A stretch of DNA of 59,525 nt from Rhodothermia bacterium (GTDB taxonomy: Bacteria; Bacteroidota; Rhodothermia; Rhodothermales; UBA2364), in contig JAFLBZ010000028.1 in the NCBI GenBank assembly GCA_017303715.1, positions 1-59,525 on the forward strand. Direction: 5' to 3'. The notes beneath the pieces were generated by a model. It did no database searches, was not told the origin of the DNA, and was given only the letters and a program-made list of their open reading frames with translations. Both the position numbers and the translations under genes were made by a program. Positions 1 to 59,525 of this stretch are shown here, in pieces; position 1 is the first letter of the stretch; each line of letters begins with the position of its first letter.

Positions 1-127
1 AAGTCACGATCTGTTTTGACATTTGAATATATCGAAAAATCTTTCATCGTTTTATATAGATTAATATTGAGAGGAATACACGTTTAAACTAATGTAAACA
101 TTATACTTATCCCAATGCAACAAGTCT
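1..127 (-). mobile_element. Left-edge insertion sequence end (partial, inferred)
   Basis: DNA to the left of about position 127 is AT-rich and unrelated to the propionyl-CoA synthetase that it interrupts. Reading leftward on the minus strand it begins AGACTTGTTGCATTGGG, which resembles an IS terminal repeat. An ATG at position 47 then opens a frame (MKDFSIYSNVKTDRD...) that runs off the window. Its start resembles the N-termini of IS5-like transposases (a VKTDR-type motif), but only 15 codons are visible. The abrupt loss of homology in prpE is seen directly. The IS identity is inference. Confidence 0.35.
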
Positions 128-1000
128 AATATAGGAGTGGCCAACCACCCATCCAACATCAGATGCCGCCCAGAATACTTCTCCGGGTTGCACATTATAG
201 ATGTATTTCATGCTCCACTGTAAGGCAACCATATGGCCACCATTATCCCGTACAATCCCTTTGGGAATCCCCGTAGTGCCACTGGTATAAAGAATGTAGA
301 GAGGATCCGTAGCGGCAACGGGCACACAATCTGCTGGCGCTGCTTTTGCAAGCGCATCCTCAAAGTCAACATCCCGCCCTTCGTGCATCTCTGCCTGCAA
401 TTGGGGGCGTTGCAGGATTAGACATGCACTTGGTTTGTGTGCGGAAGTATGAATTGCTTCATCCAATAAAGGCTTATAAGCGATAACACGTTGTACCTCA
501 ATGCCACAACTGGCGGAAATAATCACTTTGGGTTTGGCGTCATCAATCCTTGTGGCCAATTCATTTGCCGCAAAACCACCAAAAACCACCGAATGAATAG
601 CGCCAATACGTGCACATGCCAACATGGCCATTACAGCCTCTGGAACCATCGGCATATAAATCAGTACGCGATCCCCTTTTTGAACTTCCAAAGCAGAAAG
701 TGCACCTGCTAATTGGGCAACCCGATCTCGTAAGGCGCGGTAGGTATAGGTCTTTGTGCTGTTCGTGACGGGGCTATCATAGATGAGCGCTGCTTGTTCG
801 CCACGTCCATTTTCTACATGGCGATCAAGGGCGTTGTAACAGGTATTGGTCTCCCCGCCTTCGAACCATTTGTAGAAAGGCGGGTTCATCCGGTTCAAAA
901 CACGATCCCACTTTTTATACCAATGAATTTCTGTTGCTGCATCGCCCCAAAATCCTTCCGGATCGTTGATGGAGCGGTCGTAGATTTCTTGATACCTCAT
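107..1000 (-). pseudogene. prpE: Propionyl-CoA synthetase, 3' half missing
   Basis: The N-terminal 291 residues match propionate-CoA ligases (ANL superfamily, usually about 630 aa), which activate propionate to propionyl-CoA through an acyl-adenylate. Visible are the N-terminal Acs/PrpE domain (RSINDPEGFW, NPPFYKWF), the A3 phosphate-binding loop (LYTSGTTGIPKG) and the start of the GHSYI motif. Directly after GHSYI the frame reads RLVALG-stop instead of the expected VYGPL. The acetyl-CoA synthetase at 4636-6579 shows what should follow. The second half of the adenylation domain, with the acyl pocket and C-terminal catalytic Lys domain, is absent, so activity is not expected. The break coincides with a change to AT-rich DNA, which suggests insertion of a mobile element. 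It lies downstream of an acs/porin/transporter group on the same strand. Confidence 0.85.
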
Positions 1001-1024
1001 AACATCAACTAATTAACACATAAA

Positions 1025-1290
1025 GAGGCCGCCTACCGGGGTTGCGCACCTTGCGGCATTGTGTGCGGCCTCCCCCCTGCATTGATATATCTGTTTTGCA
1101 AAAAAATGGCGGTTAAAGAAACAGTCTGAACGGCTCCTATAACCGCCTTTTCCCCTGCATTGAATTTCTATGGTTTTGTTTCAAGGCTAAAAACCGATGG
1201 TGGAAAGGACTTTATGGGCATCCCTAAGCACTCACCACCATCGTCCCCTGCATTGAATTTGAGCTTTGCGGCAGCGCAAACCACCGCAAA
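1025..1290 (-). repeat. Array of four hairpins with a conserved 12-16 bp linker
   Basis: Four perfect inverted repeats follow one another: GAGGCCGC 1025-1032 with 1065-1072; GGCGGTTA 1108-1115 with 1140-1147; CGATGGTGG 1195-1203 with 1235-1243; TTTGCGG 1265-1271 with 1284-1290. The stems differ completely in sequence but are separated by a conserved linker, CCCCTGCATTGA(ATTT), at 1074-1085, 1152-1167 and 1245-1260. Read on the minus strand, the direction of the flanking genes, each linker precedes a stem, and two stems are followed directly by T-runs, as in intrinsic terminators. This fills the 309-bp gap between prpE and the 73-aa gene. Function unknown: tandem small RNAs, stacked terminators or an mRNA-stability element are possible. 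Confidence 0.8.
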
Positions 1291-1309
1291 ACTGATAGGA
1301 TTTTATGGA

Positions 1310-1531
1310 TCAGCCCTCCGAGTTGTACTCGCCCGTAAGTGAGTAATATCCGAACAAGACCAAACTTCCTACGATAATCGGGGTAAGTACAAGAAGAATG
1401 ATCCAGCCAAAGATCACATCATCCATCGTCTCGCCACCAATCCGTTTAAAGCTATCAATTACACGGTCATATCCGGCATAGAGGCCCAATGCGATCCAGA
1501 CAACGCCGAGGAGTTTTTTAATCATATCCAT
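1310..1531 (-). CDS. Small two-helix membrane protein next to the MHS transporter
   Basis: This 73-aa protein has two predicted membrane segments, about residues 5-21 (LLGVVWIALGLYAGY) and 40-64 (VIFGWIILLVLTPIIVGSLVLFG). A polar stretch with an IGGETMDD motif lies between them. It resembles the very small membrane proteins (of DUF6814 type, by memory) that accompany MHS-family MFS transporters in Bacteroidota. It lies 49 bp downstream of such a transporter on the same strand, so the two are probably co-transcribed. A role as accessory subunit or stabiliser of the transporter is inference from position only. Its 3' side runs into the hairpin array. Confidence 0.7.
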   Translation of the reverse strand: MDMIKKLLGVVWIALGLYAGYDRVIDSFKRIGGETMDDVIFGWIILLVLTPIIVGSLVLFGYYSLTGEYNSEG

Positions 1532-1580
1532 GGTTTTTCTCCGTTTTTAAAAGGTAAAGAGAAAGGTATCTGATCGCGGA

Positions 1581-3107
1581 TCAGTCCTCATCAACTGCTT
1601 TGTTTGACAAATAAAGCACCCCAATAACCAAACACACCCCTGCGATGATGATGGGATACCAAAGACCGGCCAAGTATGGCATGGCTGTTCCAGCCGCCTT
1701 TGCTTGGGTTACGAGTGCTGTCCCGATGAAGGGCATCAATCCACCAAAAATCCCGTTTCCGATATGATATGGCAACGACATGGAGGTGTAGCGGATACGG
1801 GTTGGGAATAGTTCAACAAGGAAGGCAGCGATTGGGCCATAAACCATTGTTACATAAATAACCTGAATTAAGATCAAGAACACGAGCGTCCACATTGGCC
1901 CACCGGGCAACGTGGTTGCTTTTTTCACAACGGGCTTCTCGGCGGTGGTACTTCCAGCCGGTGTAATAGTTGTGGTTGTTTCTTTGAATTTCGTCCCATC
2001 TGTATAGGCGCGGGTAACCACTTTTTTCTCTACCTTATTACCATTATCGGCAGTTGTATTTGTGACATCGGTTTTTTCGCTGCCTTCAACCACCGTCTTT
2101 TTGGTCAGGTCTGCGGTATCATACATCATGGTATAGATCGGACGATAGGAGAGGATAGCCAAGAGCATACCTGCCATCATAATCCACTTGCGCCCGATTT
2201 TGTCCGACAACCAGCCAAACAAGATAAAGAAGCCTGTTCCTAATGCTAAGGCATAAATCAAGATCCAAGAGGCTTGTCCTTGGTCTAACGCCATTGTGTT
2301 TTGCATGAAGGAGAGGGCATAAAACTGACCTGTGTACCAAACAACACCCTGCCCCATAACCGCACCAAGAAGTGCCAACAAGACCATTTTCATGTTATCC
2401 TTTTTGGTGAAGGACTCCTTTAATGGATTGGTCGAGATTTTTCCTTCGGCCTTAATTTTCGTAAATGCTGGCGACTCGGCCATTTTCAGACGGATATAGA
2501 TAGAAACCCCTACCAATAAGATCGAAATCCAGAAAGGAATACGCCATCCCCAATCCTCGAATACCTCAATACCCAAAGTCGTCCGACAGGTTAGGATTAC
2601 CCCCAACGAGAGGAAAAGTCCCAAAGTAGCCGTAGTTTGAATCCACGACGTGTAATACCCTCTTTGCCCGACTGGTGCGTGTTCTGCCACATAGGTAGCA
2701 GCCCCGCCATACTCCCCACCAAGTGCCAAGCCTTGGATGAGACGGAGAACTAAAACGATGATAGGCGCGGCCATCCCAATGGTTTCATATCCCGGAACCA
2801 AACCGATTAGAAAGGTAGAGCCACCCATCAAGACCAAGGTGACAAGGAACGTATATTTTCGACCTACAATATCACCGAGCCGACCAAATACCAATGCACC
2901 AAAAGGACGGACAACGAAACCCGCTGCAAATACAGCAAGTGCGGAAAGTAACGCGGCAGTTGGGTTCCCTTTCGGAAAAAACTGCACGGAAATAATGGCT
3001 GCGAGCGAACCAAAAATATAGAAGTCATACCACTCGATCAAGGTTCCTACAGAGGAAGCCCCGATCACGGTTGCAATGCCTTGACGGCTTTGTGGATTAG
3101 AGGACAT
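1581..3107 (-). CDS. MHS-family MFS transporter (carboxylate/proton symporter type)
   Basis: 508 aa with about 12 hydrophobic segments. Near the N-terminus is the MHS signature GTLIEWYDFYIFG, and the loop between helices 2 and 3 has the MFS motif A (GRLGDIVGRK), repeated in a weaker form at GWLSDKIGRK. These families import organic acids, proline, betaine or related solutes with protons. Neighbouring acs, prpE and a porin make acetate, propionate or a dicarboxylate a plausible substrate, but the sequence does not decide. An unusual hydrophilic insert of about 75 residues, rich in Thr and Lys (about residues 335-410), sits between two C-terminal helices, probably on the outer face. It explains the extra length over the usual 430-450 aa. 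Confidence 0.88.
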   Translation of the reverse strand: MSSNPQSRQGIATVIGASSVGTLIEWYDFYIFGSLAAIISVQFFPKGNPTAALLSALAVFAAGFVVRPFGALVFGRLGDIVGRKYTFLVTLVLMGGSTFLIGLVPGYETIGMAAPIIVLVLRLIQGLALGGEYGGAATYVAEHAPVGQRGYYTSWIQTTATLGLFLSLGVILTCRTTLGIEVFEDWGWRIPFWISILLVGVSIYIRLKMAESPAFTKIKAEGKISTNPLKESFTKKDNMKMVLLALLGAVMGQGVVWYTGQFYALSFMQNTMALDQGQASWILIYALALGTGFFILFGWLSDKIGRKWIMMAGMLLAILSYRPIYTMMYDTADLTKKTVVEGSEKTDVTNTTADNGNKVEKKVVTRAYTDGTKFKETTTTITPAGSTTAEKPVVKKATTLPGGPMWTLVFLILIQVIYVTMVYGPIAAFLVELFPTRIRYTSMSLPYHIGNGIFGGLMPFIGTALVTQAKAAGTAMPYLAGLWYPIIIAGVCLVIGVLYLSNKAVDED

Positions 3108-3197
3108 AGATTTATGGGTTTAGGGTGAACAGTATGTTCGATTGGTAGAATTTCGAGGAATGAGCAATTTGTAACTTAGAAGACGACCTAAGGTATC

Positions 3198-4424
3198 TTA
3201 GAAGAAAACATATGCTGCGGCTAAGAGGCGCATGTTCAAGACAGCACCGTCATTCGCATTGCTGGTTATCAAGGTTGGAGCACCTTTGGCATCGCGCCCG
3301 GAGCCATATTCCGCACTTGTAAAATCTGCTTCAAGCGCAAGACGGAGTTTGCCGGCATTATGAACAACCCGTGGGGAAACACGCCAAACATTCAGGATAT
3401 TGCTACCGCGTGCATTGGAATAGTCTTTGGTAGAAGCACTTGCCAAATCCTCGGAAGCGCCACCATTGACCAAATAGCCTGCAAATAATCCTACGGAAGT
3501 TGCTTTTTTGGTTTGAACATCCACCCAAGCGGTTGTGGTATTCAGCGCGGTATAGGTAACAGCGTTGTTTAACGTTTCTTTAACCCAGCCGCCAACCGAA
3601 AGGTGGTCGCTCATATCGCCGCCATATGCGCCTTTGGCCATAAAGGTTACATTCTTGTTGTCCAATTTCAGATAGACATCCCCTGCACCCGTGGTGATAT
3701 TATCGGCCAAATTTGCCGGACGAAGCGTTTTGTACATCACATCCGCCCCAATGGTCAGGTTGCCTGATTTTGCTTGCAGGCCTGCTATGGCCGTAGGAAT
3801 GGCTGCCCTTTGTTCTGCTTTCCGACCTAAGCCTACAGTTTCAAAAGCATCTCTGTGTTGCATCAATGTGCCCATGACCTTGAAATTGGCACTTGGCTTA
3901 AGGGTGAGTTGAATTTGCGGATTGCGAGAGAACGGTTGCATAGGTGCACCAGTATTGAAGTTCACCGTTCCGGGAAAAACACTACCAAAAAGCGGAGACC
4001 ATGTTTGGCCAAATAAAACTTCTTTGGTTTTCCACTCCATCTTAGCCCACGCATGACGCAGTACATAATGGCTTATTGTTGCATCAGTTGCACCAAAAAA
4101 GTCGCCTTCAAAATATCCAGAGACCTTTGCACCCATTGCATCTGGCGCAGCAATCTTGCCAAATAAGCGGGTTTGGAAGGTCGCAAACAAGAGATTTGGG
4201 TTGGCATTCTGGTCTTCGTTGTTGCTCATGCTTTTCGCTAAGGGGTACAACAGCAAATGACCTTCACGTGCAGATGCCACTTGCCGGCTGTCCAAGATGC
4301 CATCAAACTTGACAAAACCGCCTAAGGTAACGCCCGATTGTTGGGCAAATAAGGCGGGCATGGAAAGCCAAACCAACATGAATAATGAAAGAAGCCTCTT
4401 TTGGGCAAATAGCTTTGGGAACAT
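3198..4424 (-). CDS. DcaP-like outer-membrane porin
   Basis: 408 aa. A signal peptide (hydrophobic LFMLVWLSMPALFA, cut after AQ) is followed by alternating beta-strand sequence and a C-terminus ending in YVFF, the aromatic end typical of BamA-assembled barrels. The opening GGFVKFDGILDSR and the FGQTWSPLFG motif resemble the DcaP family, trimeric porins known for dicarboxylate passage in Acinetobacter. It sits 90 bp upstream of the MHS transporter and downstream of acs on one strand, so it may supply organic acids to the periplasm. The family is assigned from short motifs, and substrate specificity is inferred. Confidence 0.7.
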   Translation of the reverse strand: MFPKLFAQKRLLSLFMLVWLSMPALFAQQSGVTLGGFVKFDGILDSRQVASAREGHLLLYPLAKSMSNNEDQNANPNLLFATFQTRLFGKIAAPDAMGAKVSGYFEGDFFGATDATISHYVLRHAWAKMEWKTKEVLFGQTWSPLFGSVFPGTVNFNTGAPMQPFSRNPQIQLTLKPSANFKVMGTLMQHRDAFETVGLGRKAEQRAAIPTAIAGLQAKSGNLTIGADVMYKTLRPANLADNITTGAGDVYLKLDNKNVTFMAKGAYGGDMSDHLSVGGWVKETLNNAVTYTALNTTTAWVDVQTKKATSVGLFAGYLVNGGASEDLASASTKDYSNARGSNILNVWRVSPRVVHNAGKLRLALEADFTSAEYGSGRDAKGAPTLITSNANDGAVLNMRLLAAAYVFF

Positions 4425-4522
4425 GACACGTCCTCATTGTGTTTTGAGGATACAGCAAAAGGGTAACGCTCCTGCCACATTACGAGCGGACTTTTGGTGT
4501 ATCGTTATTGTTGAAAGGGCGG

Positions 4523-4569
4523 CTTGCATGGTTTCGTTGCCACACTTTTTCCATGCAAGTCGTTTTTTT
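4523..4569 (+). terminator. Hairpin with T-run in the acs-porin gap
   Basis: A perfect 9-bp stem, CTTGCATGG (4523-4531) with CCATGCAAG (4551-4559), extends by two outer pairs and is followed by TCGTTTTTTT on the plus strand. In the direction of acs (minus) the T-run is weak (CCGCCCTTTC), so it may act as an mRNA-end or processing hairpin rather than a full terminator. Confidence 0.5.
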
Positions 4570-4635
4570 ATGTTTATGGATGAACAAAGCCTGCGCTCAT
4601 TTACCACGATAAACGGGCTTCGCTACACATCACCA

Positions 4636-6579
4636 TTATTTATTCGCACGGTTCTCAATCAGGTCTTCCACCACACTTGGATCGGCAAGCGTTGAAGTAT
4701 CACCCAAGTTAGAGAATTCGTTTTCGGCCACTTTCCGGAGTATTCTACGCATGATTTTTCCGGACCGTGTTTTGGGAAGGCTTGGTGCCCATTGGAGGAG
4801 GTCTATGGTTGCGATTGGCCCAATTTCCTTCCGAACCCAGCCCACCAATTCTTTTTTGAGGGCATCCGAGGGGTCAATATCCGCATTCAAGGTCACATAT
4901 GCATAAATCCCCTGCCCCTTGATGTCGTGCGGATAACCCACCACTGCCGCTTCTGCAACCATAGGATGCGCAACCAAAGCGCTTTCCAACTCTGCCGTCC
5001 CGATGCGGTGCCCAGACACGTTCAAGACATCGTCCACACGTCCAGTAATCCAATAATATCCATCTTCGTCGCGGCGGCATCCATCGCCTGTAAAATACAT
5101 GCCCGGATACATGGAGAAGTAGGTTTGTATAAAGCGCTCGTGGTCTTTATAAACGGTACGCATTTGGCCGGGCCAACTGTCTAAAAGCACCAAATTTCCG
5201 GAGGTTGCGCCTTCCAAGATCGTCCCTTTTTCGTCCACCAAAGCCGGACGAACGCCGGGAAGTGGGCGTGTAGCAGAACCGGGCTTCAGAGGTGTTGCCC
5301 CAGAAAGTGGAGAGATCAAAATACCGCCGGTTTCTGTTTGCCACCACGTATCTACGATCGGGCATCTTTCGTCGCCTACCGTGCGATAATACCACAACCA
5401 TGCTTCGGGATTGATCGGCTCGCCAACAGATCCTAAAAGTCTCAGGCTTGCCCTGCTCGTTTTTTTTACTGGCTCATCGCCCAAGCGCATTAATGCACGG
5501 ATGGCCGTTGGTGCGGTATAAAAAATGGTTACTTGGTGCTTGTCTATTACATCCCAAAAACGTGAAGCATCTGGATAATTAGGAATCCCTTCAAAAATCA
5601 GAGAAGTTGCACCATTGGCCAATGGCCCATAAACAATGTAAGAATGCCCCGTGATCCAGCCGACATCGGCGGTACACCAATAAACATCGCCATCTTTATA
5701 ATCAAACACCATTTCGTGGGTGTAGGCTACATAGGTCAGGTATCCACCCGATGTATGAAGAACACCTTTTGGTTTTCCGGTCGAGCCAGAAGTATAGAGG
5801 ATAAATAAGGGGTCTTCTGCGTCCATTACTTCTGGCACACAATCTACGGAGGCTTTTGCCATTTCATCATGCCACCAAAGGTCGCGGCCTGCTTCCATAT
5901 TTACTTGGCCATCAGTCCGCTTGAAAACCAAAACTTTTTGCACGGAAGGACATTTTTCGAGGGCGATATCCACATTTTTTTTCAAGGGAACCACTTTCGC
6001 ACCACGTAAACCCTCGTTGGCGGTAATAACCACCGAGCTATCGCAGTCCTGAATCCGCCCAGCAATCGAGTCTGGTGCAAAGCCTCCAAAAACCACCGAA
6101 TGAACCGCACCAATCCGTGTACACGCCAACATGGCATACGCCGCTTCGGGGATCATAGGCATGTAGATCGTCACGCGATCACCTTTTTTAACACCCAATG
6201 ATTTAAGGACGTTGGCCAATTTACAAACCTGCTCGTATGCCTGACGGTAGGTGATGTGTTGCGCCGACTCTTCTGGGCTATCTGGCTCATAAATAAAGGC
6301 GACCTGATCCCCTCTTTCGGCCAAGTGACGGTCTAAGCAGTTGTACGATACATTCAATTTTGCATCTTCATACCAACGGATTTGAACATCTCCTTCAAAG
6401 GATGTATTCTTTACCTTTGTCCAAGGCGCAATCCAGTCTAACCGCTCTGCAATGCCTCCCCAAAATGCTTCCGGATCGGAAACGGATTGTTGGTAAAGTG
6501 CCTCATAAGCCCCCATAGACGGGACGTGGGCTTGTTCGCTATAGGCCGCTTGGGGGCTGAATACCATTTCGTCTGCCAT
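4636..6579 (-). CDS. acs: Acetyl-CoA synthetase
   Basis: 647 aa, the usual length of AMP-forming acetate-CoA ligase, which turns acetate, ATP and CoA into acetyl-CoA, AMP and PPi in the cytoplasm. Visible are the phosphate loop [10 protein letters not shown] (residues 263-272), the [10 protein letters not shown] motif (311-320), the acetate-pocket WWQTETGG motif, the hinge region [14 protein letters not shown], and the C-terminal [11 protein letters not shown], whose Lys is the catalytic residue and known acetylation site. The start at 6579 gives a normal N-terminus. It is the intact counterpart of the broken prpE and heads the acid-uptake group. A 393-bp leader lies upstream. Confidence 0.97.
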
Positions 6580-6972
6580 TTTAATCTCCTTATATTACCA
6601 TTTGGTAATGTGCTTTATTCAATGCTGTTGGCGATAGATGTAGGTTGTGGGACTTTGGCCAACTGCAAACGCTTTCACTGATGAAAAACTATGGCATTCC
6701 CCTGCCTTTTGCAAACCGGAAATCTTAAAAGTGCCAAAGAAAGGGATATTTTTTTTAATTATATTACTCGATAGTAGTATATTAAAAACTTAGTGTGCTT
6801 TTTTAAAGTCGGTATGAGGTTGAGGTGCTTATTTCTACGCTTGAGCGACATGCTAAGACAAGCGTCACGCTATGCACGACGAGTGGTCAGTGCAAAATAA
6901 TGTATCATCTAAGTTTGCGAGTTCTTTACCCGTGCTTTCAGTGTAAGAGACGCTTGGGAGGTGAAAAGTGGT
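6580..6972. other. Intergenic leader of acs with an imperfect palindrome
   Basis: No gene is supported in these 393 bp between acs and a small secreted protein gene. At 6761-6780 an imperfect inverted repeat, ATATTACT-CGAT-AGTAGTAT, lies in an AT-rich tract about 180 bp upstream of the acs start. It is a candidate operator or promoter-proximal element. The remaining sequence shows no clear hairpin or coding pattern. Confidence 0.35.
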
Positions 6973-7374
6973 TTATTTTTGCTTCGCTAAACGGATATTG
7001 GTCACATGAAAAATCTTGCATTGGGTTGCGTTTTCATTTTCGGCATTCGGAAATTTCGGCGTAACGGGGTGCTGGCTTTGTGGATTCGGGGTGATGGTGC
7101 GGTTTACCCACTCACCTTGTACCTGTACCTTTTTGTTTACCCAATTGTCGAACATCGGCGCATCTACATCGGCATCTAAGGATAAAATCATCTCTTTTTT
7201 CTTTGGGCGGGACAAAACATAATAATCACTTACTTGTGTACAATAACTTTCCAGGGTTTTGGCCCATGTTTTTTTTAAGAGTTTGCCGGTCACCGTAGTG
7301 GGTTTGGGTTGGGCATATGCGGTGGTGGCAGTCAAAAACAATGCCCCAAGAAGCATAAATAAATGGTTTTTCAT
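6973..7374 (-). CDS. Small secreted protein of unknown function
   Basis: 133 aa with a clear signal peptide (MKNHLFMLLGALFLTATTAYAQ). The mature part of about 110 residues has short alternating hydrophobic stretches (TVTGKLLKKTW, KVQVQGEWVN, CKIFHVTNIRL) that could form a small beta-barrel of OB-fold type, with two Cys (in SYCTQ and TQCKI) that might form a disulfide. I do not recognise the family. It stands alone, downstream of the FAD dehydrogenase gene on the same strand, separated by 141 bp. Confidence 0.65.
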   Translation of the reverse strand: MKNHLFMLLGALFLTATTAYAQPKPTTVTGKLLKKTWAKTLESYCTQVSDYYVLSRPKKKEMILSLDADVDAPMFDNWVNKKVQVQGEWVNRTITPNPQSQHPVTPKFPNAENENATQCKIFHVTNIRLAKQK

Positions 7375-7515
7375 CTGTAAAGGATTAAAGGTATTGTATG
7401 TGAATGGGGTAAAGATAAACTATTTTGTGCCCATTTTGAAGGAAATCAAAGGATTGTGGTTACCCAATATTTTCGCTCCACACAAATAACTCCGGATTTC
7501 TGAAACGGGATTGTG

Positions 7516-10383
7516 TCATTTGGAGCTACGTAGCCATTGCGAAAGAATTTGTGCGGTATGGAGTGCTTGTTTTCCGGTCGTTCTGCTAATCTGATGTTGG
7601 CAAGAAGTGCCGCAGGCAACTAAGGTGGCATGGTCGGCCTTCTTGATTTTGGGCAAAAAGCCCTCTTCAGCGATCTTTAAAGAGAGGTTTGTGTGTTCCG
7701 CCTCGTATCCAAAAGCGCCGGCCATACCACAACATCCAGTATCGGCAATGGTTACTTGCAGTTGAGGAAGGGCTTGGAAGAGTTGTTTGATGGCCGAACT
7801 TCCCTCGATGGCTTTTTGATGGCAATGTGCATGAATCCATAATGGGAGCGGATTTTGAGGCCAATTAAGCTCTATAAGTCGTTTAAGAATAGTGGGTTGA
7901 GATAAATATCTGTCAAATGTCATAGATTGGTGGGCTACCAATTCAATGGCCGGATGATTGGGGAAAAGTGCAGGGTATTCATCTTTTAAGGTTAAGATAC
8001 AACTTGGTTCAAGACCAACAATAGGTAGGTTTTGCGCTGCAAATGGCGAGAGTTGGTCTAATAAATGCTTCCCCTTTTTTAACATTGGCTCGATGAGTCC
8101 TTTGGATAAATGGGTTCTGCCACAACATTCGCGGGTAATAATTTTTGTACGTAAGCCCATTTTCTCGAACAACCAGAGGGCATCCCGTGTTACTTCGGGC
8201 GAAAAATAGGTGTTGAATGTATCTGCAAAAAGGATCAAATCGGGCTGATTCTGTACTTTTTTTGCTCGAAAAGGATTGGTAGATAAAGAAGGCAAGGGCA
8301 CATCCGGTGCAATTCCCGCAAGATGAAACAATCCTTGGCGTATAAGCTTGTTTTGCGCCAAATAGTTTGCTATGGGCGCATATCTGCCACTTAGGTACGG
8401 CGCAAAACGTGGTACAGCGGCCAACATCCGCTCTCGAAAAGGTATTTTGTGAGTTTGGTAATACAAGGTTTGCCAAGCGAGTTTTAACTTTGCCATATCC
8501 ACCGATGACGGGCATTCTGCTTTGCAAGCTTTGCATGAAATACAGAGATCCATGGCCATTTTTAGTTCTGGGCCGTCTATGGGCAAGTTCCCTGAAAAGG
8601 CGGCACGCAAGGCATTTGCCCGCCCGCGTGTACTGTGCAATTCGTCTCGGGTGGCACGAAAAGATGGGCACATGGCTCCGTGATGCAACTTCCGGCAAAC
8701 GCCCGCGCCATTACAAAGCTCGGTAGCGGCCTCCATCCGTCCTTCTTCCGGAAATGCCAATGGAACGTTAATGGGTTTTGTGTTTGAAGCCAATCTTAGG
8801 TTTTCAGTAAATGGGGGGGAATCGGTTTTTTTGCCCGGATTAAACAGGTTCTGAGGATCAAAAGCCTGTTTAAGGGCACGATATACCGCATAAAGCTCTG
8901 GGCCGTAAAACGATTCTGCGAGCCAGCCGCGTACCAAACCATCACCATGTTCCGATGAAATAACCCCTTGGTACTCTTTTGCAAACATTGCAGAGGCCAG
9001 CGCCAAGCGCTTCATGCGCTCCAAGCCTTCCGGCGTTTGTGGATTGACGTATGGCCGAACATGCAGGCATCCCGCCGAAGCATGGCCGTAAATGGTGGCC
9101 TCGGTGTGTGTTTCCCGCAATACGCCCTCCAATCGCTCGATATATGCCGCCAAATGTTGGACTGGAACGGCGGCGTCTTCGATAAACGGCAAAGGTTTAA
9201 GAGCGCCTTTTACGCCCATCACCAAGCCAAGTCCAGCTTTGCGTACTTCACGAACATTGGTTAATTCGGAGGATGTTTGGGCAAATGTAAGGGCAAAACA
9301 GCCTTCTAAACTTTGGGAAATAGCTTTAATTCTATTTAACTTATCTACACAATTTTGAGCATCATCTCCGATCACCTCTACCATTAGCAAGGCATCAGGT
9401 TTACCTACCACAAACGAAAGGCGATGCGCATAATCCGAAACGTCGCGGCAACGTTCCAAGGCGTGATGATCCAACATTTCGATGGCATAGGGTTGGATTT
9501 CCAATAAGGCCGGACTTGCTTGCAGCGCCTTCATGCGGTCGTCAAAATGGACAATGGCCATTGCGGTATGTGGTGGTTTTTCGACCAATGACAGGGTAAT
9601 TTCGGTGACGATGCCCAGTGTGCCCTCCGCACCGCACAAAAGTTTTGCCAGATTAAACGGCTGCTCCAAAAGCCTTTCCACCCGATAACCACCTTGCCGC
9701 CGCCAGTGTTTTGGTGTATCTCGGCGAATAATTGCTTCTCCATCGTATAGGATGTGTAGGATTTTTTGGTAAAGGTTACCCTCTGTATCTCCTTGTTTTT
9801 GTTTGTCTTGTATTTGGATTTGATCTAACTCCTGAAGTGTGATCACCGATCCATCTTGTAAGATCAACTTGGCCGATACGAGATGATCCACCACCGATCC
9901 ATACGCAATGGAGTGCGTGCCAGTAGCATTCGTGGCCGTCATACCGCCCAAGGTAGCCCGACTGGCCGAGGCGGGATCGGGGCCAAAAAGAAGTCCATGA
10001 GGCGATAAAAAACGGTTCAGGTCGTCCAAAACCAGTCCGGGTTCTACGGTTATTTGCCGTTTTGCTGGATCAAAGTGCAAAATCCGGTCTAAGTGTTTGG
10101 AGAAATCTATCACCAAGCCGCACCCGATGGCCTGACCCGCCAAAGAAGTCCCACTTCCGCGCCCAATAATCGGCATTTTTACCTTGATTGCTGCTCGAAC
10201 CGCGTGGTAAACCTGCTCCATGTTTTGTGGAATCAAGACCGCTAACGGCTGGATCTGGTACATGCTTGCATCGGAGGCGTAGAGCGTACAGGTGAGAACG
10301 TCGGTAAAAAGAACGCCTTTCGGTAACTCGTTACAGCATAATAAAAACGCGGACAAAAGATCGGAATTGGGGTTTTGTGTCAT
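7516..10383 (-). CDS. FAD- and Fe-S-containing D-2-hydroxyacid dehydrogenase
   Basis: 955 aa with the order seen in YdiJ/Dld-type fused enzymes. An N-terminal FAD-binding PCMH domain (PIIGRGSGTSLAGQAIG, then GGMTATNATGTHSIAYG) is followed by a FAD-linked oxidase C-terminal domain. Then come two cysteine motifs for iron-sulfur clusters (CNGAGVC...CPSF and CISCKACKAECP) and a C-terminal CCG domain (HAHCHQKAIEG, DTGCCGMAGAFGYE). Such enzymes oxidise D-lactate, D-2-hydroxyglutarate or related acids and pass electrons to the quinone pool or another carrier. The substrate cannot be read from sequence. It overlaps the upstream GWxTD lipoprotein gene by 4 bp (ATGA), so the two are translationally coupled. 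Confidence 0.88.
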   Translation of the reverse strand: MTQNPNSDLLSAFLLCCNELPKGVLFTDVLTCTLYASDASMYQIQPLAVLIPQNMEQVYHAVRAAIKVKMPIIGRGSGTSLAGQAIGCGLVIDFSKHLDRILHFDPAKRQITVEPGLVLDDLNRFLSPHGLLFGPDPASASRATLGGMTATNATGTHSIAYGSVVDHLVSAKLILQDGSVITLQELDQIQIQDKQKQGDTEGNLYQKILHILYDGEAIIRRDTPKHWRRQGGYRVERLLEQPFNLAKLLCGAEGTLGIVTEITLSLVEKPPHTAMAIVHFDDRMKALQASPALLEIQPYAIEMLDHHALERCRDVSDYAHRLSFVVGKPDALLMVEVIGDDAQNCVDKLNRIKAISQSLEGCFALTFAQTSSELTNVREVRKAGLGLVMGVKGALKPLPFIEDAAVPVQHLAAYIERLEGVLRETHTEATIYGHASAGCLHVRPYVNPQTPEGLERMKRLALASAMFAKEYQGVISSEHGDGLVRGWLAESFYGPELYAVYRALKQAFDPQNLFNPGKKTDSPPFTENLRLASNTKPINVPLAFPEEGRMEAATELCNGAGVCRKLHHGAMCPSFRATRDELHSTRGRANALRAAFSGNLPIDGPELKMAMDLCISCKACKAECPSSVDMAKLKLAWQTLYYQTHKIPFRERMLAAVPRFAPYLSGRYAPIANYLAQNKLIRQGLFHLAGIAPDVPLPSLSTNPFRAKKVQNQPDLILFADTFNTYFSPEVTRDALWLFEKMGLRTKIITRECCGRTHLSKGLIEPMLKKGKHLLDQLSPFAAQNLPIVGLEPSCILTLKDEYPALFPNHPAIELVAHQSMTFDRYLSQPTILKRLIELNWPQNPLPLWIHAHCHQKAIEGSSAIKQLFQALPQLQVTIADTGCCGMAGAFGYEAEHTNLSLKIAEEGFLPKIKKADHATLVACGTSCQHQISRTTGKQALHTAQILSQWLRSSK

Positions 10384-12404
10384 TCCAAAATCACTTTTCT
10401 GGTTTGTAATCTTTCCTTACCATTGGCTTGCACGCGGACGGTTAAAAGGTAAGCACCACTTGCTAAGTCCTTTGTTTCCAATCCTAAAGCGATGACTTCC
10501 GTGGGTGACAGTGCCAAGCCGGAAAATTGGACAGCACTCCCTGACGGTTGTTTAGTAAATACTGCGCCAAGGATATCCACCAAGTCTTCCTTTTCGGTTG
10601 AATGTCTATCGGGAATCAAACGGGCTTCTATGGTGTAAGCCCTTTCGCCGTTCATGTCCACTGGTAAATGATATGCCTCAAGATAAAAATAGACGGGGTT
10701 CGGTTTGCGAAACGTGGGCTTGGGTGCTGGTTGGAATGTATAGCCACCACGCTGAATGAATAAGGTATCGGCTCCCGTTTCTTGAAGTTGATACGCCAAA
10801 AGAAGGTCGCTAAGCGAAAAATCGGTTTCAGAAAAGGCTGGAACATCCGTTATTGTGGAGGATTGTCCGAAAAATGCTTGTTGGAGGACTTCTCCGATAA
10901 CCTCAAAGTGGCCTTTTGGGGGATTCAGGGTCTTTGCAACCACAAAAAGGGTTTCGTTCTGAAGACGGACAAGTGGATTTTGGGTGGAATCTGTAGGAAT
11001 CGTAAGGGCTTCAGAAATAACATTTTGGTTGTTTTGCCGCCAGAAAATGGCAGATTTTAAAGTGTTAGAGGGCTTTCCTGCTTGTAAAATAGGCAAGCCC
11101 AAACTATAAATGGCCTCCGTTCGTCCAGAAGCATTTTTAAAATACCGGAGATCGCTCGCCAAGTCAGACTGACTTCCGGCTTGGGTTTGCTCGCGGCGTT
11201 GTTCTTGCTCGCCTTTTGAGGGGCGGTGATCTTCCGAGAGTGTGGTTAGGTTTTGCATTTGCCTGACGAGTGCCAAAAAACCAAATGTAAACGCATCATA
11301 GTGCCAAATCTCAAAACCGGCAGTTCTGCCAATGTCCCAACCTTCTTTGTCGGGTTCCTCCATTCGTTTTTGGGTTAATGGAAGGCCATAACGTATGACG
11401 ACCTCGCCTTTTTCCGTACCAATCCACCCAAATAGGTCGGCATAAACCACCCGCATAGCGTGCTCAAGTTGCCGCTCGGACAGGGTTGTAAGGTTGCGTG
11501 GATCGCGTTCTTTCCAAAATTGCTCGCTAAAAGCGGCACTATCTGCCTTAAAAGCCCGTTTCTCTGCTGCGGTTAAAAGTGGTGTGATTTGGTAAAAAGC
11601 TCGTTTCAGGTGGGGCGGCATGTTGCTTTCTATCGCCTTGAAAGGTGTTGTGGCTTCTTCAAACTGACCTTGTTTCACCAAAACAATGAGCGATAGCGCA
11701 TTTGCAGTAAATACTTGATTTTGCTTGACTAATGTTGTGATTAAAGTGTCAAGAAGGGATGTTTTTAGTGGTCTCTGGGCATAAAAACGGGTTAATGCGG
11801 CGATGAGTTCGGGGCTGGTTGGGTGGGCGATAAAGGCATCTTCGAGGGCTTTCCCCGTTTCAAGAGCTTGTTCTTGCACCTTCTTTTCGGGGAAAAGGAC
11901 GTGCCCTGCATCGCGGAATTGTCGCCAAAGTCCAATGGCAAGCCCTTCTCGGGCAAAAACATCGGTACTGTCTAATTGCAAAACGGCTTTTGCGGCACGA
12001 ACCAAAGCGAAGTCAACCGAATAGGTAGAGCCAAAAAAAGGATCACCGGAGCGTAATTGTTGTAGCCGTTCGCGTCTTAGCGGAAGATTTTTGGGGTCAA
12101 GCATCAGGCCATTCAAGACCGCATTGCTTGCCCGCATCCAATTAGGTTTAGGTGGTTTTAAGCGCTCAAAAATGGCCCGCATCAACCATACTTCAGGCGT
12201 TGTATTTCCGCCCTTTTCCAAACGTTTCAGGTTTTCTTGCGCCGTTTCCCAGTCGGCTCGGAAAATGGCGGCATGTGTTTCTGGTATTAAGGGTGCTTCG
12301 TGAATGGTCTTGCAGCCAGAAACAGCCAATATCCACCAAAAAAAACATAAAAACCCCATCCAGCGGTCAAAATCGTTTTTTAAGACCCTGCGGAAAGGAT
12401 TCAT
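10380..12404 (-). CDS. GWxTD-domain lipoprotein
   Basis: 674 aa. The N-terminal hydrophobic stretch ends in a lipobox (AVSGC, Cys31), so this is probably a membrane-anchored lipoprotein. A helical repeat region (about 35-270, TPR-like) comes first. The GWxTD domain is then recognised by FWKERDP, the core GWIGTEKGEVVIRYG and the downstream GFEIWHYD. The name-giving GWxTD is GWIGTE here, one residue off consensus. A C-terminal beta-rich part (about 480-674) ends in a region like an Ig or extension domain (LASGAYLLTVRV). The family is widespread in Bacteroidota, Rhodothermota and Acidobacteria, without a settled function. It is coupled to the downstream dehydrogenase by an ATGA overlap and starts 18 bp after the helicase gene ends. 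Confidence 0.8.
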   Translation of the reverse strand: MNPFRRVLKNDFDRWMGFLCFFWWILAVSGCKTIHEAPLIPETHAAIFRADWETAQENLKRLEKGGNTTPEVWLMRAIFERLKPPKPNWMRASNAVLNGLMLDPKNLPLRRERLQQLRSGDPFFGSTYSVDFALVRAAKAVLQLDSTDVFAREGLAIGLWRQFRDAGHVLFPEKKVQEQALETGKALEDAFIAHPTSPELIAALTRFYAQRPLKTSLLDTLITTLVKQNQVFTANALSLIVLVKQGQFEEATTPFKAIESNMPPHLKRAFYQITPLLTAAEKRAFKADSAAFSEQFWKERDPRNLTTLSERQLEHAMRVVYADLFGWIGTEKGEVVIRYGLPLTQKRMEEPDKEGWDIGRTAGFEIWHYDAFTFGFLALVRQMQNLTTLSEDHRPSKGEQEQRREQTQAGSQSDLASDLRYFKNASGRTEAIYSLGLPILQAGKPSNTLKSAIFWRQNNQNVISEALTIPTDSTQNPLVRLQNETLFVVAKTLNPPKGHFEVIGEVLQQAFFGQSSTITDVPAFSETDFSLSDLLLAYQLQETGADTLFIQRGGYTFQPAPKPTFRKPNPVYFYLEAYHLPVDMNGERAYTIEARLIPDRHSTEKEDLVDILGAVFTKQPSGSAVQFSGLALSPTEVIALGLETKDLASGAYLLTVRVQANGKERLQTRKVILE

Positions 12405-12422
12405 AAGAGAATGAATTTGGGT

Positions 12423-14738
12423 TTATTCGACCACTTGCAACTTGGCAAAGCGGAGGACTAATTTTTTTTGACCTACATCGCGGAAAAAGACCGTCGCTTT
12501 GGCTTGGTCGCCCACGCCTTCGATGGCGATGACTTTGCCCGTTCCAAAAGACTCGTGATACACTTTTTGTCCGGGAACGATGGGGCGTCCTGCGGAATAA
12601 TCGTCGTCATATACCACACGTCGGCCTTCAGGTGGTTTTGGTGCGGGCTTGACGGCACGGTGAAGGGGTTTTTGTGGTGTATCTGCCAAAGGTGTGCGGT
12701 AACTACTACCCTGTGTTGGCCCACCTCGCCAACGTCCGGCTTCTGTGGCTGTTGCACGGATGCTCGTCGCTTTTTGGGGACTCCATCGGCCTCCACCTTC
12801 CGTTTTGAGTACGGAGGCGTCTAATTCGTCTAAAAATCGGCTGCGTAAAGCGTCTTCCCATTTGCCATATTTAAACCGTGTTCGAGCAAAGGCCAAGAAT
12901 AGTTTTTCCTGCGCCCGTGTGATGCCTACATAAAACAAGCGGCGTTCTTCTTCTAATTGCTTCGGATCGGTGGCGGCTTGTGGTAGTGGAAACAGGTTCT
13001 CTTCCATTCCGGTCAAGAAAACCACTGGAAATTCCAGCCCTTTAGAGGCGTGCAGCGTCATCAAAGTCACTTTATTGTCATTACCCTCGTCGTTATCGGC
13101 GTCCGTCAAGAGCGAGACCTCTTGCAAAAACCTGCTCAGTACAATGTTTCCATTGCCATCATCGGTAAATTCCTGCTCATATTCTGCGATGGCATTCAAG
13201 AGTTCCTGCACGTTTTCCCATCTTGCCAAGGCTTCTACGGTATTTTCTTGGCGCAACTCCTGCATCAATCCCGCCTCGACAAGCAGTTCGCGAGCAAGTT
13301 CGGCGGCGGGGGTACTGTTCAGTTTAGCGGCATATTTCCCGATCATAACGCGAAATTTGTCTAATGCCTGATGTGCCGCTGGCGGGAAGCCTAATTCTGC
13401 CAGTTTTTCTAAGACCTGCCAAAAAGCCAAACCTTCTTTATGTGCAATTTCCGCCACGCGCTCCATCGTCTTGCCCCCAATCCCGCGTGTGGGATAATTG
13501 ATGACCCGTTTGAGGCTTTCGTTGTCGGAAGGATTGACCACGAGGCGTAGATAGGCCACCGCGTCTTTTATTTCTTTGCGTTGGTAGAAGTTAATCCCGC
13601 CATAAATTTTATAAGGAAGTCCACCGCGCCGTAAGGCATCTTCCAACGAGCGCGATTGCGCATTGGTCCGGTACAAAACCGCAAAGGAGCGGTACGGAAG
13701 GCCATAATTCAGATGGATGTGTCGAATGTTTTGCTCTACTTTTGTGGCCTCGTCTTTCTCGGAAAGGGCTTCGAGCAGGGTGATGTCGTCGCCGTGCGTA
13801 TTGTCCGTCCAAAGGGTTTTGTCTATCTGGTCTTTATTTTTTTTGATAATAGAATCCGCCAATTGCAGGATTTTTTTGGTGGAACGGTAATTTTGTTCCA
13901 AACGGACAATGGTGGCTTCGGGGTAGTCCTTTTGGAAATCGAGGATATTGGTTATGTCGGCCCCACGAAAGGCATAGATAGATTGGGCGTCGTCTCCTAC
14001 CACACAAATGTTTTTATGGTGTGCGGCCAACATTCGGGTAATCACATATTGCGCATGATTGGTGTCTTGGTATTCATCAATATGCAAATATTTCCATCGT
14101 TCTTGATACCGCGTCAAAACCTCCGGAAACTGCTGGAACAATTCGATGGGTTTGATGAGCAAGTCGTCAAAGTCCATTGCATTGTTTCGCCGCAGTTGGT
14201 CTTGGTAGGGTTGGTACAATCGTGAGGCGGCCTCATCCACAACGCCATTAACGTAGCGGCCATAATCCGACGGGCGGATGAGTTGGTTCTTTGCGGAGGA
14301 AATTTTGTGCAAAATTGCACGCGGCGAGACGGTTTTGGCATCAATGGCCATTGCGGTCATCAAGCCTTTTATAACACCTTGCGCATCGTCGGTATCATAA
14401 ATTGAAAAGTCTTGGCTGTACCCTATTTTATCCGCTTCACGCCGAAGGATACGGGAAAAAACCGAGTGGAACGTGCCCATCCAGAGTTCCTTGGCCTTGT
14501 CCTCACCCACCAATTTCCCAATCCGTTCTCGCATTTCCCGTGCGGCTTTGTTGGTAAAGGTCAGCGCAAGAATTTGGCTCGGCCATGCCTTGCGGAGTGC
14601 CAAAATATAGGCAATCCGGTGCATCAGGGTACGTGTTTTTCCCGATCCCGCTCCGGCAATAATCATGACGGGGCCATCCGAGGCGGTTACGGCTTGTTGT
14701 TGGCTTGCGTTCAGTCCACTTAAAATGGCTTGGGCCAT
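12423..14738 (-). CDS. pcrA: UvrD/PcrA-type 3'-5' DNA helicase
   Basis: 771 aa from the chosen start at 14738 (MAQAILSGLNASQQQAV), which matches the usual PcrA/UvrD N-terminus. The frame is open 67 codons further up, but that stretch has no family similarity. Superfamily 1 motifs are present: Walker A AGAGSGKTRTL, Walker B IDEYQDTNHAQ, motif III GDDAQSIYAFRGAD, motif V LMTLHASKGLEF and motif VI YVGITRAQEK. The C-terminal Tudor-like segment (VYHESFGTGKVIAIEG) is the part that binds RNA polymerase in PcrA. Roles are nucleotide excision repair, replication restart and clearing of transcription complexes. The gene lies directly upstream of the GWxTD gene. Confidence 0.93.
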   Translation of the reverse strand: MAQAILSGLNASQQQAVTASDGPVMIIAGAGSGKTRTLMHRIAYILALRKAWPSQILALTFTNKAAREMRERIGKLVGEDKAKELWMGTFHSVFSRILRREADKIGYSQDFSIYDTDDAQGVIKGLMTAMAIDAKTVSPRAILHKISSAKNQLIRPSDYGRYVNGVVDEAASRLYQPYQDQLRRNNAMDFDDLLIKPIELFQQFPEVLTRYQERWKYLHIDEYQDTNHAQYVITRMLAAHHKNICVVGDDAQSIYAFRGADITNILDFQKDYPEATIVRLEQNYRSTKKILQLADSIIKKNKDQIDKTLWTDNTHGDDITLLEALSEKDEATKVEQNIRHIHLNYGLPYRSFAVLYRTNAQSRSLEDALRRGGLPYKIYGGINFYQRKEIKDAVAYLRLVVNPSDNESLKRVINYPTRGIGGKTMERVAEIAHKEGLAFWQVLEKLAELGFPPAAHQALDKFRVMIGKYAAKLNSTPAAELARELLVEAGLMQELRQENTVEALARWENVQELLNAIAEYEQEFTDDGNGNIVLSRFLQEVSLLTDADNDEGNDNKVTLMTLHASKGLEFPVVFLTGMEENLFPLPQAATDPKQLEEERRLFYVGITRAQEKLFLAFARTRFKYGKWEDALRSRFLDELDASVLKTEGGGRWSPQKATSIRATATEAGRWRGGPTQGSSYRTPLADTPQKPLHRAVKPAPKPPEGRRVVYDDDYSAGRPIVPGQKVYHESFGTGKVIAIEGVGDQAKATVFFRDVGQKKLVLRFAKLQVVE

Positions 14739-15162
14739 GTCGGTATTTGGCTCGTGAACTGTATTGGTTTCCGAGAAAAGGGTATATGGCTTCACAGCGT
14801 AGGCTACTTTTGGGTCTTGAAATAAACCAACAAGATAGGCATTTAAGCCCTGAAACGGGAGAGGTGTACTTGTATTTCGTTCAAAAAAGGCATTTAACGA
14901 ACAAGCCGGAAGTTTCCTACTCTGGCTTGTGATCAACACATTTTAACATGATGTTCAGATTTTAAATATTTGTTAATAAAAGATTTGTATTCTTTAGATT
15001 GGTCAAATTTATCCCACTTACGCAAATACGAGATTTCCTAAACCATGCTCGAATGGCAGGGCGGCTCTTGTGAAAATCCGCCGTAGCAAGGGCGGCTTCG
15101 GCGGCACTCAGCGCGCTAAACCTCCTCGTAGGAAGATGCCGCCCCGCTGGGACTTTTCTTTT

Positions 15163-15206
15163 CGTTTGAAAATGGATTTCTACCAAGATGTCACCCCGAT
15201 GGGGCT
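15163..15206 (+). repeat. Dispersed 44-bp REP-like repeat, copy 1
   Basis: This copy matches the one at 17527-17570 at 38 of 44 positions (consensus begins CGTTTG and contains GGATTTCTACCA). It ends in a small palindrome, CCCCGATGGGG. Of the six differences, one falls in the palindrome. Such elements are typically copied by REP-associated tyrosine transposases, but none is in the window. Confidence 0.65.
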
Positions 15207-15307
15207 GGATTATGCCTTTCGTTACGGATTTCCTTTAAGATACCACTCCTATGGAGCTGGGTGGTGATTTGTCATGGCTCAAGCCGAAAGTGGTGATCGT
15301 TGCAGAA

Positions 15308-15331
15308 AACCCCACGCTGAAGCATGGGGTT
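15308..15331 (+). repeat. Short palindromic element AACCCCA/TGGGGTT
   Basis: A perfect 7-bp inverted repeat with a 10-nt loop (CGCTGAAGCA), 100 bp beyond the first 44-bp repeat. It has no T-run on either strand, so it is unlikely to be an intrinsic terminator. Similar CCCCA-rich hairpins are common as intergenic repeats in Bacteroidota, but a genome-wide count is needed. Confidence 0.5.
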
Positions 15332-15465
15332 AATATGATGCCGGAGAGCATGTGGCAACGCCGTTCGTCTTCGGTGAAGTAGATCAGAAAGTTACCCCTG
15401 CAAGGTTTTTAGCCCATCATGGTGGCTACTCGGTTAACCCATAACACCGTAATTTTAAGCTGTTG

Positions 15466-17097
15466 CTAAACCGTTGCCGTTTCATACATTTCGTCTCGCA
15501 GGGCTTTAATGGTCGGATCGGAGATGTATTCATCGAAGGGCATCCACTTGTCAATTACACCGTTTGGCGTAAGTTCAATAATCCGATTGACGACTGTTTG
15601 CACCAAGGTATGGTCTTTTGAGGTCATAATAATGGTGCTTGGAAATTCCTGAAGTGCATTGTTTAGCGAGGTAATGGACTCCAAGTCTAAGTGGTTCGTT
15701 GGCTCATCGAATAACAACACATTGCCCCGCTGAAGTTGCATCCGCGAAAACATACAACGCATTTTTTCGCCACCGGAGAGTACCTTCGCTTGTTTTAGGG
15801 CCTCGTCTCCGGAGAAAAGCATACGCCCCAAGAAGCCGCGAACAAAGGTCTCGTCCTTGTCTTCGGAGTATTGTCGGAGCCAATCCACCAAATTCATGTT
15901 TACGCCTTCAAAGTATGGCGCATTGTCTATCGGCACATAAGCGGTGGTAACGGTAACACCAAATTGGTATTCACCCGTAAATTGCGTGTTGTTGCCCGTT
16001 AGAATCTCGTAAAACGCCGTAGTTGCAAGGCTATTGCGGGAAAGAAGGGCAATTTTGTCACCTTTTTGCAACTCGATAGTGACGTCATTAAACAGGACTT
16101 CGCCATTTTGAACCGCACCCAAGTGTTCTGTTTTTAATACGCGGTCTCCCAATTCCCGTACCATGTTGTTGAGCAAAATGGCCGGATATTTGCGCGATGA
16201 TGGCCGAATGTCTTCGACCTTGATCTTGTCCAATGACTTCTTACGGCTGGTGGCTTGCTTAGATTTAGACGCATTGGCTGAGAATCGGCGGATAAACTCT
16301 TGTAGTTCCTTGATTTTCTCCTCGGCGCGTTTGTTTTGTTCCGTCCGAAGTTTAAGTGCCAACTGGGAAGACTCGTACCAGAACGTGTAGTTTCCGGTAT
16401 AGGGTGTCATTTTACCATAATCAATGTCCACCACATGCGTACAAACAGAGTCCAAGAAGTGTCGGTCGTGACTGACCACCAAGACCACATTTGGATAATC
16501 GGCCAAGAAGTCTTCTAACCACATGGTGGCATCGAGGTCAATTTCGTTTGTCGGTTCGTCCAAAAGTAGGATGTCTGGATTCCCGAACAAGGCTTGCGCC
16601 AACAGCACCCGTACCTTTTGGTTACCGTCCAACTCATCCATGCGGCGGTAGTGGTTTTCTTCCGGCACGCCAAGGTTAGAAAGCAAGGTTGCGGCATCGC
16701 TTTCGGCGTTCCAACCGTCCATTTCTCCGAAGAGCGCTTCCAAGTCGCCCGCCCGCATTCCGTCCTCGTCACTAAAATCCGGCTTGGCATAGAGGGCGTC
16801 TTTTTCCTTCATGATGTCGTAGAGCGGCTTATGCCCCATAATCACCGTTTCAAGAACCTGAAATTCGTTAAATTCGAAGTGATTTTGCTTCAAAACGGCC
16901 ATCCGCTGCCCTTTCGTAATGTCCACCGAGCCTGTAGTGGGGGTAATCTCGCCAGACAAAATCTTGAGAAAAGTGGATTTGCCGGAGCCATTTGCGCCGA
17001 TGATGCCGTAGCAATTTCCTTCGGTGAATTTGAGGTTTACGTCCTCGAACAAAATGCGCTTCCCGAAACGCAAAGAAAGATTGTTGGTGCTGATCAT
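15466..17097 (-). CDS. ABC-F ATPase, YbiT-like
   Basis: 543 aa with two ABC domains in one chain and no membrane segment, separated by a charged helical linker (about 240-320), the P-site tRNA-interacting motif region of ABC-F proteins. Domain 1 has Walker A GANGSGKST, a modified signature LDGNQ and Walker B ILLLDEPTNEID. Domain 2 has a standard signature LSGGEK and Walker B LLFDEPTNHLD, but its Walker A position reads SRNSLATTAF, without the conserved Gly and Lys. ABC-F proteins act on the ribosome as translation factors or in antibiotic resistance. The overall length and the LDGNQKVRVLLAQALF stretch point to the YbiT branch. It appears to be a single-gene unit with its own upstream region. 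Confidence 0.9.
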   Translation of the reverse strand: MISTNNLSLRFGKRILFEDVNLKFTEGNCYGIIGANGSGKSTFLKILSGEITPTTGSVDITKGQRMAVLKQNHFEFNEFQVLETVIMGHKPLYDIMKEKDALYAKPDFSDEDGMRAGDLEALFGEMDGWNAESDAATLLSNLGVPEENHYRRMDELDGNQKVRVLLAQALFGNPDILLLDEPTNEIDLDATMWLEDFLADYPNVVLVVSHDRHFLDSVCTHVVDIDYGKMTPYTGNYTFWYESSQLALKLRTEQNKRAEEKIKELQEFIRRFSANASKSKQATSRKKSLDKIKVEDIRPSSRKYPAILLNNMVRELGDRVLKTEHLGAVQNGEVLFNDVTIELQKGDKIALLSRNSLATTAFYEILTGNNTQFTGEYQFGVTVTTAYVPIDNAPYFEGVNMNLVDWLRQYSEDKDETFVRGFLGRMLFSGDEALKQAKVLSGGEKMRCMFSRMQLQRGNVLLFDEPTNHLDLESITSLNNALQEFPSTIIMTSKDHTLVQTVVNRIIELTPNGVIDKWMPFDEYISDPTIKALRDEMYETATV

Positions 17098-17583
17098 AAC
17101 GATAAAAAAACATCGGAACTTCTTCCCAAGAGACTTTCCGAATGTTAAAACTGGAGATTAATTGGATCCAAAACGTAAAAAAATACGCATTTTGGCCCCC
17201 CTTTCTCGCCAAGTTCCGGTTAAATCATCATGGCATTCCCAAATATTTTTTTGTATGATCGGGTAAGTATGGGGTGGGGAAGAAAGGGATGTGGTGATCC
17301 GTATTTTCGGGCTGATGAATCGGATTGTTTGCATGAGGTTAGATGACCGCTTGCGTCAAGCTCAAACACGGTTGGAGAGACCCCAAAAAAAACAATGGTT
17401 CGCAGACTATGATCACATATTCAGAAAGCCAATCAAAATATTAACTTCTTCCTTTAGGGCGGAGGTGAGAGCGCCGTATAACAAAGAGGCTTTAGTCTTG
17501 AACGATCACTCAACGTGTAAGCAGTGCGTTTGGAAACGGATTTCTACCATGATATCATCCCGATCGGGCTACATATCACACAT
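17098..17583. other. Intergenic region with the second dispersed repeat
   Basis: These 486 bp hold no gene with coding character. They contain the putative promoter region of the ABC-F gene at the left end and the second copy of the 44-bp REP-like repeat near the right end. The rest shows nothing recognisable. Confidence 0.5.
17527..17570 (+). repeat. Dispersed 44-bp REP-like repeat, copy 2
   Basis: The partner of 15163-15206, same orientation, 38/44 identical. Its palindrome reads CCCGATCGGG. It sits just beyond the stop codon of the following minus-strand gene, a usual place for REP elements. Confidence 0.65.
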
Positions 17584-18303
17584 TTATTTGATACCCTTTT
17601 GCTTCTCGTTTTCGCGGTGCAAGGCAACATAAGCATCCGATACGCGGGTCAATACCGTTCGGACTACCTTTTGAGGCCGAATGCCCCATACTTCAATGTC
17701 TTCATCGGGTTGCTCGAACAAAAAATCGGCATCGGAGACAAACCAAAGTGGGCGGCTTAAGACCTCTTCTGGGAAAACCTCATGATCCAACGTTTGGCCA
17801 TAGACGGCGTGGTACTTTAGATAATTGTTGTAGCGCCCCGGATTGTAGAAAATGTGTAAGCGTTTAGGAATGGGAATTTGCGTGAGCGTGGTATCATGTC
17901 GCAAAGAGATGGTGTGATGGGGTACGGAAACGGCCATAAGCATCCGACTTGGTACTTGGATCGTTTCCCAATCGTCAATTTGGATGGTTACGGGATTCAA
18001 ACTACCATTGTCTATATATAGGTGTGTGTGGTTGCTTTTCCAGCTCCAGAAAAGCCCAAAGCCCGTACCAATCCCTACAAGAACATAGACAAAGGCCGTA
18101 AGCGTACTCCCAATATCCTCGAAGAGGTTTCGGCTACCAATGATCCACTTGAAGACCAAGCCTAAAACCAAACAGCCTATGGGAAATGCAATAAAAACAA
18201 AGGACGAAAGCGATACAAATGGCCAAAACACAAAAATACCATTTCCCATAAAAAAGGTGATGGAGGATGAAATAGCCAAAAATCCAAAAGTAAACTTGTA
18301 CAT
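17584..18303 (-). CDS. Membrane protein of unknown function
   Basis: 239 aa from the start at 18303 (MYKFTFGFLAISSSITFF). A longer frame reaches 18411, but that part overlaps the terminator of the upstream TonB receptor gene, so the shorter start is preferred. The N-terminal third has about three or four hydrophobic segments (FGFLAISSSITFFM, FVSLSSFVFIAFPIGCLVL, AFVYVLVGIGTGFGLFW). The remaining roughly 140 residues are soluble and beta-rich (IDDWETIQVPSRMLMAVSVPHH). No family recognised. Confidence 0.6.
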   Translation of the reverse strand: MYKFTFGFLAISSSITFFMGNGIFVFWPFVSLSSFVFIAFPIGCLVLGLVFKWIIGSRNLFEDIGSTLTAFVYVLVGIGTGFGLFWSWKSNHTHLYIDNGSLNPVTIQIDDWETIQVPSRMLMAVSVPHHTISLRHDTTLTQIPIPKRLHIFYNPGRYNNYLKYHAVYGQTLDHEVFPEEVLSRPLWFVSDADFLFEQPDEDIEVWGIRPQKVVRTVLTRVSDAYVALHRENEKQKGIK

Positions 18304-18384
18304 AGCACATAGGATCAAGTGAGGTCTATACCGCGACCCCTCTAAAACGTTTAAGCGACCACTTGGTTCGGTGAGTGGGAAATA

Positions 18385-18416
18385 AAAAAGCCGCTGATTA
18401 TGAAAAAACAACGGCT
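18385..18416 (-). terminator. Intrinsic terminator of the TonB receptor gene
   Basis: On the minus strand a stem AAGCCG ... CGGCTT is followed by TTTTTATTT. It lies 26 bp after the stop of the TonB-dependent receptor gene, in the right orientation. Confidence 0.7.
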
Positions 18417-18441
18417 TAGGGCTTGGTCTTATTTTATTCCA

Positions 18442-20739
18442 TCACCACTCGATCGAAAAGCCAATGTTCGGGAGGAAGGAAACCTGGGAAGAAGGCCGTA
18501 GGTTGTTCGCATACTGTGGATCTTGGGTATAGGTGTAGGTGAATATATTGTCGCGGTTATAGAGGTTTTGGATGTCTATATAGGCGACACCATTCAACTT
18601 ATTGAAAAAGAAGCGACGATCCACCCGGAAATCTAAACGGTGATAGGCGGGCATTCTAAGGCTGTTTAGTTTGGCAAAATCCTGAACGCCTCTACCTGTA
18701 ATTTGGTATTCCTCCGCCGATTTAGTGAGGTCATACGGTGTAAACGGGTTGCCAGAGGTAAAGCGCCACTTCACGCCAAACTCCCATTTTTGACCGATTC
18801 GATAGCCGGAGGTGAGTGAAACCGCATGACGAATATCCCAACTGCTGGGGCGGAAAATGCCATCCTTCCCGCTAAATTCGCTCCAAACCAAGGCATAGGA
18901 TGCAAGGCCATAGAGCCGCTCCACCATTTTCTTTTGTGCAAACAATTCGAGACCATACGCACGGCCTTTCCCAATGCCTTGAACCTTTTCTGCCCCCACA
19001 AATCCAAAATCGCCACCCAAATTGGCCAAAGAAATCCCATTTTTTTCGGAAACAGGGTAGTTTTGGTAGCCTTTATAGAAACCTTCTAAGGATAAACGCA
19101 AACTTGGGCGGGCCTGCCATGCTACACCACCGATGTAATGCGAAGTGTGGATGTACGGCAAGTCTTGGTTCACATAGGCATTGTTTTGTCGGATGGCCAT
19201 CGTCAGGTATTCTGGGGATTGGTTGAAGACACCGTAGGAGGCATTGAGCGAGACGTTTTGCGAAAGGGCATACGAGGCCGAAAGACGTGGCGCAATGTAG
19301 TGTTTCCCTAAGAAGGAATTGCCATCATAGCGGAGTCCGATGGTTGAGGTGAACTTCCCATTTGCATTTTTAAGAATTGCTTGTCCATAAGCAAAAAACT
19401 TCCAGAGCAAAAGAGTGTTTTGAAAACTCAAGTCAAATGGAACTGCCGGAGTTGCTTTTTGGAAGAAGTCGCTGGCGATACGTGCATTTGTCGCGCCACC
19501 GCCATACCCTAAAGCAAGGGTTTTGTTCACTTTTTTATCAACATCTATCCGAAGGCGGTTCTCGGACTCTTGAGAGGTGTTCGTGAAAACTTCTTCATCG
19601 GTAGTGCGGTTTACGTCTGCAAATCGAAATTCGTTCATGGAGCGGCTCAAGGCAACATTCATAAAGCCGTCTTTAAAGAGGTGTCGCCACACAAGGCCAT
19701 TGGTATAACTCCATTGGTCGTTGTCAAAGATGCGATCCGCAATTTCTTGTTGCTCGAAGGTTGGGTCTTCAGGAATGTTAAACTCAAAATCGTCTATTGC
19801 GCCTAAGCCCACAAAGGTTAAGCGATTGTTTTTATTTAGGTTGTATTCTAATTTGGTTTGGAAATCCCAATATGAAGGTAGGATGGGAAGGCCGATGACC
19901 TCGAACAAAAATTGGATGTAGGAGCGTCTTGCCGAGAAAAACCAATTGCCCTTGTTCCCAAGTGGGCCATCAAGATTGAGTCCAGCATCGGTGGCGGAAA
20001 CCGTAAAATCTCCAGCCAAGCGATCTGGCGAACCCGGACGATTTTCGATAATCAGTAACGAGGAAAGCGCATCGCCATACCGTGCGGGAAAGCCACCGGA
20101 ATAGAAGTCGCTATTGGCGATAAAATCCACATTGATCATGCCCAATGGCCCACCCGTTGCCCCTTGTGTGGCAAAATGATTTATTTGCGGAATCTCTATG
20201 CCGTCCAAAAAATAAGCGTTTTCTCCCGGACCGCCTCCGCGTACCAAGAGGTCGTTGCGGTTATCTGCGCCCGTTGTTACGCCCGGTAAAGACAACAGTG
20301 AGCGCGAAATATCGCCTTGTCCGCCGGGAGTGCGTCGAATCTCCTCCGCCGAAATGCTGCGAATGGATACGGGTGCATCGGATTTGGTCTCGAAAACGGT
20401 GGCTTGGATGGTTACGCTGGTAGCCTCGTTCACCAATTCAGAAAGTTCAAGTTGTAGTATAGTGGGGCGGCTGTTTTGTACTACAACATCAGTTTTGGTG
20501 ATAGGGGCATAACCGATAAAAGAGGCGCGGATTGTTACAACGCCAACCGGAATATTGGCAATCTGGAAATTTCCGTCTAAGTCGGTTACGGCCCCAAAGC
20601 CTGTTCCCACAACCTGAACGGTAGCACCCGGAATACCTTGCTTGGTCATGGCGTCGGTTACGCCCCCACGTACAACCCCCGTTTGTGCAAAGGCCAAAGA
20701 GGGAAGACAAAATGTCAGGAGTAGAAATATTTTTTTCAT
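18442..20739 (-). CDS. TonB-dependent outer-membrane receptor
   Basis: 765 aa from the start at 20739 (MKKIFLLLTFCLPSLAFAQ, a clean signal peptide); an ATG six codons upstream is also possible. After the signal comes a carboxypeptidase-like regulatory domain (VVRGGVTDAMTKQGIPGATVQVVGTGFGAV, about 20-105) and then a plug domain (SIRSISAEEIRRTPGGQGDISRSLLSLPGV ... LLVRGGGPGENAYFLDGIEI). The beta-barrel ends in IGFSIEW with a terminal aromatic residue. It imports a ligand across the outer membrane, powered by TonB-ExbBD. No SusD-like partner lies beside it, so a siderophore, metal complex or peptide is as likely as a glycan. Ligand unknown. Confidence 0.9.
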   Translation of the reverse strand: MKKIFLLLTFCLPSLAFAQTGVVRGGVTDAMTKQGIPGATVQVVGTGFGAVTDLDGNFQIANIPVGVVTIRASFIGYAPITKTDVVVQNSRPTILQLELSELVNEATSVTIQATVFETKSDAPVSIRSISAEEIRRTPGGQGDISRSLLSLPGVTTGADNRNDLLVRGGGPGENAYFLDGIEIPQINHFATQGATGGPLGMINVDFIANSDFYSGGFPARYGDALSSLLIIENRPGSPDRLAGDFTVSATDAGLNLDGPLGNKGNWFFSARRSYIQFLFEVIGLPILPSYWDFQTKLEYNLNKNNRLTFVGLGAIDDFEFNIPEDPTFEQQEIADRIFDNDQWSYTNGLVWRHLFKDGFMNVALSRSMNEFRFADVNRTTDEEVFTNTSQESENRLRIDVDKKVNKTLALGYGGGATNARIASDFFQKATPAVPFDLSFQNTLLLWKFFAYGQAILKNANGKFTSTIGLRYDGNSFLGKHYIAPRLSASYALSQNVSLNASYGVFNQSPEYLTMAIRQNNAYVNQDLPYIHTSHYIGGVAWQARPSLRLSLEGFYKGYQNYPVSEKNGISLANLGGDFGFVGAEKVQGIGKGRAYGLELFAQKKMVERLYGLASYALVWSEFSGKDGIFRPSSWDIRHAVSLTSGYRIGQKWEFGVKWRFTSGNPFTPYDLTKSAEEYQITGRGVQDFAKLNSLRMPAYHRLDFRVDRRFFFNKLNGVAYIDIQNLYNRDNIFTYTYTQDPQYANNLRPSSQVSFLPNIGFSIEW

Positions 20740-20875
20740 TTTGGAATGGGTGTTCATGAATTAATACGGCACTTCTACGTGCAGAATAGCGATTCCGTTG
20801 CCAAACAACGCGGGAGAATCGTTTAACTGCCTGACAAGTGCGACGAATGGTTCTAAAGTTGTTGGGCTTTTGCCC

Positions 20876-21727
20876 TCAGATTAAAAAATGGCGAAGTTCC
20901 TCTGTAAGCTGATCTGGGGACTCAAAGGGCAATGCGTGACCAACTCCGGAAATTACTCTGTGCTGGGCTTGGGGTAGCACCCAAGCCATCTCTTGGTTGA
21001 TCTTCGTGAATTTATGGTCTTCGCTACCGGTGATTAGGCAGACTGGGAGGGAGAGGTTTGGTAATTCCGGCCATAAAGAAGGCTGTGTTCCCGTTCCAAT
21101 GGTTTGTAAAGACGCCGCCCAGCCTTTCAAGTCGCCGTTCATTTTGGTATGAATCATGGCTTCTAAAACTGAAGTGTGCATCTGAATTGGACTCCATATG
21201 GGATTTGCGTACCAATCCTCAAAAAAGGAGCGCCGCATGTGGTGTTGTACGTTTTGGGGTAAAATTGCCATTTCTGCCAAAATAACCGATAGCGCGGTAT
21301 CGTTCTTGATCCGCTGATTGCGCTCTTCTGGGGTTCTAAGACCCGGAGAGGCCGAAATTAGGGCTAATTTTTGAACTGTATGGGTTTTTTTGCACGCCAA
21401 GTACAAGGCTACACGTCCGCCCATCGAATAACCCGCTACCGACCAATGCGTTTTTAAGACCAGTGTTCGGAAGACCTCCATTGCCTCCGAAAGGTCTTCC
21501 ATTGTACCTGATGATAAAGGGATTGTTGCCGTGTTCCAACCCGCTGGAAGTTCAAATTCGCCAGAGGAATGGCCGGGGAGATCGGCCAAAACACACCGAA
21601 AGTCTGCCTCGAATGTCTTGACCGCCCAGTTCCAATCTTTGGCACTGCCCATAAAACCATGCAATAGCAGCAAAAATGGCCGATCAACATCCCGCCGACC
21701 ATCAAAATAAAAACGCAGTTCCATCAA
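20876..21727 (-). CDS. menH: Alpha/beta hydrolase, MenH-like (menaquinone synthesis)
   Basis: 283 aa. Features typical of 2-succinyl-6-hydroxy-2,4-cyclohexadiene-1-carboxylate synthase are LHGFMGSAKDW near the N-terminus (oxyanion region), the nucleophile elbow GYSMGGR with Ser101, ISASPGLR after it, a late acidic residue in ITGSEDHKF and the catalytic His in GVGHALPFE. The reaction removes pyruvate from SEPHCHC. A menF gene lies at 56512-57897, which supports a menaquinone role, although alpha/beta hydrolases are promiscuous and this one is outside a men operon. It overlaps rsmG by 4 bp, so the two are co-translated. Confidence 0.75.
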   Translation of the reverse strand: MMELRFYFDGRRDVDRPFLLLLHGFMGSAKDWNWAVKTFEADFRCVLADLPGHSSGEFELPAGWNTATIPLSSGTMEDLSEAMEVFRTLVLKTHWSVAGYSMGGRVALYLACKKTHTVQKLALISASPGLRTPEERNQRIKNDTALSVILAEMAILPQNVQHHMRRSFFEDWYANPIWSPIQMHTSVLEAMIHTKMNGDLKGWAASLQTIGTGTQPSLWPELPNLSLPVCLITGSEDHKFTKINQEMAWVLPQAQHRVISGVGHALPFESPDQLTEELRHFLI

Positions 21728-22362
21728 GGTTTTGCCGTTACCGTCATGAGTACCTTTTCTTGAAAGTAGGGACGTCCTAAAAGCGGAAACAAGGGCTTTT
21801 GTTGGATAAGAACTTGTGGGAACCGGCGTTTAAGTTGCGCCATTTCTTCGGTAAGGTTGCCGCCTTTTAAGCAAATGAGGCCGGAAGGCCATGCTTCGGG
21901 TGGAGGATTAAAGGGAATGCACACCCTGTTAAACCAAAACCACAAATCACGGAGGGGAGCCGTAGCCCGCGAAACGGCGTAGTGGGCTTTCCCATCCCAA
22001 TTTTCGGCACGAAGTGCATAGACCGATACATTGTCTAAGCCCAATTCGTTGGCCATTGCTTGCACGGAACGGATTTTTTTAGTGGTGCTGTCTATTAAAT
22101 GGAAGTTCACGTGGGGAAAGCAGATGGCCAAAACAAGACCCGGTAGCCCGCCCCCCGTGCCAAAATCCACCACATGGCAACCATCTGGAAATGGCCGCTC
22201 GGTGAGGCTTAGGCAATGTAAAATATGCCGCTCGTAGCAGTCGGTTGCAGGCATTTGGCGCGAAATCAGGTTCACCCTTGCATTGGTTTCAAGGAGCAAG
22301 GCTTGGTAATGTGTTAATTGCGCACGCTGTGTGTCCGATAAAGACGATTCCGGTAAAAACAT
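21724..22362 (-). CDS. rsmG: 16S rRNA m7G527 methyltransferase
   Basis: 212 aa, normal length for RsmG (GidB), which methylates G527 of 16S rRNA with S-adenosylmethionine. Signature segments are NLISR near residue 36, the SAM-binding VVDFGTGGGLPGLVLAI, then HLIDSTTKKIRSVQAMANELGL, and AVSRATAPL. It is the first gene of a two-gene unit with menH. Confidence 0.93.
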   Translation of the reverse strand: MFLPESSLSDTQRAQLTHYQALLLETNARVNLISRQMPATDCYERHILHCLSLTERPFPDGCHVVDFGTGGGLPGLVLAICFPHVNFHLIDSTTKKIRSVQAMANELGLDNVSVYALRAENWDGKAHYAVSRATAPLRDLWFWFNRVCIPFNPPPEAWPSGLICLKGGNLTEEMAQLKRRFPQVLIQQKPLFPLLGRPYFQEKVLMTVTAKP

Positions 22363-22488
22363 GGTGTTTGGATTGATGATCTGTTGAAGTTACATCGTCT
22401 TGCCGATTTCATCATCGGGATTTTTCACGAAACCGGAAGGGAGGCTTTCATATATTTTAAATACCGTTTAGCTTAGTTTATTCATTAT

Positions 22489-23001
22489 ATGTCTAAAACC
22501 CAACCCCGTACCTACGAAGAAATGCTGTCTTTGCACGAGAAAATGGTTCAATCTATTGAGCAATCTTGTGCGAAATTTGGTGTACCCATGCCTTCCATCG
22601 GATGGTCTAACCGAATGACCCGTGCTGTTGGTCTGGCCTCTAAAAAAGGGCTTAAGTTTTCGGTTCCGTTATTGCGATCTGCGAGTGAAGCCTTTTGTAT
22701 CGAAACGGCCATACACGAAGCTGCGCATTACATTGATATAAAATTGAGGGGCAAAAGCGATCACGGATCAGAATGGCGGAAAATCATGACCACCTTGGGT
22801 TATCCTAATGCCGAACGATGTCATACACTCGACCGTAGCCACCTACATCGCTACGAGGTTCTTTGCCGATCCTGCAAAAAAGTTCTGGTGAAATATACCC
22901 GCGAGCCGTCGGCCTCGTTTTTGCACCACCGCCGATCGGCCTGTTGTCATGCAGAGCTGGCCTTAAAGCGCATTAAGAGAGGAGACCTGATTAACCTGTA
23001 A
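22489..23001 (+). CDS. SprT-like zinc metalloprotease-fold protein
   Basis: 170 aa. Residues 76-80 are HEAAH (HExxH zinc site) followed by SDHGSEW, giving the third His ligand (His92), as in the SprT/Spartan domain. A C-terminal zinc ribbon begins with C126-R-S-C129 and ends with the Cys pair near 152-153. Bacterial SprT-like proteins are poorly characterised, and a role in protein or DNA-protein crosslink processing is known for the eukaryotic relative Spartan only. It is transcribed divergently from rsmG, and its end overlaps the remains of a decayed minus-strand gene. Confidence 0.85.
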   Translation: MSKTQPRTYEEMLSLHEKMVQSIEQSCAKFGVPMPSIGWSNRMTRAVGLASKKGLKFSVPLLRSASEAFCIETAIHEAAHYIDIKLRGKSDHGSEWRKIMTTLGYPNAERCHTLDRSHLHRYEVLCRSCKKVLVKYTREPSASFLHHRRSACCHAELALKRIKRGDLINL

Positions 23002-23360
23002 TGCTCTCATGAAGGTCTTGTTGCGCCATCCAATAGGCGTATAAATTGGTGTAGTATTTTGGCCCTCGTTCCAAGATCTTGAAGATATGTGGTGGATTAC
23101 AAATAATTCATCTTCTGTGGTAAGTTTTAAATCTGTAGTCACCAAACGAATTAACGAAATTCGCGACTCACCCCAAATACCAGTTTAGTAAACCCGTCTT
23201 CACGACTACATTCTTTGCAAGGATGCAGCATATCAGCTGATGTTCCATAACATAGCACCCAATGTTGCGAATCTGAGAAATGATATGCTTTATAAAAAAT
23301 AAGGCCTTCGCTTATACAGGTCAAGAAGTGAGCTTGGTGTGAGGTTTGATTGTTTGTCAA
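22991..23360 (-). pseudogene. Decayed gene broken by frameshifts, family unknown
   Basis: Three consecutive minus-strand segments in different frames look protein-like. The first, about 23151-23360, contains CYGTSADMLHPCKEC and FTKLVFGVSREF. The second, about 23090-23145, contains VTTDLKLTTEDELFVI. The third, about 22991-23100, ends with ERGPKYYTNLYAYWMAQQD before a stop at 22991-22993. No single frame spans them, so at least two frameshifts would be needed. I infer a small degraded gene of about 120 codons convergent with sprT. The 417-bp gap shows nothing else except a possible promoter for the next gene near 23345-23375 (TTGATT, 16 bp, TATATT). Confidence 0.35.
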
Positions 23361-23418
23361 TCCGTGTTATATTGCACGTTTATCGCAAAGCACTCCCCAT
23401 CCTAAATTATTTCAGAAC

Positions 23419-24225
23419 ATGTTCGAAAGTCTTCATACTCCTTATCCGATCACAAGCGAACAACAAAATTTCTTTCGGCAAAACGGCTACATTCGCCTGA
23501 AAAATGTGCTTGAGCCAGAGGTCTTGGCACATTATGGTGCGGCCATTACCAAGTTTGTTTTGGATCAAAATCCACTAAAAGACGTGCCGATGGAAGAACG
23601 AAACACCTACCAAAAGGCATTTATTCAGGTTATTAACCTATGGCGGGAAGATGAAACGGCACGCGAATTTGTTTTTAGCAAACGGTTGGCGCAAATTGTA
23701 GGCGATCTGATGGGCAGCAGCGGCGTGCGGCTCTATCACGATCAAGCCCTTTATAAAGAGCCTTCGGGCGGATTTACGCCTTGGCACGCCGATCAATATT
23801 ATTGGCCGTTGGCATCGCCCAATACCTGTACGGCTTGGATTCCGTTCCAAGAAACACCTTTGGCGATGGGGCCGCTGGCGTTTGCGGTGGCAAGCCATGC
23901 GGTGACAGATGGCCGAGACATGGGTATTGGTGACGATAGCGAACGTTTGATTGCCAAAATGATGGAAAACTATGCTTATGATGTCGCGCCCTTCGACTTG
24001 GGCGAAGTGAGTTTCCATTATGGTTGGACGTATCATCGTGCTGGTCCCAACAATAGCAGTTTGCCCCGTCGGGTGATGACCATGATCTACTTTGAAGACG
24101 GTTGCAAGGTTGCGCCGTTTAAGCGGTACGAGCACGAGAATGACCATGCCAATTTCTTGCCCGGAACCAAAGTGGGTGAGGTTGCCGTTTCGGAGATGAA
24201 TCCGCTTTTGTATCAACGTGTGTAG
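23419..24225 (+). CDS. Phytanoyl-CoA dioxygenase family Fe(II)/2-oxoglutarate enzyme
   Basis: 268 aa from the ATG at 23419 (MFESLHTPYPITSEQQNFF); a 23-codon extension upstream shows no family character. The iron-binding facial triad is visible as HAD (His123, Asp125) in TPWHADQYYWPL and a distal His206 in WTYHRAGPN, followed by an Arg (RR at about 217) that would bind 2-oxoglutarate. The family hydroxylates varied small molecules, and some relatives act on ectoine or halogenated substrates. No pathway neighbours help, so the substrate is unknown. Confidence 0.85.
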   Translation: MFESLHTPYPITSEQQNFFRQNGYIRLKNVLEPEVLAHYGAAITKFVLDQNPLKDVPMEERNTYQKAFIQVINLWREDETAREFVFSKRLAQIVGDLMGSSGVRLYHDQALYKEPSGGFTPWHADQYYWPLASPNTCTAWIPFQETPLAMGPLAFAVASHAVTDGRDMGIGDDSERLIAKMMENYAYDVAPFDLGEVSFHYGWTYHRAGPNNSSLPRRVMTMIYFEDGCKVAPFKRYEHENDHANFLPGTKVGEVAVSEMNPLLYQRV

Positions 24226-24429
24226 CCTTGATTGATTCCGTTTTGGAGAGCGGTACACAAGCTGAGACGTTAGGTGTGTGGAATTGGGTGGGTTTTACGA
24301 CCTTTCCCGAAAACCTGTTTAATTTGGATCCCATTAACCAGTCATAAAGTTGAAGTACCCAAAACCATCTTCGGAGGGATCTCTGCTCATTAAGTAGCGC
24401 CCTCAATATTTTATACAGACCACCTTCTT

Positions 24430-24465
24430 TATCCTTTTTGACCATTTTATCCTTCTTGACCATGC
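24430..24465 (+). repeat. Two tandem copies of an 18-bp unit over the degQ start
   Basis: TATCCTTTTTGACCATTT (24430-24447) is repeated as TATCCTTCTTGACCATGC (24448-24465), with three differences. The second copy contains the probable ATG of the protease gene at 24462, so the duplication lies in the translation initiation region. Confidence 0.6.
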
Positions 24466-25961
24466 AGAAAACGTTAACGGGAATTGTCTTGCTTGTTTTT
24501 GGGACGCTCCTAGGGGCTTTATGGGTCGGAAATTTTGGCTTTCCAAATTGGTTAGGAGGCTCTGGCCCTCAAACGGTGATGCTTGGCCGGAGAGATTATC
24601 AGCCTGTTGCGCCCGCCAATCTAAGCGAGATGAACCGTGTGTTTCGCGAGGTATCGCAACAGGTCAAGCCCAGTGTAGTGTATATTATGGTCGAGGGTAA
24701 GTCTGTTGAAATGCCAAACGACGAGATGCACCGCTTTGAGGACGCTATTCCGGGGCTTCGTAGGCGTGAAAGCAGTGCTGGTAGTGGGGTTATCATTAGT
24801 AAAGATGGGTATATTGTTACCAATAATCATGTGATTGAGGGCGGAGAGCGGATCACTGTTTTGTTGGATGACAAACGCGAGTTCGAAGCGCGGCTCATCG
24901 GCTCTGATCCCAGTACAGATATTGCCGTTATTCGTGTGGTGGGCGCAAGTAATTTGCCCGTAGCACCTTTTGGTGATGATACGCAACTCGCCGTCGGGGA
25001 ATGGGTGCTGGCCATTGGGAGTCCCTTCCGTCTAACACAAACCGTTACCGCCGGTATCGTGAGTGCTGTTGGGAGACAAATTGGGATTATTGACGAAAAT
25101 AAAATGCCGATTGAGGACTTTATCCAAACCGATGCAGCGATAAATCCCGGAAATTCTGGGGGCGCTTTGGTTAATCTCCGTGGCGAATTGGTGGGCATCA
25201 ATACAGCCATTGCAACGGAGAAGGGCAGTTATGAAGGGTATGGCTTTGCTGTTCCAATTGGTTTGGCCGCAAGGGTGATCGAAGACTTAATCCGCTATCA
25301 ACGCATACAACGAGGCTTCTTGGGCATCACCATTGCCCCTATTACCTCCGATCTCGCCCGTCGCCTCAACTTGCCACGCATCGAGGGTGTACTCATTACA
25401 CGAATTGCACCCAATAGTGCCGCTGCCTCTTCTGGCTTACAAACCGGAGATGTGGTGTTGCGCATTAACGGTAAAGAAGTTAATGAGGTCAACCAACTTC
25501 AAAGAACCATTGCGATGAATCGTCCGGGAGAACAAGTATCCGTATTGGTCTCTCGGAATGGAACCGAGTCGGTTGTGCCCGTGACACTGCTCGGACTTAA
25601 AGAAAGCAATTTTGGTGCTTTTGATAACCTCTTTGGGACGCAGCCAGCGCCGCCGCCGAGTCCGCCACCTGCTGATCTTATAAAATGGGGCGTCCGTGTT
25701 AGACCACTAACAAATGCCGAGCTACTGCAATTCGGGGTGCCTCACGGGGTTATGATCACTTCAGTCCTTCCCAATTCTCCTGCGGCCAAAGCGGGGCTTC
25801 CAGTAGAAGCCGCCTTAACCCATTTGGAAGATGCGCGTGTCCAATCGCCAGAACAACTCAAACGCTTGCTTTCAATTTTGGCTCAGAAAGACCAACGTGT
25901 TTTGTTCCGCGTGACTAAAAAGGACAAGAAGACAGGTTTTTATGAGCTATCGGCTCCATAG
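24462..25961 (+). CDS. degQ: Periplasmic Do/DegQ-type serine protease
   Basis: 499 aa from the ATG at 24462. An uncleaved or cleaved N-terminal hydrophobic segment (GIVLLVFGTLLGALWVG) targets it to the periplasm. The chymotrypsin-fold triad is complete: His123 in TNNHVIEGG, Asp153 in STDIAVIRV and Ser232 in NPGNSGGALV. Two PDZ domains follow: PDZ1 (about 285-385; LGITIAP ... GLQTGDVVLRINGKEV) and a Pro-rich linker, then PDZ2 (about 405-499), which is shorter and lacks the usual GD-V-I turn (GLPVEAALTHLED). HtrA proteases degrade or refold damaged envelope proteins. It appears to be a single-gene unit, closed by a terminator. Confidence 0.92.
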   Translation: MQKTLTGIVLLVFGTLLGALWVGNFGFPNWLGGSGPQTVMLGRRDYQPVAPANLSEMNRVFREVSQQVKPSVVYIMVEGKSVEMPNDEMHRFEDAIPGLRRRESSAGSGVIISKDGYIVTNNHVIEGGERITVLLDDKREFEARLIGSDPSTDIAVIRVVGASNLPVAPFGDDTQLAVGEWVLAIGSPFRLTQTVTAGIVSAVGRQIGIIDENKMPIEDFIQTDAAINPGNSGGALVNLRGELVGINTAIATEKGSYEGYGFAVPIGLAARVIEDLIRYQRIQRGFLGITIAPITSDLARRLNLPRIEGVLITRIAPNSAAASSGLQTGDVVLRINGKEVNEVNQLQRTIAMNRPGEQVSVLVSRNGTESVVPVTLLGLKESNFGAFDNLFGTQPAPPPSPPPADLIKWGVRVRPLTNAELLQFGVPHGVMITSVLPNSPAAKAGLPVEAALTHLEDARVQSPEQLKRLLSILAQKDQRVLFRVTKKDKKTGFYELSAP

Positions 25962-25981
25962 GCGAAGACAGTCCTTTTATT

Positions 25982-26017
25982 GAAAAAGCCCCTTGCCAAA
26001 ACAAGAGGCTTTTTTAA
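25982..26017 (+). terminator. Bidirectional-type terminator between degQ and fdxA
   Basis: The stem AAGCCcCTTG / CAAGaGGCTT has a CCAAAA loop, flanked by A-run on the left and T-run on the right (GGCTTTTTTAAT). It serves degQ and, because of the symmetric A/T flanks, probably the convergent ferredoxin gene too. Confidence 0.75.
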
Positions 26018-26098
26018 TAAAAAAATTTAATGACGAGCCATTCTTATCAATTTGGCTCTTTTCGTTGTGGTAAGGCGTGTTTTGCAGTGTTCTACGTT

Positions 26099-26434
26099 TT
26101 ACTTCCACGACAAGATGTCCGAAGAAGATTTCACGGCATTTTTTTCGGTCTCTGCATTCGGCATGGGTTCCGTTTTCTCGGTAATGTTGTACTGGCTCCA
26201 TTGTTCTGCATAGACACGGTTTAACTCTGCATAATCTGCTAAGTGGGGCGGTAGCTCATCGTCCGCATAGATGGCTTCGGTAGGACATGCAGGAACGCAG
26301 GCATTACAATCAATACACTCATCGGGATTGATAACAAGGAAATTAGGACCCTCATAGAAGCAGTCCACAGGACAAACTTCTACACAATCTGTATATTTAC
26401 AATTGATACAGGCTTCGGTTACAACGTATGGCAT
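26099..26434 (-). CDS. fdxA: Seven-iron ferredoxin
   Basis: 111 aa. The N-terminal half has the FdI-type cysteine pattern (C9, C12, C17, C21, C25 in [17 protein letters not shown]) and a second set at 40, 43, 46 and 50 ([11 protein letters not shown]). This fits one 3Fe-4S and one 4Fe-4S cluster as in Azotobacter FdI. The acidic, helical C-terminal tail (about 60-111) is typical. It is a cytoplasmic electron carrier with no partner gene beside it. A good promoter lies upstream. Confidence 0.92.
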
Positions 26435-26478
26435 TTGAAAGAAGGCTTTGGTTTTGAAGTTGCGTGTATAATGGGGTT

Positions 26479-26508
26479 ATGATAGGAAGCCTATACCCGT
26501 TGTGTCAA
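26479..26508 (-). promoter_or_regulatory. Sigma-70 type promoter of fdxA
   Basis: On the minus strand TTGACA (26503-26508) is followed after 18 bp by TATCAT (26479-26484), 45 bp before the fdxA start. It is a near-consensus housekeeping promoter. Confidence 0.65.
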
Positions 26509-26641
26509 GTCTTTTTACGTTTTTTCTGTAAATAGACGATTTTTTAGCGACAAAACGTCCGTAACCATGCGAAGTCAGGAACCAGTTGGCGTAAAAGTGG
26601 GCTTTCATTCTTCAGGATGTAACTCCCAAATCTGTTGTTGC

Positions 26642-26670
26642 TTGACATTTCCTTTAAAAAAGAGTATTCT
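26642..26670 (+). promoter_or_regulatory. Sigma-70 type promoter of the barrel/lipoprotein operon
   Basis: TTGACA (26642-26647), a 17-bp spacer and TATTCT (26665-26670), about 40 bp upstream of the ATG at 26710. Confidence 0.7.
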
Positions 26671-26709
26671 TTAAGTCGCTTCTTTTCCGTTCACTGAACC
26701 TATACTTCT

Positions 26710-27510
26710 ATGAGATCAACATTTCTTCTTTTGTTGTTCCTCCTTTTTCCTGCCTCGTTGCTTGCCCAGTCCTCTTTGGGCGGGCTTACCGTTGGGGCTG
26801 TTTATGGCGCTGACCGCATGGATAATGCGAACCTGAACACGTTCGTTTCTTCTTTCAACGCCTATTATTCAACCTATATCAAAGCCAAGTACGAAGACTT
26901 TCCCGCCGTTTTGTCTGGACCTATGTACCGTGTTGGCTATCGGGGTTCTGGTTTGGTTGGGAGCAAAATAGCTGTGGCGCTTCACTATCAGTCTGGAAAA
27001 CACCACGTACCGCGTACTGCCCTCTTGGGCTCTGGTCTTAAAAATGAAATGAACTTGGATGTGGTAAATCGTGATGTCTTGGTCGAGCTTGGGGTGGGGG
27101 GTAAACGTGGTTTTATAAATGCGTTGATGCAAGGCCAATTCCGTAACAGTACCATCACCTATTATACGGTCTATCAGGACGGCTCTCGTAGCATCGGGTA
27201 CGAGTTCGATATTAATGGGTATTACGAGGTCTCTACGCCCGAAATTATGGCGGGTGTTTCTGCTGGCCTCCGGCTTGGAAAGCGGGTAATCATACCCATT
27301 CAGGTGGTTTTTCCCGTTTGGTTACCCGGTGGCGATACCATTAACATGACCGATTACGATACGAGCCGTTATCGTTCTAACGACTTTCCGCGCGAGTTTG
27401 ACTTCTGGGTGAAAGACCGCTTGGGAGTGGATCAAGAGAATGCCCTTACACAAGGTGACTTTAGGGGAGTACGGATTTCCGTAGGTCTTGAAATTCAGCT
27501 AACCAAATGA
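26710..27510 (+). CDS. Predicted outer-membrane beta-barrel protein
   Basis: 266 aa. A signal peptide (LLLLFLLFPASLLAQ) precedes a sequence of alternating polar and hydrophobic residues with many Tyr and Gly, such as YRVGYRGSGLVGSKIAVALHY and GVSAGLRLGKRVIIPIQVVFP. This suggests a small outer-membrane barrel. I do not recognise the family. It is first in a three-gene unit with two lipoproteins, preceded by a strong promoter. Confidence 0.65.
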   Translation: MRSTFLLLLFLLFPASLLAQSSLGGLTVGAVYGADRMDNANLNTFVSSFNAYYSTYIKAKYEDFPAVLSGPMYRVGYRGSGLVGSKIAVALHYQSGKHHVPRTALLGSGLKNEMNLDVVNRDVLVELGVGGKRGFINALMQGQFRNSTITYYTVYQDGSRSIGYEFDINGYYEVSTPEIMAGVSAGLRLGKRVIIPIQVVFPVWLPGGDTINMTDYDTSRYRSNDFPREFDFWVKDRLGVDQENALTQGDFRGVRISVGLEIQLTK

Positions 27511-27536
27511 TTTTTAGAACCTTAGCAAGATAAATT

Positions 27537-28040
27537 ATGCGTATCTTATTAAGTTTTTTCGCCTTTCTTATACTGCTCATTTCGGGATGCGATGTGTTGG
27601 ATTCGTCGAAGGAGCGCTATATTGTAAAAATGCTCGGAACGTGGGACATTGTAGAACTGAACCACGTTTCGATTCTCCAAAATGGAGACACACAAACCTT
27701 GCTCAAAATGGAAAATGCAGGGAAATTTGTGGCTTTTAAAGGGCCTGTTTGTGGTGAATCGGTTGGGGGGGATCTCACCTATTGCAATGATTTTACCTAC
27801 GATGGCCCCATTTCTGGCCCCATTCGTGCCATTCCAATGCCTAAACGTGGCTCGTTTAGTGTGGATGCCACCGAAAAGCGGGTGATTTTTATCCTCTCCG
27901 AATGTAATAGCCTCATTGGCTGCGATCGCGCTTGGACGGTGGAGAAGAATACAGCGCAGGAGCAAGTTTGGTCTTTCTATAAAGTTGGGCCAAGCGAAGC
28001 CTATACCGATAAACTGACCTTGACCATGCGCAAACAATGA
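27537..28040 (+). CDS. Lipoprotein of unknown function (first of two relatives)
   Basis: 167 aa with a lipoprotein signal (FFAFLILLISGC). The mature part starts near VKMLGTWDIVELNHVS, a motif like the first strand of lipocalin-like Bacteroidota lipoproteins. Cys residues in GPVCGESVGG, LTYCND and SECNSLIGCD could form disulfides. The end overlaps the next gene by 4 bp. The GTWDI motif is shared with that gene, so the two may be paralogues. Confidence 0.65.
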   Translation: MRILLSFFAFLILLISGCDVLDSSKERYIVKMLGTWDIVELNHVSILQNGDTQTLLKMENAGKFVAFKGPVCGESVGGDLTYCNDFTYDGPISGPIRAIPMPKRGSFSVDATEKRVIFILSECNSLIGCDRAWTVEKNTAQEQVWSFYKVGPSEAYTDKLTLTMRKQ

Positions 28041-28468
28041 AAAACATCTTCGGCATTTTGGGCTTGGTGTTGATGAGTTTACTGGCATCTGCCTGCGATT
28101 CTACCTTGCCTTGTACGGGTTTTGAATGTGAGATTGCCGGAACTTGGGACATCAAAACCATCAATGGCACTGCGAGCCATTGGGGGACATTGGAGGTTTA
28201 CAAAGACTTGACGGGTGGGCGGCTTAGGCTATTTTCAGAAGGAACAGAACCGCTAATCTTTTCTGCTTTTGGCGGTGGCTATTGGGGTGATGATGATCTA
28301 CGTCTTAGCCTCTGGAACCTCACCATGCCGGATGGCCGTCTGATGTCTTTTGAAGCGGCCATTACGTCTTGGGGTGAGGAGGCTTTTACCTTACGCCTAA
28401 CAAAATCCGCTGGGGATAATCCCTTACCAATGTTAAAACAAGGGGTTATTTGGACGTTAAAGCGATAA
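28037..28468 (+). CDS. Lipoprotein of unknown function (second of two relatives)
   Basis: 143 aa with the lipobox LLASAC. The mature part has the motif AGTWDIKTINGTAS and a run of beta-strand-like segments up to GVIWTLKR, consistent with a small lipocalin-like barrel. Its start overlaps the upstream lipoprotein stop (ATGA), so they are translated together. Function unknown. Confidence 0.65.
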   Translation: MKNIFGILGLVLMSLLASACDSTLPCTGFECEIAGTWDIKTINGTASHWGTLEVYKDLTGGRLRLFSEGTEPLIFSAFGGGYWGDDDLRLSLWNLTMPDGRLMSFEAAITSWGEEAFTLRLTKSAGDNPLPMLKQGVIWTLKR

Positions 28469-28495
28469 TTACAACCCTAACCAACCACCTCTATC

Positions 28496-29233
28496 TTATC
28501 CTATCGCCTCAAGTTTTGCCAACAACCCAACCGCTTGTTGTAAGGTTTCGGGTTTACCCACGTCCATCCAATGTGATTCGTCGTGATAATGTGCTTTAAT
28601 GGCGTAGCGGTTTCCCAATTCCAAATAGGTGTCTATGATGGAAAACCGCCCCGTTTGCGTCATCTGTTGAAATATTTCTGGGCTGATCACGTGAATCCCA
28701 CTGAACGAAAGTGCCCGAAGCGTTGCATTGGTAGGACGTGCCCATTTTTCTTCGCCGGTTTTCATGTTGCGCCAGCCGCACAGATTGTCTTGAGAATCAA
28801 ACAAAAGCACCCGTGATGTTTTCCGACCACTCACAGCCAAGGTCGCAAGTGCATCGCTTTTTTTGTGGTCTTCGTAAAGCGCTCGTAAGTCGAGGTCAGA
28901 AAGAATGTCCACATTATGCACCAAGAATGGTTCTCCGTCATCAAAAAACCAGGAGGCTTTCTGCAGACCGCCACCAGTTTCGAGAAGCACATCACGTTCA
29001 TCGGATATGGTAATATTGACGCCAAAATATTCATTTTCGGCCAAATATGATATAATCTTCTCTGGAAAGTGATGTACGTTAATAATCAGGTCACGGAATC
29101 CAAAGCGTTTCAGGCGCAAAATAATCAAGCCAAGTAAAGGAGTACCATTTACTTCTACCAATGCTTTTGGTACGGTTTCCGTTAATGGACGCAGGCGCGT
29201 GCCCAGTCCAGCGGCAAAAATCATGGCTTTCAT
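28496..29233 (-). CDS. Sugar-1-phosphate nucleotidyltransferase (MurU-like)
   Basis: 245 aa from the ATG at 29233 (MKAMIFAAGLGTRLRPLTE). The first 20 residues carry the nucleotide-binding GLGTRLRPLT motif and KALVEVNG. LVHNVDILSDLD supplies the metal-binding Asp. The length and lack of an extra C-terminal domain resemble MurNAc-1-phosphate uridylyltransferases of peptidoglycan recycling, but mannose-1-phosphate guanylyltransferase-like enzymes look similar. A frame upstream of 29233 shows no family similarity. No kinase (AmgK) gene lies beside it. Confidence 0.8.
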   Translation of the reverse strand: MKAMIFAAGLGTRLRPLTETVPKALVEVNGTPLLGLIILRLKRFGFRDLIINVHHFPEKIISYLAENEYFGVNITISDERDVLLETGGGLQKASWFFDDGEPFLVHNVDILSDLDLRALYEDHKKSDALATLAVSGRKTSRVLLFDSQDNLCGWRNMKTGEEKWARPTNATLRALSFSGIHVISPEIFQQMTQTGRFSIIDTYLELGNRYAIKAHYHDESHWMDVGKPETLQQAVGLLAKLEAIG

Positions 29234-29316
29234 AGACGAACGATAAAGGAGGCGTTGATGGGTTAACGTTTTAAGGATTAATATAAAGCGTTTGGATGTT
29301 TTTTGAGCCACCCTGT

Positions 29317-29353
29317 AAAAAAAGAAGCCGAACTATTTTTAGATAGCTCGGCT
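29317..29353 (-). terminator. Intrinsic terminator of the tandem lexA unit
   Basis: On the minus strand the stem AGCCGAGCTAT / ATAGTTCGGCT is followed by TCTTTTTTT. It lies 40 bp after the stop of the second lexA gene. Confidence 0.8.
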
Positions 29354-29392
29354 GTTGTGGTGGCCAATAGTTTCTTTCCCAAAGTCGCTTTT

Positions 29393-30043
29393 CTAACCAC
29401 CAATGGTCATCATTGCCCCGTCTTTCCCAATACGGCCAATGTAACGACCAATAATTTGTACGTCTTGGAACTCAAAGCGCTGCTTATCTACAACAATGTC
29501 CTCAAGTTCGTGATTTGCGGGCGCTAATCGTAGGCCTTGTGCCTCTCGGTACACTCGTTTGAGAGTGGTTTCGCCATCTATCATCACAGCCCCAATGGTT
29601 CCGTTCGATAATTCGGTTTCTTGTGAAAGTAGGACATAGTCCCCATCCAAGATACCTGCTTCGATCATAGAATTGCCTTTGACCCGGAGTGCAAACATCC
29701 GCTCTAACTTTGGAAAGAGGTCTTCGAGAGTTAAATCGCCGAGGTCTTCCCCTACAGCTTCTTGTAAAGCTCCGGCGGTAATAACCCCAGAAACCGGAAT
29801 CCCACGCGGTATAAGCGGCATTTCCACTTCTTGGTCTGGAAAATGGTAGCCATTTCCGTCTCGTACCAAGTACCCCTTCTTGACCAATGCTTGAAGGTTT
29901 TGGGTAACACTGTTGGGGGATCGGAATCCAAATTCATCCACAAGATCCCCATACGACGGCCAAGAAGAACTGGAACGAACGTAGCTTTTTATATAATGCA
30001 GTACTTCCTGTTGTTTGGGTGTCAGTTGTTTTCTGTTGATCAT
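29393..30043 (-). CDS. lexA: LexA repressor, paralogue 1
   Basis: 216 aa. An N-terminal winged helix-turn-helix (LTPKQQEVLHYIKSYV, then GFRSPNSVTQNLQALVKKGYL) is followed by an S24 self-cleaving domain. The Ala90-Gly91 cleavage site is in VITAGALQEAV, the nucleophile Ser125 in KGNSMIEAGI and the general base Lys162 in GETTLKRVY. LexA represses DNA-damage genes and is cut when RecA filaments form. It starts 20 bp after the other lexA gene, so they form one transcription unit. The recognition helix region (RSPNSVTQNLQAL) is identical between the two, which suggests that they share operators and may form mixed dimers (inference). Confidence 0.92.
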   Translation of the reverse strand: MINRKQLTPKQQEVLHYIKSYVRSSSSWPSYGDLVDEFGFRSPNSVTQNLQALVKKGYLVRDGNGYHFPDQEVEMPLIPRGIPVSGVITAGALQEAVGEDLGDLTLEDLFPKLERMFALRVKGNSMIEAGILDGDYVLLSQETELSNGTIGAVMIDGETTLKRVYREAQGLRLAPANHELEDIVVDKQRFEFQDVQIIGRYIGRIGKDGAMMTIGG

Positions 30044-30063
30044 CGTAAAAAAGGGTTTATCGT

Positions 30064-30705
30064 TTATGCGGCAGCAGCCATCACGGTTTTATTGGCATGG
30101 TTTACGCGCCCCACGTACCTCCCCAAGACCCGAACTTCTTCAAAAAGGGCGGGATGGATTTTTACGTTGGGGAACTCGTCGTTTGCTGGAACCAAGTGGA
30201 GGCCCTGTTCATCGGTATAAATGCGTTTTAAAGTGGTTTCGCCATTGTATAAAACCGCTCCAATCCCCCCATTTGGGATGTCTTCGTCTATGAGCAAGAC
30301 CAAATCCCCATCTTGAATTCCCTCTTGGATCATAGAGTGCCCCTTAACCCGAAGTGCAAACATGCGGTTGTACTTACTCCGATGCACCACATCTATGGTT
30401 ATCGTTCCCAAGTTTTCTTCCACAGCCTCTTGTAAACAACCTGCGGTAATGATGCCACGAATTCGGATTTTACGGCGCTGGCGTTCTTCTTCAGGTGTAG
30501 TTAATTGGTATCCGTTATTGTCTTTCCTGAGGTATCCTTTTTTTTGAAGGGCTTGGAGGTTTTGGGTAACGCTGTTAGGGGAGCGAAAATCAAAACGGTC
30601 TGCAATATCATTATAGGTCGGCCACAAGCCAGTCTCACGGACGTAATCCCGCAAAAATTGCAGAAAAGCCATTTGTTTGGTGGTGAGGGGGTTGCGATTG
30701 ATCAT
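30064..30705 (-). CDS. lexA: LexA repressor, paralogue 2
   Basis: 213 aa from the ATG at 30705 (MINRNPLTTKQMAFLQFL); a seven-codon extension is also possible. Catalytic features are complete: cleavage site Ala88-Gly89 in IITAGCLQEAV, Ser124 in KGHSMIQEGI and Lys160 in GETTLKRIY. It is the promoter-proximal gene of a tandem pair. The two share the MINR start and the RSPNSVTQNLQAL recognition region, so they arose by duplication. It lies downstream of recO on the same strand but has its own strong promoter. Confidence 0.92.
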   Translation of the reverse strand: MINRNPLTTKQMAFLQFLRDYVRETGLWPTYNDIADRFDFRSPNSVTQNLQALQKKGYLRKDNNGYQLTTPEEERQRRKIRIRGIITAGCLQEAVEENLGTITIDVVHRSKYNRMFALRVKGHSMIQEGIQDGDLVLLIDEDIPNGGIGAVLYNGETTLKRIYTDEQGLHLVPANDEFPNVKIHPALFEEVRVLGRYVGRVNHANKTVMAAAA

Positions 30706-30745
30706 GGCGGTTTTGTGACAATGCATTTACTTGTGTCTCACATAT

Positions 30746-30774
30746 ATAATACATCATTAAAACAGTCTTGTCAA
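30746..30774 (-). promoter_or_regulatory. Consensus sigma-70 promoter of the tandem lexA genes
   Basis: On the minus strand TTGACA (30769-30774), a 17-bp spacer and TATTAT (30746-30751) lie about 40 bp before the start of the first lexA gene. A palindromic ACATATGT (30792-30799) lies 17 bp upstream of the -35 box and is a candidate operator. Confidence 0.8.
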
Positions 30775-30821
30775 GGGTTTCGGCAGAGCACACATATGTA
30801 AAATATTAAAGTCTGTCTGGG

Positions 30822-31571
30822 CTATGGGTTCATCTGCGCCAAGACATGGCGGGTTCTGGATCGTCGAAGTTCTTCGAAGTGGTGTGCAAGGTAGGCATCT
30901 ATGAGTTGGCGTACCTCGTTCTGTGTGCTTGGCTCCAGCGAGAAGTGCAAGAGGGTTTCTAAAGGGGACAAGGTCAGGGTGGCGAGGGCACGCAATGCCG
31001 CTCTTCCGGCACGCTTGGCCGTTCCTTGTATGGGCGCGACTGCGGGGAGAATAGCGCCGCTTTCCAATAAAAACCATCCGCCATCGTTTGCAATGGCTTC
31101 AACTTCTTGTTTTTTGATGTGTGGGGAAAATCCAAAGAGAATGGCAATCTTTAACTCAAAATAAAACAAGATGTTCTGGAGATGTTGTGTGGCGTCGTTG
31201 AGGGTAGCAAGTGCCTCCAATAAAAGGTTAAAAACTGGTATATTTACCGCTTCTACCTCAGAGATGGCATCTACGAGTTCTACCATCTGGAAGGCAAGCC
31301 CTATCTTTTCGGGGTGGCGGAGTAGGCATGGCAGTGGCAAAAGTCGGGTGGTCTCGCTCAGGGTTTGTAAGTCCCGGGTGGGTTTGTGATAATAAACGGC
31401 CTGTATATAGGACAATGGCTCTAAATTTGCACCGAAGCGGCTTTTAATCATCCTTGAACCTTTGGCCAAAACCGCAACCTTGCCCTTCTTTCGTGTAAAA
31501 AGGGTAATGATTTGGCTGGTTTCGCCATAATTCATACGGCGTAGGACAATGGCCTCTGATTTTTGGATCAT
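30822..31571 (-). CDS. recO: DNA repair protein RecO
   Basis: 249 aa, normal for RecO. It has an N-terminal OB fold (KSEAIVLRRMNYGETSQIITLFTRKKGKVAVLAKGSR, split here for length as seen at residues 4-39) and a helical C-terminal domain with LLEALATLNDATQHLQNILFYFELKIA. RecO loads RecA onto SSB-coated single strands in the RecFOR pathway. The four-Cys zinc finger of some RecO proteins is absent. It lies directly upstream of the lexA pair, a DNA-damage-themed neighbourhood. Confidence 0.9.
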   Translation of the reverse strand: MIQKSEAIVLRRMNYGETSQIITLFTRKKGKVAVLAKGSRMIKSRFGANLEPLSYIQAVYYHKPTRDLQTLSETTRLLPLPCLLRHPEKIGLAFQMVELVDAISEVEAVNIPVFNLLLEALATLNDATQHLQNILFYFELKIAILFGFSPHIKKQEVEAIANDGGWFLLESGAILPAVAPIQGTAKRAGRAALRALATLTLSPLETLLHFSLEPSTQNEVRQLIDAYLAHHFEELRRSRTRHVLAQMNP

Positions 31572-31622
31572 TGGATATGGGTCTTCTCTGGGATGAACGG
31601 TGTTATAAGTGGTTTGGATAGG

Positions 31623-34016
31623 TTATGGTTGGGGTTTTACGGTTTCTGGATTGCCTTGAGATTTCAGGCGAATTTGTAGGCTTGGGCTTGTATCACCTTT
31701 AAACGTGGCATCCAATTTAAAGCGGTTTGTGCCATTATGCCAATGGGGCGGCGCAGCATCCAAAATCAATGTCGCACGCTGCCGACCTTTTGCATCATAA
31801 ACACGTACAAGGGGTGTACCATCCACCATCAAACTTTCACCCGTATGGAGGGTGACGGGTAGGCGCACTTCGGCAAAGCGGTCTAAGGTCAGCACGATAT
31901 TTTCGACGGTTCCGGAAGTATTTTCTGAGGCAAGTGCTTCTAAGCGGAATTGCAAGGGCTGGGCTTCATCGGGGTTAATGACCTCGAAAGTGCTTGCGGT
32001 GGGTTCGCCGGGTTGAAGGTCGCGTTTGTGGTGGGAAAAAGATTTCGACCAACTGAAAGGATAGAGTAGCCAATGATTTTCGGTTACTTTAGACAGATGA
32101 AATTCGTTTTCTGGCTTCTTCAAGCGCTCGCGTTGTTCCAGACTAAAGGCTTTTGAACGACGGGCTTGCTCCCATTCCCGAATGGCACCTAAAAGCGTAT
32201 CGGTTAGGGGATTTCTGCGGGCATCGTTTACGCGCAGTACCATCGCAAAACCTGCGTTATAACCGGCTGCACGCGCCAGCATCCATTCCATTTCCGGTAA
32301 CGAGGTGGTGGCGGTCATCAAGTACCATCCCAGCATATTTGGCATAAAATTGCGTTCAAAAAGCGCTTGGTTTTGTATCCGATATTCCTGCATACTTTCT
32401 CGGAAGCCGCCATACCAAGGCTCGCCCCAGTTGCAATAGGTATTGATGTGCCAGTAAAAATGCTTGGAATTACTGGTTCCATTGACTACAAAATGCTTGG
32501 TATGGTCATAGAACGTCTTAGAAAATGCCTCTATTCCATAATCTCCCTGACCACTTGCGGCTCCGCCTTCATGCCCATCAAAGTCTAAATGATCTACGCC
32601 CGTTTCGTTAAACCAAAGAGCAAGGTTACGGGCAATTTCGTTTTGCATGGGGATATTGGGAAAAACCACTTCGTAGGCATGGTCGAATAGCTTGGCGATT
32701 TCGGTGGATTTTGCGTGTGGGGTGGCCGTTGTTCCAAATGCACCACGTTGGCAATCCAATAAGGTATAGGGTGCGGTTTTTGAGACAGCCCGATACCGGA
32801 TCAGTTCGTTACCAATTTTGACCAAATGTAGCCAGTTGTCTTGCTCATAATCGAAATAAGCTGGCGAGGCAATCGGAATTTGAGTGGTGTTAGCGGAAAT
32901 ATCCTCGGTTAGTACCGTGCTTCCACGTTTTACCAATCGTTTATCTGGGATTGGCGATACATAACCATCTGTTGGGTTTATGAAGTTGGTGAGGGTATGC
33001 ACGCCCAAATGAATGTCCGCTGCATGGGCTTTTTGTACGGCTTGTTTGATTCCTTCGTTGCCACTGGGGAATATCGCGGGATTCAGTTCATATTTTCCCC
33101 ACGTCTTGAAAGGCCCTTCGTGGTAGAGCGACATCAAGCCAGCCCGTTTGGTGTGGGCAACCATTTCATCCACATCTGCTTCGGTAAAATCTGAGATGAG
33201 GTAAGAACGTCCCAAATGTGGCGATTTTTTGATCCAAACACCTTTGTAGATGGGGTGGGGGAGGCCCTCTGCCAATTCAATTTTACCAATCGTATCTAAA
33301 GCGTCTGTTTCCGGCACACCAAACAAAGCAATTTTGGAGCCGACAACCGTCTCGTTTGCCAAGGGTTCGATGGGCATATTTTTAAAAGCGCCGTTCCAGA
33401 CATCCGCAAACCGTGGTCGGGCACGGTTGATTGCATAGGCTTGCAAGGTGCTGCCCCAAGGCATGGGCAAGGCGGCAGAGCCACGAGAGGCGTCGTAACC
33501 TTCGTCATTTTTGGGGTAGCCACCAATGGTTTTGAGGTTCAAGGCTTGAATGCCGATGGCAAAATGACCATTGCGGACTACACCCACAATTTCACCAACC
33601 GTTTCTTGAATGGTTGTAGCGAAAGATCCCCACAAAATTCGGTCTATTTGCATGGCGGGTTCTGCTTTCGTCACCTCAAAGACCAAATAAGATGGTTTTT
33701 GTTCGACCTTTAGCTCGATTCGATAAGGAGAGGGTTCATACGAAAGCAAGACGGTCTTCTTGCGTGGATCCCAACGCATGGTGGTGGGGCGTAACCACGT
33801 TCCATCCGGCTTTCTGACCTGAAGGAGTACCGAAAGGGTATCGCGGTAGAGGTATTCACGTCCTTTTATTTTGTCGTACAAAGAGGTTGCCTGACCTTTG
33901 GCGTTGAACTGCATCCGAAACGTGGTATTCTCCCAAACAGCCTGCGCCCAAAGGATATCAAGAGGGAGGAAGAGAAGGGGAAGGCAGAAAAAAAGAGGGA
34001 GTAAAAGTCGTTTCAT
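31623..34016 (-). CDS. Secreted glycoside-hydrolase-like protein, family not assigned
   Basis: 797 aa from the ATG at 34016 (MKRLLLPLFFCLPLLFLPLDILWAQ, signal peptide). An N-terminal beta-sandwich region (about 25-260) is followed by a probable TIM-barrel (about 270-640) with the acidic motif DHLDFDGHEGG, whose Asp residues are candidate catalytic groups, and a C-terminal beta domain. This order resembles secreted polysaccharide-active enzymes with alpha-galactosidase-like folds. I cannot name a GH family. It stands alone without sus genes and is divergent from a small membrane protein gene. Confidence 0.6.
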   Translation of the reverse strand: MKRLLLPLFFCLPLLFLPLDILWAQAVWENTTFRMQFNAKGQATSLYDKIKGREYLYRDTLSVLLQVRKPDGTWLRPTTMRWDPRKKTVLLSYEPSPYRIELKVEQKPSYLVFEVTKAEPAMQIDRILWGSFATTIQETVGEIVGVVRNGHFAIGIQALNLKTIGGYPKNDEGYDASRGSAALPMPWGSTLQAYAINRARPRFADVWNGAFKNMPIEPLANETVVGSKIALFGVPETDALDTIGKIELAEGLPHPIYKGVWIKKSPHLGRSYLISDFTEADVDEMVAHTKRAGLMSLYHEGPFKTWGKYELNPAIFPSGNEGIKQAVQKAHAADIHLGVHTLTNFINPTDGYVSPIPDKRLVKRGSTVLTEDISANTTQIPIASPAYFDYEQDNWLHLVKIGNELIRYRAVSKTAPYTLLDCQRGAFGTTATPHAKSTEIAKLFDHAYEVVFPNIPMQNEIARNLALWFNETGVDHLDFDGHEGGAASGQGDYGIEAFSKTFYDHTKHFVVNGTSNSKHFYWHINTYCNWGEPWYGGFRESMQEYRIQNQALFERNFMPNMLGWYLMTATTSLPEMEWMLARAAGYNAGFAMVLRVNDARRNPLTDTLLGAIREWEQARRSKAFSLEQRERLKKPENEFHLSKVTENHWLLYPFSWSKSFSHHKRDLQPGEPTASTFEVINPDEAQPLQFRLEALASENTSGTVENIVLTLDRFAEVRLPVTLHTGESLMVDGTPLVRVYDAKGRQRATLILDAAPPHWHNGTNRFKLDATFKGDTSPSLQIRLKSQGNPETVKPQP

Positions 34017-34113
34017 AAAATGGATGAAAGCAATTTTATTACAGAAGAGCGTGTAAAATACGACAACAAAATAGGGGTTCAAAATGCGATTCTGAAGGTG
34101 AGAAGCAGATAAT

Positions 34114-34121
34114 ACATATGT
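34114..34121. promoter_or_regulatory. Palindromic ACATATGT site in a divergent promoter region
   Basis: ACATATGT lies between the glycosidase-like gene and the divergent small membrane protein gene, in the context TACATATGTGT. That 11-mer also occurs, in inverse orientation, upstream of the lexA pair (30790-30800). It is a candidate shared operator. Confidence 0.35.
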
Positions 34122-34239
34122 GTAAACCTTTTAAAAATAATGGAATAAGGTTTTTGGCACGAAAAATGTACATCATATTGTATAGGCGGGCTTCTAAAAG
34201 CCAAAGCCTTCTGTTTTTCCTTACCCAATCCTATTATCC

Positions 34240-34791
34240 ATGAAGAATATTGCAATAGGCGGGCTTATTTCTGCCATCGCTACCTTTATGTGGGGCTTTG
34301 TTTTTTGGGCTACACCCATTAGCCAGCCTTCCATGAAACACACCACATCTCCACAAAATACTGCCATACGTGAGGCATTGAAAGACAATTTGACAGAGAC
34401 GGGAACCTATTTTGTGCCAGATCAAATGCACGATATGGAGGGCTTTATGGCCCAACACCGTGAAGGCCCATTGGCCACTATTCATTTTCAAAAGGAGGGC
34501 GCCGAGGCTATGGGGGCTGGTGTGATGCTGAAGGGAATACTGCACATGCTGTTGGTTTGGTTGTTTGTGGGCTGGCTTTTGGCATTACTCCCTCCATTGG
34601 ATACCTATGCGAAAAGATTTCGTACTGTACTGCTTTTCGGTGTGGCTTCGGCAGTATGGAGTACGTTGGGAATGCCCATTTGGTATTTCCAACCTTGGGC
34701 TTATTGGCTCATGACGTGTGTGTATGATTTAGGAGCTTGGGCGATTGCAGCGGCTATTTTGGCACATTTTGTAAAACCTGAAAAGGTCTAA
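34240..34791 (+). CDS. Small integral membrane protein of unknown function
   Basis: 183 aa with an N-terminal membrane segment (IGGLISAIATFMWGFVFWA), a roughly 70-residue probably periplasmic part, and three further segments (LLVWLFVGWLLALLP, TVLLFGVASAVWSTLGMPIW, YWLMTCVYDLGAWAIAAAIL). The pattern of one helix, a soluble part and three helices is clear, but I do not recognise the family. It is divergent from the secreted glycosidase-like gene. Confidence 0.65.
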   Translation: MKNIAIGGLISAIATFMWGFVFWATPISQPSMKHTTSPQNTAIREALKDNLTETGTYFVPDQMHDMEGFMAQHREGPLATIHFQKEGAEAMGAGVMLKGILHMLLVWLFVGWLLALLPPLDTYAKRFRTVLLFGVASAVWSTLGMPIWYFQPWAYWLMTCVYDLGAWAIAAAILAHFVKPEKV

Positions 34792-34851
34792 GCGGGCAAA
34801 AAAGCATAAAAGGTCTGTCCATAGGGTAGGCCTTATTAAGGTCATCGCCCA

Positions 34852-35340
34852 CTAAACAAGGGAACGAATCGGAATCCAGAGGTCCTCTTCCGCCAAAGGG
34901 TCTTGGGGATTGTAGCCCTCTTGGAGCACTTCGAAGTGGGGACGGTCGTCGGTGGTATAGCCCGATTGGGGCATCCATTCCACAAAAATTTGATGTGCGG
35001 TTTTGGGAAAAGTATGTGCCGGACCTATATGTCGGAAAACGGCATAAAGTCCACCGGAGAGGTGTAAAAACGACATATCAGGCGGTAGAGTGCCTTTGGT
35101 AGAGACCTCGACAGCAGCCCATTTTGTAAAGATAGCCTTGGGGTTTAGCTCGGCATAAGACCAGTTTGGTGCATATTGCTGAAGGGAATACAAGAGTGCA
35201 TCGGTACGATGTGGAATCTGGTTACGTTTCGGCATAAAACTATGCCAAAGTGTTGCGGTTTGGTCTTCAATAAAACTCATCTGCCGGAAATTACCAGCCA
35301 GAAGAAAGGCTTCTCGTTGAACAATTTTCGGGTCTATCAT
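34852..35340 (-). CDS. GyrI-like small-molecule binding domain protein
   Basis: 162 aa. The C-terminal half carries the hallmark GGLYAVFRHIGP segment and the ending EEDLWIPI of the GyrI-like/AraC effector-binding fold, which binds small amphipathic molecules. No DNA-binding domain is attached, so it may act as a stand-alone ligand-binding or hydrolase-like protein. It lies 12 bp after a DUF1801-type gene on the same strand. Confidence 0.8.
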   Translation of the reverse strand: MIDPKIVQREAFLLAGNFRQMSFIEDQTATLWHSFMPKRNQIPHRTDALLYSLQQYAPNWSYAELNPKAIFTKWAAVEVSTKGTLPPDMSFLHLSGGLYAVFRHIGPAHTFPKTAHQIFVEWMPQSGYTTDDRPHFEVLQEGYNPQDPLAEEDLWIPIRSLV

Positions 35341-35351
35341 GGCATAGGGAT

Positions 35352-35738
35352 TTAGCGTCTTTTTTTGGTCTTTTTAGTCAATTGCTCGGCCAATCGCCAC
35401 CTCACCATCCGTTCAATTAAATCCCAAGGCAATGGATGGTCTAAGGTAAATTGTACAGAACCTTTGCCTCTTTTATACGAGGCCAAGTCTGCCTCAAATG
35501 CTTTTAGGCCGGAGGGTGCAGGGTAAAACCCAATATGGTGGGCATATCCAGCAAAATGTACCAGATTCCCATTCAATACAAAGGTTGGGATGCCGTAAGA
35601 AATGGCTTCTGTGGCTTCTGGCACAATATTCTGGATAAACGCACGTAATTCCTGCAAAAGAACTTGGGTACTTTCGGGGAATTGACGGATATAGTCGTCA
35701 ATAGAATTGGGTTTGTGTATCATATGGGCGTAATTCAT
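35352..35738 (-). CDS. DUF1801/YdhG-type protein (putative iron chaperone fold)
   Basis: 128 aa. The motif EAISYGIPTFVLNGNLVHFAGYAHHIGFYP is split here: EAISYGIPTF near residue 41 and HIGFYPAPSGL near 68 match DUF1801, whose Bacillus member YdhG/FrataxIn-like has been linked to iron delivery. The C-terminus is strongly basic (LTKKTKKRR). A second possible start is the Met at residue 6. It forms a small unit with the GyrI-like gene. Function is uncertain. Confidence 0.75.
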   Translation of the reverse strand: MNYAHMIHKPNSIDDYIRQFPESTQVLLQELRAFIQNIVPEATEAISYGIPTFVLNGNLVHFAGYAHHIGFYPAPSGLKAFEADLASYKRGKGSVQFTLDHPLPWDLIERMVRWRLAEQLTKKTKKRR

Positions 35739-35936
35739 CTAAAAGACGAAATTAAGGTTTCTATGCCCGTCATCCAAATAGAGGTGCAAAAGCATTATTC
35801 CGAAAACAATATGCTTAGCCGCCTTTGTACAAAGGATATTTTTGCATTGATATAAGGGCCATCTGTTAGCCGCTACGTGACAATCATTTGGACAAGTTAT
35901 CCAGGACAACAGTTTAAATTGACCTTTAACCCCACG

Positions 35937-36455
35937 TTATTCTTGCAGAAAAACCGCAAGGTCTTCTGCTTCATCCACCAAAATTTGTTCTTGGTGTTTT
36001 GTCGGGATATATCGCCCACAATAATCCGGTTGGAGGGGCCATTTTCGGTGTCCTCGGTCTATCAGGATGGCCAATTGCACGGAACTTGGTCTGCCGTTTG
36101 GCTTAATGGCTTCGAGGGCTGCCCGAATAGTGAGGCCGGAGAACAACACATCATCTACCAATAAAATGTCTTTCCCCTCGGTTGGGGGAAGAAAAGGGAG
36201 TGGTTCTATCCGTGCAGATAAAGGTTGGTAGCGGTAAGGGTTAACTTCCAAGGCGCGAACTTCGGGTCGGACGCCAGTAATTTCATGGATGGCTGTTGCA
36301 AAACGATGTGCTACCACCAAACCACGAGGCACAATACCTACAAGGAGCAAATTTTCGGTTCCGCGATTGCGCTCTACAACTTCATGCGCCATGCGGGCAA
36401 TCATGCGTTGAACAATGGAGGCAGGGATAAGTAGGTTTCTAGACACGTTTATCAT
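35937..36455 (-). CDS. pyrR: PyrR-type regulator / uracil phosphoribosyltransferase
   Basis: 172 aa from the ATG at 36455 (MINVSRNLLIPASIVQRM); the longer frame to 36524 lacks similarity. The PRPP-binding loop ILLVDDVLFSGLTIRAA and the following GRPSSVQLAILIDRGHR are diagnostic of PyrR. In Gram-positives it binds pyr mRNA leaders and also has UPRT activity. In Bacteroidota its regulatory role is less certain. No pyr operon is adjacent. Confidence 0.9.
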   Translation of the reverse strand: MINVSRNLLIPASIVQRMIARMAHEVVERNRGTENLLLVGIVPRGLVVAHRFATAIHEITGVRPEVRALEVNPYRYQPLSARIEPLPFLPPTEGKDILLVDDVLFSGLTIRAALEAIKPNGRPSSVQLAILIDRGHRKWPLQPDYCGRYIPTKHQEQILVDEAEDLAVFLQE

Positions 36456-36590
36456 TTTCTGTTGGTAGAAATATCCTCGATAAACTACAACAGAAGAGAG
36501 TCCCAAAAGACGGAAAATCTGCAATAATTGGCGGATTATACGATTTAGACGAGGCGTGTCAGAGAAAATAGGAGGGCTTTAGTCAATGCC

Positions 36591-37001
36591 TTATTGGAAC
36601 ATCGCTTTAATACTGCCCCATGTACGCCGGATGGCTGTGGGGAAGTAATTGACATTTAGAATAGAACTGGTCGTCGTTGTGCCGTCCTTTTCGATAATGC
36701 GTAACCGATATTGTACTTGTTCGGATGATTGGGCGGCGTCTTTATACAAGTCTGTGTCGCGGTATTGATAGGATCGGGAGCCATCAGCCGTAAGGCGCTT
36801 AATTTCCCGAAAGCCATTTTCAAAACGAGATTTGCGTTCTAAAATATACTCTCGAATCGGCTGGTCGTCCGAGACTTGCCAAAGTATGGTGACTTCCTCA
36901 TTCTGGAATCGCCCCTCGAATCGGGTTAATGAAACGCCGAAAACGGAGAATCCACTGCCCAATGTGCTTAGAAAGAATATGATCAAGAGGTGTTTCTTCA
37001 T
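36591..37001 (-). CDS. Secreted fibronectin-III-like domain protein
   Basis: 136 aa from the ATG at 37001 (MKKHLLIIFFLSTLGSGFS, signal peptide). The remainder is a single beta-sandwich: LTRFEGRFQNEEVTILWQ, then EYILERKS and VQYRLRIIEKDG, the pattern of Fn3-like domains found near the ends of Bacteroidota secreted proteins. It stands alone, so it might be an adapter or inhibitor. Function unknown. Confidence 0.6.
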   Translation of the reverse strand: MKKHLLIIFFLSTLGSGFSVFGVSLTRFEGRFQNEEVTILWQVSDDQPIREYILERKSRFENGFREIKRLTADGSRSYQYRDTDLYKDAAQSSEQVQYRLRIIEKDGTTTTSSILNVNYFPTAIRRTWGSIKAMFQ

Positions 37002-37057
37002 TTCGGGTGGTAAATTACGGCAAATAGGGTGCATAAAGCAAGCGCCTCTTGCATACC

Positions 37058-37564
37058 TCAATTTGAAACCAAGCCTTTCCGAGAGCGGAACTCGCAGTTT
37101 TCGCGTTTGCAATGTCCGTACATGTGCAGGGCATGGTGTGTGATCTCGAAGTTAAGAATTTGAGCCACCATTTCTTGAATGGCCTGAATGCGTGGATCGC
37201 AGTACTCCAAAACATGGTTGCAGTCTAAACAAATCAAATGGTCGTGTTGGCGATAACGGTATGCACCTTCATATTTGGCTTGATTTTGGCCAAATTGGTG
37301 TTTAACCACCAGATTAGAGGCCACTAAAAGTTCGAGCGTATTATAAACCGTTGCCCTGCTGATGTTGACCCCTCTCCCCTTTAGGTGTACATACAGTTCA
37401 TCGGCATCGAAATGATCATTCAGTTTGTAAATTTCTTCCAGAATTGCGAAGCGTTCCGGCGTTTGTCGTTGGTTTCGCTCTTTCAAAAATGCTCGGAAGT
37501 GCTCGCGAATGTTCACCATTCGTGCTTCTTGTGGATTTTGGGGAGGATTTTCCGGCAATGTCAT
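37058..37564 (-). CDS. Fur-family metal-dependent repressor
   Basis: 168 aa from the ATG at 37564; a second ATG at 37519 is also possible. The N-terminal winged helix includes RQTPERFAILEEIY and NISRATVYNTLELLV. The dimerisation domain has the metal sites YRQHDHLICLDC and HALHMYGHCKRENC with two Cys pairs for structural zinc. This could be Fur, PerR or Zur, and the sequence does not settle it. It lies 77 bp downstream of tmk on the same strand. Confidence 0.88.
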   Translation of the reverse strand: MTLPENPPQNPQEARMVNIREHFRAFLKERNQRQTPERFAILEEIYKLNDHFDADELYVHLKGRGVNISRATVYNTLELLVASNLVVKHQFGQNQAKYEGAYRYRQHDHLICLDCNHVLEYCDPRIQAIQEMVAQILNFEITHHALHMYGHCKRENCEFRSRKGLVSN

Positions 37565-37640
37565 AGCGCAAAATGCGTTGGCGTATGTGTAATTCAAAAG
37601 ATCGTATCGGCATAAAAAAATATAAACGGCCAAGATTGTC

Positions 37641-38252
37641 TTACGTTCCAAAGATAACTTGAACATCTTGCCAAATTGTCTCGTTCAACTCCGCCAAAGG
37701 TGCTCGTCCATCAATTTTAAAGAAGCGTTTTGGTTCTTGAGCGGCCAGGGTTGCGTAGGCATGACGTACCCTATCGAAAAAATCGTTGCCGGCTTGCTCT
37801 ATGCGGTCTTCATCACGGGTTCCACGTCGTGATGCGGCCAACTCAAGCGGTACATCTACCCAGTATGTGCGTGTCGGGATTAAGCCATTTGTGACGGCAA
37901 GTTGGAACTCTTGCACCCATTTGGGATCGGCGAGGCGGCGTCCAAAGCCCTGATAAGCAATGGTAGAGTCAAAAAAGCGGTCGCAAATGACCACTTGTCC
38001 GGATTGTAATGCTGGCGAAATAACCATTTCGCACAATTGTCGCCGAGCGGCAGAAAAAAGGAGCATCTCTGCAAAGGGTACAATTTGCGAAGTGGATTCC
38101 AATAAGATAGACCGGATCTTTTCGGAGACCTCAGTTCCGCCCGGCTCACGGAGCATCAACACTTCTGTACCTTCCGCCCGTAGTCTTTCCGATAGGGCAT
38201 GAGCCAAGGTGGTTTTACCAGAGCCGTCTATTCCTTCAAAACTGATAAACAT
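37641..38252 (-). CDS. tmk: Thymidylate kinase
   Basis: 203 aa from the ATG at 38252 (MFISFEGIDGSGKTTLA). Walker A is GIDGSGKTT, the DR motif is in VICDRFFDSTIAYQGFGR, and the lid region RRGTRDEDRIEQAG supplies the Arg residues. It phosphorylates dTMP to dTDP. A start six codons upstream is also open. Confidence 0.93.
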   Translation of the reverse strand: MFISFEGIDGSGKTTLAHALSERLRAEGTEVLMLREPGGTEVSEKIRSILLESTSQIVPFAEMLLFSAARRQLCEMVISPALQSGQVVICDRFFDSTIAYQGFGRRLADPKWVQEFQLAVTNGLIPTRTYWVDVPLELAASRRGTRDEDRIEQAGNDFFDRVRHAYATLAAQEPKRFFKIDGRAPLAELNETIWQDVQVIFGT

Positions 38253-38333
38253 AGTTGTTGGAAATTGCATGTGCGTGCGTTATGATCGCGGTGCATCACC
38301 ACACGTTACATTAACCCATAACACACAAAGGAT

Positions 38334-38741
38334 TTACGTTTTGTCTTTAAGTAGTGCCAATTTTGTGCCGAACATGGCTGCAGGTATGTAGCCAACGATG
38401 GTAGATAGCATCAACCAGACGGGATGAGGGAGCATGGCCATATTGAGCAAGGCGCCCACAAGCAAGACTCCACCACAAATTAGACCCAGTGTTCGACCGG
38501 AGGACGGGCATATACGTGTAGAGATATACCCAGCCGCCAAAGAGGAGAGTAACCAAAAACACAACATCACCACCAAGACATAAACAGGCAAACCCGCAAC
38601 ATAGGACGTTAAGGCGACGGGGTCTTTCAGGTTTAGGTTGGCGGGTGGTGGGGCTAAGTAGCCAGCGAGGGCATCGCCAACCGAAACGATGAGGATGGCA
38701 GACAATAGTCCTGCAAGTGCGGCCAATACTTTTTTTGCCAT
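38334..38741 (-). CDS. Small four-helix membrane protein, unknown function
   Basis: 135 aa with hydrophobic segments near 5-27, 50-72, 82-104 and 108-130. They include LLSAILIVSVGDALAGYL and VLVVMLCFWLLSSLAAGYI. No charged or catalytic motif stands out and no family is recognised. It lies upstream of tmk on the same strand, 81 bp apart. Confidence 0.6.
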   Translation of the reverse strand: MAKKVLAALAGLLSAILIVSVGDALAGYLAPPPANLNLKDPVALTSYVAGLPVYVLVVMLCFWLLSSLAAGYISTRICPSSGRTLGLICGGVLLVGALLNMAMLPHPVWLMLSTIVGYIPAAMFGTKLALLKDKT

Positions 38742-39005
38742 GTCGGAGTGTTTTTGGCGTTAGGTTAGCGGGTCAAAGATACGACTTTGTGGACAGTATT
38801 GACCACCATATTGTACATTGTTCTTGGTCGCAAAAACCACTTGTCTGTTCTATTCAGGGTTTGGTCGAATAAAAAAGGGCTTTTATAGCAATTGAAAGGC
38901 GTTTTTGTAACCTGCAATTTAGATTAACCGTAGGCAATGAAAAAATTGGCAAGGATGTTGAGAAAGAAACAGATAAATCACTGAAAACTGTAAACCACTA
39001 CGACC

Positions 39006-39257
39006 ATGACAACTTCCTATTCTGCTTCGTTGGATGCCTTTGCAGGCTCCGCAATGACCCTCCTCTTTGCACGCTACTTGGCTGGCCAGATTTCGGAATC
39101 CGCTTGGAACAAGTTGATGGGTTTTATGGATTCTGAACGGCTATCCAAGCAAGAACGCGATGCCTTAGTCGCTTCTGTGAACAAAGCATTGGCGGAAAAG
39201 AAAACGCCATCCGACCGAAATGAGTGGCAACGAGGCATGATGGGAATGGCTGCATAA
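39006..39257 (+). CDS. Small acidic-basic helical protein, unknown
   Basis: 83 aa, mostly predicted helix, with a small hydrophobic stretch (FAGSAMTLLFARYLAG) and a charged C-terminal half (SERLSKQERDALVASVNKALAEKK). It has its own terminator immediately downstream, which supports it as a real transcription unit. No family recognised. Confidence 0.55.
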   Translation: MTTSYSASLDAFAGSAMTLLFARYLAGQISESAWNKLMGFMDSERLSKQERDALVASVNKALAEKKTPSDRNEWQRGMMGMAA

Positions 39258-39292
39258 ACGAAAATATTACTTCCTTTTGGTGTTTGGGTGAG

Positions 39293-39331
39293 AAAAGCCG
39301 TTGGAACCGTAAAACGTCCGGCGGCTTTTTC
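39293..39331 (+). terminator. Terminator of the 83-aa gene
   Basis: Stem AAAAGCCG (39293-39300) with CGGCTTTT (39322-39329), T-rich end, 35 bp after the stop codon. Confidence 0.7.
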
Positions 39332-39338
39332 GTATAAC

Positions 39339-39375
39339 CAAAAAAGCTCCGCTCTTGGAGGGTAGAGCGGAGCTT
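39339..39375 (-). terminator. Strong terminator at the end of the dcw cluster
   Basis: A perfect 11-bp stem AAGCTCCGCTC (39344-39354) with GAGCGGAGCTT (39365-39375) is followed on the minus strand by TTTTTTGG. It faces ftsZ, about 180 bp past its stop, and is back to back with the plus-strand terminator of the 83-aa gene. Confidence 0.8.
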
Positions 39376-39555
39376 CTCTTTGGAGGATCTTTAGGAGGGA
39401 TTGAGGTGGCTCATTTAGATGTAAGTACCCAGTCTAAATAAGAGAGGTTTTATTTTTTGTCTAAGTACTTGTAATCTATAAGCTTATTAAATAATCAATC
39501 ATCCAATGTGAAAAACCAATCACTTGCTTCAGTTCTTTAATCCAACATATTCCGA

Positions 39556-40983
39556 TTAATCCATCATATTCCGAAGAAACGACGGATTGTCGTCATCGCG
39601 TCTTGGTTGTGCTTTTTTAATAGGGCGATCTTCGGCACTTAGGCGCAGGATTTTCATTGCCGGACTACGTTCATCGGATGTTGTACCAGGAGGAGTCTCT
39701 GCCTTTGGTTCCGCCGGATTGGTTCCGAGTCTGCGTTGATAAGCTGGAACATCCAAATCTTTGAGGGCCTGTTCACCTTTATATGCTGGAACGGTATGGT
39801 AGAACTCCCTGCGAGGCAAGGTTTCAGTTCGTGGCACATGTTGTCCAGAGGTGGGAGGCTCCTGTATTTGTTGTTGTACGGTTGGCTGTTCGGTTGGTAC
39901 AACGGGCGGAGCAACTTCTGCCATGGGCACTTGTGGCTGAGCGGATTCTGCCTGCACTTCCTCGAAGCGGGTTGCCACCACCGTTACGCGCAAATCATCC
40001 CCCATTTCTTCGGAGACCACCATACCAAAGATGATTTCGTCTTCTCCGATATCGTCTCCCACTTCTTTTTTGATGATTTCGGTGGCGAGGGTTGCTTCTT
40101 TGATCGTAAGCGACCGACCTGCGGTGATGTTGACAAGCACGCTTTTTGCATTTCGGATCGAAAGTCCATCAAGCAATGGGCTTCTGATGGCCGATACAGC
40201 CGCTTTTTCGGCGCGGTTTTCACCAGATGCGACGGCGGAACCAATCAGAGCCATGCCTCCGTCTTTCATAATCGTCTTAACGTCGGCAAAATCTAGGTTG
40301 ATGAGGCCGTGTGTGGTGATGAGGTCGCTAATGCCGCGCGTAGAATTATAGAGGACTTCGTCCACTTTGGCCAAGGCAACCTCGACTGGTGTATTGGTTT
40401 CAATAACATCCACAACACGATCGTTCGGAATGACGATCAGTGCATCTACGTATTGCTTTAAGGCTTCGATGCCTTGCATGGCAAATTGCATACGTTTACG
40501 TCCTTCAAAAGCGAAGGGGCGGGTTACGATGGCAACCGTTAGGATGTCCATTTTGCGGGCAATTTGGGCTACAGCCGGAGCACCTCCAGTTCCGGTTCCG
40601 CCACCCATTCCTGCCGTGATAAAAACCATGTCGCACCCTTTAAGGGCCTGTTCGACCTCCTGACGGGCCTCCTCGACGGCTTGTGCCCCAATGTCTGGGC
40701 GAGCCCCAGCACCGAGACCTTTGGTCAATGAGCGACCTGCCTGAATTTTAACATGGGACTTGTTGGCCATCAGGTCTTGGGCATCGGTATTAATGGCCAC
40801 AAATTCGATCCCTTTGATCCCTTGCTTGGCCATGTTGTTCAGGGCATTGCCGCCGCCGCCGCCCACGCCGATGACTCGAATTACGGCGTCTTTGTTCATT
40901 TCGTCCCCCACATAGGAGAACATGCTACTAATCGGGTTGTTCGGACGCTCTTCCCCCGTTGAGCGTGTGTTATTGGTATTCAT
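39556..40983 (-). CDS. ftsZ: Cell division protein FtsZ
   Basis: 475 aa. It has an N-terminal variable tail of about 30 residues, then the GTP-binding core with VGGGGGNALNNM, and the tubulin signature GGGTGTGGAPAVA near 127-139. A long linker rich in Pro/Gln/Thr/Glu (about 350-450) precedes a C-terminal peptide, PSFLRNMMD, a weak version of the conserved tail that binds FtsA and ZipA-like partners. It polymerises into the Z ring. It is last in the dcw cluster, 85 bp after ftsA, before a strong terminator. Confidence 0.97.
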   Translation of the reverse strand: MNTNNTRSTGEERPNNPISSMFSYVGDEMNKDAVIRVIGVGGGGGNALNNMAKQGIKGIEFVAINTDAQDLMANKSHVKIQAGRSLTKGLGAGARPDIGAQAVEEARQEVEQALKGCDMVFITAGMGGGTGTGGAPAVAQIARKMDILTVAIVTRPFAFEGRKRMQFAMQGIEALKQYVDALIVIPNDRVVDVIETNTPVEVALAKVDEVLYNSTRGISDLITTHGLINLDFADVKTIMKDGGMALIGSAVASGENRAEKAAVSAIRSPLLDGLSIRNAKSVLVNITAGRSLTIKEATLATEIIKKEVGDDIGEDEIIFGMVVSEEMGDDLRVTVVATRFEEVQAESAQPQVPMAEVAPPVVPTEQPTVQQQIQEPPTSGQHVPRTETLPRREFYHTVPAYKGEQALKDLDVPAYQRRLGTNPAEPKAETPPGTTSDERSPAMKILRLSAEDRPIKKAQPRRDDDNPSFLRNMMD

Positions 40984-41068
40984 ACTCCCTCCAAAGAAAC
41001 AATATATTTTGCTGATGTATCAGCTAATTCTCAAATGTTATAAAGTAGTTTAGGTTGTTGTTTTTGGT

Positions 41069-42367
41069 TTAGAACTCGCGAAACCAAAGCTTCATGCGAT
41101 CCCAGATTTTTTGTGTTTGGCTTTCTTCTTGTCCATCGTTTTCCTCGGTGGCCTCCAACCCACGCGAAGAGAACGCGACGCCGCCGATGGTTTCTGGTTT
41201 TAGGCCATACAATGTAAGGCCAACGGCTGTTGCATATTTTGGATTTTGGACCTCATCCACCAATCCTCCACCCAGCCCAACAGGTCGGCCAATACGCGCC
41301 GTATTCATGCTCAGTACTTCCATAGCAAGTTCTGCCGTTCCCGGAATTTGAGATCCACCTCCGGTGAGTACAATGCCTGCCATGTGTCTTCCATGACCAC
41401 TTCGTTTTATTTCGATTTGAACAAACTCAAGGATTTCTTCAAGTCGAGGTTGGATAATTTGGGCAAGCGTGCTTTGGCGGATACGTTTTTCGGTGTACTC
41501 CCCTATGCCGGGGATAACGATTTCCACCTCTTCGTCTATAAATTCTGCAATCGCTTGGCCAAATTGCCGTTTAAGTTGCTCAGCATGTTCCCGCATAACG
41601 CCAAGCCCTTTCCGGACGTCATCGGTCACTTTATTGCCCGCTACCCCAATGACGGCGGTATGGCGTATGGTATTGTCCTCGAAGATGGCCACATCCGTCG
41701 TCCCGCCACCAATATCCACCAAGACAACACCGATTTCTTTTTCCTCTGGGTAGAGTACGGCATGTGCCGATGCCAGAGGTTCGAGTACAATGTCTGCGAC
41801 TTGATAACCAGCACGTTCTACACAGGTAAAGATGTTTCGTGCAGCCGTTACCAATCCAGAAATGATATGGACATTGGCTTCCAGACGTACACCACTCATG
41901 CCCACAGGGTCTAACACGCCGTCTTGGCCATCCACAATAAATTCTTGTGGAACCACATGCAAGATACGGCGATCTGCGGGAAGAGCCACATGTGTGGTGT
42001 CTTCCAATAATCGGGCGACATCTTTGGGGCTAATGATGCCATTTTTGTTGGAGATCGTCACCACGCCTCGGCTTTGGAAGCTTTGGATATGGTCTCCTGC
42101 AATGCCCACAACCACGCTTTCTACTTGTACACCAGCAGCATGGGCTGCATCATTTACGGCTTTCCGTATGGCTTGGACGGTTTTATCAATATTAACCACA
42201 ACCCCGCGATTTAGCCCTTCGGAAGGGGCCTCGCCTAAGCCTAAAATATTTACACGACCCATTTCATCGGGAGCCGCCACCACAGCGCAAACTTTGGTGG
42301 TTCCGATGTCTAAGCCAACTACAATTCGCTCTTGCATGGTTTGCATTATTTTGTCTGATGATGGCAT
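41069..42367 (-). CDS. ftsA: Cell division protein FtsA
   Basis: 432 aa actin-like ATPase that tethers FtsZ to the membrane. The phosphate-1 motif GLDIGTTKVCAVV, the 1C-domain region and the phosphate-2 motif VDIGGGTTDVAIF are visible. A C-terminal amphipathic helix (IWDRMKLWFREF) would bind the membrane. Two Met codons (residues 1, 8 or 11) could start it. Confidence 0.95.
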   Translation of the reverse strand: MPSSDKIMQTMQERIVVGLDIGTTKVCAVVAAPDEMGRVNILGLGEAPSEGLNRGVVVNIDKTVQAIRKAVNDAAHAAGVQVESVVVGIAGDHIQSFQSRGVVTISNKNGIISPKDVARLLEDTTHVALPADRRILHVVPQEFIVDGQDGVLDPVGMSGVRLEANVHIISGLVTAARNIFTCVERAGYQVADIVLEPLASAHAVLYPEEKEIGVVLVDIGGGTTDVAIFEDNTIRHTAVIGVAGNKVTDDVRKGLGVMREHAEQLKRQFGQAIAEFIDEEVEIVIPGIGEYTEKRIRQSTLAQIIQPRLEEILEFVQIEIKRSGHGRHMAGIVLTGGGSQIPGTAELAMEVLSMNTARIGRPVGLGGGLVDEVQNPKYATAVGLTLYGLKPETIGGVAFSSRGLEATEENDGQEESQTQKIWDRMKLWFREF

Positions 42368-42399
42368 CAGGTAATATAAAAAATTATAGTACTAAACTG

Positions 42400-43266
42400 T
42401 TATTTCTGCTCATTTTGTTCTTTCGTCACCACCTGTCCTTCCCATCGCAGGTCTATTTCACGTACCTCTTTTTGGGGGTAAGGCAAAACCGATTGATCCC
42501 AAAAGGCTTTTAAGGTATGTAATCTTTCTTTAAAATTACTTTTACCAAGTTCTATTTTGGCTGGAATGCTCTGGTTAATAGAAGCGGTTCTGCCAACGAT
42601 TCTTCCATCTGGACGTAAGGTTAACGATGCAACAAGCGCCGTAACGTTTGGAGGCAGTTTTGCAAGTGCATCGGCCAAAGCCAATAATGTTCCATTTGGA
42701 ACCTTTGTGCCCGGTCTATAAGGCGGGGTGGCTCCAGAAACAGGTAACACATCAAAACTTGCTCCTCGTTTCCAGTTCATCGGATAGCCAAGTTCGTCCA
42801 GATAATATTGTGGGACGCCATCGCGGTTTAAGACCAAGAGAACGGGTTGTTTTTCGATGATTTCGACTTCAACCGTTCCGTTCAAGCCTTTTGATACAGA
42901 GGCATCTTTAACCCAAGGATGGCTTTTTGCCCAAAGTGCAACCGAATCGGAAGCGACTTCAGAGAGCTTAATTTGCCCATCGGTATATGGGATCAATTTC
43001 CGCAGTTCTGTCAGGTCTGCATGTTTTGTATTGGTAAATTCTAAGCCACGGAGGGTGACGACGTTTTGCCAAAAAAAGAGCAGTATAAGAAAGAACAGGG
43101 CGAGAACACCGCCGACGATCCAGATCGTGCGACTCCGAAGCCATTCTTGTACGTTAAAGCGTTTGGTTGGCAATTCTTCTGTAACCGCAATTTCCGGTGG
43201 AACGATACGGCGATTGCCTAAATGTGCGGGACGTGGCCTAAATGCCTCAAACGGATCCTGTGCCAT
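42400..43266 (-). CDS. ftsQ: Cell division protein FtsQ
   Basis: 288 aa. A cytoplasmic N-terminus with a basic stretch precedes one membrane helix (about 49-67, IWIVGGVLALFFLILLFFW), then a POTRA-like domain (VTLRGLEFTNTKHADLTEL) and the FtsQ/DivIB region to the C-terminus. It bridges FtsL and FtsB with other divisome parts in the periplasm. Its start overlaps the end of murC by 20 bp. Confidence 0.85.
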   Translation of the reverse strand: MAQDPFEAFRPRPAHLGNRRIVPPEIAVTEELPTKRFNVQEWLRSRTIWIVGGVLALFFLILLFFWQNVVTLRGLEFTNTKHADLTELRKLIPYTDGQIKLSEVASDSVALWAKSHPWVKDASVSKGLNGTVEVEIIEKQPVLLVLNRDGVPQYYLDELGYPMNWKRGASFDVLPVSGATPPYRPGTKVPNGTLLALADALAKLPPNVTALVASLTLRPDGRIVGRTASINQSIPAKIELGKSNFKERLHTLKAFWDQSVLPYPQKEVREIDLRWEGQVVTKEQNEQK

Positions 43267-44677
43267 CGGGTTCTCCGTTTGAAATCAGTTGCAAGAAGGC
43301 TTCGCCATATCGCCAAATATCGCCAGCGCCCATTGTGATGACCACGTCATCGGGCTGTGTTAGTGTTTTCAGGTATTGCGGCAGTTCTTTTTTGTCTTCT
43401 ACATAATGTACATGACGATGGCCATAATGCTTCGCCAAGTCTGCAATAAGCTCGCCTGTTATACCGGGTCTCGGTGCTTCGCGCGAGGGGAAAACATCGG
43501 TGACCACCAAGAGGTCTGCATTGAAGAAAGCGCGTGCAAATTCTTCTTTAAAGTCCTCGGTTCTGGAATACAAATGGGGTTGAAAAACGGCAACAATCCG
43601 CTTGGTACGCCATCCCTCGTTTGCAGCTTTCAATGTCGCTTTTACCTCGGTGGGGTGGTGTGCATAGTCATCAATAACGTGGATACCGTTTGCAATTCCT
43701 TTTAACTGGAATCTGCGTTGTACACCGGTGAACTTGTCTAAGCCGGCTGCAATGGTCTCGAACGGCATTTCCATTTCGAGACCGACGGCAATCGCAGCAA
43801 GGGCATTTCGGACGTTGTGTATGCCGGGAACGTGTAGGTTGATTTCGCCCAAAAAGTTGTCATTATGCCAAACGCCAAAATGCTGCTCCATGCCTTCTTT
43901 ACGGATTTCGTCTGCACGGATATTGGCTTGGCGTGCTGTTCCATAGGTTACAACGGGGCGGTCTAAATTACCCAAAATATCCTGAACATTTGCATCATCC
44001 AAACACGCAATTACCCGTCCAAAGAAAGGTACTTTATTGGCATATTGCGTAAAGGCATCTTTGATGTCGTCCAGATCGGCATAAATATCCAAGTGTTCCG
44101 CCTCAATATTGGTAATCACGGCAATAATGGGTGTAAGGCGCAAAAACGTCCGGTCGTATTCGTCCGCTTCAATGATAATAATGTCGCCCTCGCCAGAGAC
44201 AGCGTTAGACCCAAAAACCGAGACTTTTCCACCTACAATAATGGTCGGGTCAAAGTCGCCTTCCGAGATGACCAAGCCTGTTAGAGAAGTCGTTGTGGTT
44301 TTTCCATGCGTTCCGGCAATACCAATGCCATATTTCATCCGCATAAGTTCCCCCAACATCTCTGGACGACCAATCAAGGGGATTCTTAGACGAATGGCTT
44401 CTTGGGTTTCAGGATTTTCTTTTACTTTTACGGCAGAAGAAAAGACCACGACATCCGCCCCTACCACATTTTCGGCAAAATGGCCTTCAAAAATCTTTGC
44501 CCCACGTTTTTCTAACCGTTTTGTGGTTTCCGAAGAAGAGAGGTCGGAGCCTGATACCTCAAACCCGCGCGAAATCAAAACTTCGGCAATGGAACTCATT
44601 CCGATCCCACCAATTCCAATCATGTGGATTCGTTTGATACGGCCTAATGGTTTTTGTTTGCGTCTGGGTCGTGGCAT
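43247..44677 (-). CDS. murC: UDP-N-acetylmuramate-L-alanine ligase
   Basis: 476 aa Mur ligase. The N-terminal Rossmann motif HMIGIGGIGMSSIAEVL, the P-loop GTHGKTTTTS and the C-terminal IDDYAHHPTEVKATL motif are characteristic of MurC. It adds the first peptide residue to UDP-MurNAc. A basic tail MPRPRRKQKPLGRIKR precedes the Rossmann fold, somewhat longer than usual. Confidence 0.97.
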   Translation of the reverse strand: MPRPRRKQKPLGRIKRIHMIGIGGIGMSSIAEVLISRGFEVSGSDLSSSETTKRLEKRGAKIFEGHFAENVVGADVVVFSSAVKVKENPETQEAIRLRIPLIGRPEMLGELMRMKYGIGIAGTHGKTTTTSLTGLVISEGDFDPTIIVGGKVSVFGSNAVSGEGDIIIIEADEYDRTFLRLTPIIAVITNIEAEHLDIYADLDDIKDAFTQYANKVPFFGRVIACLDDANVQDILGNLDRPVVTYGTARQANIRADEIRKEGMEQHFGVWHNDNFLGEINLHVPGIHNVRNALAAIAVGLEMEMPFETIAAGLDKFTGVQRRFQLKGIANGIHVIDDYAHHPTEVKATLKAANEGWRTKRIVAVFQPHLYSRTEDFKEEFARAFFNADLLVVTDVFPSREAPRPGITGELIADLAKHYGHRHVHYVEDKKELPQYLKTLTQPDDVVITMGAGDIWRYGEAFLQLISNGEPDGTGSV

Positions 44678-44722
44678 GGTTGGCGTTATGTTAAGGATTG
44701 TTTTTCTGAATGGATTCTCGAT

Positions 44723-45835
44723 TCAAGGAATGAGGTTTATAATGTCTTTTGCGATGTCTCGTGCGGCATTGGGCTTGGCCAATTGGAGGGTTGCCAAGCG
44801 CATTTGGTTGCGATCCGCCGGTGTTTCGAGCAAACGTTGTATGGTGGCTAAAAAGCCATATTCGGTTTGAAGGTCGGCTTCGGACAACACCTGAGCTGCT
44901 CCAGCTTTTTCCATGGCGCGGGCATTTTTGGTCTGGTGATCCTCGGCCACATGTGGCGAGGGGATCAATAGTGCCGGACTTCCGGTCACCATCAGTTCGC
45001 TACAAGAAATTGCACCAGCTCGACAGACGACCAAATCCGAGGCAGCATAGGCAAGTTCCATACGGTCTAAGTATTTTAGCAATCGGAGTCTTGGGTGTGT
45101 GGGCACCTCGGCCAGCAGCCGTTCATACCATTGTTTTCCCGTTTGCCAGATGAGGTAAAGGTTTTCATCGTTCAACAAGGCATCGTAGGCCCTTTGCATG
45201 GCTTTATTCAAAACCGGACTGCCAAGTGAACCGCCGAACATGAGTAGGACGGTTGCATTTTCGGGCAAATCCCAATGTTTTCGGGCGGTGACACGATCTG
45301 GATTTTGAAGTATTTTTCTGGTCGGGTTTCCGCTGAGCACACATTTATCGGCGGGGAAATAGTTTTTTGCTTCCTCAAAAGCTACATGGATGCGTTTTGC
45401 CTTTTGCCCCAGTAGTTTATTGGTAACGCCCGCATACGCATTTTGCTCTTGGAGTACAATGGGCTTGCCTTGTAAAGTGGCCATACGGAGGACCGGTCCA
45501 GAGACATATCCTCCTGTCCCGACCACCACATCGGGATCAAAGCCTTTTACGAGTCGCCAACTTTGAATCAAGCCCGCCGCAAGTTTAAACGGGAATTTTA
45601 TGTTCCGCTTCAGGCTTTCTAAACTCAAAGACCGCTGAAGTCCAGAGACGGTAATGGGGTGGATGTCGTATCCGGCTTTGGGGACGGCTTCCCACTCTAT
45701 TCGGTCTTTAGTTCCAGCAAAGGCAATCACGGCATCTGGTACTAAGTCCTTGAGGGCATCTGCGATGGCGATTGCGGGATAGACATGGCCGCCCGTTCCA
45801 CCACCCGCCAATAAAATTCTCATGGGTCTGCTCAT
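44723..45835 (-). CDS. murG: Lipid II synthase MurG
   Basis: 370 aa GT-B glycosyltransferase that joins GlcNAc to lipid I at the inner membrane. The N-terminal GGGTGGHVYPAIAIADAL, central MLMFGGSLGS and the UDP-binding GAISCSELMVTGSPALLIP with HQTKNA all fit MurG. The start overlaps ftsW by 4 bp. Confidence 0.96.
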   Translation of the reverse strand: MSRPMRILLAGGGTGGHVYPAIAIADALKDLVPDAVIAFAGTKDRIEWEAVPKAGYDIHPITVSGLQRSLSLESLKRNIKFPFKLAAGLIQSWRLVKGFDPDVVVGTGGYVSGPVLRMATLQGKPIVLQEQNAYAGVTNKLLGQKAKRIHVAFEEAKNYFPADKCVLSGNPTRKILQNPDRVTARKHWDLPENATVLLMFGGSLGSPVLNKAMQRAYDALLNDENLYLIWQTGKQWYERLLAEVPTHPRLRLLKYLDRMELAYAASDLVVCRAGAISCSELMVTGSPALLIPSPHVAEDHQTKNARAMEKAGAAQVLSEADLQTEYGFLATIQRLLETPADRNQMRLATLQLAKPNAARDIAKDIINLIP

Positions 45836-47046
45836 GTGGATTTGGTTTTCGGCGCACGTTTACCGGGCGCAAATCGTTGTCCGGCGATGTTTAACAGTAC
45901 CCCAAGCATCATACCGGTAATGATAAGCGAGGTCCCACCCCAAGAAACAAAGGGGAAGGGTAAGCCTGTAACAGGCATTAATCCAATATTTACACAAACA
46001 TGTACCAAGCCATAAAGCCCGATAGAGAGGGTGATCCCCATGGCCAAGAAAAAGCCCAAGGGGTCGGGAGCGTTTCGGGCAATGTGCATAAATCCACGAT
46101 ATAGAATGATGCCCAGCATGGTGAGAATAAACAATGCGCCCAACATGCCGTATTCCTCGGCGACAATGACAAAAATAAAGTCACTATATGCCGATGGAAT
46201 CCAGTCTTTTTGGGTGCTTTTGCCCGTGCCTTTTCCTGTAAGTCCACCATTTGCAACGGCAATTTGCGCCTGCAAAATTTGAAAAAGTTCGCCCCTTTCG
46301 TCAAAGACCGACCGTTCGTCTGTATGGGTAAATAAGTGTATGCCCAGATAGCTCTCCACCCTTTCGGCACGTGCTGGGAATAGGAGTAACATAACCAGCG
46401 CGAGGCTTAGTCCAAGCCCCAATAATCCACCCAAATGAACCAATTTCATTCTACCTACAAATCCCATGACGAGAATGGTCAACAAAAGAACCAATGCCGT
46501 AGAAACGTTTTGCGCACCAATCAGAATGGTAATGACAACGCCCCAGAGCATGACGGGCATAAATCCTCTTACAAAGTGATGGATGTACAACTGTTTACGG
46601 GTCAGGAGTACCGCCACATGGACAATTAAGGCAAAACGGGCGATGTCGGAAGGACGAAATCCGAAGATTGCCCTCTTTGCGCCACCTTGCCAATTTCCTT
46701 GCACCAAAACCCAGACCAATAAAATCACCGAAGTGATAATGCCCAGCTTGCTAAGGCGTGCTACTACGTGGTAGTCTAACTGACTGAAGACCACCATTGC
46801 CCCTAAAGCCAATGCCAACCGGATAACATGCTCGAATAACAAGCCTTCAGTTGTGGTTTCGCTGGAGGCTGCCAAATAAGCGGTTGCACTATATACGGCT
46901 ACAATTCCGACCAAACTGAGTGCCAGCACAGCCCCCAAAATGGCCCTATCCAATCTGGTTGGATGCCATGTAACCGTGGGCCAATTCATGAGATTAGGCA
47001 AGCGGTTTTTGAGTCCGGTCAATATGTTTCCGTTGGGAATGGTCAT
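45832..47046 (-). CDS. ftsW: SEDS glycosyltransferase FtsW
   Basis: 404 aa with about ten membrane segments. Conserved segments are GFRPSDIARFALIV, KGTGKSTQKDWIPSAYSDFI and LPFPFVSWGGTSLI, the last being diagnostic for SEDS proteins. FtsW polymerises septal glycan together with FtsI. The order before murG is the usual one, 6 bp after murD. Confidence 0.95.
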   Translation of the reverse strand: MTIPNGNILTGLKNRLPNLMNWPTVTWHPTRLDRAILGAVLALSLVGIVAVYSATAYLAASSETTTEGLLFEHVIRLALALGAMVVFSQLDYHVVARLSKLGIITSVILLVWVLVQGNWQGGAKRAIFGFRPSDIARFALIVHVAVLLTRKQLYIHHFVRGFMPVMLWGVVITILIGAQNVSTALVLLLTILVMGFVGRMKLVHLGGLLGLGLSLALVMLLLFPARAERVESYLGIHLFTHTDERSVFDERGELFQILQAQIAVANGGLTGKGTGKSTQKDWIPSAYSDFIFVIVAEEYGMLGALFILTMLGIILYRGFMHIARNAPDPLGFFLAMGITLSIGLYGLVHVCVNIGLMPVTGLPFPFVSWGGTSLIITGMMLGVLLNIAGQRFAPGKRAPKTKST

Positions 47047-47052
47047 GCGTCA

Positions 47053-48411
47053 TTAAAGTTTTTGAACCGTTTCCTTGAAAACGTCTCCACGGTGTTCATA
47101 ATGCTCGAACAAATCGAAAGAGGCACAAGCTGGGCTTAGGAGTACCACTTCGCCTGTTTTGGCCATTTGGTGCGCAAGCGAGACGGCATCCTGCATATTG
47201 GCTGCAAAGTGTGCTTCTGGCGCAACGCATCCTAGTTCATTGACCACCTTATGGCCACTTTCTTCACCAACACCAATCACAACCCGTACTTTTTCTTGAA
47301 TCAATTTATGCAAAGGGAGATAGTCATTTCCTTTGTCGCGTCCACCCGCTAAAAGGATAATGGGTTCCGTGAAACTTTCTAACGCATACCAAACGGCATT
47401 AACATTGGTGGCTTTAGAGTCGTTATAGTATTTTACGCCATTTAATTCCCGCACAAATTCAAGACGGTGGGCAACCCCCTCGAAGGTGGAGAGGCTCTCG
47501 CGTATGACCTCTGAACGAATTTCCATAACCCGTGCTGCAACTGCTGCGGCAAGCGAATTATAGAGGTTATGGCTTCCTCTGATGGAGATTTCTTCCGGTT
47601 GCATAAGCACCTCCTCTTGGCCTTCGATTCGGAGAATAAGGTTGTTGTCTCGTAAAAAAGCGCCTTGGGACACTTCGTTTGTAATACTGAACCCAAGTGG
47701 TGTGAAGCTGGCCTTTGGGTCTAATTGCTCGAAATGGGCGATTAAAAGCGGGTCATCAGCATTATAGACCGCATAGTCCCCAGCTTCTTGATTTTGGTGA
47801 ATGCGGTATTTGCTGTGTGCATAACGCTCAAATTGGTATTGATAGCGATCTAAGTGATCGGGTGTGATGTTGAGCATTACACTGACTTTTGGCCTGAACC
47901 GATCAATATGATCCAATTGGAAACTGGAAACTTCCAGAATTACCGTTTGGGTTTCGTCTAATTGATCGGCCATATCCGAAAAGGGAACGCCTATATTTCC
48001 CCCCACAAAGGGTCGTCTGCCTGCCTTTTCAAACACATAACCCGTAAGGGTAGTGGTGGTTGTTTTACCGTTGGTTCCGGTGATAGCAACGATGGGGGCT
48101 TTACAAAACCACGAAGCCACCTCGATCTCGGAGTAAACGGCAAGTCCTTTTTCAAGGGCCTTTTGGACCAGCGGGGCAGTTGTGGGAACGCCGGGGCTGA
48201 TCACTACCCAGTCGGCGGCAAGTGCCCGTTCGGAATGTCCTCCAAACTCGGAAGCGATGCCCATACCTGCCAAAGATTTTGTCAGACCTTGGGTATCGGC
48301 ACTGCGATCGGTCAAAAAGACATTGGCGTCATGTCGTGCCAACAATCTTGCAACCGAAAGTCCACTTCGTGCAGCTCCTATAACGGTAATATTTTTATGG
48401 GCAACATTCAT
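47053..48411 (-). CDS. murD: UDP-MurNAc-L-Ala:D-Glu ligase
   Basis: 452 aa. N-terminal TVIGAARSGLSVARLL, P-loop ITGTNGKTTTTTL and the late segment KYYNDSKATNVNAVWYALESF are the MurD marks. It adds D-glutamate in the cytoplasm. Tightly packed between mraY (18 bp) and ftsW (6 bp). Confidence 0.96.
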   Translation of the reverse strand: MNVAHKNITVIGAARSGLSVARLLARHDANVFLTDRSADTQGLTKSLAGMGIASEFGGHSERALAADWVVISPGVPTTAPLVQKALEKGLAVYSEIEVASWFCKAPIVAITGTNGKTTTTTLTGYVFEKAGRRPFVGGNIGVPFSDMADQLDETQTVILEVSSFQLDHIDRFRPKVSVMLNITPDHLDRYQYQFERYAHSKYRIHQNQEAGDYAVYNADDPLLIAHFEQLDPKASFTPLGFSITNEVSQGAFLRDNNLILRIEGQEEVLMQPEEISIRGSHNLYNSLAAAVAARVMEIRSEVIRESLSTFEGVAHRLEFVRELNGVKYYNDSKATNVNAVWYALESFTEPIILLAGGRDKGNDYLPLHKLIQEKVRVVIGVGEESGHKVVNELGCVAPEAHFAANMQDAVSLAHQMAKTGEVVLLSPACASFDLFEHYEHRGDVFKETVQKL

Positions 48412-48429
48412 CTCGTTGGGTTTCGGTGG

Positions 48430-49602
48430 TTAACGGATGCGTAGGGTGAGCAAACTCATAATAACCGAGATGGCCGTAATGATCCAAAAGCGGGTGACGA
48501 TTTTTGTTTCCTTAAGTCCCATTGCCTCAAAGTGGTGGTGCAGGGGGGCCATTTTGAAAATACGCCGTCCTTCGCCATACCGCTTTTTCGTGTATTTGAA
48601 GTAAGAGGTTTGTAGGATAACCGAAATGGTTTCCATAAAGAACACACTACACAATAGCGGGAGCAGAAGCTCGGTTTTAACCATCAAGGCCAAGGTTGCA
48701 ATGGCCGCTCCGAGGGCAAGGGAGCCGGTATCGCCCATAAAAACTTGGGCAGGATGGCTATTGTACCACAGGAAACCCATACAAGCTGCCGCCAATGCTG
48801 CCGCAAATACGGTGAGTTCACCCGCCCCTGGAAGGTGTAGAATGCCCAAAAAATTAGCATATTTGGCATTTCCGGCAACATAACTAAAGACCACCAAGCC
48901 GGCCGCAACAAAAGCACTCACTCCGCCGGCCAAGCCATCCAATCCGTCAGTCAGGTTTACGGCATTGGAGACGGCCATCATGATAAAGACGACGACGCCC
49001 AGATAGACCAACCACCCCATGTCAAACCCCAAAGTTGCCGCCAAGGTGTCGGGGAAATAATCGAAAACACGATCTTTTACAAAGGGTAAGTTGGTAATCG
49101 TCTGCACATTTTCGTTCGATTTTTCGAATGGATTGTGGAAGTACAAAACATATCCCACCACCAAGCCGATGCTAAATTGTCCTGCCAGCTTGGTACGTCC
49201 GGCAAGACCCGCTTTATTTTTCTTTACAATCTTGATGTAGTCATCAGCAAAGCCAAATCCACCCATCCAAAGGGTTGCAAGCATTGCCAAAATAATCCCC
49301 ATTTCGGCGATCGCTCCCCAGAGCAATGTAGCCCCTAAAACGGAGGCCAAAATAATGATACCGCCCATGGAGGGCGTTCCACGTTTGTGCGAATGATCTA
49401 CCGCACCTGCATCAACCCCACTTCGCACGGTTTCGCCAAACTGTCTTTGCTGCAACCAACCAATCATTCTTTTGCCAAACAGCAAAGAAATCAAAAGTGC
49501 TGTTACAGCTGCCAAGGCTACCCGAACCGTGATGAAGTGAAACATCTGGAATCCGGGTGGTTGATAGGTTTGCTCCAGCCAAATTAAAAAGTAGTACAAC
49601 AT
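48430..49602 (-). CDS. mraY: Lipid I synthase MraY
   Basis: 390 aa integral membrane enzyme transferring phospho-MurNAc-pentapeptide to undecaprenyl phosphate. The catalytic and metal-binding motifs FADDYIK, NLTDGLDGLAGG and MAPLHHHFE are intact. It follows murE directly (27 bp). The murF gene, normally between murE and mraY, is not there. Confidence 0.97.
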   Translation of the reverse strand: MLYYFLIWLEQTYQPPGFQMFHFITVRVALAAVTALLISLLFGKRMIGWLQQRQFGETVRSGVDAGAVDHSHKRGTPSMGGIIILASVLGATLLWGAIAEMGIILAMLATLWMGGFGFADDYIKIVKKNKAGLAGRTKLAGQFSIGLVVGYVLYFHNPFEKSNENVQTITNLPFVKDRVFDYFPDTLAATLGFDMGWLVYLGVVVFIMMAVSNAVNLTDGLDGLAGGVSAFVAAGLVVFSYVAGNAKYANFLGILHLPGAGELTVFAAALAAACMGFLWYNSHPAQVFMGDTGSLALGAAIATLALMVKTELLLPLLCSVFFMETISVILQTSYFKYTKKRYGEGRRIFKMAPLHHHFEAMGLKETKIVTRFWIITAISVIMSLLTLRIR

Positions 49603-49629
49603 GCCGTTGATTTTGGTTTTCCGGGTGTG

Positions 49630-51138
49630 TTAGGAGGTTTGTTTAATTTGGAAAGCATCATAAACTTCTTCTCGGTCGTCAAAATGATGCTTGGTGGTGC
49701 CAAGTATCTGGTAGGGTTCATGCCCTTTGCCTGCGACCAAAACCACATCGTTTGGTTGGGCATGATGAACCGCGTATCGGATGGCTTCTCGTCTGTCCGT
49801 TCGCCAAATGGCTTGTTGTGGATTTCGGAAGCCGCGTCTGATGTCGTTTATAATCTTTTCAGGGTCTTCTGTGCGCGGGTTATCGCTGGTCACCACCTGA
49901 AAGTCGGCGTATTGTTCTGCAACTTGCCCCATTACAGGTCTTTTTTGAGGGTCACGGTCTCCGCCACATCCAAATACACACCAAATTTTTCCGTTTTGGT
50001 GCTTTACCGAGTGAATGGTTTGTAACACATTTTCTAAGGCATCTGGTGTATGGGCATAGTCCACAATGGCCGTAATATTGTTGTTAAAGACCTGTTGCTC
50101 AAATCTCCCGGGAACTGGTGGTGCGTTTTGTAGCACACCCAGAATCTCGGATGGGGTAAAGCCAAGCGCTAAGCCCACGCCGTAAGCCGCCGTCAGGTTA
50201 TACGCATTAAAACGGCCTACCAAACGGAACTTGCATACATGACCGTCAAGATTTAAAGACAAGCCAGAAACGGTATCGGCGAGGATTTCGAATCGGATTT
50301 GGCTATTCTTATGTGCGCCATAGGTGATGGTACGCGCTGCGGTATCGCGGATCATGTGTAGCCCTTCTGGATCGTCCGTGTTGGTGAGGGCGATTGCACT
50401 TTCAGGCAAGTCATCAAAGAGTTTTTTCTTGGCCGCTCGGTAGGCTTCTACCGTTTTATGATAGTCTAAATGGTCGTGTGTTAAATTAGAGAAAACCGCT
50501 ACATCAAAATCTTGTCCTACAACCCGATATTGGTCTAATGCGTGAGAGGAGACTTCCATAACGGCATATTTGCATCCGGCGGAAACCATTTCTCTGAGGA
50601 GGGCATTGAGTTTAACCGCCGATGGTGTGGTATGGGTTGATTCGATGACCTCGTTGCCAATTCGATAAGAAATGGTTCCGATCAAGCCTGTTTTTTGTCC
50701 TAAGCCTTCTAACAAATGGTGGAGCAGCCAAGTTGTAGTGGTTTTGCCATTGGTTCCTGTCACCCCGATGATGGCTAAGGAGGAGGCTGGATGGTGCCAG
50801 AGTGCTGCGGATAAGGCCGCCAATGCACGTCGGCTATCCGAAACGAGGGCCATATGAACCCCGTTGGGTTCCTCGGTAGGCAAGGTTTCGCAAACAATAC
50901 CAGAAGCACCATTCGAGATGGCTTTCGGAATGAACAAATGTCCATCGGCTTCACTTCCTCGAATGGCAACAAAAAGGTGATCTGAACCAACTTCGCGGCT
51001 ATCATCCGAGACTTGGGTAATGCAAAACTCCGATTCTTTACCGTAGGTAGAGGCAATCAATAAGCCCTGCTCCCTTAGCACGTCCAATGCGGCCTGCCAA
51101 GTCATAAAGGGGGTCATATGTGTATCACTTCTGTTCAT
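49630..51138 (-). CDS. murE: UDP-MurNAc-tripeptide ligase, meso-DAP type
   Basis: 502 aa. P-loop VTGTNGKTTTTWL, CKYAVMEVSSHALDQYR and the DNPRTEDP sequence, whose DNPR motif is the marker for meso-diaminopimelate-adding MurE rather than lysine-adding. The length excludes a MurE-MurF fusion. The start overlaps ftsI by 4 bp. Confidence 0.96.
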   Translation of the reverse strand: MNRSDTHMTPFMTWQAALDVLREQGLLIASTYGKESEFCITQVSDDSREVGSDHLFVAIRGSEADGHLFIPKAISNGASGIVCETLPTEEPNGVHMALVSDSRRALAALSAALWHHPASSLAIIGVTGTNGKTTTTWLLHHLLEGLGQKTGLIGTISYRIGNEVIESTHTTPSAVKLNALLREMVSAGCKYAVMEVSSHALDQYRVVGQDFDVAVFSNLTHDHLDYHKTVEAYRAAKKKLFDDLPESAIALTNTDDPEGLHMIRDTAARTITYGAHKNSQIRFEILADTVSGLSLNLDGHVCKFRLVGRFNAYNLTAAYGVGLALGFTPSEILGVLQNAPPVPGRFEQQVFNNNITAIVDYAHTPDALENVLQTIHSVKHQNGKIWCVFGCGGDRDPQKRPVMGQVAEQYADFQVVTSDNPRTEDPEKIINDIRRGFRNPQQAIWRTDRREAIRYAVHHAQPNDVVLVAGKGHEPYQILGTTKHHFDDREEVYDAFQIKQTS

Positions 51139-53306
51139 TCGTAGCCAAAAATGGTTGCCGTTTGGGGTACAGCAGCGCCCGGATTGGGGTTTTGGGTGAG
51201 CACCCTTCCACCGCCTTTTAAGACCACCTTAATGCCACGGGCGGTTAGCCAATTCATCGCTTGGCGAGCATCCATGCCTCGGACGTCGGGCATTTCGGTC
51301 AGGGGCTTGGGTGATTCCTCGTTCAATGTTAGGGTGACGATGGCTCCTAACTTTTGTATGCTTCCTGCTTTGGGTTGCTGGCGCTCTACGGTTGCCCATG
51401 GGCTAGCGGTGGGTGCAACTTGGAATCCAGAGGCCATGAGGCGGGTAATCGCAACCGTTGCCGGAACGCCCATCACATTGGGAACGGGTGCTTCGGTTCG
51501 TTTGGGACTGTTTAGCATCGGGCTAAGCCGCCTGCTCACATTCGGAAGCAAGGGAACCAGTCTTTTGGCAATGTTTTTGAAAATAGGTGCTGCCGTTTCG
51601 CCGCCGTAGATATTGGTTTTCGGTTCATCTAAAACGATCATCATCACGGCTTCTGGTTGGTCTGCGGGGAAGAATCCTGCGAAAGAAGCACGATAATGAC
51701 CATCGGTGTAAACCCCGTTGATGGTTTTGCGGGCAGTACCCGTTTTTCCACCAATCCTCAACCCTTGTATATATGCGGGATTCCCCGTCCCATTAGGTAG
51801 TTCTACGGCGCGTTCAAAGGCGTTTTCCCGAAGGCTCTTTGCTACTTGTGGGCTACAAAATTGGCGAACCATTTGTGGAGCGGCTTTCCATGTGGTGCGC
51901 CCATCTTGGAGCCGTCGTTCTTTTACCAGATAAGGCCGCATCAATTTACAATCATTGGCCAAGGCGGCATAAGCCATGACCATTTGCAAGGGCGAAACAT
52001 TTACATTGTATCCTCGGCTCATAGAGTTTTTGGTAATCCTGTTCCATTTTCCGGGGCGAATTAGTGCCCCATTAGCTTCTCCGGGAAGATCCACCAGAGT
52101 GGCCTGGCCAAAACCCATAAACCGGAGGAACTGGTAAAAATCTCCATCTTTAATCTTCTCGGCCACTTGTCCAATACCAATGTTGGAAGAATGAACCAAG
52201 ACATCAGCGAAACTTAGTTTCCCACGGGGGTGGTCATCCCGGACGATGTTGCCGTGAAAGTTCCACCGCCCACCGCCTGTTGCAAAAGAATCTCGGTAGG
52301 AAACCTTGTTTAGGGTCAATGCCGCCAAAGCAGGCATGAGCTTAAAGGTTGACCCCGGCTCAATCTGAGATTGGACAGCATGGTTAATTTGGGCACTGTT
52401 CGGATCCCAATTGGGGTTGATGACTCGTGAAGGCAGATTCGGATCGAAGGTAGGGACATTGGCCATGGCTAAAATTCCACCTGTTTTGGGATCAATAGCT
52501 ATGGCGGTTCCCCAAGTTGCGCCTACACTTTCTACACCTTTCAGTAGTTCTTCCTCCAAAATGGTTTGCCATCCTAAGTCTAAGGTAAGGAGGAGAGACT
52601 CTCCATGGCGGGGTTCGATTACGGGGCCGTCCGAAATAGCTTGTTGACGAATAGTATAAGCGCCGTCGGGTAGTGCAATAGGGCGGCTTTTCTGAAGAGG
52701 GCGCTTCCCATCCTCGCCGGCCAAGAGCGTGTTATACAGTAGCTCTAAGCCAACTTTCCCAGCGCCATTTGCAACATATCCAAGCACATTACTGGCAAGA
52801 ACACCATTGTTGTAGTGTCGCGACATGGTTTGTCTGAACATAAGTCCGGGTACGCCCCACCATTCAATTTTACGCTTTTGTTCTTCGGTAAGACGTTGGG
52901 CAATCAGGATATTGCGTTTGTTTTCGCCATTGCGGATTCTTAAAGCATAGTGCGCTTCAGGGCGGCTCGTTAATGCAGAAAGGTAGCGTATAAAACGCAC
53001 CCGTTCTTTGTCGAAACTTAAAATCTGGTTGTTTTTTGGTAGTTTGATAGATGTGGTTATATCTGCATAAAGGTCGTACCGTGCCTCATTGACGGCAAGG
53101 GTACGGCCATCTCGGTCTAAAATAGCGCCTCTCATGGCAGGAATGACCTCCAAGGCATTGGCTTGCTCACGGCCACGGGTTCGTAACTCATCCCCTTTGA
53201 ACCAGACAAGACGAACCATTTGCCCAAGAATAAGGATTGGCAAGATGCCCAGCAAGGCAAGTGTAACCGTCAAGCGGTTGAAGATTTGGTTTCTTATGTC
53301 AGCCAT
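51135..53306 (-). CDS. ftsI: Septal transpeptidase FtsI (PBP3-like) with two PASTA domains
   Basis: 723 aa. An N-terminal membrane anchor (about 10-33) precedes the PBP dimerisation domain and then the transpeptidase domain with S319-TFK322, the SSN motif at 373-375 and the KTG at 521-523. Two PASTA domains follow (about 607-665 and 669-723), a layout shared with many Bacteroidota and Gram-positive division PBPs but not E. coli FtsI. It crosslinks septal peptidoglycan with FtsW. It is 66 bp downstream of the ftsL-like gene. Confidence 0.94.
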   Translation of the reverse strand: MADIRNQIFNRLTVTLALLGILPILILGQMVRLVWFKGDELRTRGREQANALEVIPAMRGAILDRDGRTLAVNEARYDLYADITTSIKLPKNNQILSFDKERVRFIRYLSALTSRPEAHYALRIRNGENKRNILIAQRLTEEQKRKIEWWGVPGLMFRQTMSRHYNNGVLASNVLGYVANGAGKVGLELLYNTLLAGEDGKRPLQKSRPIALPDGAYTIRQQAISDGPVIEPRHGESLLLTLDLGWQTILEEELLKGVESVGATWGTAIAIDPKTGGILAMANVPTFDPNLPSRVINPNWDPNSAQINHAVQSQIEPGSTFKLMPALAALTLNKVSYRDSFATGGGRWNFHGNIVRDDHPRGKLSFADVLVHSSNIGIGQVAEKIKDGDFYQFLRFMGFGQATLVDLPGEANGALIRPGKWNRITKNSMSRGYNVNVSPLQMVMAYAALANDCKLMRPYLVKERRLQDGRTTWKAAPQMVRQFCSPQVAKSLRENAFERAVELPNGTGNPAYIQGLRIGGKTGTARKTINGVYTDGHYRASFAGFFPADQPEAVMMIVLDEPKTNIYGGETAAPIFKNIAKRLVPLLPNVSRRLSPMLNSPKRTEAPVPNVMGVPATVAITRLMASGFQVAPTASPWATVERQQPKAGSIQKLGAIVTLTLNEESPKPLTEMPDVRGMDARQAMNWLTARGIKVVLKGGGRVLTQNPNPGAAVPQTATIFGYE

Positions 53307-53372
53307 AGGTGGTTAGGCGGCTGGGGTTTCAATGTTTTCAGATAGTCCTTAAGGCATGAAACCAGACGGAGT

Positions 53373-53864
53373 TTATGGGTTTGTACCCACTTGCGGAATA
53401 AAAATGTCATCGGCATATTGGTAACCTTCAACCAAACCAAGTTGCTTTGCGGCTCCAATCAATCTTTGCGGATCGGTTATTTGGTCATATTCGCCATTTA
53501 ACCGATTTCGTTCTAAGTGCAGGCGGATGTTTTCTTTTCTCAACTGCTGTACATGACTCAGAATACGTTGTGTGTCATAAACATGTCGGACATATAGTGT
53601 ACCAATCAGGCCGAAAAGCAACATGAACAAGAAAAGAGACAAACTGCGGAAGTTGCCTGCTTTTTTGGTTTCTGCCTCGATCACCTCATCCGGAATGGCT
53701 TTGCTCCCACGGTTGGTGAGGTCGCCCCATGTAGGCAACGGCCCCGCTGCAATTTTGGGGCCAATGACAATGCCATCCGGTCCAATACCCCAACTCCGCT
53801 CTTCATCGGCCAAAGCACCCATGAATTTGCTTTTGTTAGTCTTTTTTTTGAACCGTTTGGTCAT
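53373..53864 (-). CDS. ftsL: FtsL-like divisome protein
   Basis: 163 aa with a long cytoplasmic part (1-72), one membrane helix (about 73-92, LSLFLFMLLFGLIGTLYV) and a periplasmic coiled coil (ILSHVQQLRKENIRLHLERN). A short tail of about 20 residues follows. The topology, size and position between rsmH and ftsI identify FtsL, although sequence similarity is low, as is usual for this family. The cytoplasmic region is longer than in most FtsL. It overlaps rsmH by 4 bp. Confidence 0.8.
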   Translation of the reverse strand: MTKRFKKKTNKSKFMGALADEERSWGIGPDGIVIGPKIAAGPLPTWGDLTNRGSKAIPDEVIEAETKKAGNFRSLSLFLFMLLFGLIGTLYVRHVYDTQRILSHVQQLRKENIRLHLERNRLNGEYDQITDPQRLIGAAKQLGLVEGYQYADDIFIPQVGTNP

Positions 53865-54841
53865 GGTGTTGGTGATTCTGTTCGTGCCACGATACGCAAC
53901 TTTGCACTTCGGGCACGCGGGTTGGATTGAACTTCGCTATCGGTTGCGACAATGACTTTCGGTAAAACCGGTTGCCAAGGCGTTATCAGGTTTCCAAAGA
54001 AATCTTTATGTGCTACTCCCTCAAAGTTTCCAAATTTCATAAATCGTTTCACTGGGCGGTCTTCCAGCGAGTGGTATGTAATGACCGCAAGCCTGCCGGT
54101 AGGTTTAAGTAGCGAAGGCGTTGCGGATAGCGCCGCCTCTAATACTTCTAATTCTCCGTTTACAGCAATTCGGAAAGCTTGGAAAACCCGTGCCAAGGTC
54201 TTGTGCTGTTCCGGGCCTTTAGAAACTTCCCGTATGCAGTTGGCAAACGCTTCGGTGGTTTCAAAAGGACGATGTTTTAGGATGTTACGCACGATCGCTA
54301 CCGCTCTTTTTTCTTCTCCGTAGTTCCAAATAATCCGTCTTAGAGCTTGCTCGTCAAGATGGTTAATCCATTCAGAAGCTGGAGAACCGATATTTGGATC
54401 CATGCGCATATCCAATGGACCACTTCCTTGAAAACTAAAGCCCCGCGACCGATCATCCAGTTGGTGCGATGAAACCCCAAGGTCTAATAAAATGCCCGTT
54501 ACTGTTTCGATACCTCGTTCTTGTAGTAATGCTTCGGTATTGCTAAAGTTGCCAAATAAGGCAAAAAAACGTGCATCATGGCCTAATCTTCCTTGGGCTT
54601 CTCTTAGCGCATCTGCATCTTGGTCTATCCCGATCACCCGCGCTTGTGGGCCTAAAAGATCCAATAAAGCTGCACTATGACCTCCACCGCCCAGCGTACC
54701 GTCAATATATACACCATTTAGATCTGTAATCAGGTTCGTACAGACTTCTTTACAAAGAACAGGGGCATGATACGCGGTTGCATATGGTTGTGGTGCGCCG
54801 ACGTCCGTGCCTATGGTGTTCACCTTCCGGTTGCGCTTCAT
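53861..54841 (-). CDS. rsmH: 16S rRNA m4C1402 methyltransferase
   Basis: 326 aa. The SAM-binding motif YIDGTLGGGGHSAALL, ILLDLGVSSHQLDDRSRGFS (shown in part) and LDMRMDP are RsmH signatures, with the late YHSLEDRPVK. It methylates C1402 in 16S rRNA. Overlaps mraZ (ATGA) and ftsL by 4 bp, giving a tightly coupled head of the dcw cluster. Confidence 0.97.
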   Translation of the reverse strand: MKRNRKVNTIGTDVGAPQPYATAYHAPVLCKEVCTNLITDLNGVYIDGTLGGGGHSAALLDLLGPQARVIGIDQDADALREAQGRLGHDARFFALFGNFSNTEALLQERGIETVTGILLDLGVSSHQLDDRSRGFSFQGSGPLDMRMDPNIGSPASEWINHLDEQALRRIIWNYGEEKRAVAIVRNILKHRPFETTEAFANCIREVSKGPEQHKTLARVFQAFRIAVNGELEVLEAALSATPSLLKPTGRLAVITYHSLEDRPVKRFMKFGNFEGVAHKDFFGNLITPWQPVLPKVIVATDSEVQSNPRARSAKLRIVARTESPTP

Positions 54842-55296
54842 GAAGATCCTCTTTTACCCATCACCGTCTGAATGCGCATACCATATTGTGTATCTTCTTC
54901 TGTCAATTCGGCAGATAAAATTTCCGGATTCCAAATCTCAATGCGATCTAAAGCACCGAGGATGGTCACTTTGTCGGTGATTCCTGCAAACTCAATCAGC
55001 CGTTTAGAGATACTCACGCGCCCTTGTGCATCTAAGGTTTCTTCATCTGCCCAGCGGTACATGGAACGGAGCATGGCTCTTGTTTCTGTCTCGTATTGAT
55101 TCAGGTTTTCAAACTCTTCGGCCTCTTTTCTATCCCAAACGTCTAAGGGGTACAAGTAGATACATTGTTCAATACCACGTGTGATGACAAATGTATCATT
55201 GGCGGCTGGGCTTAGGACACGGCGCATTTTCGCCGGAAGAGCTACGCGCCCCTTGGCATCTACTGAATAGTCTGCTTGTCCTTTAAAACCTGCCAT
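54838..55296 (-). CDS. mraZ: Transcription regulator MraZ
   Basis: 152 aa from the ATG at 55296 (MAGFKGQADYSVDAKGRVALPAK). The frame continues to 55401, but that part lies in the operator. Two AbrB-like swapped-hairpin domains carry the paired signature DAKGRVALPAKMR and DAQGRVSISKRL. MraZ forms a ring-shaped multimer that represses the dcw cluster in E. coli by binding direct repeats of TGGGN just upstream of its own gene, and such repeats are present here. Confidence 0.95.
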   Translation of the reverse strand: MAGFKGQADYSVDAKGRVALPAKMRRVLSPAANDTFVITRGIEQCIYLYPLDVWDRKEAEEFENLNQYETETRAMLRSMYRWADEETLDAQGRVSISKRLIEFAGITDKVTILGALDRIEIWNPEILSAELTEEDTQYGMRIQTVMGKRGSS

Positions 55297-55330
55297 ATGA
55301 AGCCTTTTGGGAATTTGTTTTGGCTTGTCT

Positions 55331-55365
55331 CCCCATTTTTTGGGAATATCCCCCACATTTCCCCA
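55331..55365 (-). promoter_or_regulatory. MraZ operator with 10-bp phased repeats
   Basis: On the minus strand TGGGG occurs at 55361-55365, 55351-55355 and 55331-55335 (the first two as TGTGGGG). The missing phase position, 55341-55345, holds the same motif on the other strand (TGGGA on the plus strand). Starts are exactly 10, 10 and 10 bp apart, as expected for one helical face, and the block ends 35 bp before the mraZ start. This fits the known MraZ box (TGGGN with 5-bp spacers). Confidence 0.8.
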
Positions 55366-55429
55366 CAAGTGCAAACTATTAACTTTCAAAAGGAAATGCA
55401 CGACATATTTTCAACATGACACAGGCGCT

Positions 55430-55534
55430 TATCCACATATGTGCTTCTTTTACATATTGTTCACATAATACTTTAGAATAAAGGTGATATTATAATCACC
55501 ATTTTAAGGTTGAAATAGGTATTTAATTCACCTA
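55430..55534. promoter_or_regulatory. Divergent control region of mraZ and the LexA-like gene
   Basis: Within the divergent promoter region are a palindromic CACATATGTG (55431-55440) and two further inverted repeats, GGTGAT-ATTATA-ATCACC (55483-55500) and TAGGT ... ACCTA (55516-55534). The last two share a GGT/ACC core with centres about 34 bp apart. They are candidate operators of the LexA-like protein or of MraZ; which binds which cannot be read here. Confidence 0.45.
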
Positions 55535-55589
55535 AAAATTTTCAATAAAAAGGGTTTAGGCTTTATTTTTCGATAAAAGATCAAATTGT

Positions 55590-56228
55590 ATGGGCGATAA
55601 ACGATTGACGGAACGGCAACTTCAAGTGCTTGGTTTTGTTCGAGATTATATGCGGGAATACCAGAAGCCCCCTACTTTGAAGGAATTGGCGGGCTTAATG
55701 GGCATACAATCCACGAACGCGGTACACAAGGTTTTAGAAACGTTGGTGGAGAAGGGGTATATAGAGAAGGATGCGCGTGCTTCTCGCGGAATCCGGCTGA
55801 TAGAGACACCAATGGAAGCAACTCCGGCTGAAGTTCCGATGCTCCCGATCATCTCTCGACCGCTGAGGGATCGGGCAGAATGGGCCGCACTTCGATATCG
55901 AACCATGGGGGTAGATGCCAATTTGTTGCGCAATGCACGAGAACGCGATTGTATTGTGGTTCCTGTGGGTGACGACGGTATGGCACGCGAAGGGATTCGG
56001 GCCGGAGATTGGGTGGTAGTGGAAACGGGCCCTTTGACAAGTTTCGGAAATGGGGAACTTGTTTTGGCAGTAGTTCGTGAGCGCTCAATTGTACGACAAA
56101 TATTTGCAACCCGTTGGCAAGTGCAGTTGCGTCCATCGGAAAAACGCTATACCGAAGAGGTGTTCAATACGGCAGCAGCAGATGCTTACGTGGTTGGTCG
56201 GGTGGTCTGCCTGATTCGTCGCTACTAA
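55590..56228 (+). CDS. LexA-like repressor without self-cleavage residues
   Basis: 212 aa. The N-terminal winged helix is clearly LexA-like (LTERQLQVLGFVRDYM, STNAVHKVLETLVEKGYIEK). The S24-type C-terminal fold is retained (EGIRAGDWVVVE, FGNGELVLAVV) but the active parts are changed. The Ala-Gly cleavage position aligns with ISR at 88-90, the nucleophile Ser is Gly130 (VGDDGMAREGI compared with KGNSMIEAGI), and the catalytic Lys aligns with Val168. It should not cleave itself, so it would not be inactivated by RecA. It is divergent from mraZ, 293 bp away. A role in controlling the division operon or itself is inference. Confidence 0.85.
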   Translation: MGDKRLTERQLQVLGFVRDYMREYQKPPTLKELAGLMGIQSTNAVHKVLETLVEKGYIEKDARASRGIRLIETPMEATPAEVPMLPIISRPLRDRAEWAALRYRTMGVDANLLRNARERDCIVVPVGDDGMAREGIRAGDWVVVETGPLTSFGNGELVLAVVRERSIVRQIFATRWQVQLRPSEKRYTEEVFNTAAADAYVVGRVVCLIRRY

Positions 56229-56232
56229 GTTT

Positions 56233-56317
56233 GCGCTGTGATGCGATGATGCGCTGTGATGCGATGATGCGCTGTGATGCGATGATGCGCTGTGATGCGA
56301 TGATGCGCTGTGATGCG
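56233..56317 (+). repeat. 18-bp tandem repeat, 4.7 copies
   Basis: GCGCTGTGATGCGATGAT is repeated without change from 56233 to 56304 (four copies), and a fifth is truncated at 56317. It starts just after the stop codon of the LexA-like gene. The perfect identity suggests recent slippage, a VNTR. In one frame it would encode the hexapeptide MMRCDA, but the surrounding frame has no start or family support. Confidence 0.9.
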
Positions 56318-56511
56318 GTCCTCTTGGGAGCGAGTGTGTTCCTACGTGGCTTAAGTCGTTTTAATTGGTGTAAATTTGTGCGTAGGTTTAAGGTACACGA
56401 TAAGAAAATGGGGCGTGCGTCGTATCTTATTTGTCTTTAAACGGATTTACCGAAACCGAAAACAAGCCTGCTCGTTAAGGCAGTGATTTATACAAACGTA
56501 AAAAACCAATT

Positions 56512-57897
56512 TTGAGGTCACCCGTTTTGCCATATCAGCCGGAAGTTTTGTCTGCAGCTGCGGAAATAGATCGTCAACTTTCGCGGTTGTTAGACAATTT
56601 CTCTTCCGAAAACCAAAAACACAGGTTAGTGCGCTTGGAAAGTCCGGTGCAGGATGTGGATTTGTTTTCTTGGCTATCACACCAATCACACCACCAAAAA
56701 CTTTTTTGGGGCGATCGCAACCGAGCCAGTATGGTGGCGGCGGTTGGGGTGGCGCATGCCATTGTCTCGGAGACGTCTGGATTCCCATTTCGCCGCATGG
56801 CAGAAGCCCAACGTTTGTTGCAAACAGAACCAGCTGCCCGCTTTTATGGTGGCCTCCGGTTTGAACATACGGTTCCGGATGAAGAATGGGAATTGTTTGG
56901 CCAGTTTAGCTTTTTTCTCCCTCGTTTCGAGATGATACGGGACGGCGAGACGCAAAAGTTGGCTTGTAACCTTGTTTTCCCAACCGATGAACACGAAATT
57001 GAAAAAATCAGGTCAGAACTAAGAACATTGGTTTTTCCAGAAGAACCGCTCGTCGGTGCGTTTTCCTTGCCGATCTCCCGTGAAAATGATCCCAAAGAAC
57101 GGGGATGGCAGAAAAAGATACTTTGGCTTCTGGAGGCATTTACCAAAAAGGAATTACACAAAGTGGTACTGGCACGAAGGGCGGCATTTCGCTTTCCCGT
57201 AGCCCTTAATCCAGTTTTACTCCTCAAAAAACTGTACGAGTGCAAGCCCGATTGTTTCCACTTTTTCTTTCAGCCAGATCAAGGTACGGCGTTTATTGCC
57301 GCTACTCCGGAACGTTTGTATTGCCGGAAAGGGCAGCACATCATGAGCGAGGCGGTTGCAGGCACGCGCCCACGTGGTAGCTCGCCGCTACACGACATGG
57401 CAATTGCGCAAGAACTATTACACTCCGAAAAAGACCTTCGAGAACATAATTATGTACATACCTTTATCAGAGATGCTTTGGTTGGACTTTGCGACACTTT
57501 GAAGACAGATGAAAATGCTTCTTTGATGACGCTTACCCGCCGTATGCACTTGTATGCACGGGTAGAAGGGACACTGAAAACGGGTATTCGCGATGCCGAT
57601 TTGCTGCGGGTGCTGCATCCAACGCCCGCCGTGGGTGGATTCCCGACACCGGAAGCCGTTTCTACAATTGCGGCCTTAGAACCTTTTGACCGTGGGTGGT
57701 ATGCTGGCCCAATTGGATGGATTGGGGCAAAAGCCGCCGAGTTTGCGGTCGGCATAAGGAGTGGGTTGCTCCGTAAAGATACCCTTTTTTTGTATTCCGG
57801 AGCGGGTATTGTGCTGGGATCAACGCCGGAAGATGAATGGGCGGAGATTGAACAAAAGATTTCGGACTTTTTAGAGGTGTTGGGATTAGAAGTTTAA
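56512..57897 (+). CDS. menF: Isochorismate synthase (menaquinone pathway)
   Basis: 461 aa, starting at a TTG (56512) because an in-frame stop at 56476 and the absence of ATG or GTG leave no other start. The chorismate-binding enzyme fold shows GTRPRGSSPLHDMAIAQ, SEKDLREHNYVHTFI, LHPTPAVGGFPTPEA and AGAGIVLGSTPEDEWAEIE-type sequence (shown in parts). It converts chorismate to isochorismate. Together with menH at 20876 it indicates menaquinone synthesis with scattered genes. The weak TTG start may keep expression low. Confidence 0.88.
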   Translation: MRSPVLPYQPEVLSAAAEIDRQLSRLLDNFSSENQKHRLVRLESPVQDVDLFSWLSHQSHHQKLFWGDRNRASMVAAVGVAHAIVSETSGFPFRRMAEAQRLLQTEPAARFYGGLRFEHTVPDEEWELFGQFSFFLPRFEMIRDGETQKLACNLVFPTDEHEIEKIRSELRTLVFPEEPLVGAFSLPISRENDPKERGWQKKILWLLEAFTKKELHKVVLARRAAFRFPVALNPVLLLKKLYECKPDCFHFFFQPDQGTAFIAATPERLYCRKGQHIMSEAVAGTRPRGSSPLHDMAIAQELLHSEKDLREHNYVHTFIRDALVGLCDTLKTDENASLMTLTRRMHLYARVEGTLKTGIRDADLLRVLHPTPAVGGFPTPEAVSTIAALEPFDRGWYAGPIGWIGAKAAEFAVGIRSGLLRKDTLFLYSGAGIVLGSTPEDEWAEIEQKISDFLEVLGLEV

Positions 57898-57947
57898 GTT
57901 GTGTTCTGGGTAAAACAACCCATCGCCGTTCCTGTGGATTTTTAAGG

Positions 57948-57995
57948 GCCGCCGCGCCGTTCGAGCATGATAGCCCCTCATGGCGGCATCTTTTT
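57948..57995 (+). terminator. Terminator of menF
   Basis: Outer stem GCCGCC (57948-57953) with GGCGGC (57982-57987), an inner CATGA/TCATG hairpin, and TCTTTTT after it, 51 bp past the menF stop. Confidence 0.55.
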
Positions 57996-58042
57996 ACCAT
58001 AAGGAAGTCGTTCGTTGAGCGGAGTAGAAGCCAAGCAGTTTC

Positions 58043-58756
58043 TTAAAGTTTAGTACAAACGAAAAGTGTTCCACCAAGGCGAAAGAGGTTTATATCTTCC
58101 TGTGTACAGAAGTCATTAGGTGTTATAATAGTGGTGTTAAATCCTACTTTTTCAAGTACTTGTAGGAAGTCTTTTCCATATTCGTGTTGATAGCTTACTG
58201 CATATTTCCCCCATTTTTTTTGCCTTTCTTCGGGAAGCATGTCTTTTGCATGTAAGGTTTTTTGCTGCGTTGGGTGGTAAGGGTTTTGCATCAATAAAGT
58301 ACCTTGAGGAGCTAAAATGCGGAAGATTTCTGTAAGGGCTTGAAGGTCATTTGGAATTTCGGGTAAGACATGATGGCAAACGACAAGGTCTATACAGCTA
58401 TTGGGAAGTGCAATATTTTCGAGATCTAGGATAAGATCCACAGGTTGATAATACAAGTCGGCGGTCTGATACGTCCATTGTTTCCAAGATCGGAAGATGG
58501 ATTCAAAGCAAGGTTCGGGTGCAAAATGAAGTACCCGCAAGGTTTTCGCTTTTAGGGGGTTTTGTTGTATGAACAGCCAAAAAGTCCGGTGTCTTTCCAA
58601 TGAACCGCAAGAAGGGCATTGGGCATTAGGTCGTTTGTTTGCACCACCAGGAAGGAGCCATCGGAAGGAGCCGCCACAAATGGGGCACGAATATCGTTTC
58701 CCTCGCATGAAGCGGGTCAATAATTTACGGATGCGTTTTTTTAGAAGGCTTTGCAT
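58043..58756 (-). CDS. SAM-dependent methyltransferase with N-terminal zinc ribbon
   Basis: 237 aa. A basic N-terminus (KKRIRKLLTRFMRGKR) precedes a four-Cys zinc ribbon (CPICGG ... CPSCGSLERHR, about 21-52). A class I methyltransferase domain of type 11 follows, with VLHFAPEPCFE for SAM binding and VVCHHVLPEI near the substrate. Such proteins lie near glycan or lipid modification genes in other genomes, but no such neighbour is here. Substrate unknown. It is convergent with menF. Confidence 0.8.
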   Translation of the reverse strand: MQSLLKKRIRKLLTRFMRGKRYSCPICGGSFRWLLPGGANKRPNAQCPSCGSLERHRTFWLFIQQNPLKAKTLRVLHFAPEPCFESIFRSWKQWTYQTADLYYQPVDLILDLENIALPNSCIDLVVCHHVLPEIPNDLQALTEIFRILAPQGTLLMQNPYHPTQQKTLHAKDMLPEERQKKWGKYAVSYQHEYGKDFLQVLEKVGFNTTIITPNDFCTQEDINLFRLGGTLFVCTKL

Positions 58757-59173
58757 GGCTAATCTTCAAAAATAAAATTAAAATTATAAGCAATGGGGAA
58801 AGTGGATAACCTGCGGCCAACCATGCGGCTCAAAGTGGACACTGGTGTTTATGATACTATACCATGAGAAGGTACGGCTTAGGAATGAAAAAGCAAGGTA
58901 TTCTATCTCGATCAATCAAAATACCTATCGCTTTTATCAAGATGATTAATCGAGACTATTCTATAAAAAACATGAATTTGTCTTGATAAAACTTGGAGTA
59001 AGATGAACCTCTTTGGCTTGGTTATGCACAAATGGACACGATGACAACAAGGGCTTGAGTGTTAAATTTGGATTAACATCGGTCGGCGGGCATTGCGTTT
59101 GTACGTTAAGCCAATAACCTATTGTCTTATCAAAAGTCTAAATGATGTCTCCCACCTTAAAGCCTTAAACCCC
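58757..59173. other. Gene-free region with possible IS debris
   Basis: No gene is supported in these 417 bp. Two similar sites AAAGTGGATAAC (58799-58810) and CAAAGTGGACAC (58831-58842) lie 32 bp apart, and a third, weaker CAAATGGACAC, lies near 59029-59039. Repeats of this spacing recall the multiple transposase sites of IS21-type ends, but no transposase is present. An 11-bp perfect inverted repeat, TTTTATCAAGA (58932-58942) and TCTTGATAAAA (58981-58991), encloses 38 bp. Confidence 0.35.
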
Positions 59174-59410
59174 ATGAAAAAATTGTTTTTTGGATCGTTT
59201 TTGATCCTTATGGCCTTTGGAGCAGCGGGATGCTCCTTAAACAAATTACCGGAATACAATTTGAAGGAACAAAAGATAGCTGTTCTGGCAGCAATCCCGC
59301 CATCACCCAAGATTTATGCTGATTTCTGGTATGATACAAGGCTTGATACACGAAATCCTTGGCGGACCATGCTGCGCGTTGGGACGGCAGTGGTTAAGCC
59401 CAAACCCTAA
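59174..59410 (+). CDS. Short lipoprotein, possibly truncated
   Basis: 78 aa from the ATG at 59174 (MKKLFFGSFLILMAFGAAGC, lipoprotein signal with Cys20). The mature part of about 58 residues contains KIAVLAAIPPSPKIYADFWYD and DTRNPWRTMLRVGTAVVK. The end (VVKPKP-stop) followed by AT-rich non-coding DNA could be natural or the result of truncation of a longer lipoprotein. No family recognised. Confidence 0.5.
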   Translation: MKKLFFGSFLILMAFGAAGCSLNKLPEYNLKEQKIAVLAAIPPSPKIYADFWYDTRLDTRNPWRTMLRVGTAVVKPKP

Positions 59411-59525
59411 AAGTTAGGTAATAGATATTTTCATTTTAGAAATTAGCGTTTTAGTAGATTTATTTAACTCGTTTATGACATATTCTTTGGGGTTAAACTG
59501 TATTTTTTTGATTGCTTTAAGATGC

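Follow-up and report, generated by a model that had tools for sequence, protein, structure and literature searches.

The lexA-like gene and its protein

We analysed a window of 59,525 nucleotides (the whole stretch of DNA under study) from a Rhodothermia bacterium of the order Rhodothermales. It contains a lexA-like gene divergent from mraZ, the gene that heads the division and cell-wall (dcw) cluster in most bacteria. The features of the locus are as follows.

53861–54841, minus strand: second dcw gene, which from family knowledge we take to be rsmH (mraW) (ORF and conserved order beside mraZ in relatives)
54838–55296, minus strand: mraZ, from its conserved ATG start (MAGFKGQ), the start of its orthologues (Pfam MraZ, 1.9e-22)
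55330–55366, minus strand: TGGGG repeats 5' of mraZ, presumably the MraZ box by likeness to the known TGGGN repeats of MraZ; kept in 51/51 loci with the lexA-like gene and 34/37 without
55483–55500, no strand: candidate operator 1, GGTGATATTATAATCACC, a palindrome GTGA-N8-TCAC, conserved in the genus
55516–55533, no strand: candidate operator 2, TAGGTATTTAATTCACCT, with a degenerate left half, 32 bp from operator 1; register taken from the 32-bp spacing in relatives and the genus alignment
55590–56228, plus strand: lexA-like gene for a predicted non-cleavable LexA paralogue of 212 residues (ORF, Pfam, alignment)
55599–55790, plus strand: winged-helix DNA-binding domain, residues 4–67 (Pfam PF01726, LexA_DNA_bind, 5.7e-18, over cut-off)
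55839–56225, plus strand: degenerate S24 (dimerisation) domain, residues 84–212 (Pfam PF00717, Peptidase_S24, 1.5e-9, over cut-off)
55968–55982, plus strand: GDDGM motif, residues 127–131, in place of GxSM, with Gly130 aligned at the position of the Ser nucleophile
56091–56096, plus strand: Val168-Arg169 aligned in place of Lys156-Arg157, the Arg alone being retained

With mraZ starting at the conserved ATG at 55296, the two genes are separated by 293 bp (55297–55589), exactly as originally predicted; a GTG-started mraZ ORF extends to 55401. The −35 element of mraZ (CTTGAC on the mraZ strand) was found in 27 loci, in most of them at 33 bp from the MraZ box, and operator 1 lies a further ~95 bp upstream.

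The original prediction of a LexA winged helix and S24 fold was confirmed by the Pfam matches, by sequence comparison, by Foldseek and by an AlphaFold2 model built from 25 orthologues (pLDDT 85.9). The N-terminal domain of this model matched the LexA DNA-binding domain 1lea (Z 11.9, rmsd 1.9 over 72 residues), and its C-terminal domain matched E. coli LexA 1jhc (Z 14.8, rmsd 2.8 over 122 residues). It had also been claimed that the Ala-Gly site, the Ser nucleophile and the Lys base were all replaced. Aligning the protein with LexA of E. coli and with both remaining LexAs encoded in the window bore this out: Ser119 of E. coli corresponded to Gly130, Lys156 to Val168, and the Ala84-Gly85 region to SRPLRDRAEW, which has no Ala-Gly. 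The GDDGM motif was invariant in an aligned set of 25 sequences. The placement of Gly130 and Val168 at the catalytic positions rests on the alignment, and the fold match is consistent with it. Among the features of LexA membership, the winged helix and S24 fold are present and the Ser-Lys dyad and Ala-Gly bond are absent; against the NCBIfam lexA equivalog (TIGR00498) the protein scored 96.8 bits, under the cut-off of 110.95. A substitute Ser/Lys dyad elsewhere in the protein was considered and rejected, since the invariant residues of the family's aligned C-terminal domains include neither Ser nor Lys and no such dyad is therefore visible. These data support the view that the protein would be incapable of self-cleavage by the known mechanism.

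Orthologues in both other genomes of the genus were 65–67% identical, dN/dS between the lexA-like genes of two congeners was ~0.12, which indicates purifying selection, and the same substitutions recurred across the order. Judged from these comparisons, the gene is therefore neither a chance ORF nor a decayed copy. Directly 3' of it, at 56232–56317, lies a perfect 18-bp tandem repeat of 4.8 copies.

Both further LexA proteins in the window were intact, as had been stated. LexA1 has Ala90/Ser125/Lys162. The numbering of LexA2 depends on the ATG chosen, being Ala95/Ser131/Lys167 from the upstream ATG and Ala88/Ser124/Lys160, the numbering used originally, from the one seven codons later. Their genes are in tandem (29393–30726) and the pair is ~53% identical; both other genomes of the genus also have such a pair (L009, L011), and a single canonical lexA copy is usual in the remaining genomes read from the order. 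The window's genome further encodes a short stand-alone S24 protein (L004 1501–1824, G000:C29:16163–16486) without the catalytic Ser (VAGIEM) and Lys (IVR).

Distribution and ancestry of the family

A scan of contigs detected one orthologue (Bacteroidetes bacterium UBA2364) and two distant canonical LexAs. Within the order, the lexA-like gene was found in 53 of 114 genomes, one of which (G187) has an internal stop in it; in one more, G148, a remnant with a broken frame is left. Of the 53 genomes, 52 have the gene and mraZ in divergent arrangement, and rsmH comes next. In about half of the order, mraZ and its box occur without a lexA-like gene, so this gene is not essential to dcw control. On its other side, downstream neighbours varied across relatives, and a conserved downstream operon partner was sought and rejected.

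The Ser-Lys dyad was missing in all members examined. The Ser position is occupied by Gly in nearly all of them; a few divergent copies in family f14 retain the Ser, never the Lys. In a tree of 99 sequences one branch separated the dead from the canonical proteins (support 99/95). By tree and substitution pattern, the lexA-like proteins are a monophyletic family under purifying selection.

Beyond the order, we searched 394 genomes of the phylum (Bacteroidota/Chlorobi) with a profile and detected dead copies divergent from mraZ in four groups (f41, f55, f35 and f37), besides canonical LexAs. Groups f41 and f55 carry the FMO bacteriochlorophyll protein and are therefore green sulfur bacteria. 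The survey of the mraZ-adjacent position called for by the original prediction thus found it kept in the order, in Chlorobi and in two other families, and the lack of conservation named there as a refutation was not seen. Dead copies in f32 and f58 were located away from mraZ and lacked the operator pair. The motif in copies outside the order was DD[GATS]M or close to it. The paralogue is ancient and no recent recruit, with a direction of evolution that we infer; its pairing with mraZ probably predates the split of these lineages, or else spread between them. Canonical LexA coexists with the lexA-like protein in most gene-bearing genomes. In f11, there is usually no S24 protein besides the lexA-like one, and in Chlorobi g144 it is almost the sole remaining S24 protein.

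Paired palindromes in the region shared with mraZ

Candidate operators had been predicted in the gap between the two genes, and conserved palindromes were indeed found there. The dyad GTGA-N8-TCAC occurred in 31 of 51 shared regions, compared with 0.07 expected from dinucleotide shuffles. With up to two mismatches, GTGAAA-N4-TTTCAC was present at 42 of the 51 gene-bearing loci and in none of 37 mraZ upstream regions from genomes without the gene (one of the 37 ends at 235 bp). This co-occurrence gave a Fisher p of 2e-16, calculated with the 36 complete gene-less regions and ignoring relatedness. Contrasts within genera agreed with it (G187 vs G188, and G147 vs the broken G148), and the broken copy at L071 had no palindromes. 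The nine gene-bearing loci without a good consensus palindrome included the three of the window's genus, in which operator 2 is degenerate; both other congeners retain the 32-bp pair.

There are usually two palindromes per locus, at spacings of 22, 31–33, 41–43 or 54 bp, which are near 2, 3, 4 and 5 helical turns. The phasing had a Rayleigh p of ~1e-6 with about one value per genus, a rough figure as genera are not independent. At equivalent positions, Chlorobi have CTGAAC-N4/5-GTTCAG pairs 33–34 bp apart and f37 has CTGAAA-N4-TTTCAG pairs 41 bp apart. An operator pair was also looked for in the f35 loci and none was found. The canonical lexA genes of f35 (L217, L218) are closely preceded by AGTAGAC-N4-GTCTACT or the related GTAGAAATACGTCTAC; this palindrome differs from the direct-repeat box found in the window's order. 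In many loci of the order (e.g. L016, L027, L052), an ACATAT motif lies ~21 or 29–33 bp 3' of operator 2, positions that differ by one helical turn from lineage to lineage.

Exact matches to the palindrome across 20 whole genomes were almost confined to the mraZ/lexA-like locus. With up to one mismatch, four genomes (G170, G171, G168, G184) had just the two sites at this locus. As to sites at SOS genes such as recA, the palindrome with up to one mismatch, taken as the presumed site of the protein, was confined to its own locus in these four genomes, which speaks against such sites. A larger regulon was considered and rejected: sites outside the locus did not exceed a reversed-pattern control in most genomes searched. 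In the window's genome, GGTGA-N8-TCACC had 7 matches compared with 5 in the control.

The canonical LexA promoters of the order carry the direct repeat ACAcATgTTccACACAgtAt, and a search of canonical lexA promoters for palindromes revealed no common dyad. This box resembles the experimentally supported motif of Balneolaeota LexA, TTACACATATTTTWTACATA, which is also a direct repeat (PMC7739468). With a direct-repeat box on one side and palindromes on the other, the dead paralogue and LexA therefore appear to have separate sites. In the window, ACATATTGTTnACAT at 55450–55469 is conserved in the genus and resembles the canonical box, and the SOS LexA might also bind the shared region at this site. 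Canonical boxes as a conserved feature of the gap were rejected; 6 of 51 loci reached 12 bits (shuffles, 0.8%), a minor addition at most.

Possible roles of the protein and its sites

DNA binding, cooperativity, repression and an effect on mraZ are what we infer from sequence comparison. The reading that we favour, and think reasonably probable, is that a non-cleavable LexA-fold dimer acts on the two palindromes, repressing its own gene and tuning mraZ/dcw transcription. Such a repressor would be a dimer, held together by the S24 domain that it has kept and contacting DNA with its winged helix, and would not be removable by RecA-stimulated self-cleavage. Two palindromes whole helical turns apart would place two dimers on one face of the DNA, probably cooperatively. 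From these operators the protein would repress its own promoter, and from the same sites it could modulate mraZ and with it the division/cell-wall operon, the sequence being compatible with repression or activation. Because the protein would stay uncleaved, its activity would have to be set by how much of it is present, by modification or a ligand, or through a different protease.

Autoregulation is the most direct reading, because the paired palindromes lie just 5' of the lexA-like gene, with ~95 bp between them and the −35 element of mraZ. In many relatives, only a few bases separate the end of the last palindrome from a TATnTT-like element 5' of the lexA-like gene, and operator 2 abuts the −10 region of that gene. 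The operators are thus nearer the lexA-like promoter than that of mraZ and lie off the core promoter of mraZ, which has a MraZ box of its own; at such a distance, a direct block of mraZ is not obvious. The original suggestion of a repressor at the division-gene promoter therefore holds in that the putative operators are in the shared region, but not in that they sit closest to the other gene. One could go further and propose that the protein represses its own gene and nothing else, mraZ adjacency being an inherited linkage without a division function, and the disappearance of the sites together with the gene (0/37 loci, none at L071) would fit. We regard this as rather unlikely, as several observations tie the sites to mraZ. 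The distance from operator 1 to the MraZ box had a MAD of 5.5 bp, compared with 21.5 bp for the distance separating operator 2 from the start of the lexA-like gene, although untranslated leaders may simply vary more. At L051 the sites keep their distance to mraZ with the gene start ~515 bp away; the operator–mraZ distance is kept in G187 and one Chlorobi genome, where the gene is farther off. In G185, a single metagenome-type draft assembly, the lexA-like gene sits on a different contig, whose flanking sequence, as far as read, has neither mraZ nor palindromes, whereas mraZ retains both 5' palindromes, 32 bp apart; the nearest relatives of the two proteins coincide and the G+C of the contigs is similar, evidence against a mixed bin. 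Adjacency to mraZ is moreover kept across several lineages of the phylum, whereas the other side of the gene varies. Putative control of mraZ/dcw from the candidate operators thus has the support of distance conservation and one relocation case.

Two other explanations are much less probable. The protein could still be a LexA of the DNA-damage response, removed by ClpXP turnover or by a RecA-induced change without cleavage; its standing as almost the only S24 protein left in f11 and Chlorobi g144 means that a damage role could have passed to it. This is improbable given that many genomes also have a canonical LexA with a separate box and that the palindrome is absent elsewhere in complete genomes, so that no SOS genes would be controlled. 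It is, if anything, slightly less probable that the palindromes are the sites of another transcription factor, the lexA-like protein binding at other places or not at all. Nine gene-bearing loci without a good site would suit that idea, but it is opposed by the strict co-occurrence of sites and gene, also within genera, by the analogous pairs in Chlorobi and f37, and by the form of the sites, short palindromes 4–5 bp apart that suit LexA-type dimers.

A broader proposal, which we put forward tentatively and consider doubtful, is that this ancient LexA paralogue, present in the window's order, in green sulfur bacteria and in further lineages of the phylum, is the dedicated regulator of the division/cell-wall operon, in which the former protease pocket with its conserved Asp-Asp-Gly-Met motif has become a sensor of a ligand or partner linked to division or the cell wall.

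The nearest known parallel is LexA of Synechocystis sp. PCC 6803, which lacks the Ala-Gly bond and catalytic Ser, acts outside the SOS response and may be tuned by modification (PMC3091678, PMC7567884). The lexA-like family shares with it the LexA fold, these losses and a predicted non-SOS role. However, the Synechocystis protein has many target genes and is itself the LexA of the cyanobacterium, whereas the family described here is a separate paralogous clade in several lineages of another phylum, has lost the Lys as well and is associated with a near-single-locus pair of sites at mraZ. Canonical LexA (E. coli; Balneolaeota, PMC7739468) has the same winged-helix and S24 architecture and fold and operators beside its own gene, but is cleavable, controls SOS genes and in this clade uses a direct-repeat box, in contrast to the inverted repeats and missing dyad of the dead family. 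The non-canonical Bacteroidetes LexA (PMC8565304) is likewise an S24-family repressor of the same phylum; it differs in its CI-type HTH, intact catalytic residues and SOS regulon, and mraZ does not occur in the main text of that report. A search of the open-access literature, subscription papers being outside its scope, found no description of lexA–mraZ pairing in these groups. The LexA fold and loss of cleavage are of known kinds, and the conserved family, its pairing with mraZ and the near-unique paired operators appear to be new.

To our knowledge, few regulators besides MraZ act at the mraZ/dcw promoter. The lexA-like protein looks like an unrecognised dedicated regulator of the mraZ promoter region, one that would share this site of action with MraZ but has an unrelated fold, MraZ having its TGGGN direct repeats on the mraZ-proximal side. 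If true, a disarmed DNA-damage repressor would have become a conserved second dcw regulator, that is, a stress switch rewired to the cell cycle. The mraZ/lexA-like locus offers a one-locus test system, and the gene-bearing green sulfur bacteria include culturable lineages.

Loci without the dead LexA showed a feature of their own. Strong canonical LexA-like boxes lie 5' of mraZ at L073, L079 and L100–L103 (f6, f8, f15), and such boxes reached at least 15 bits in 6 of 37 gene-less loci, compared with 0.3% of shuffles.
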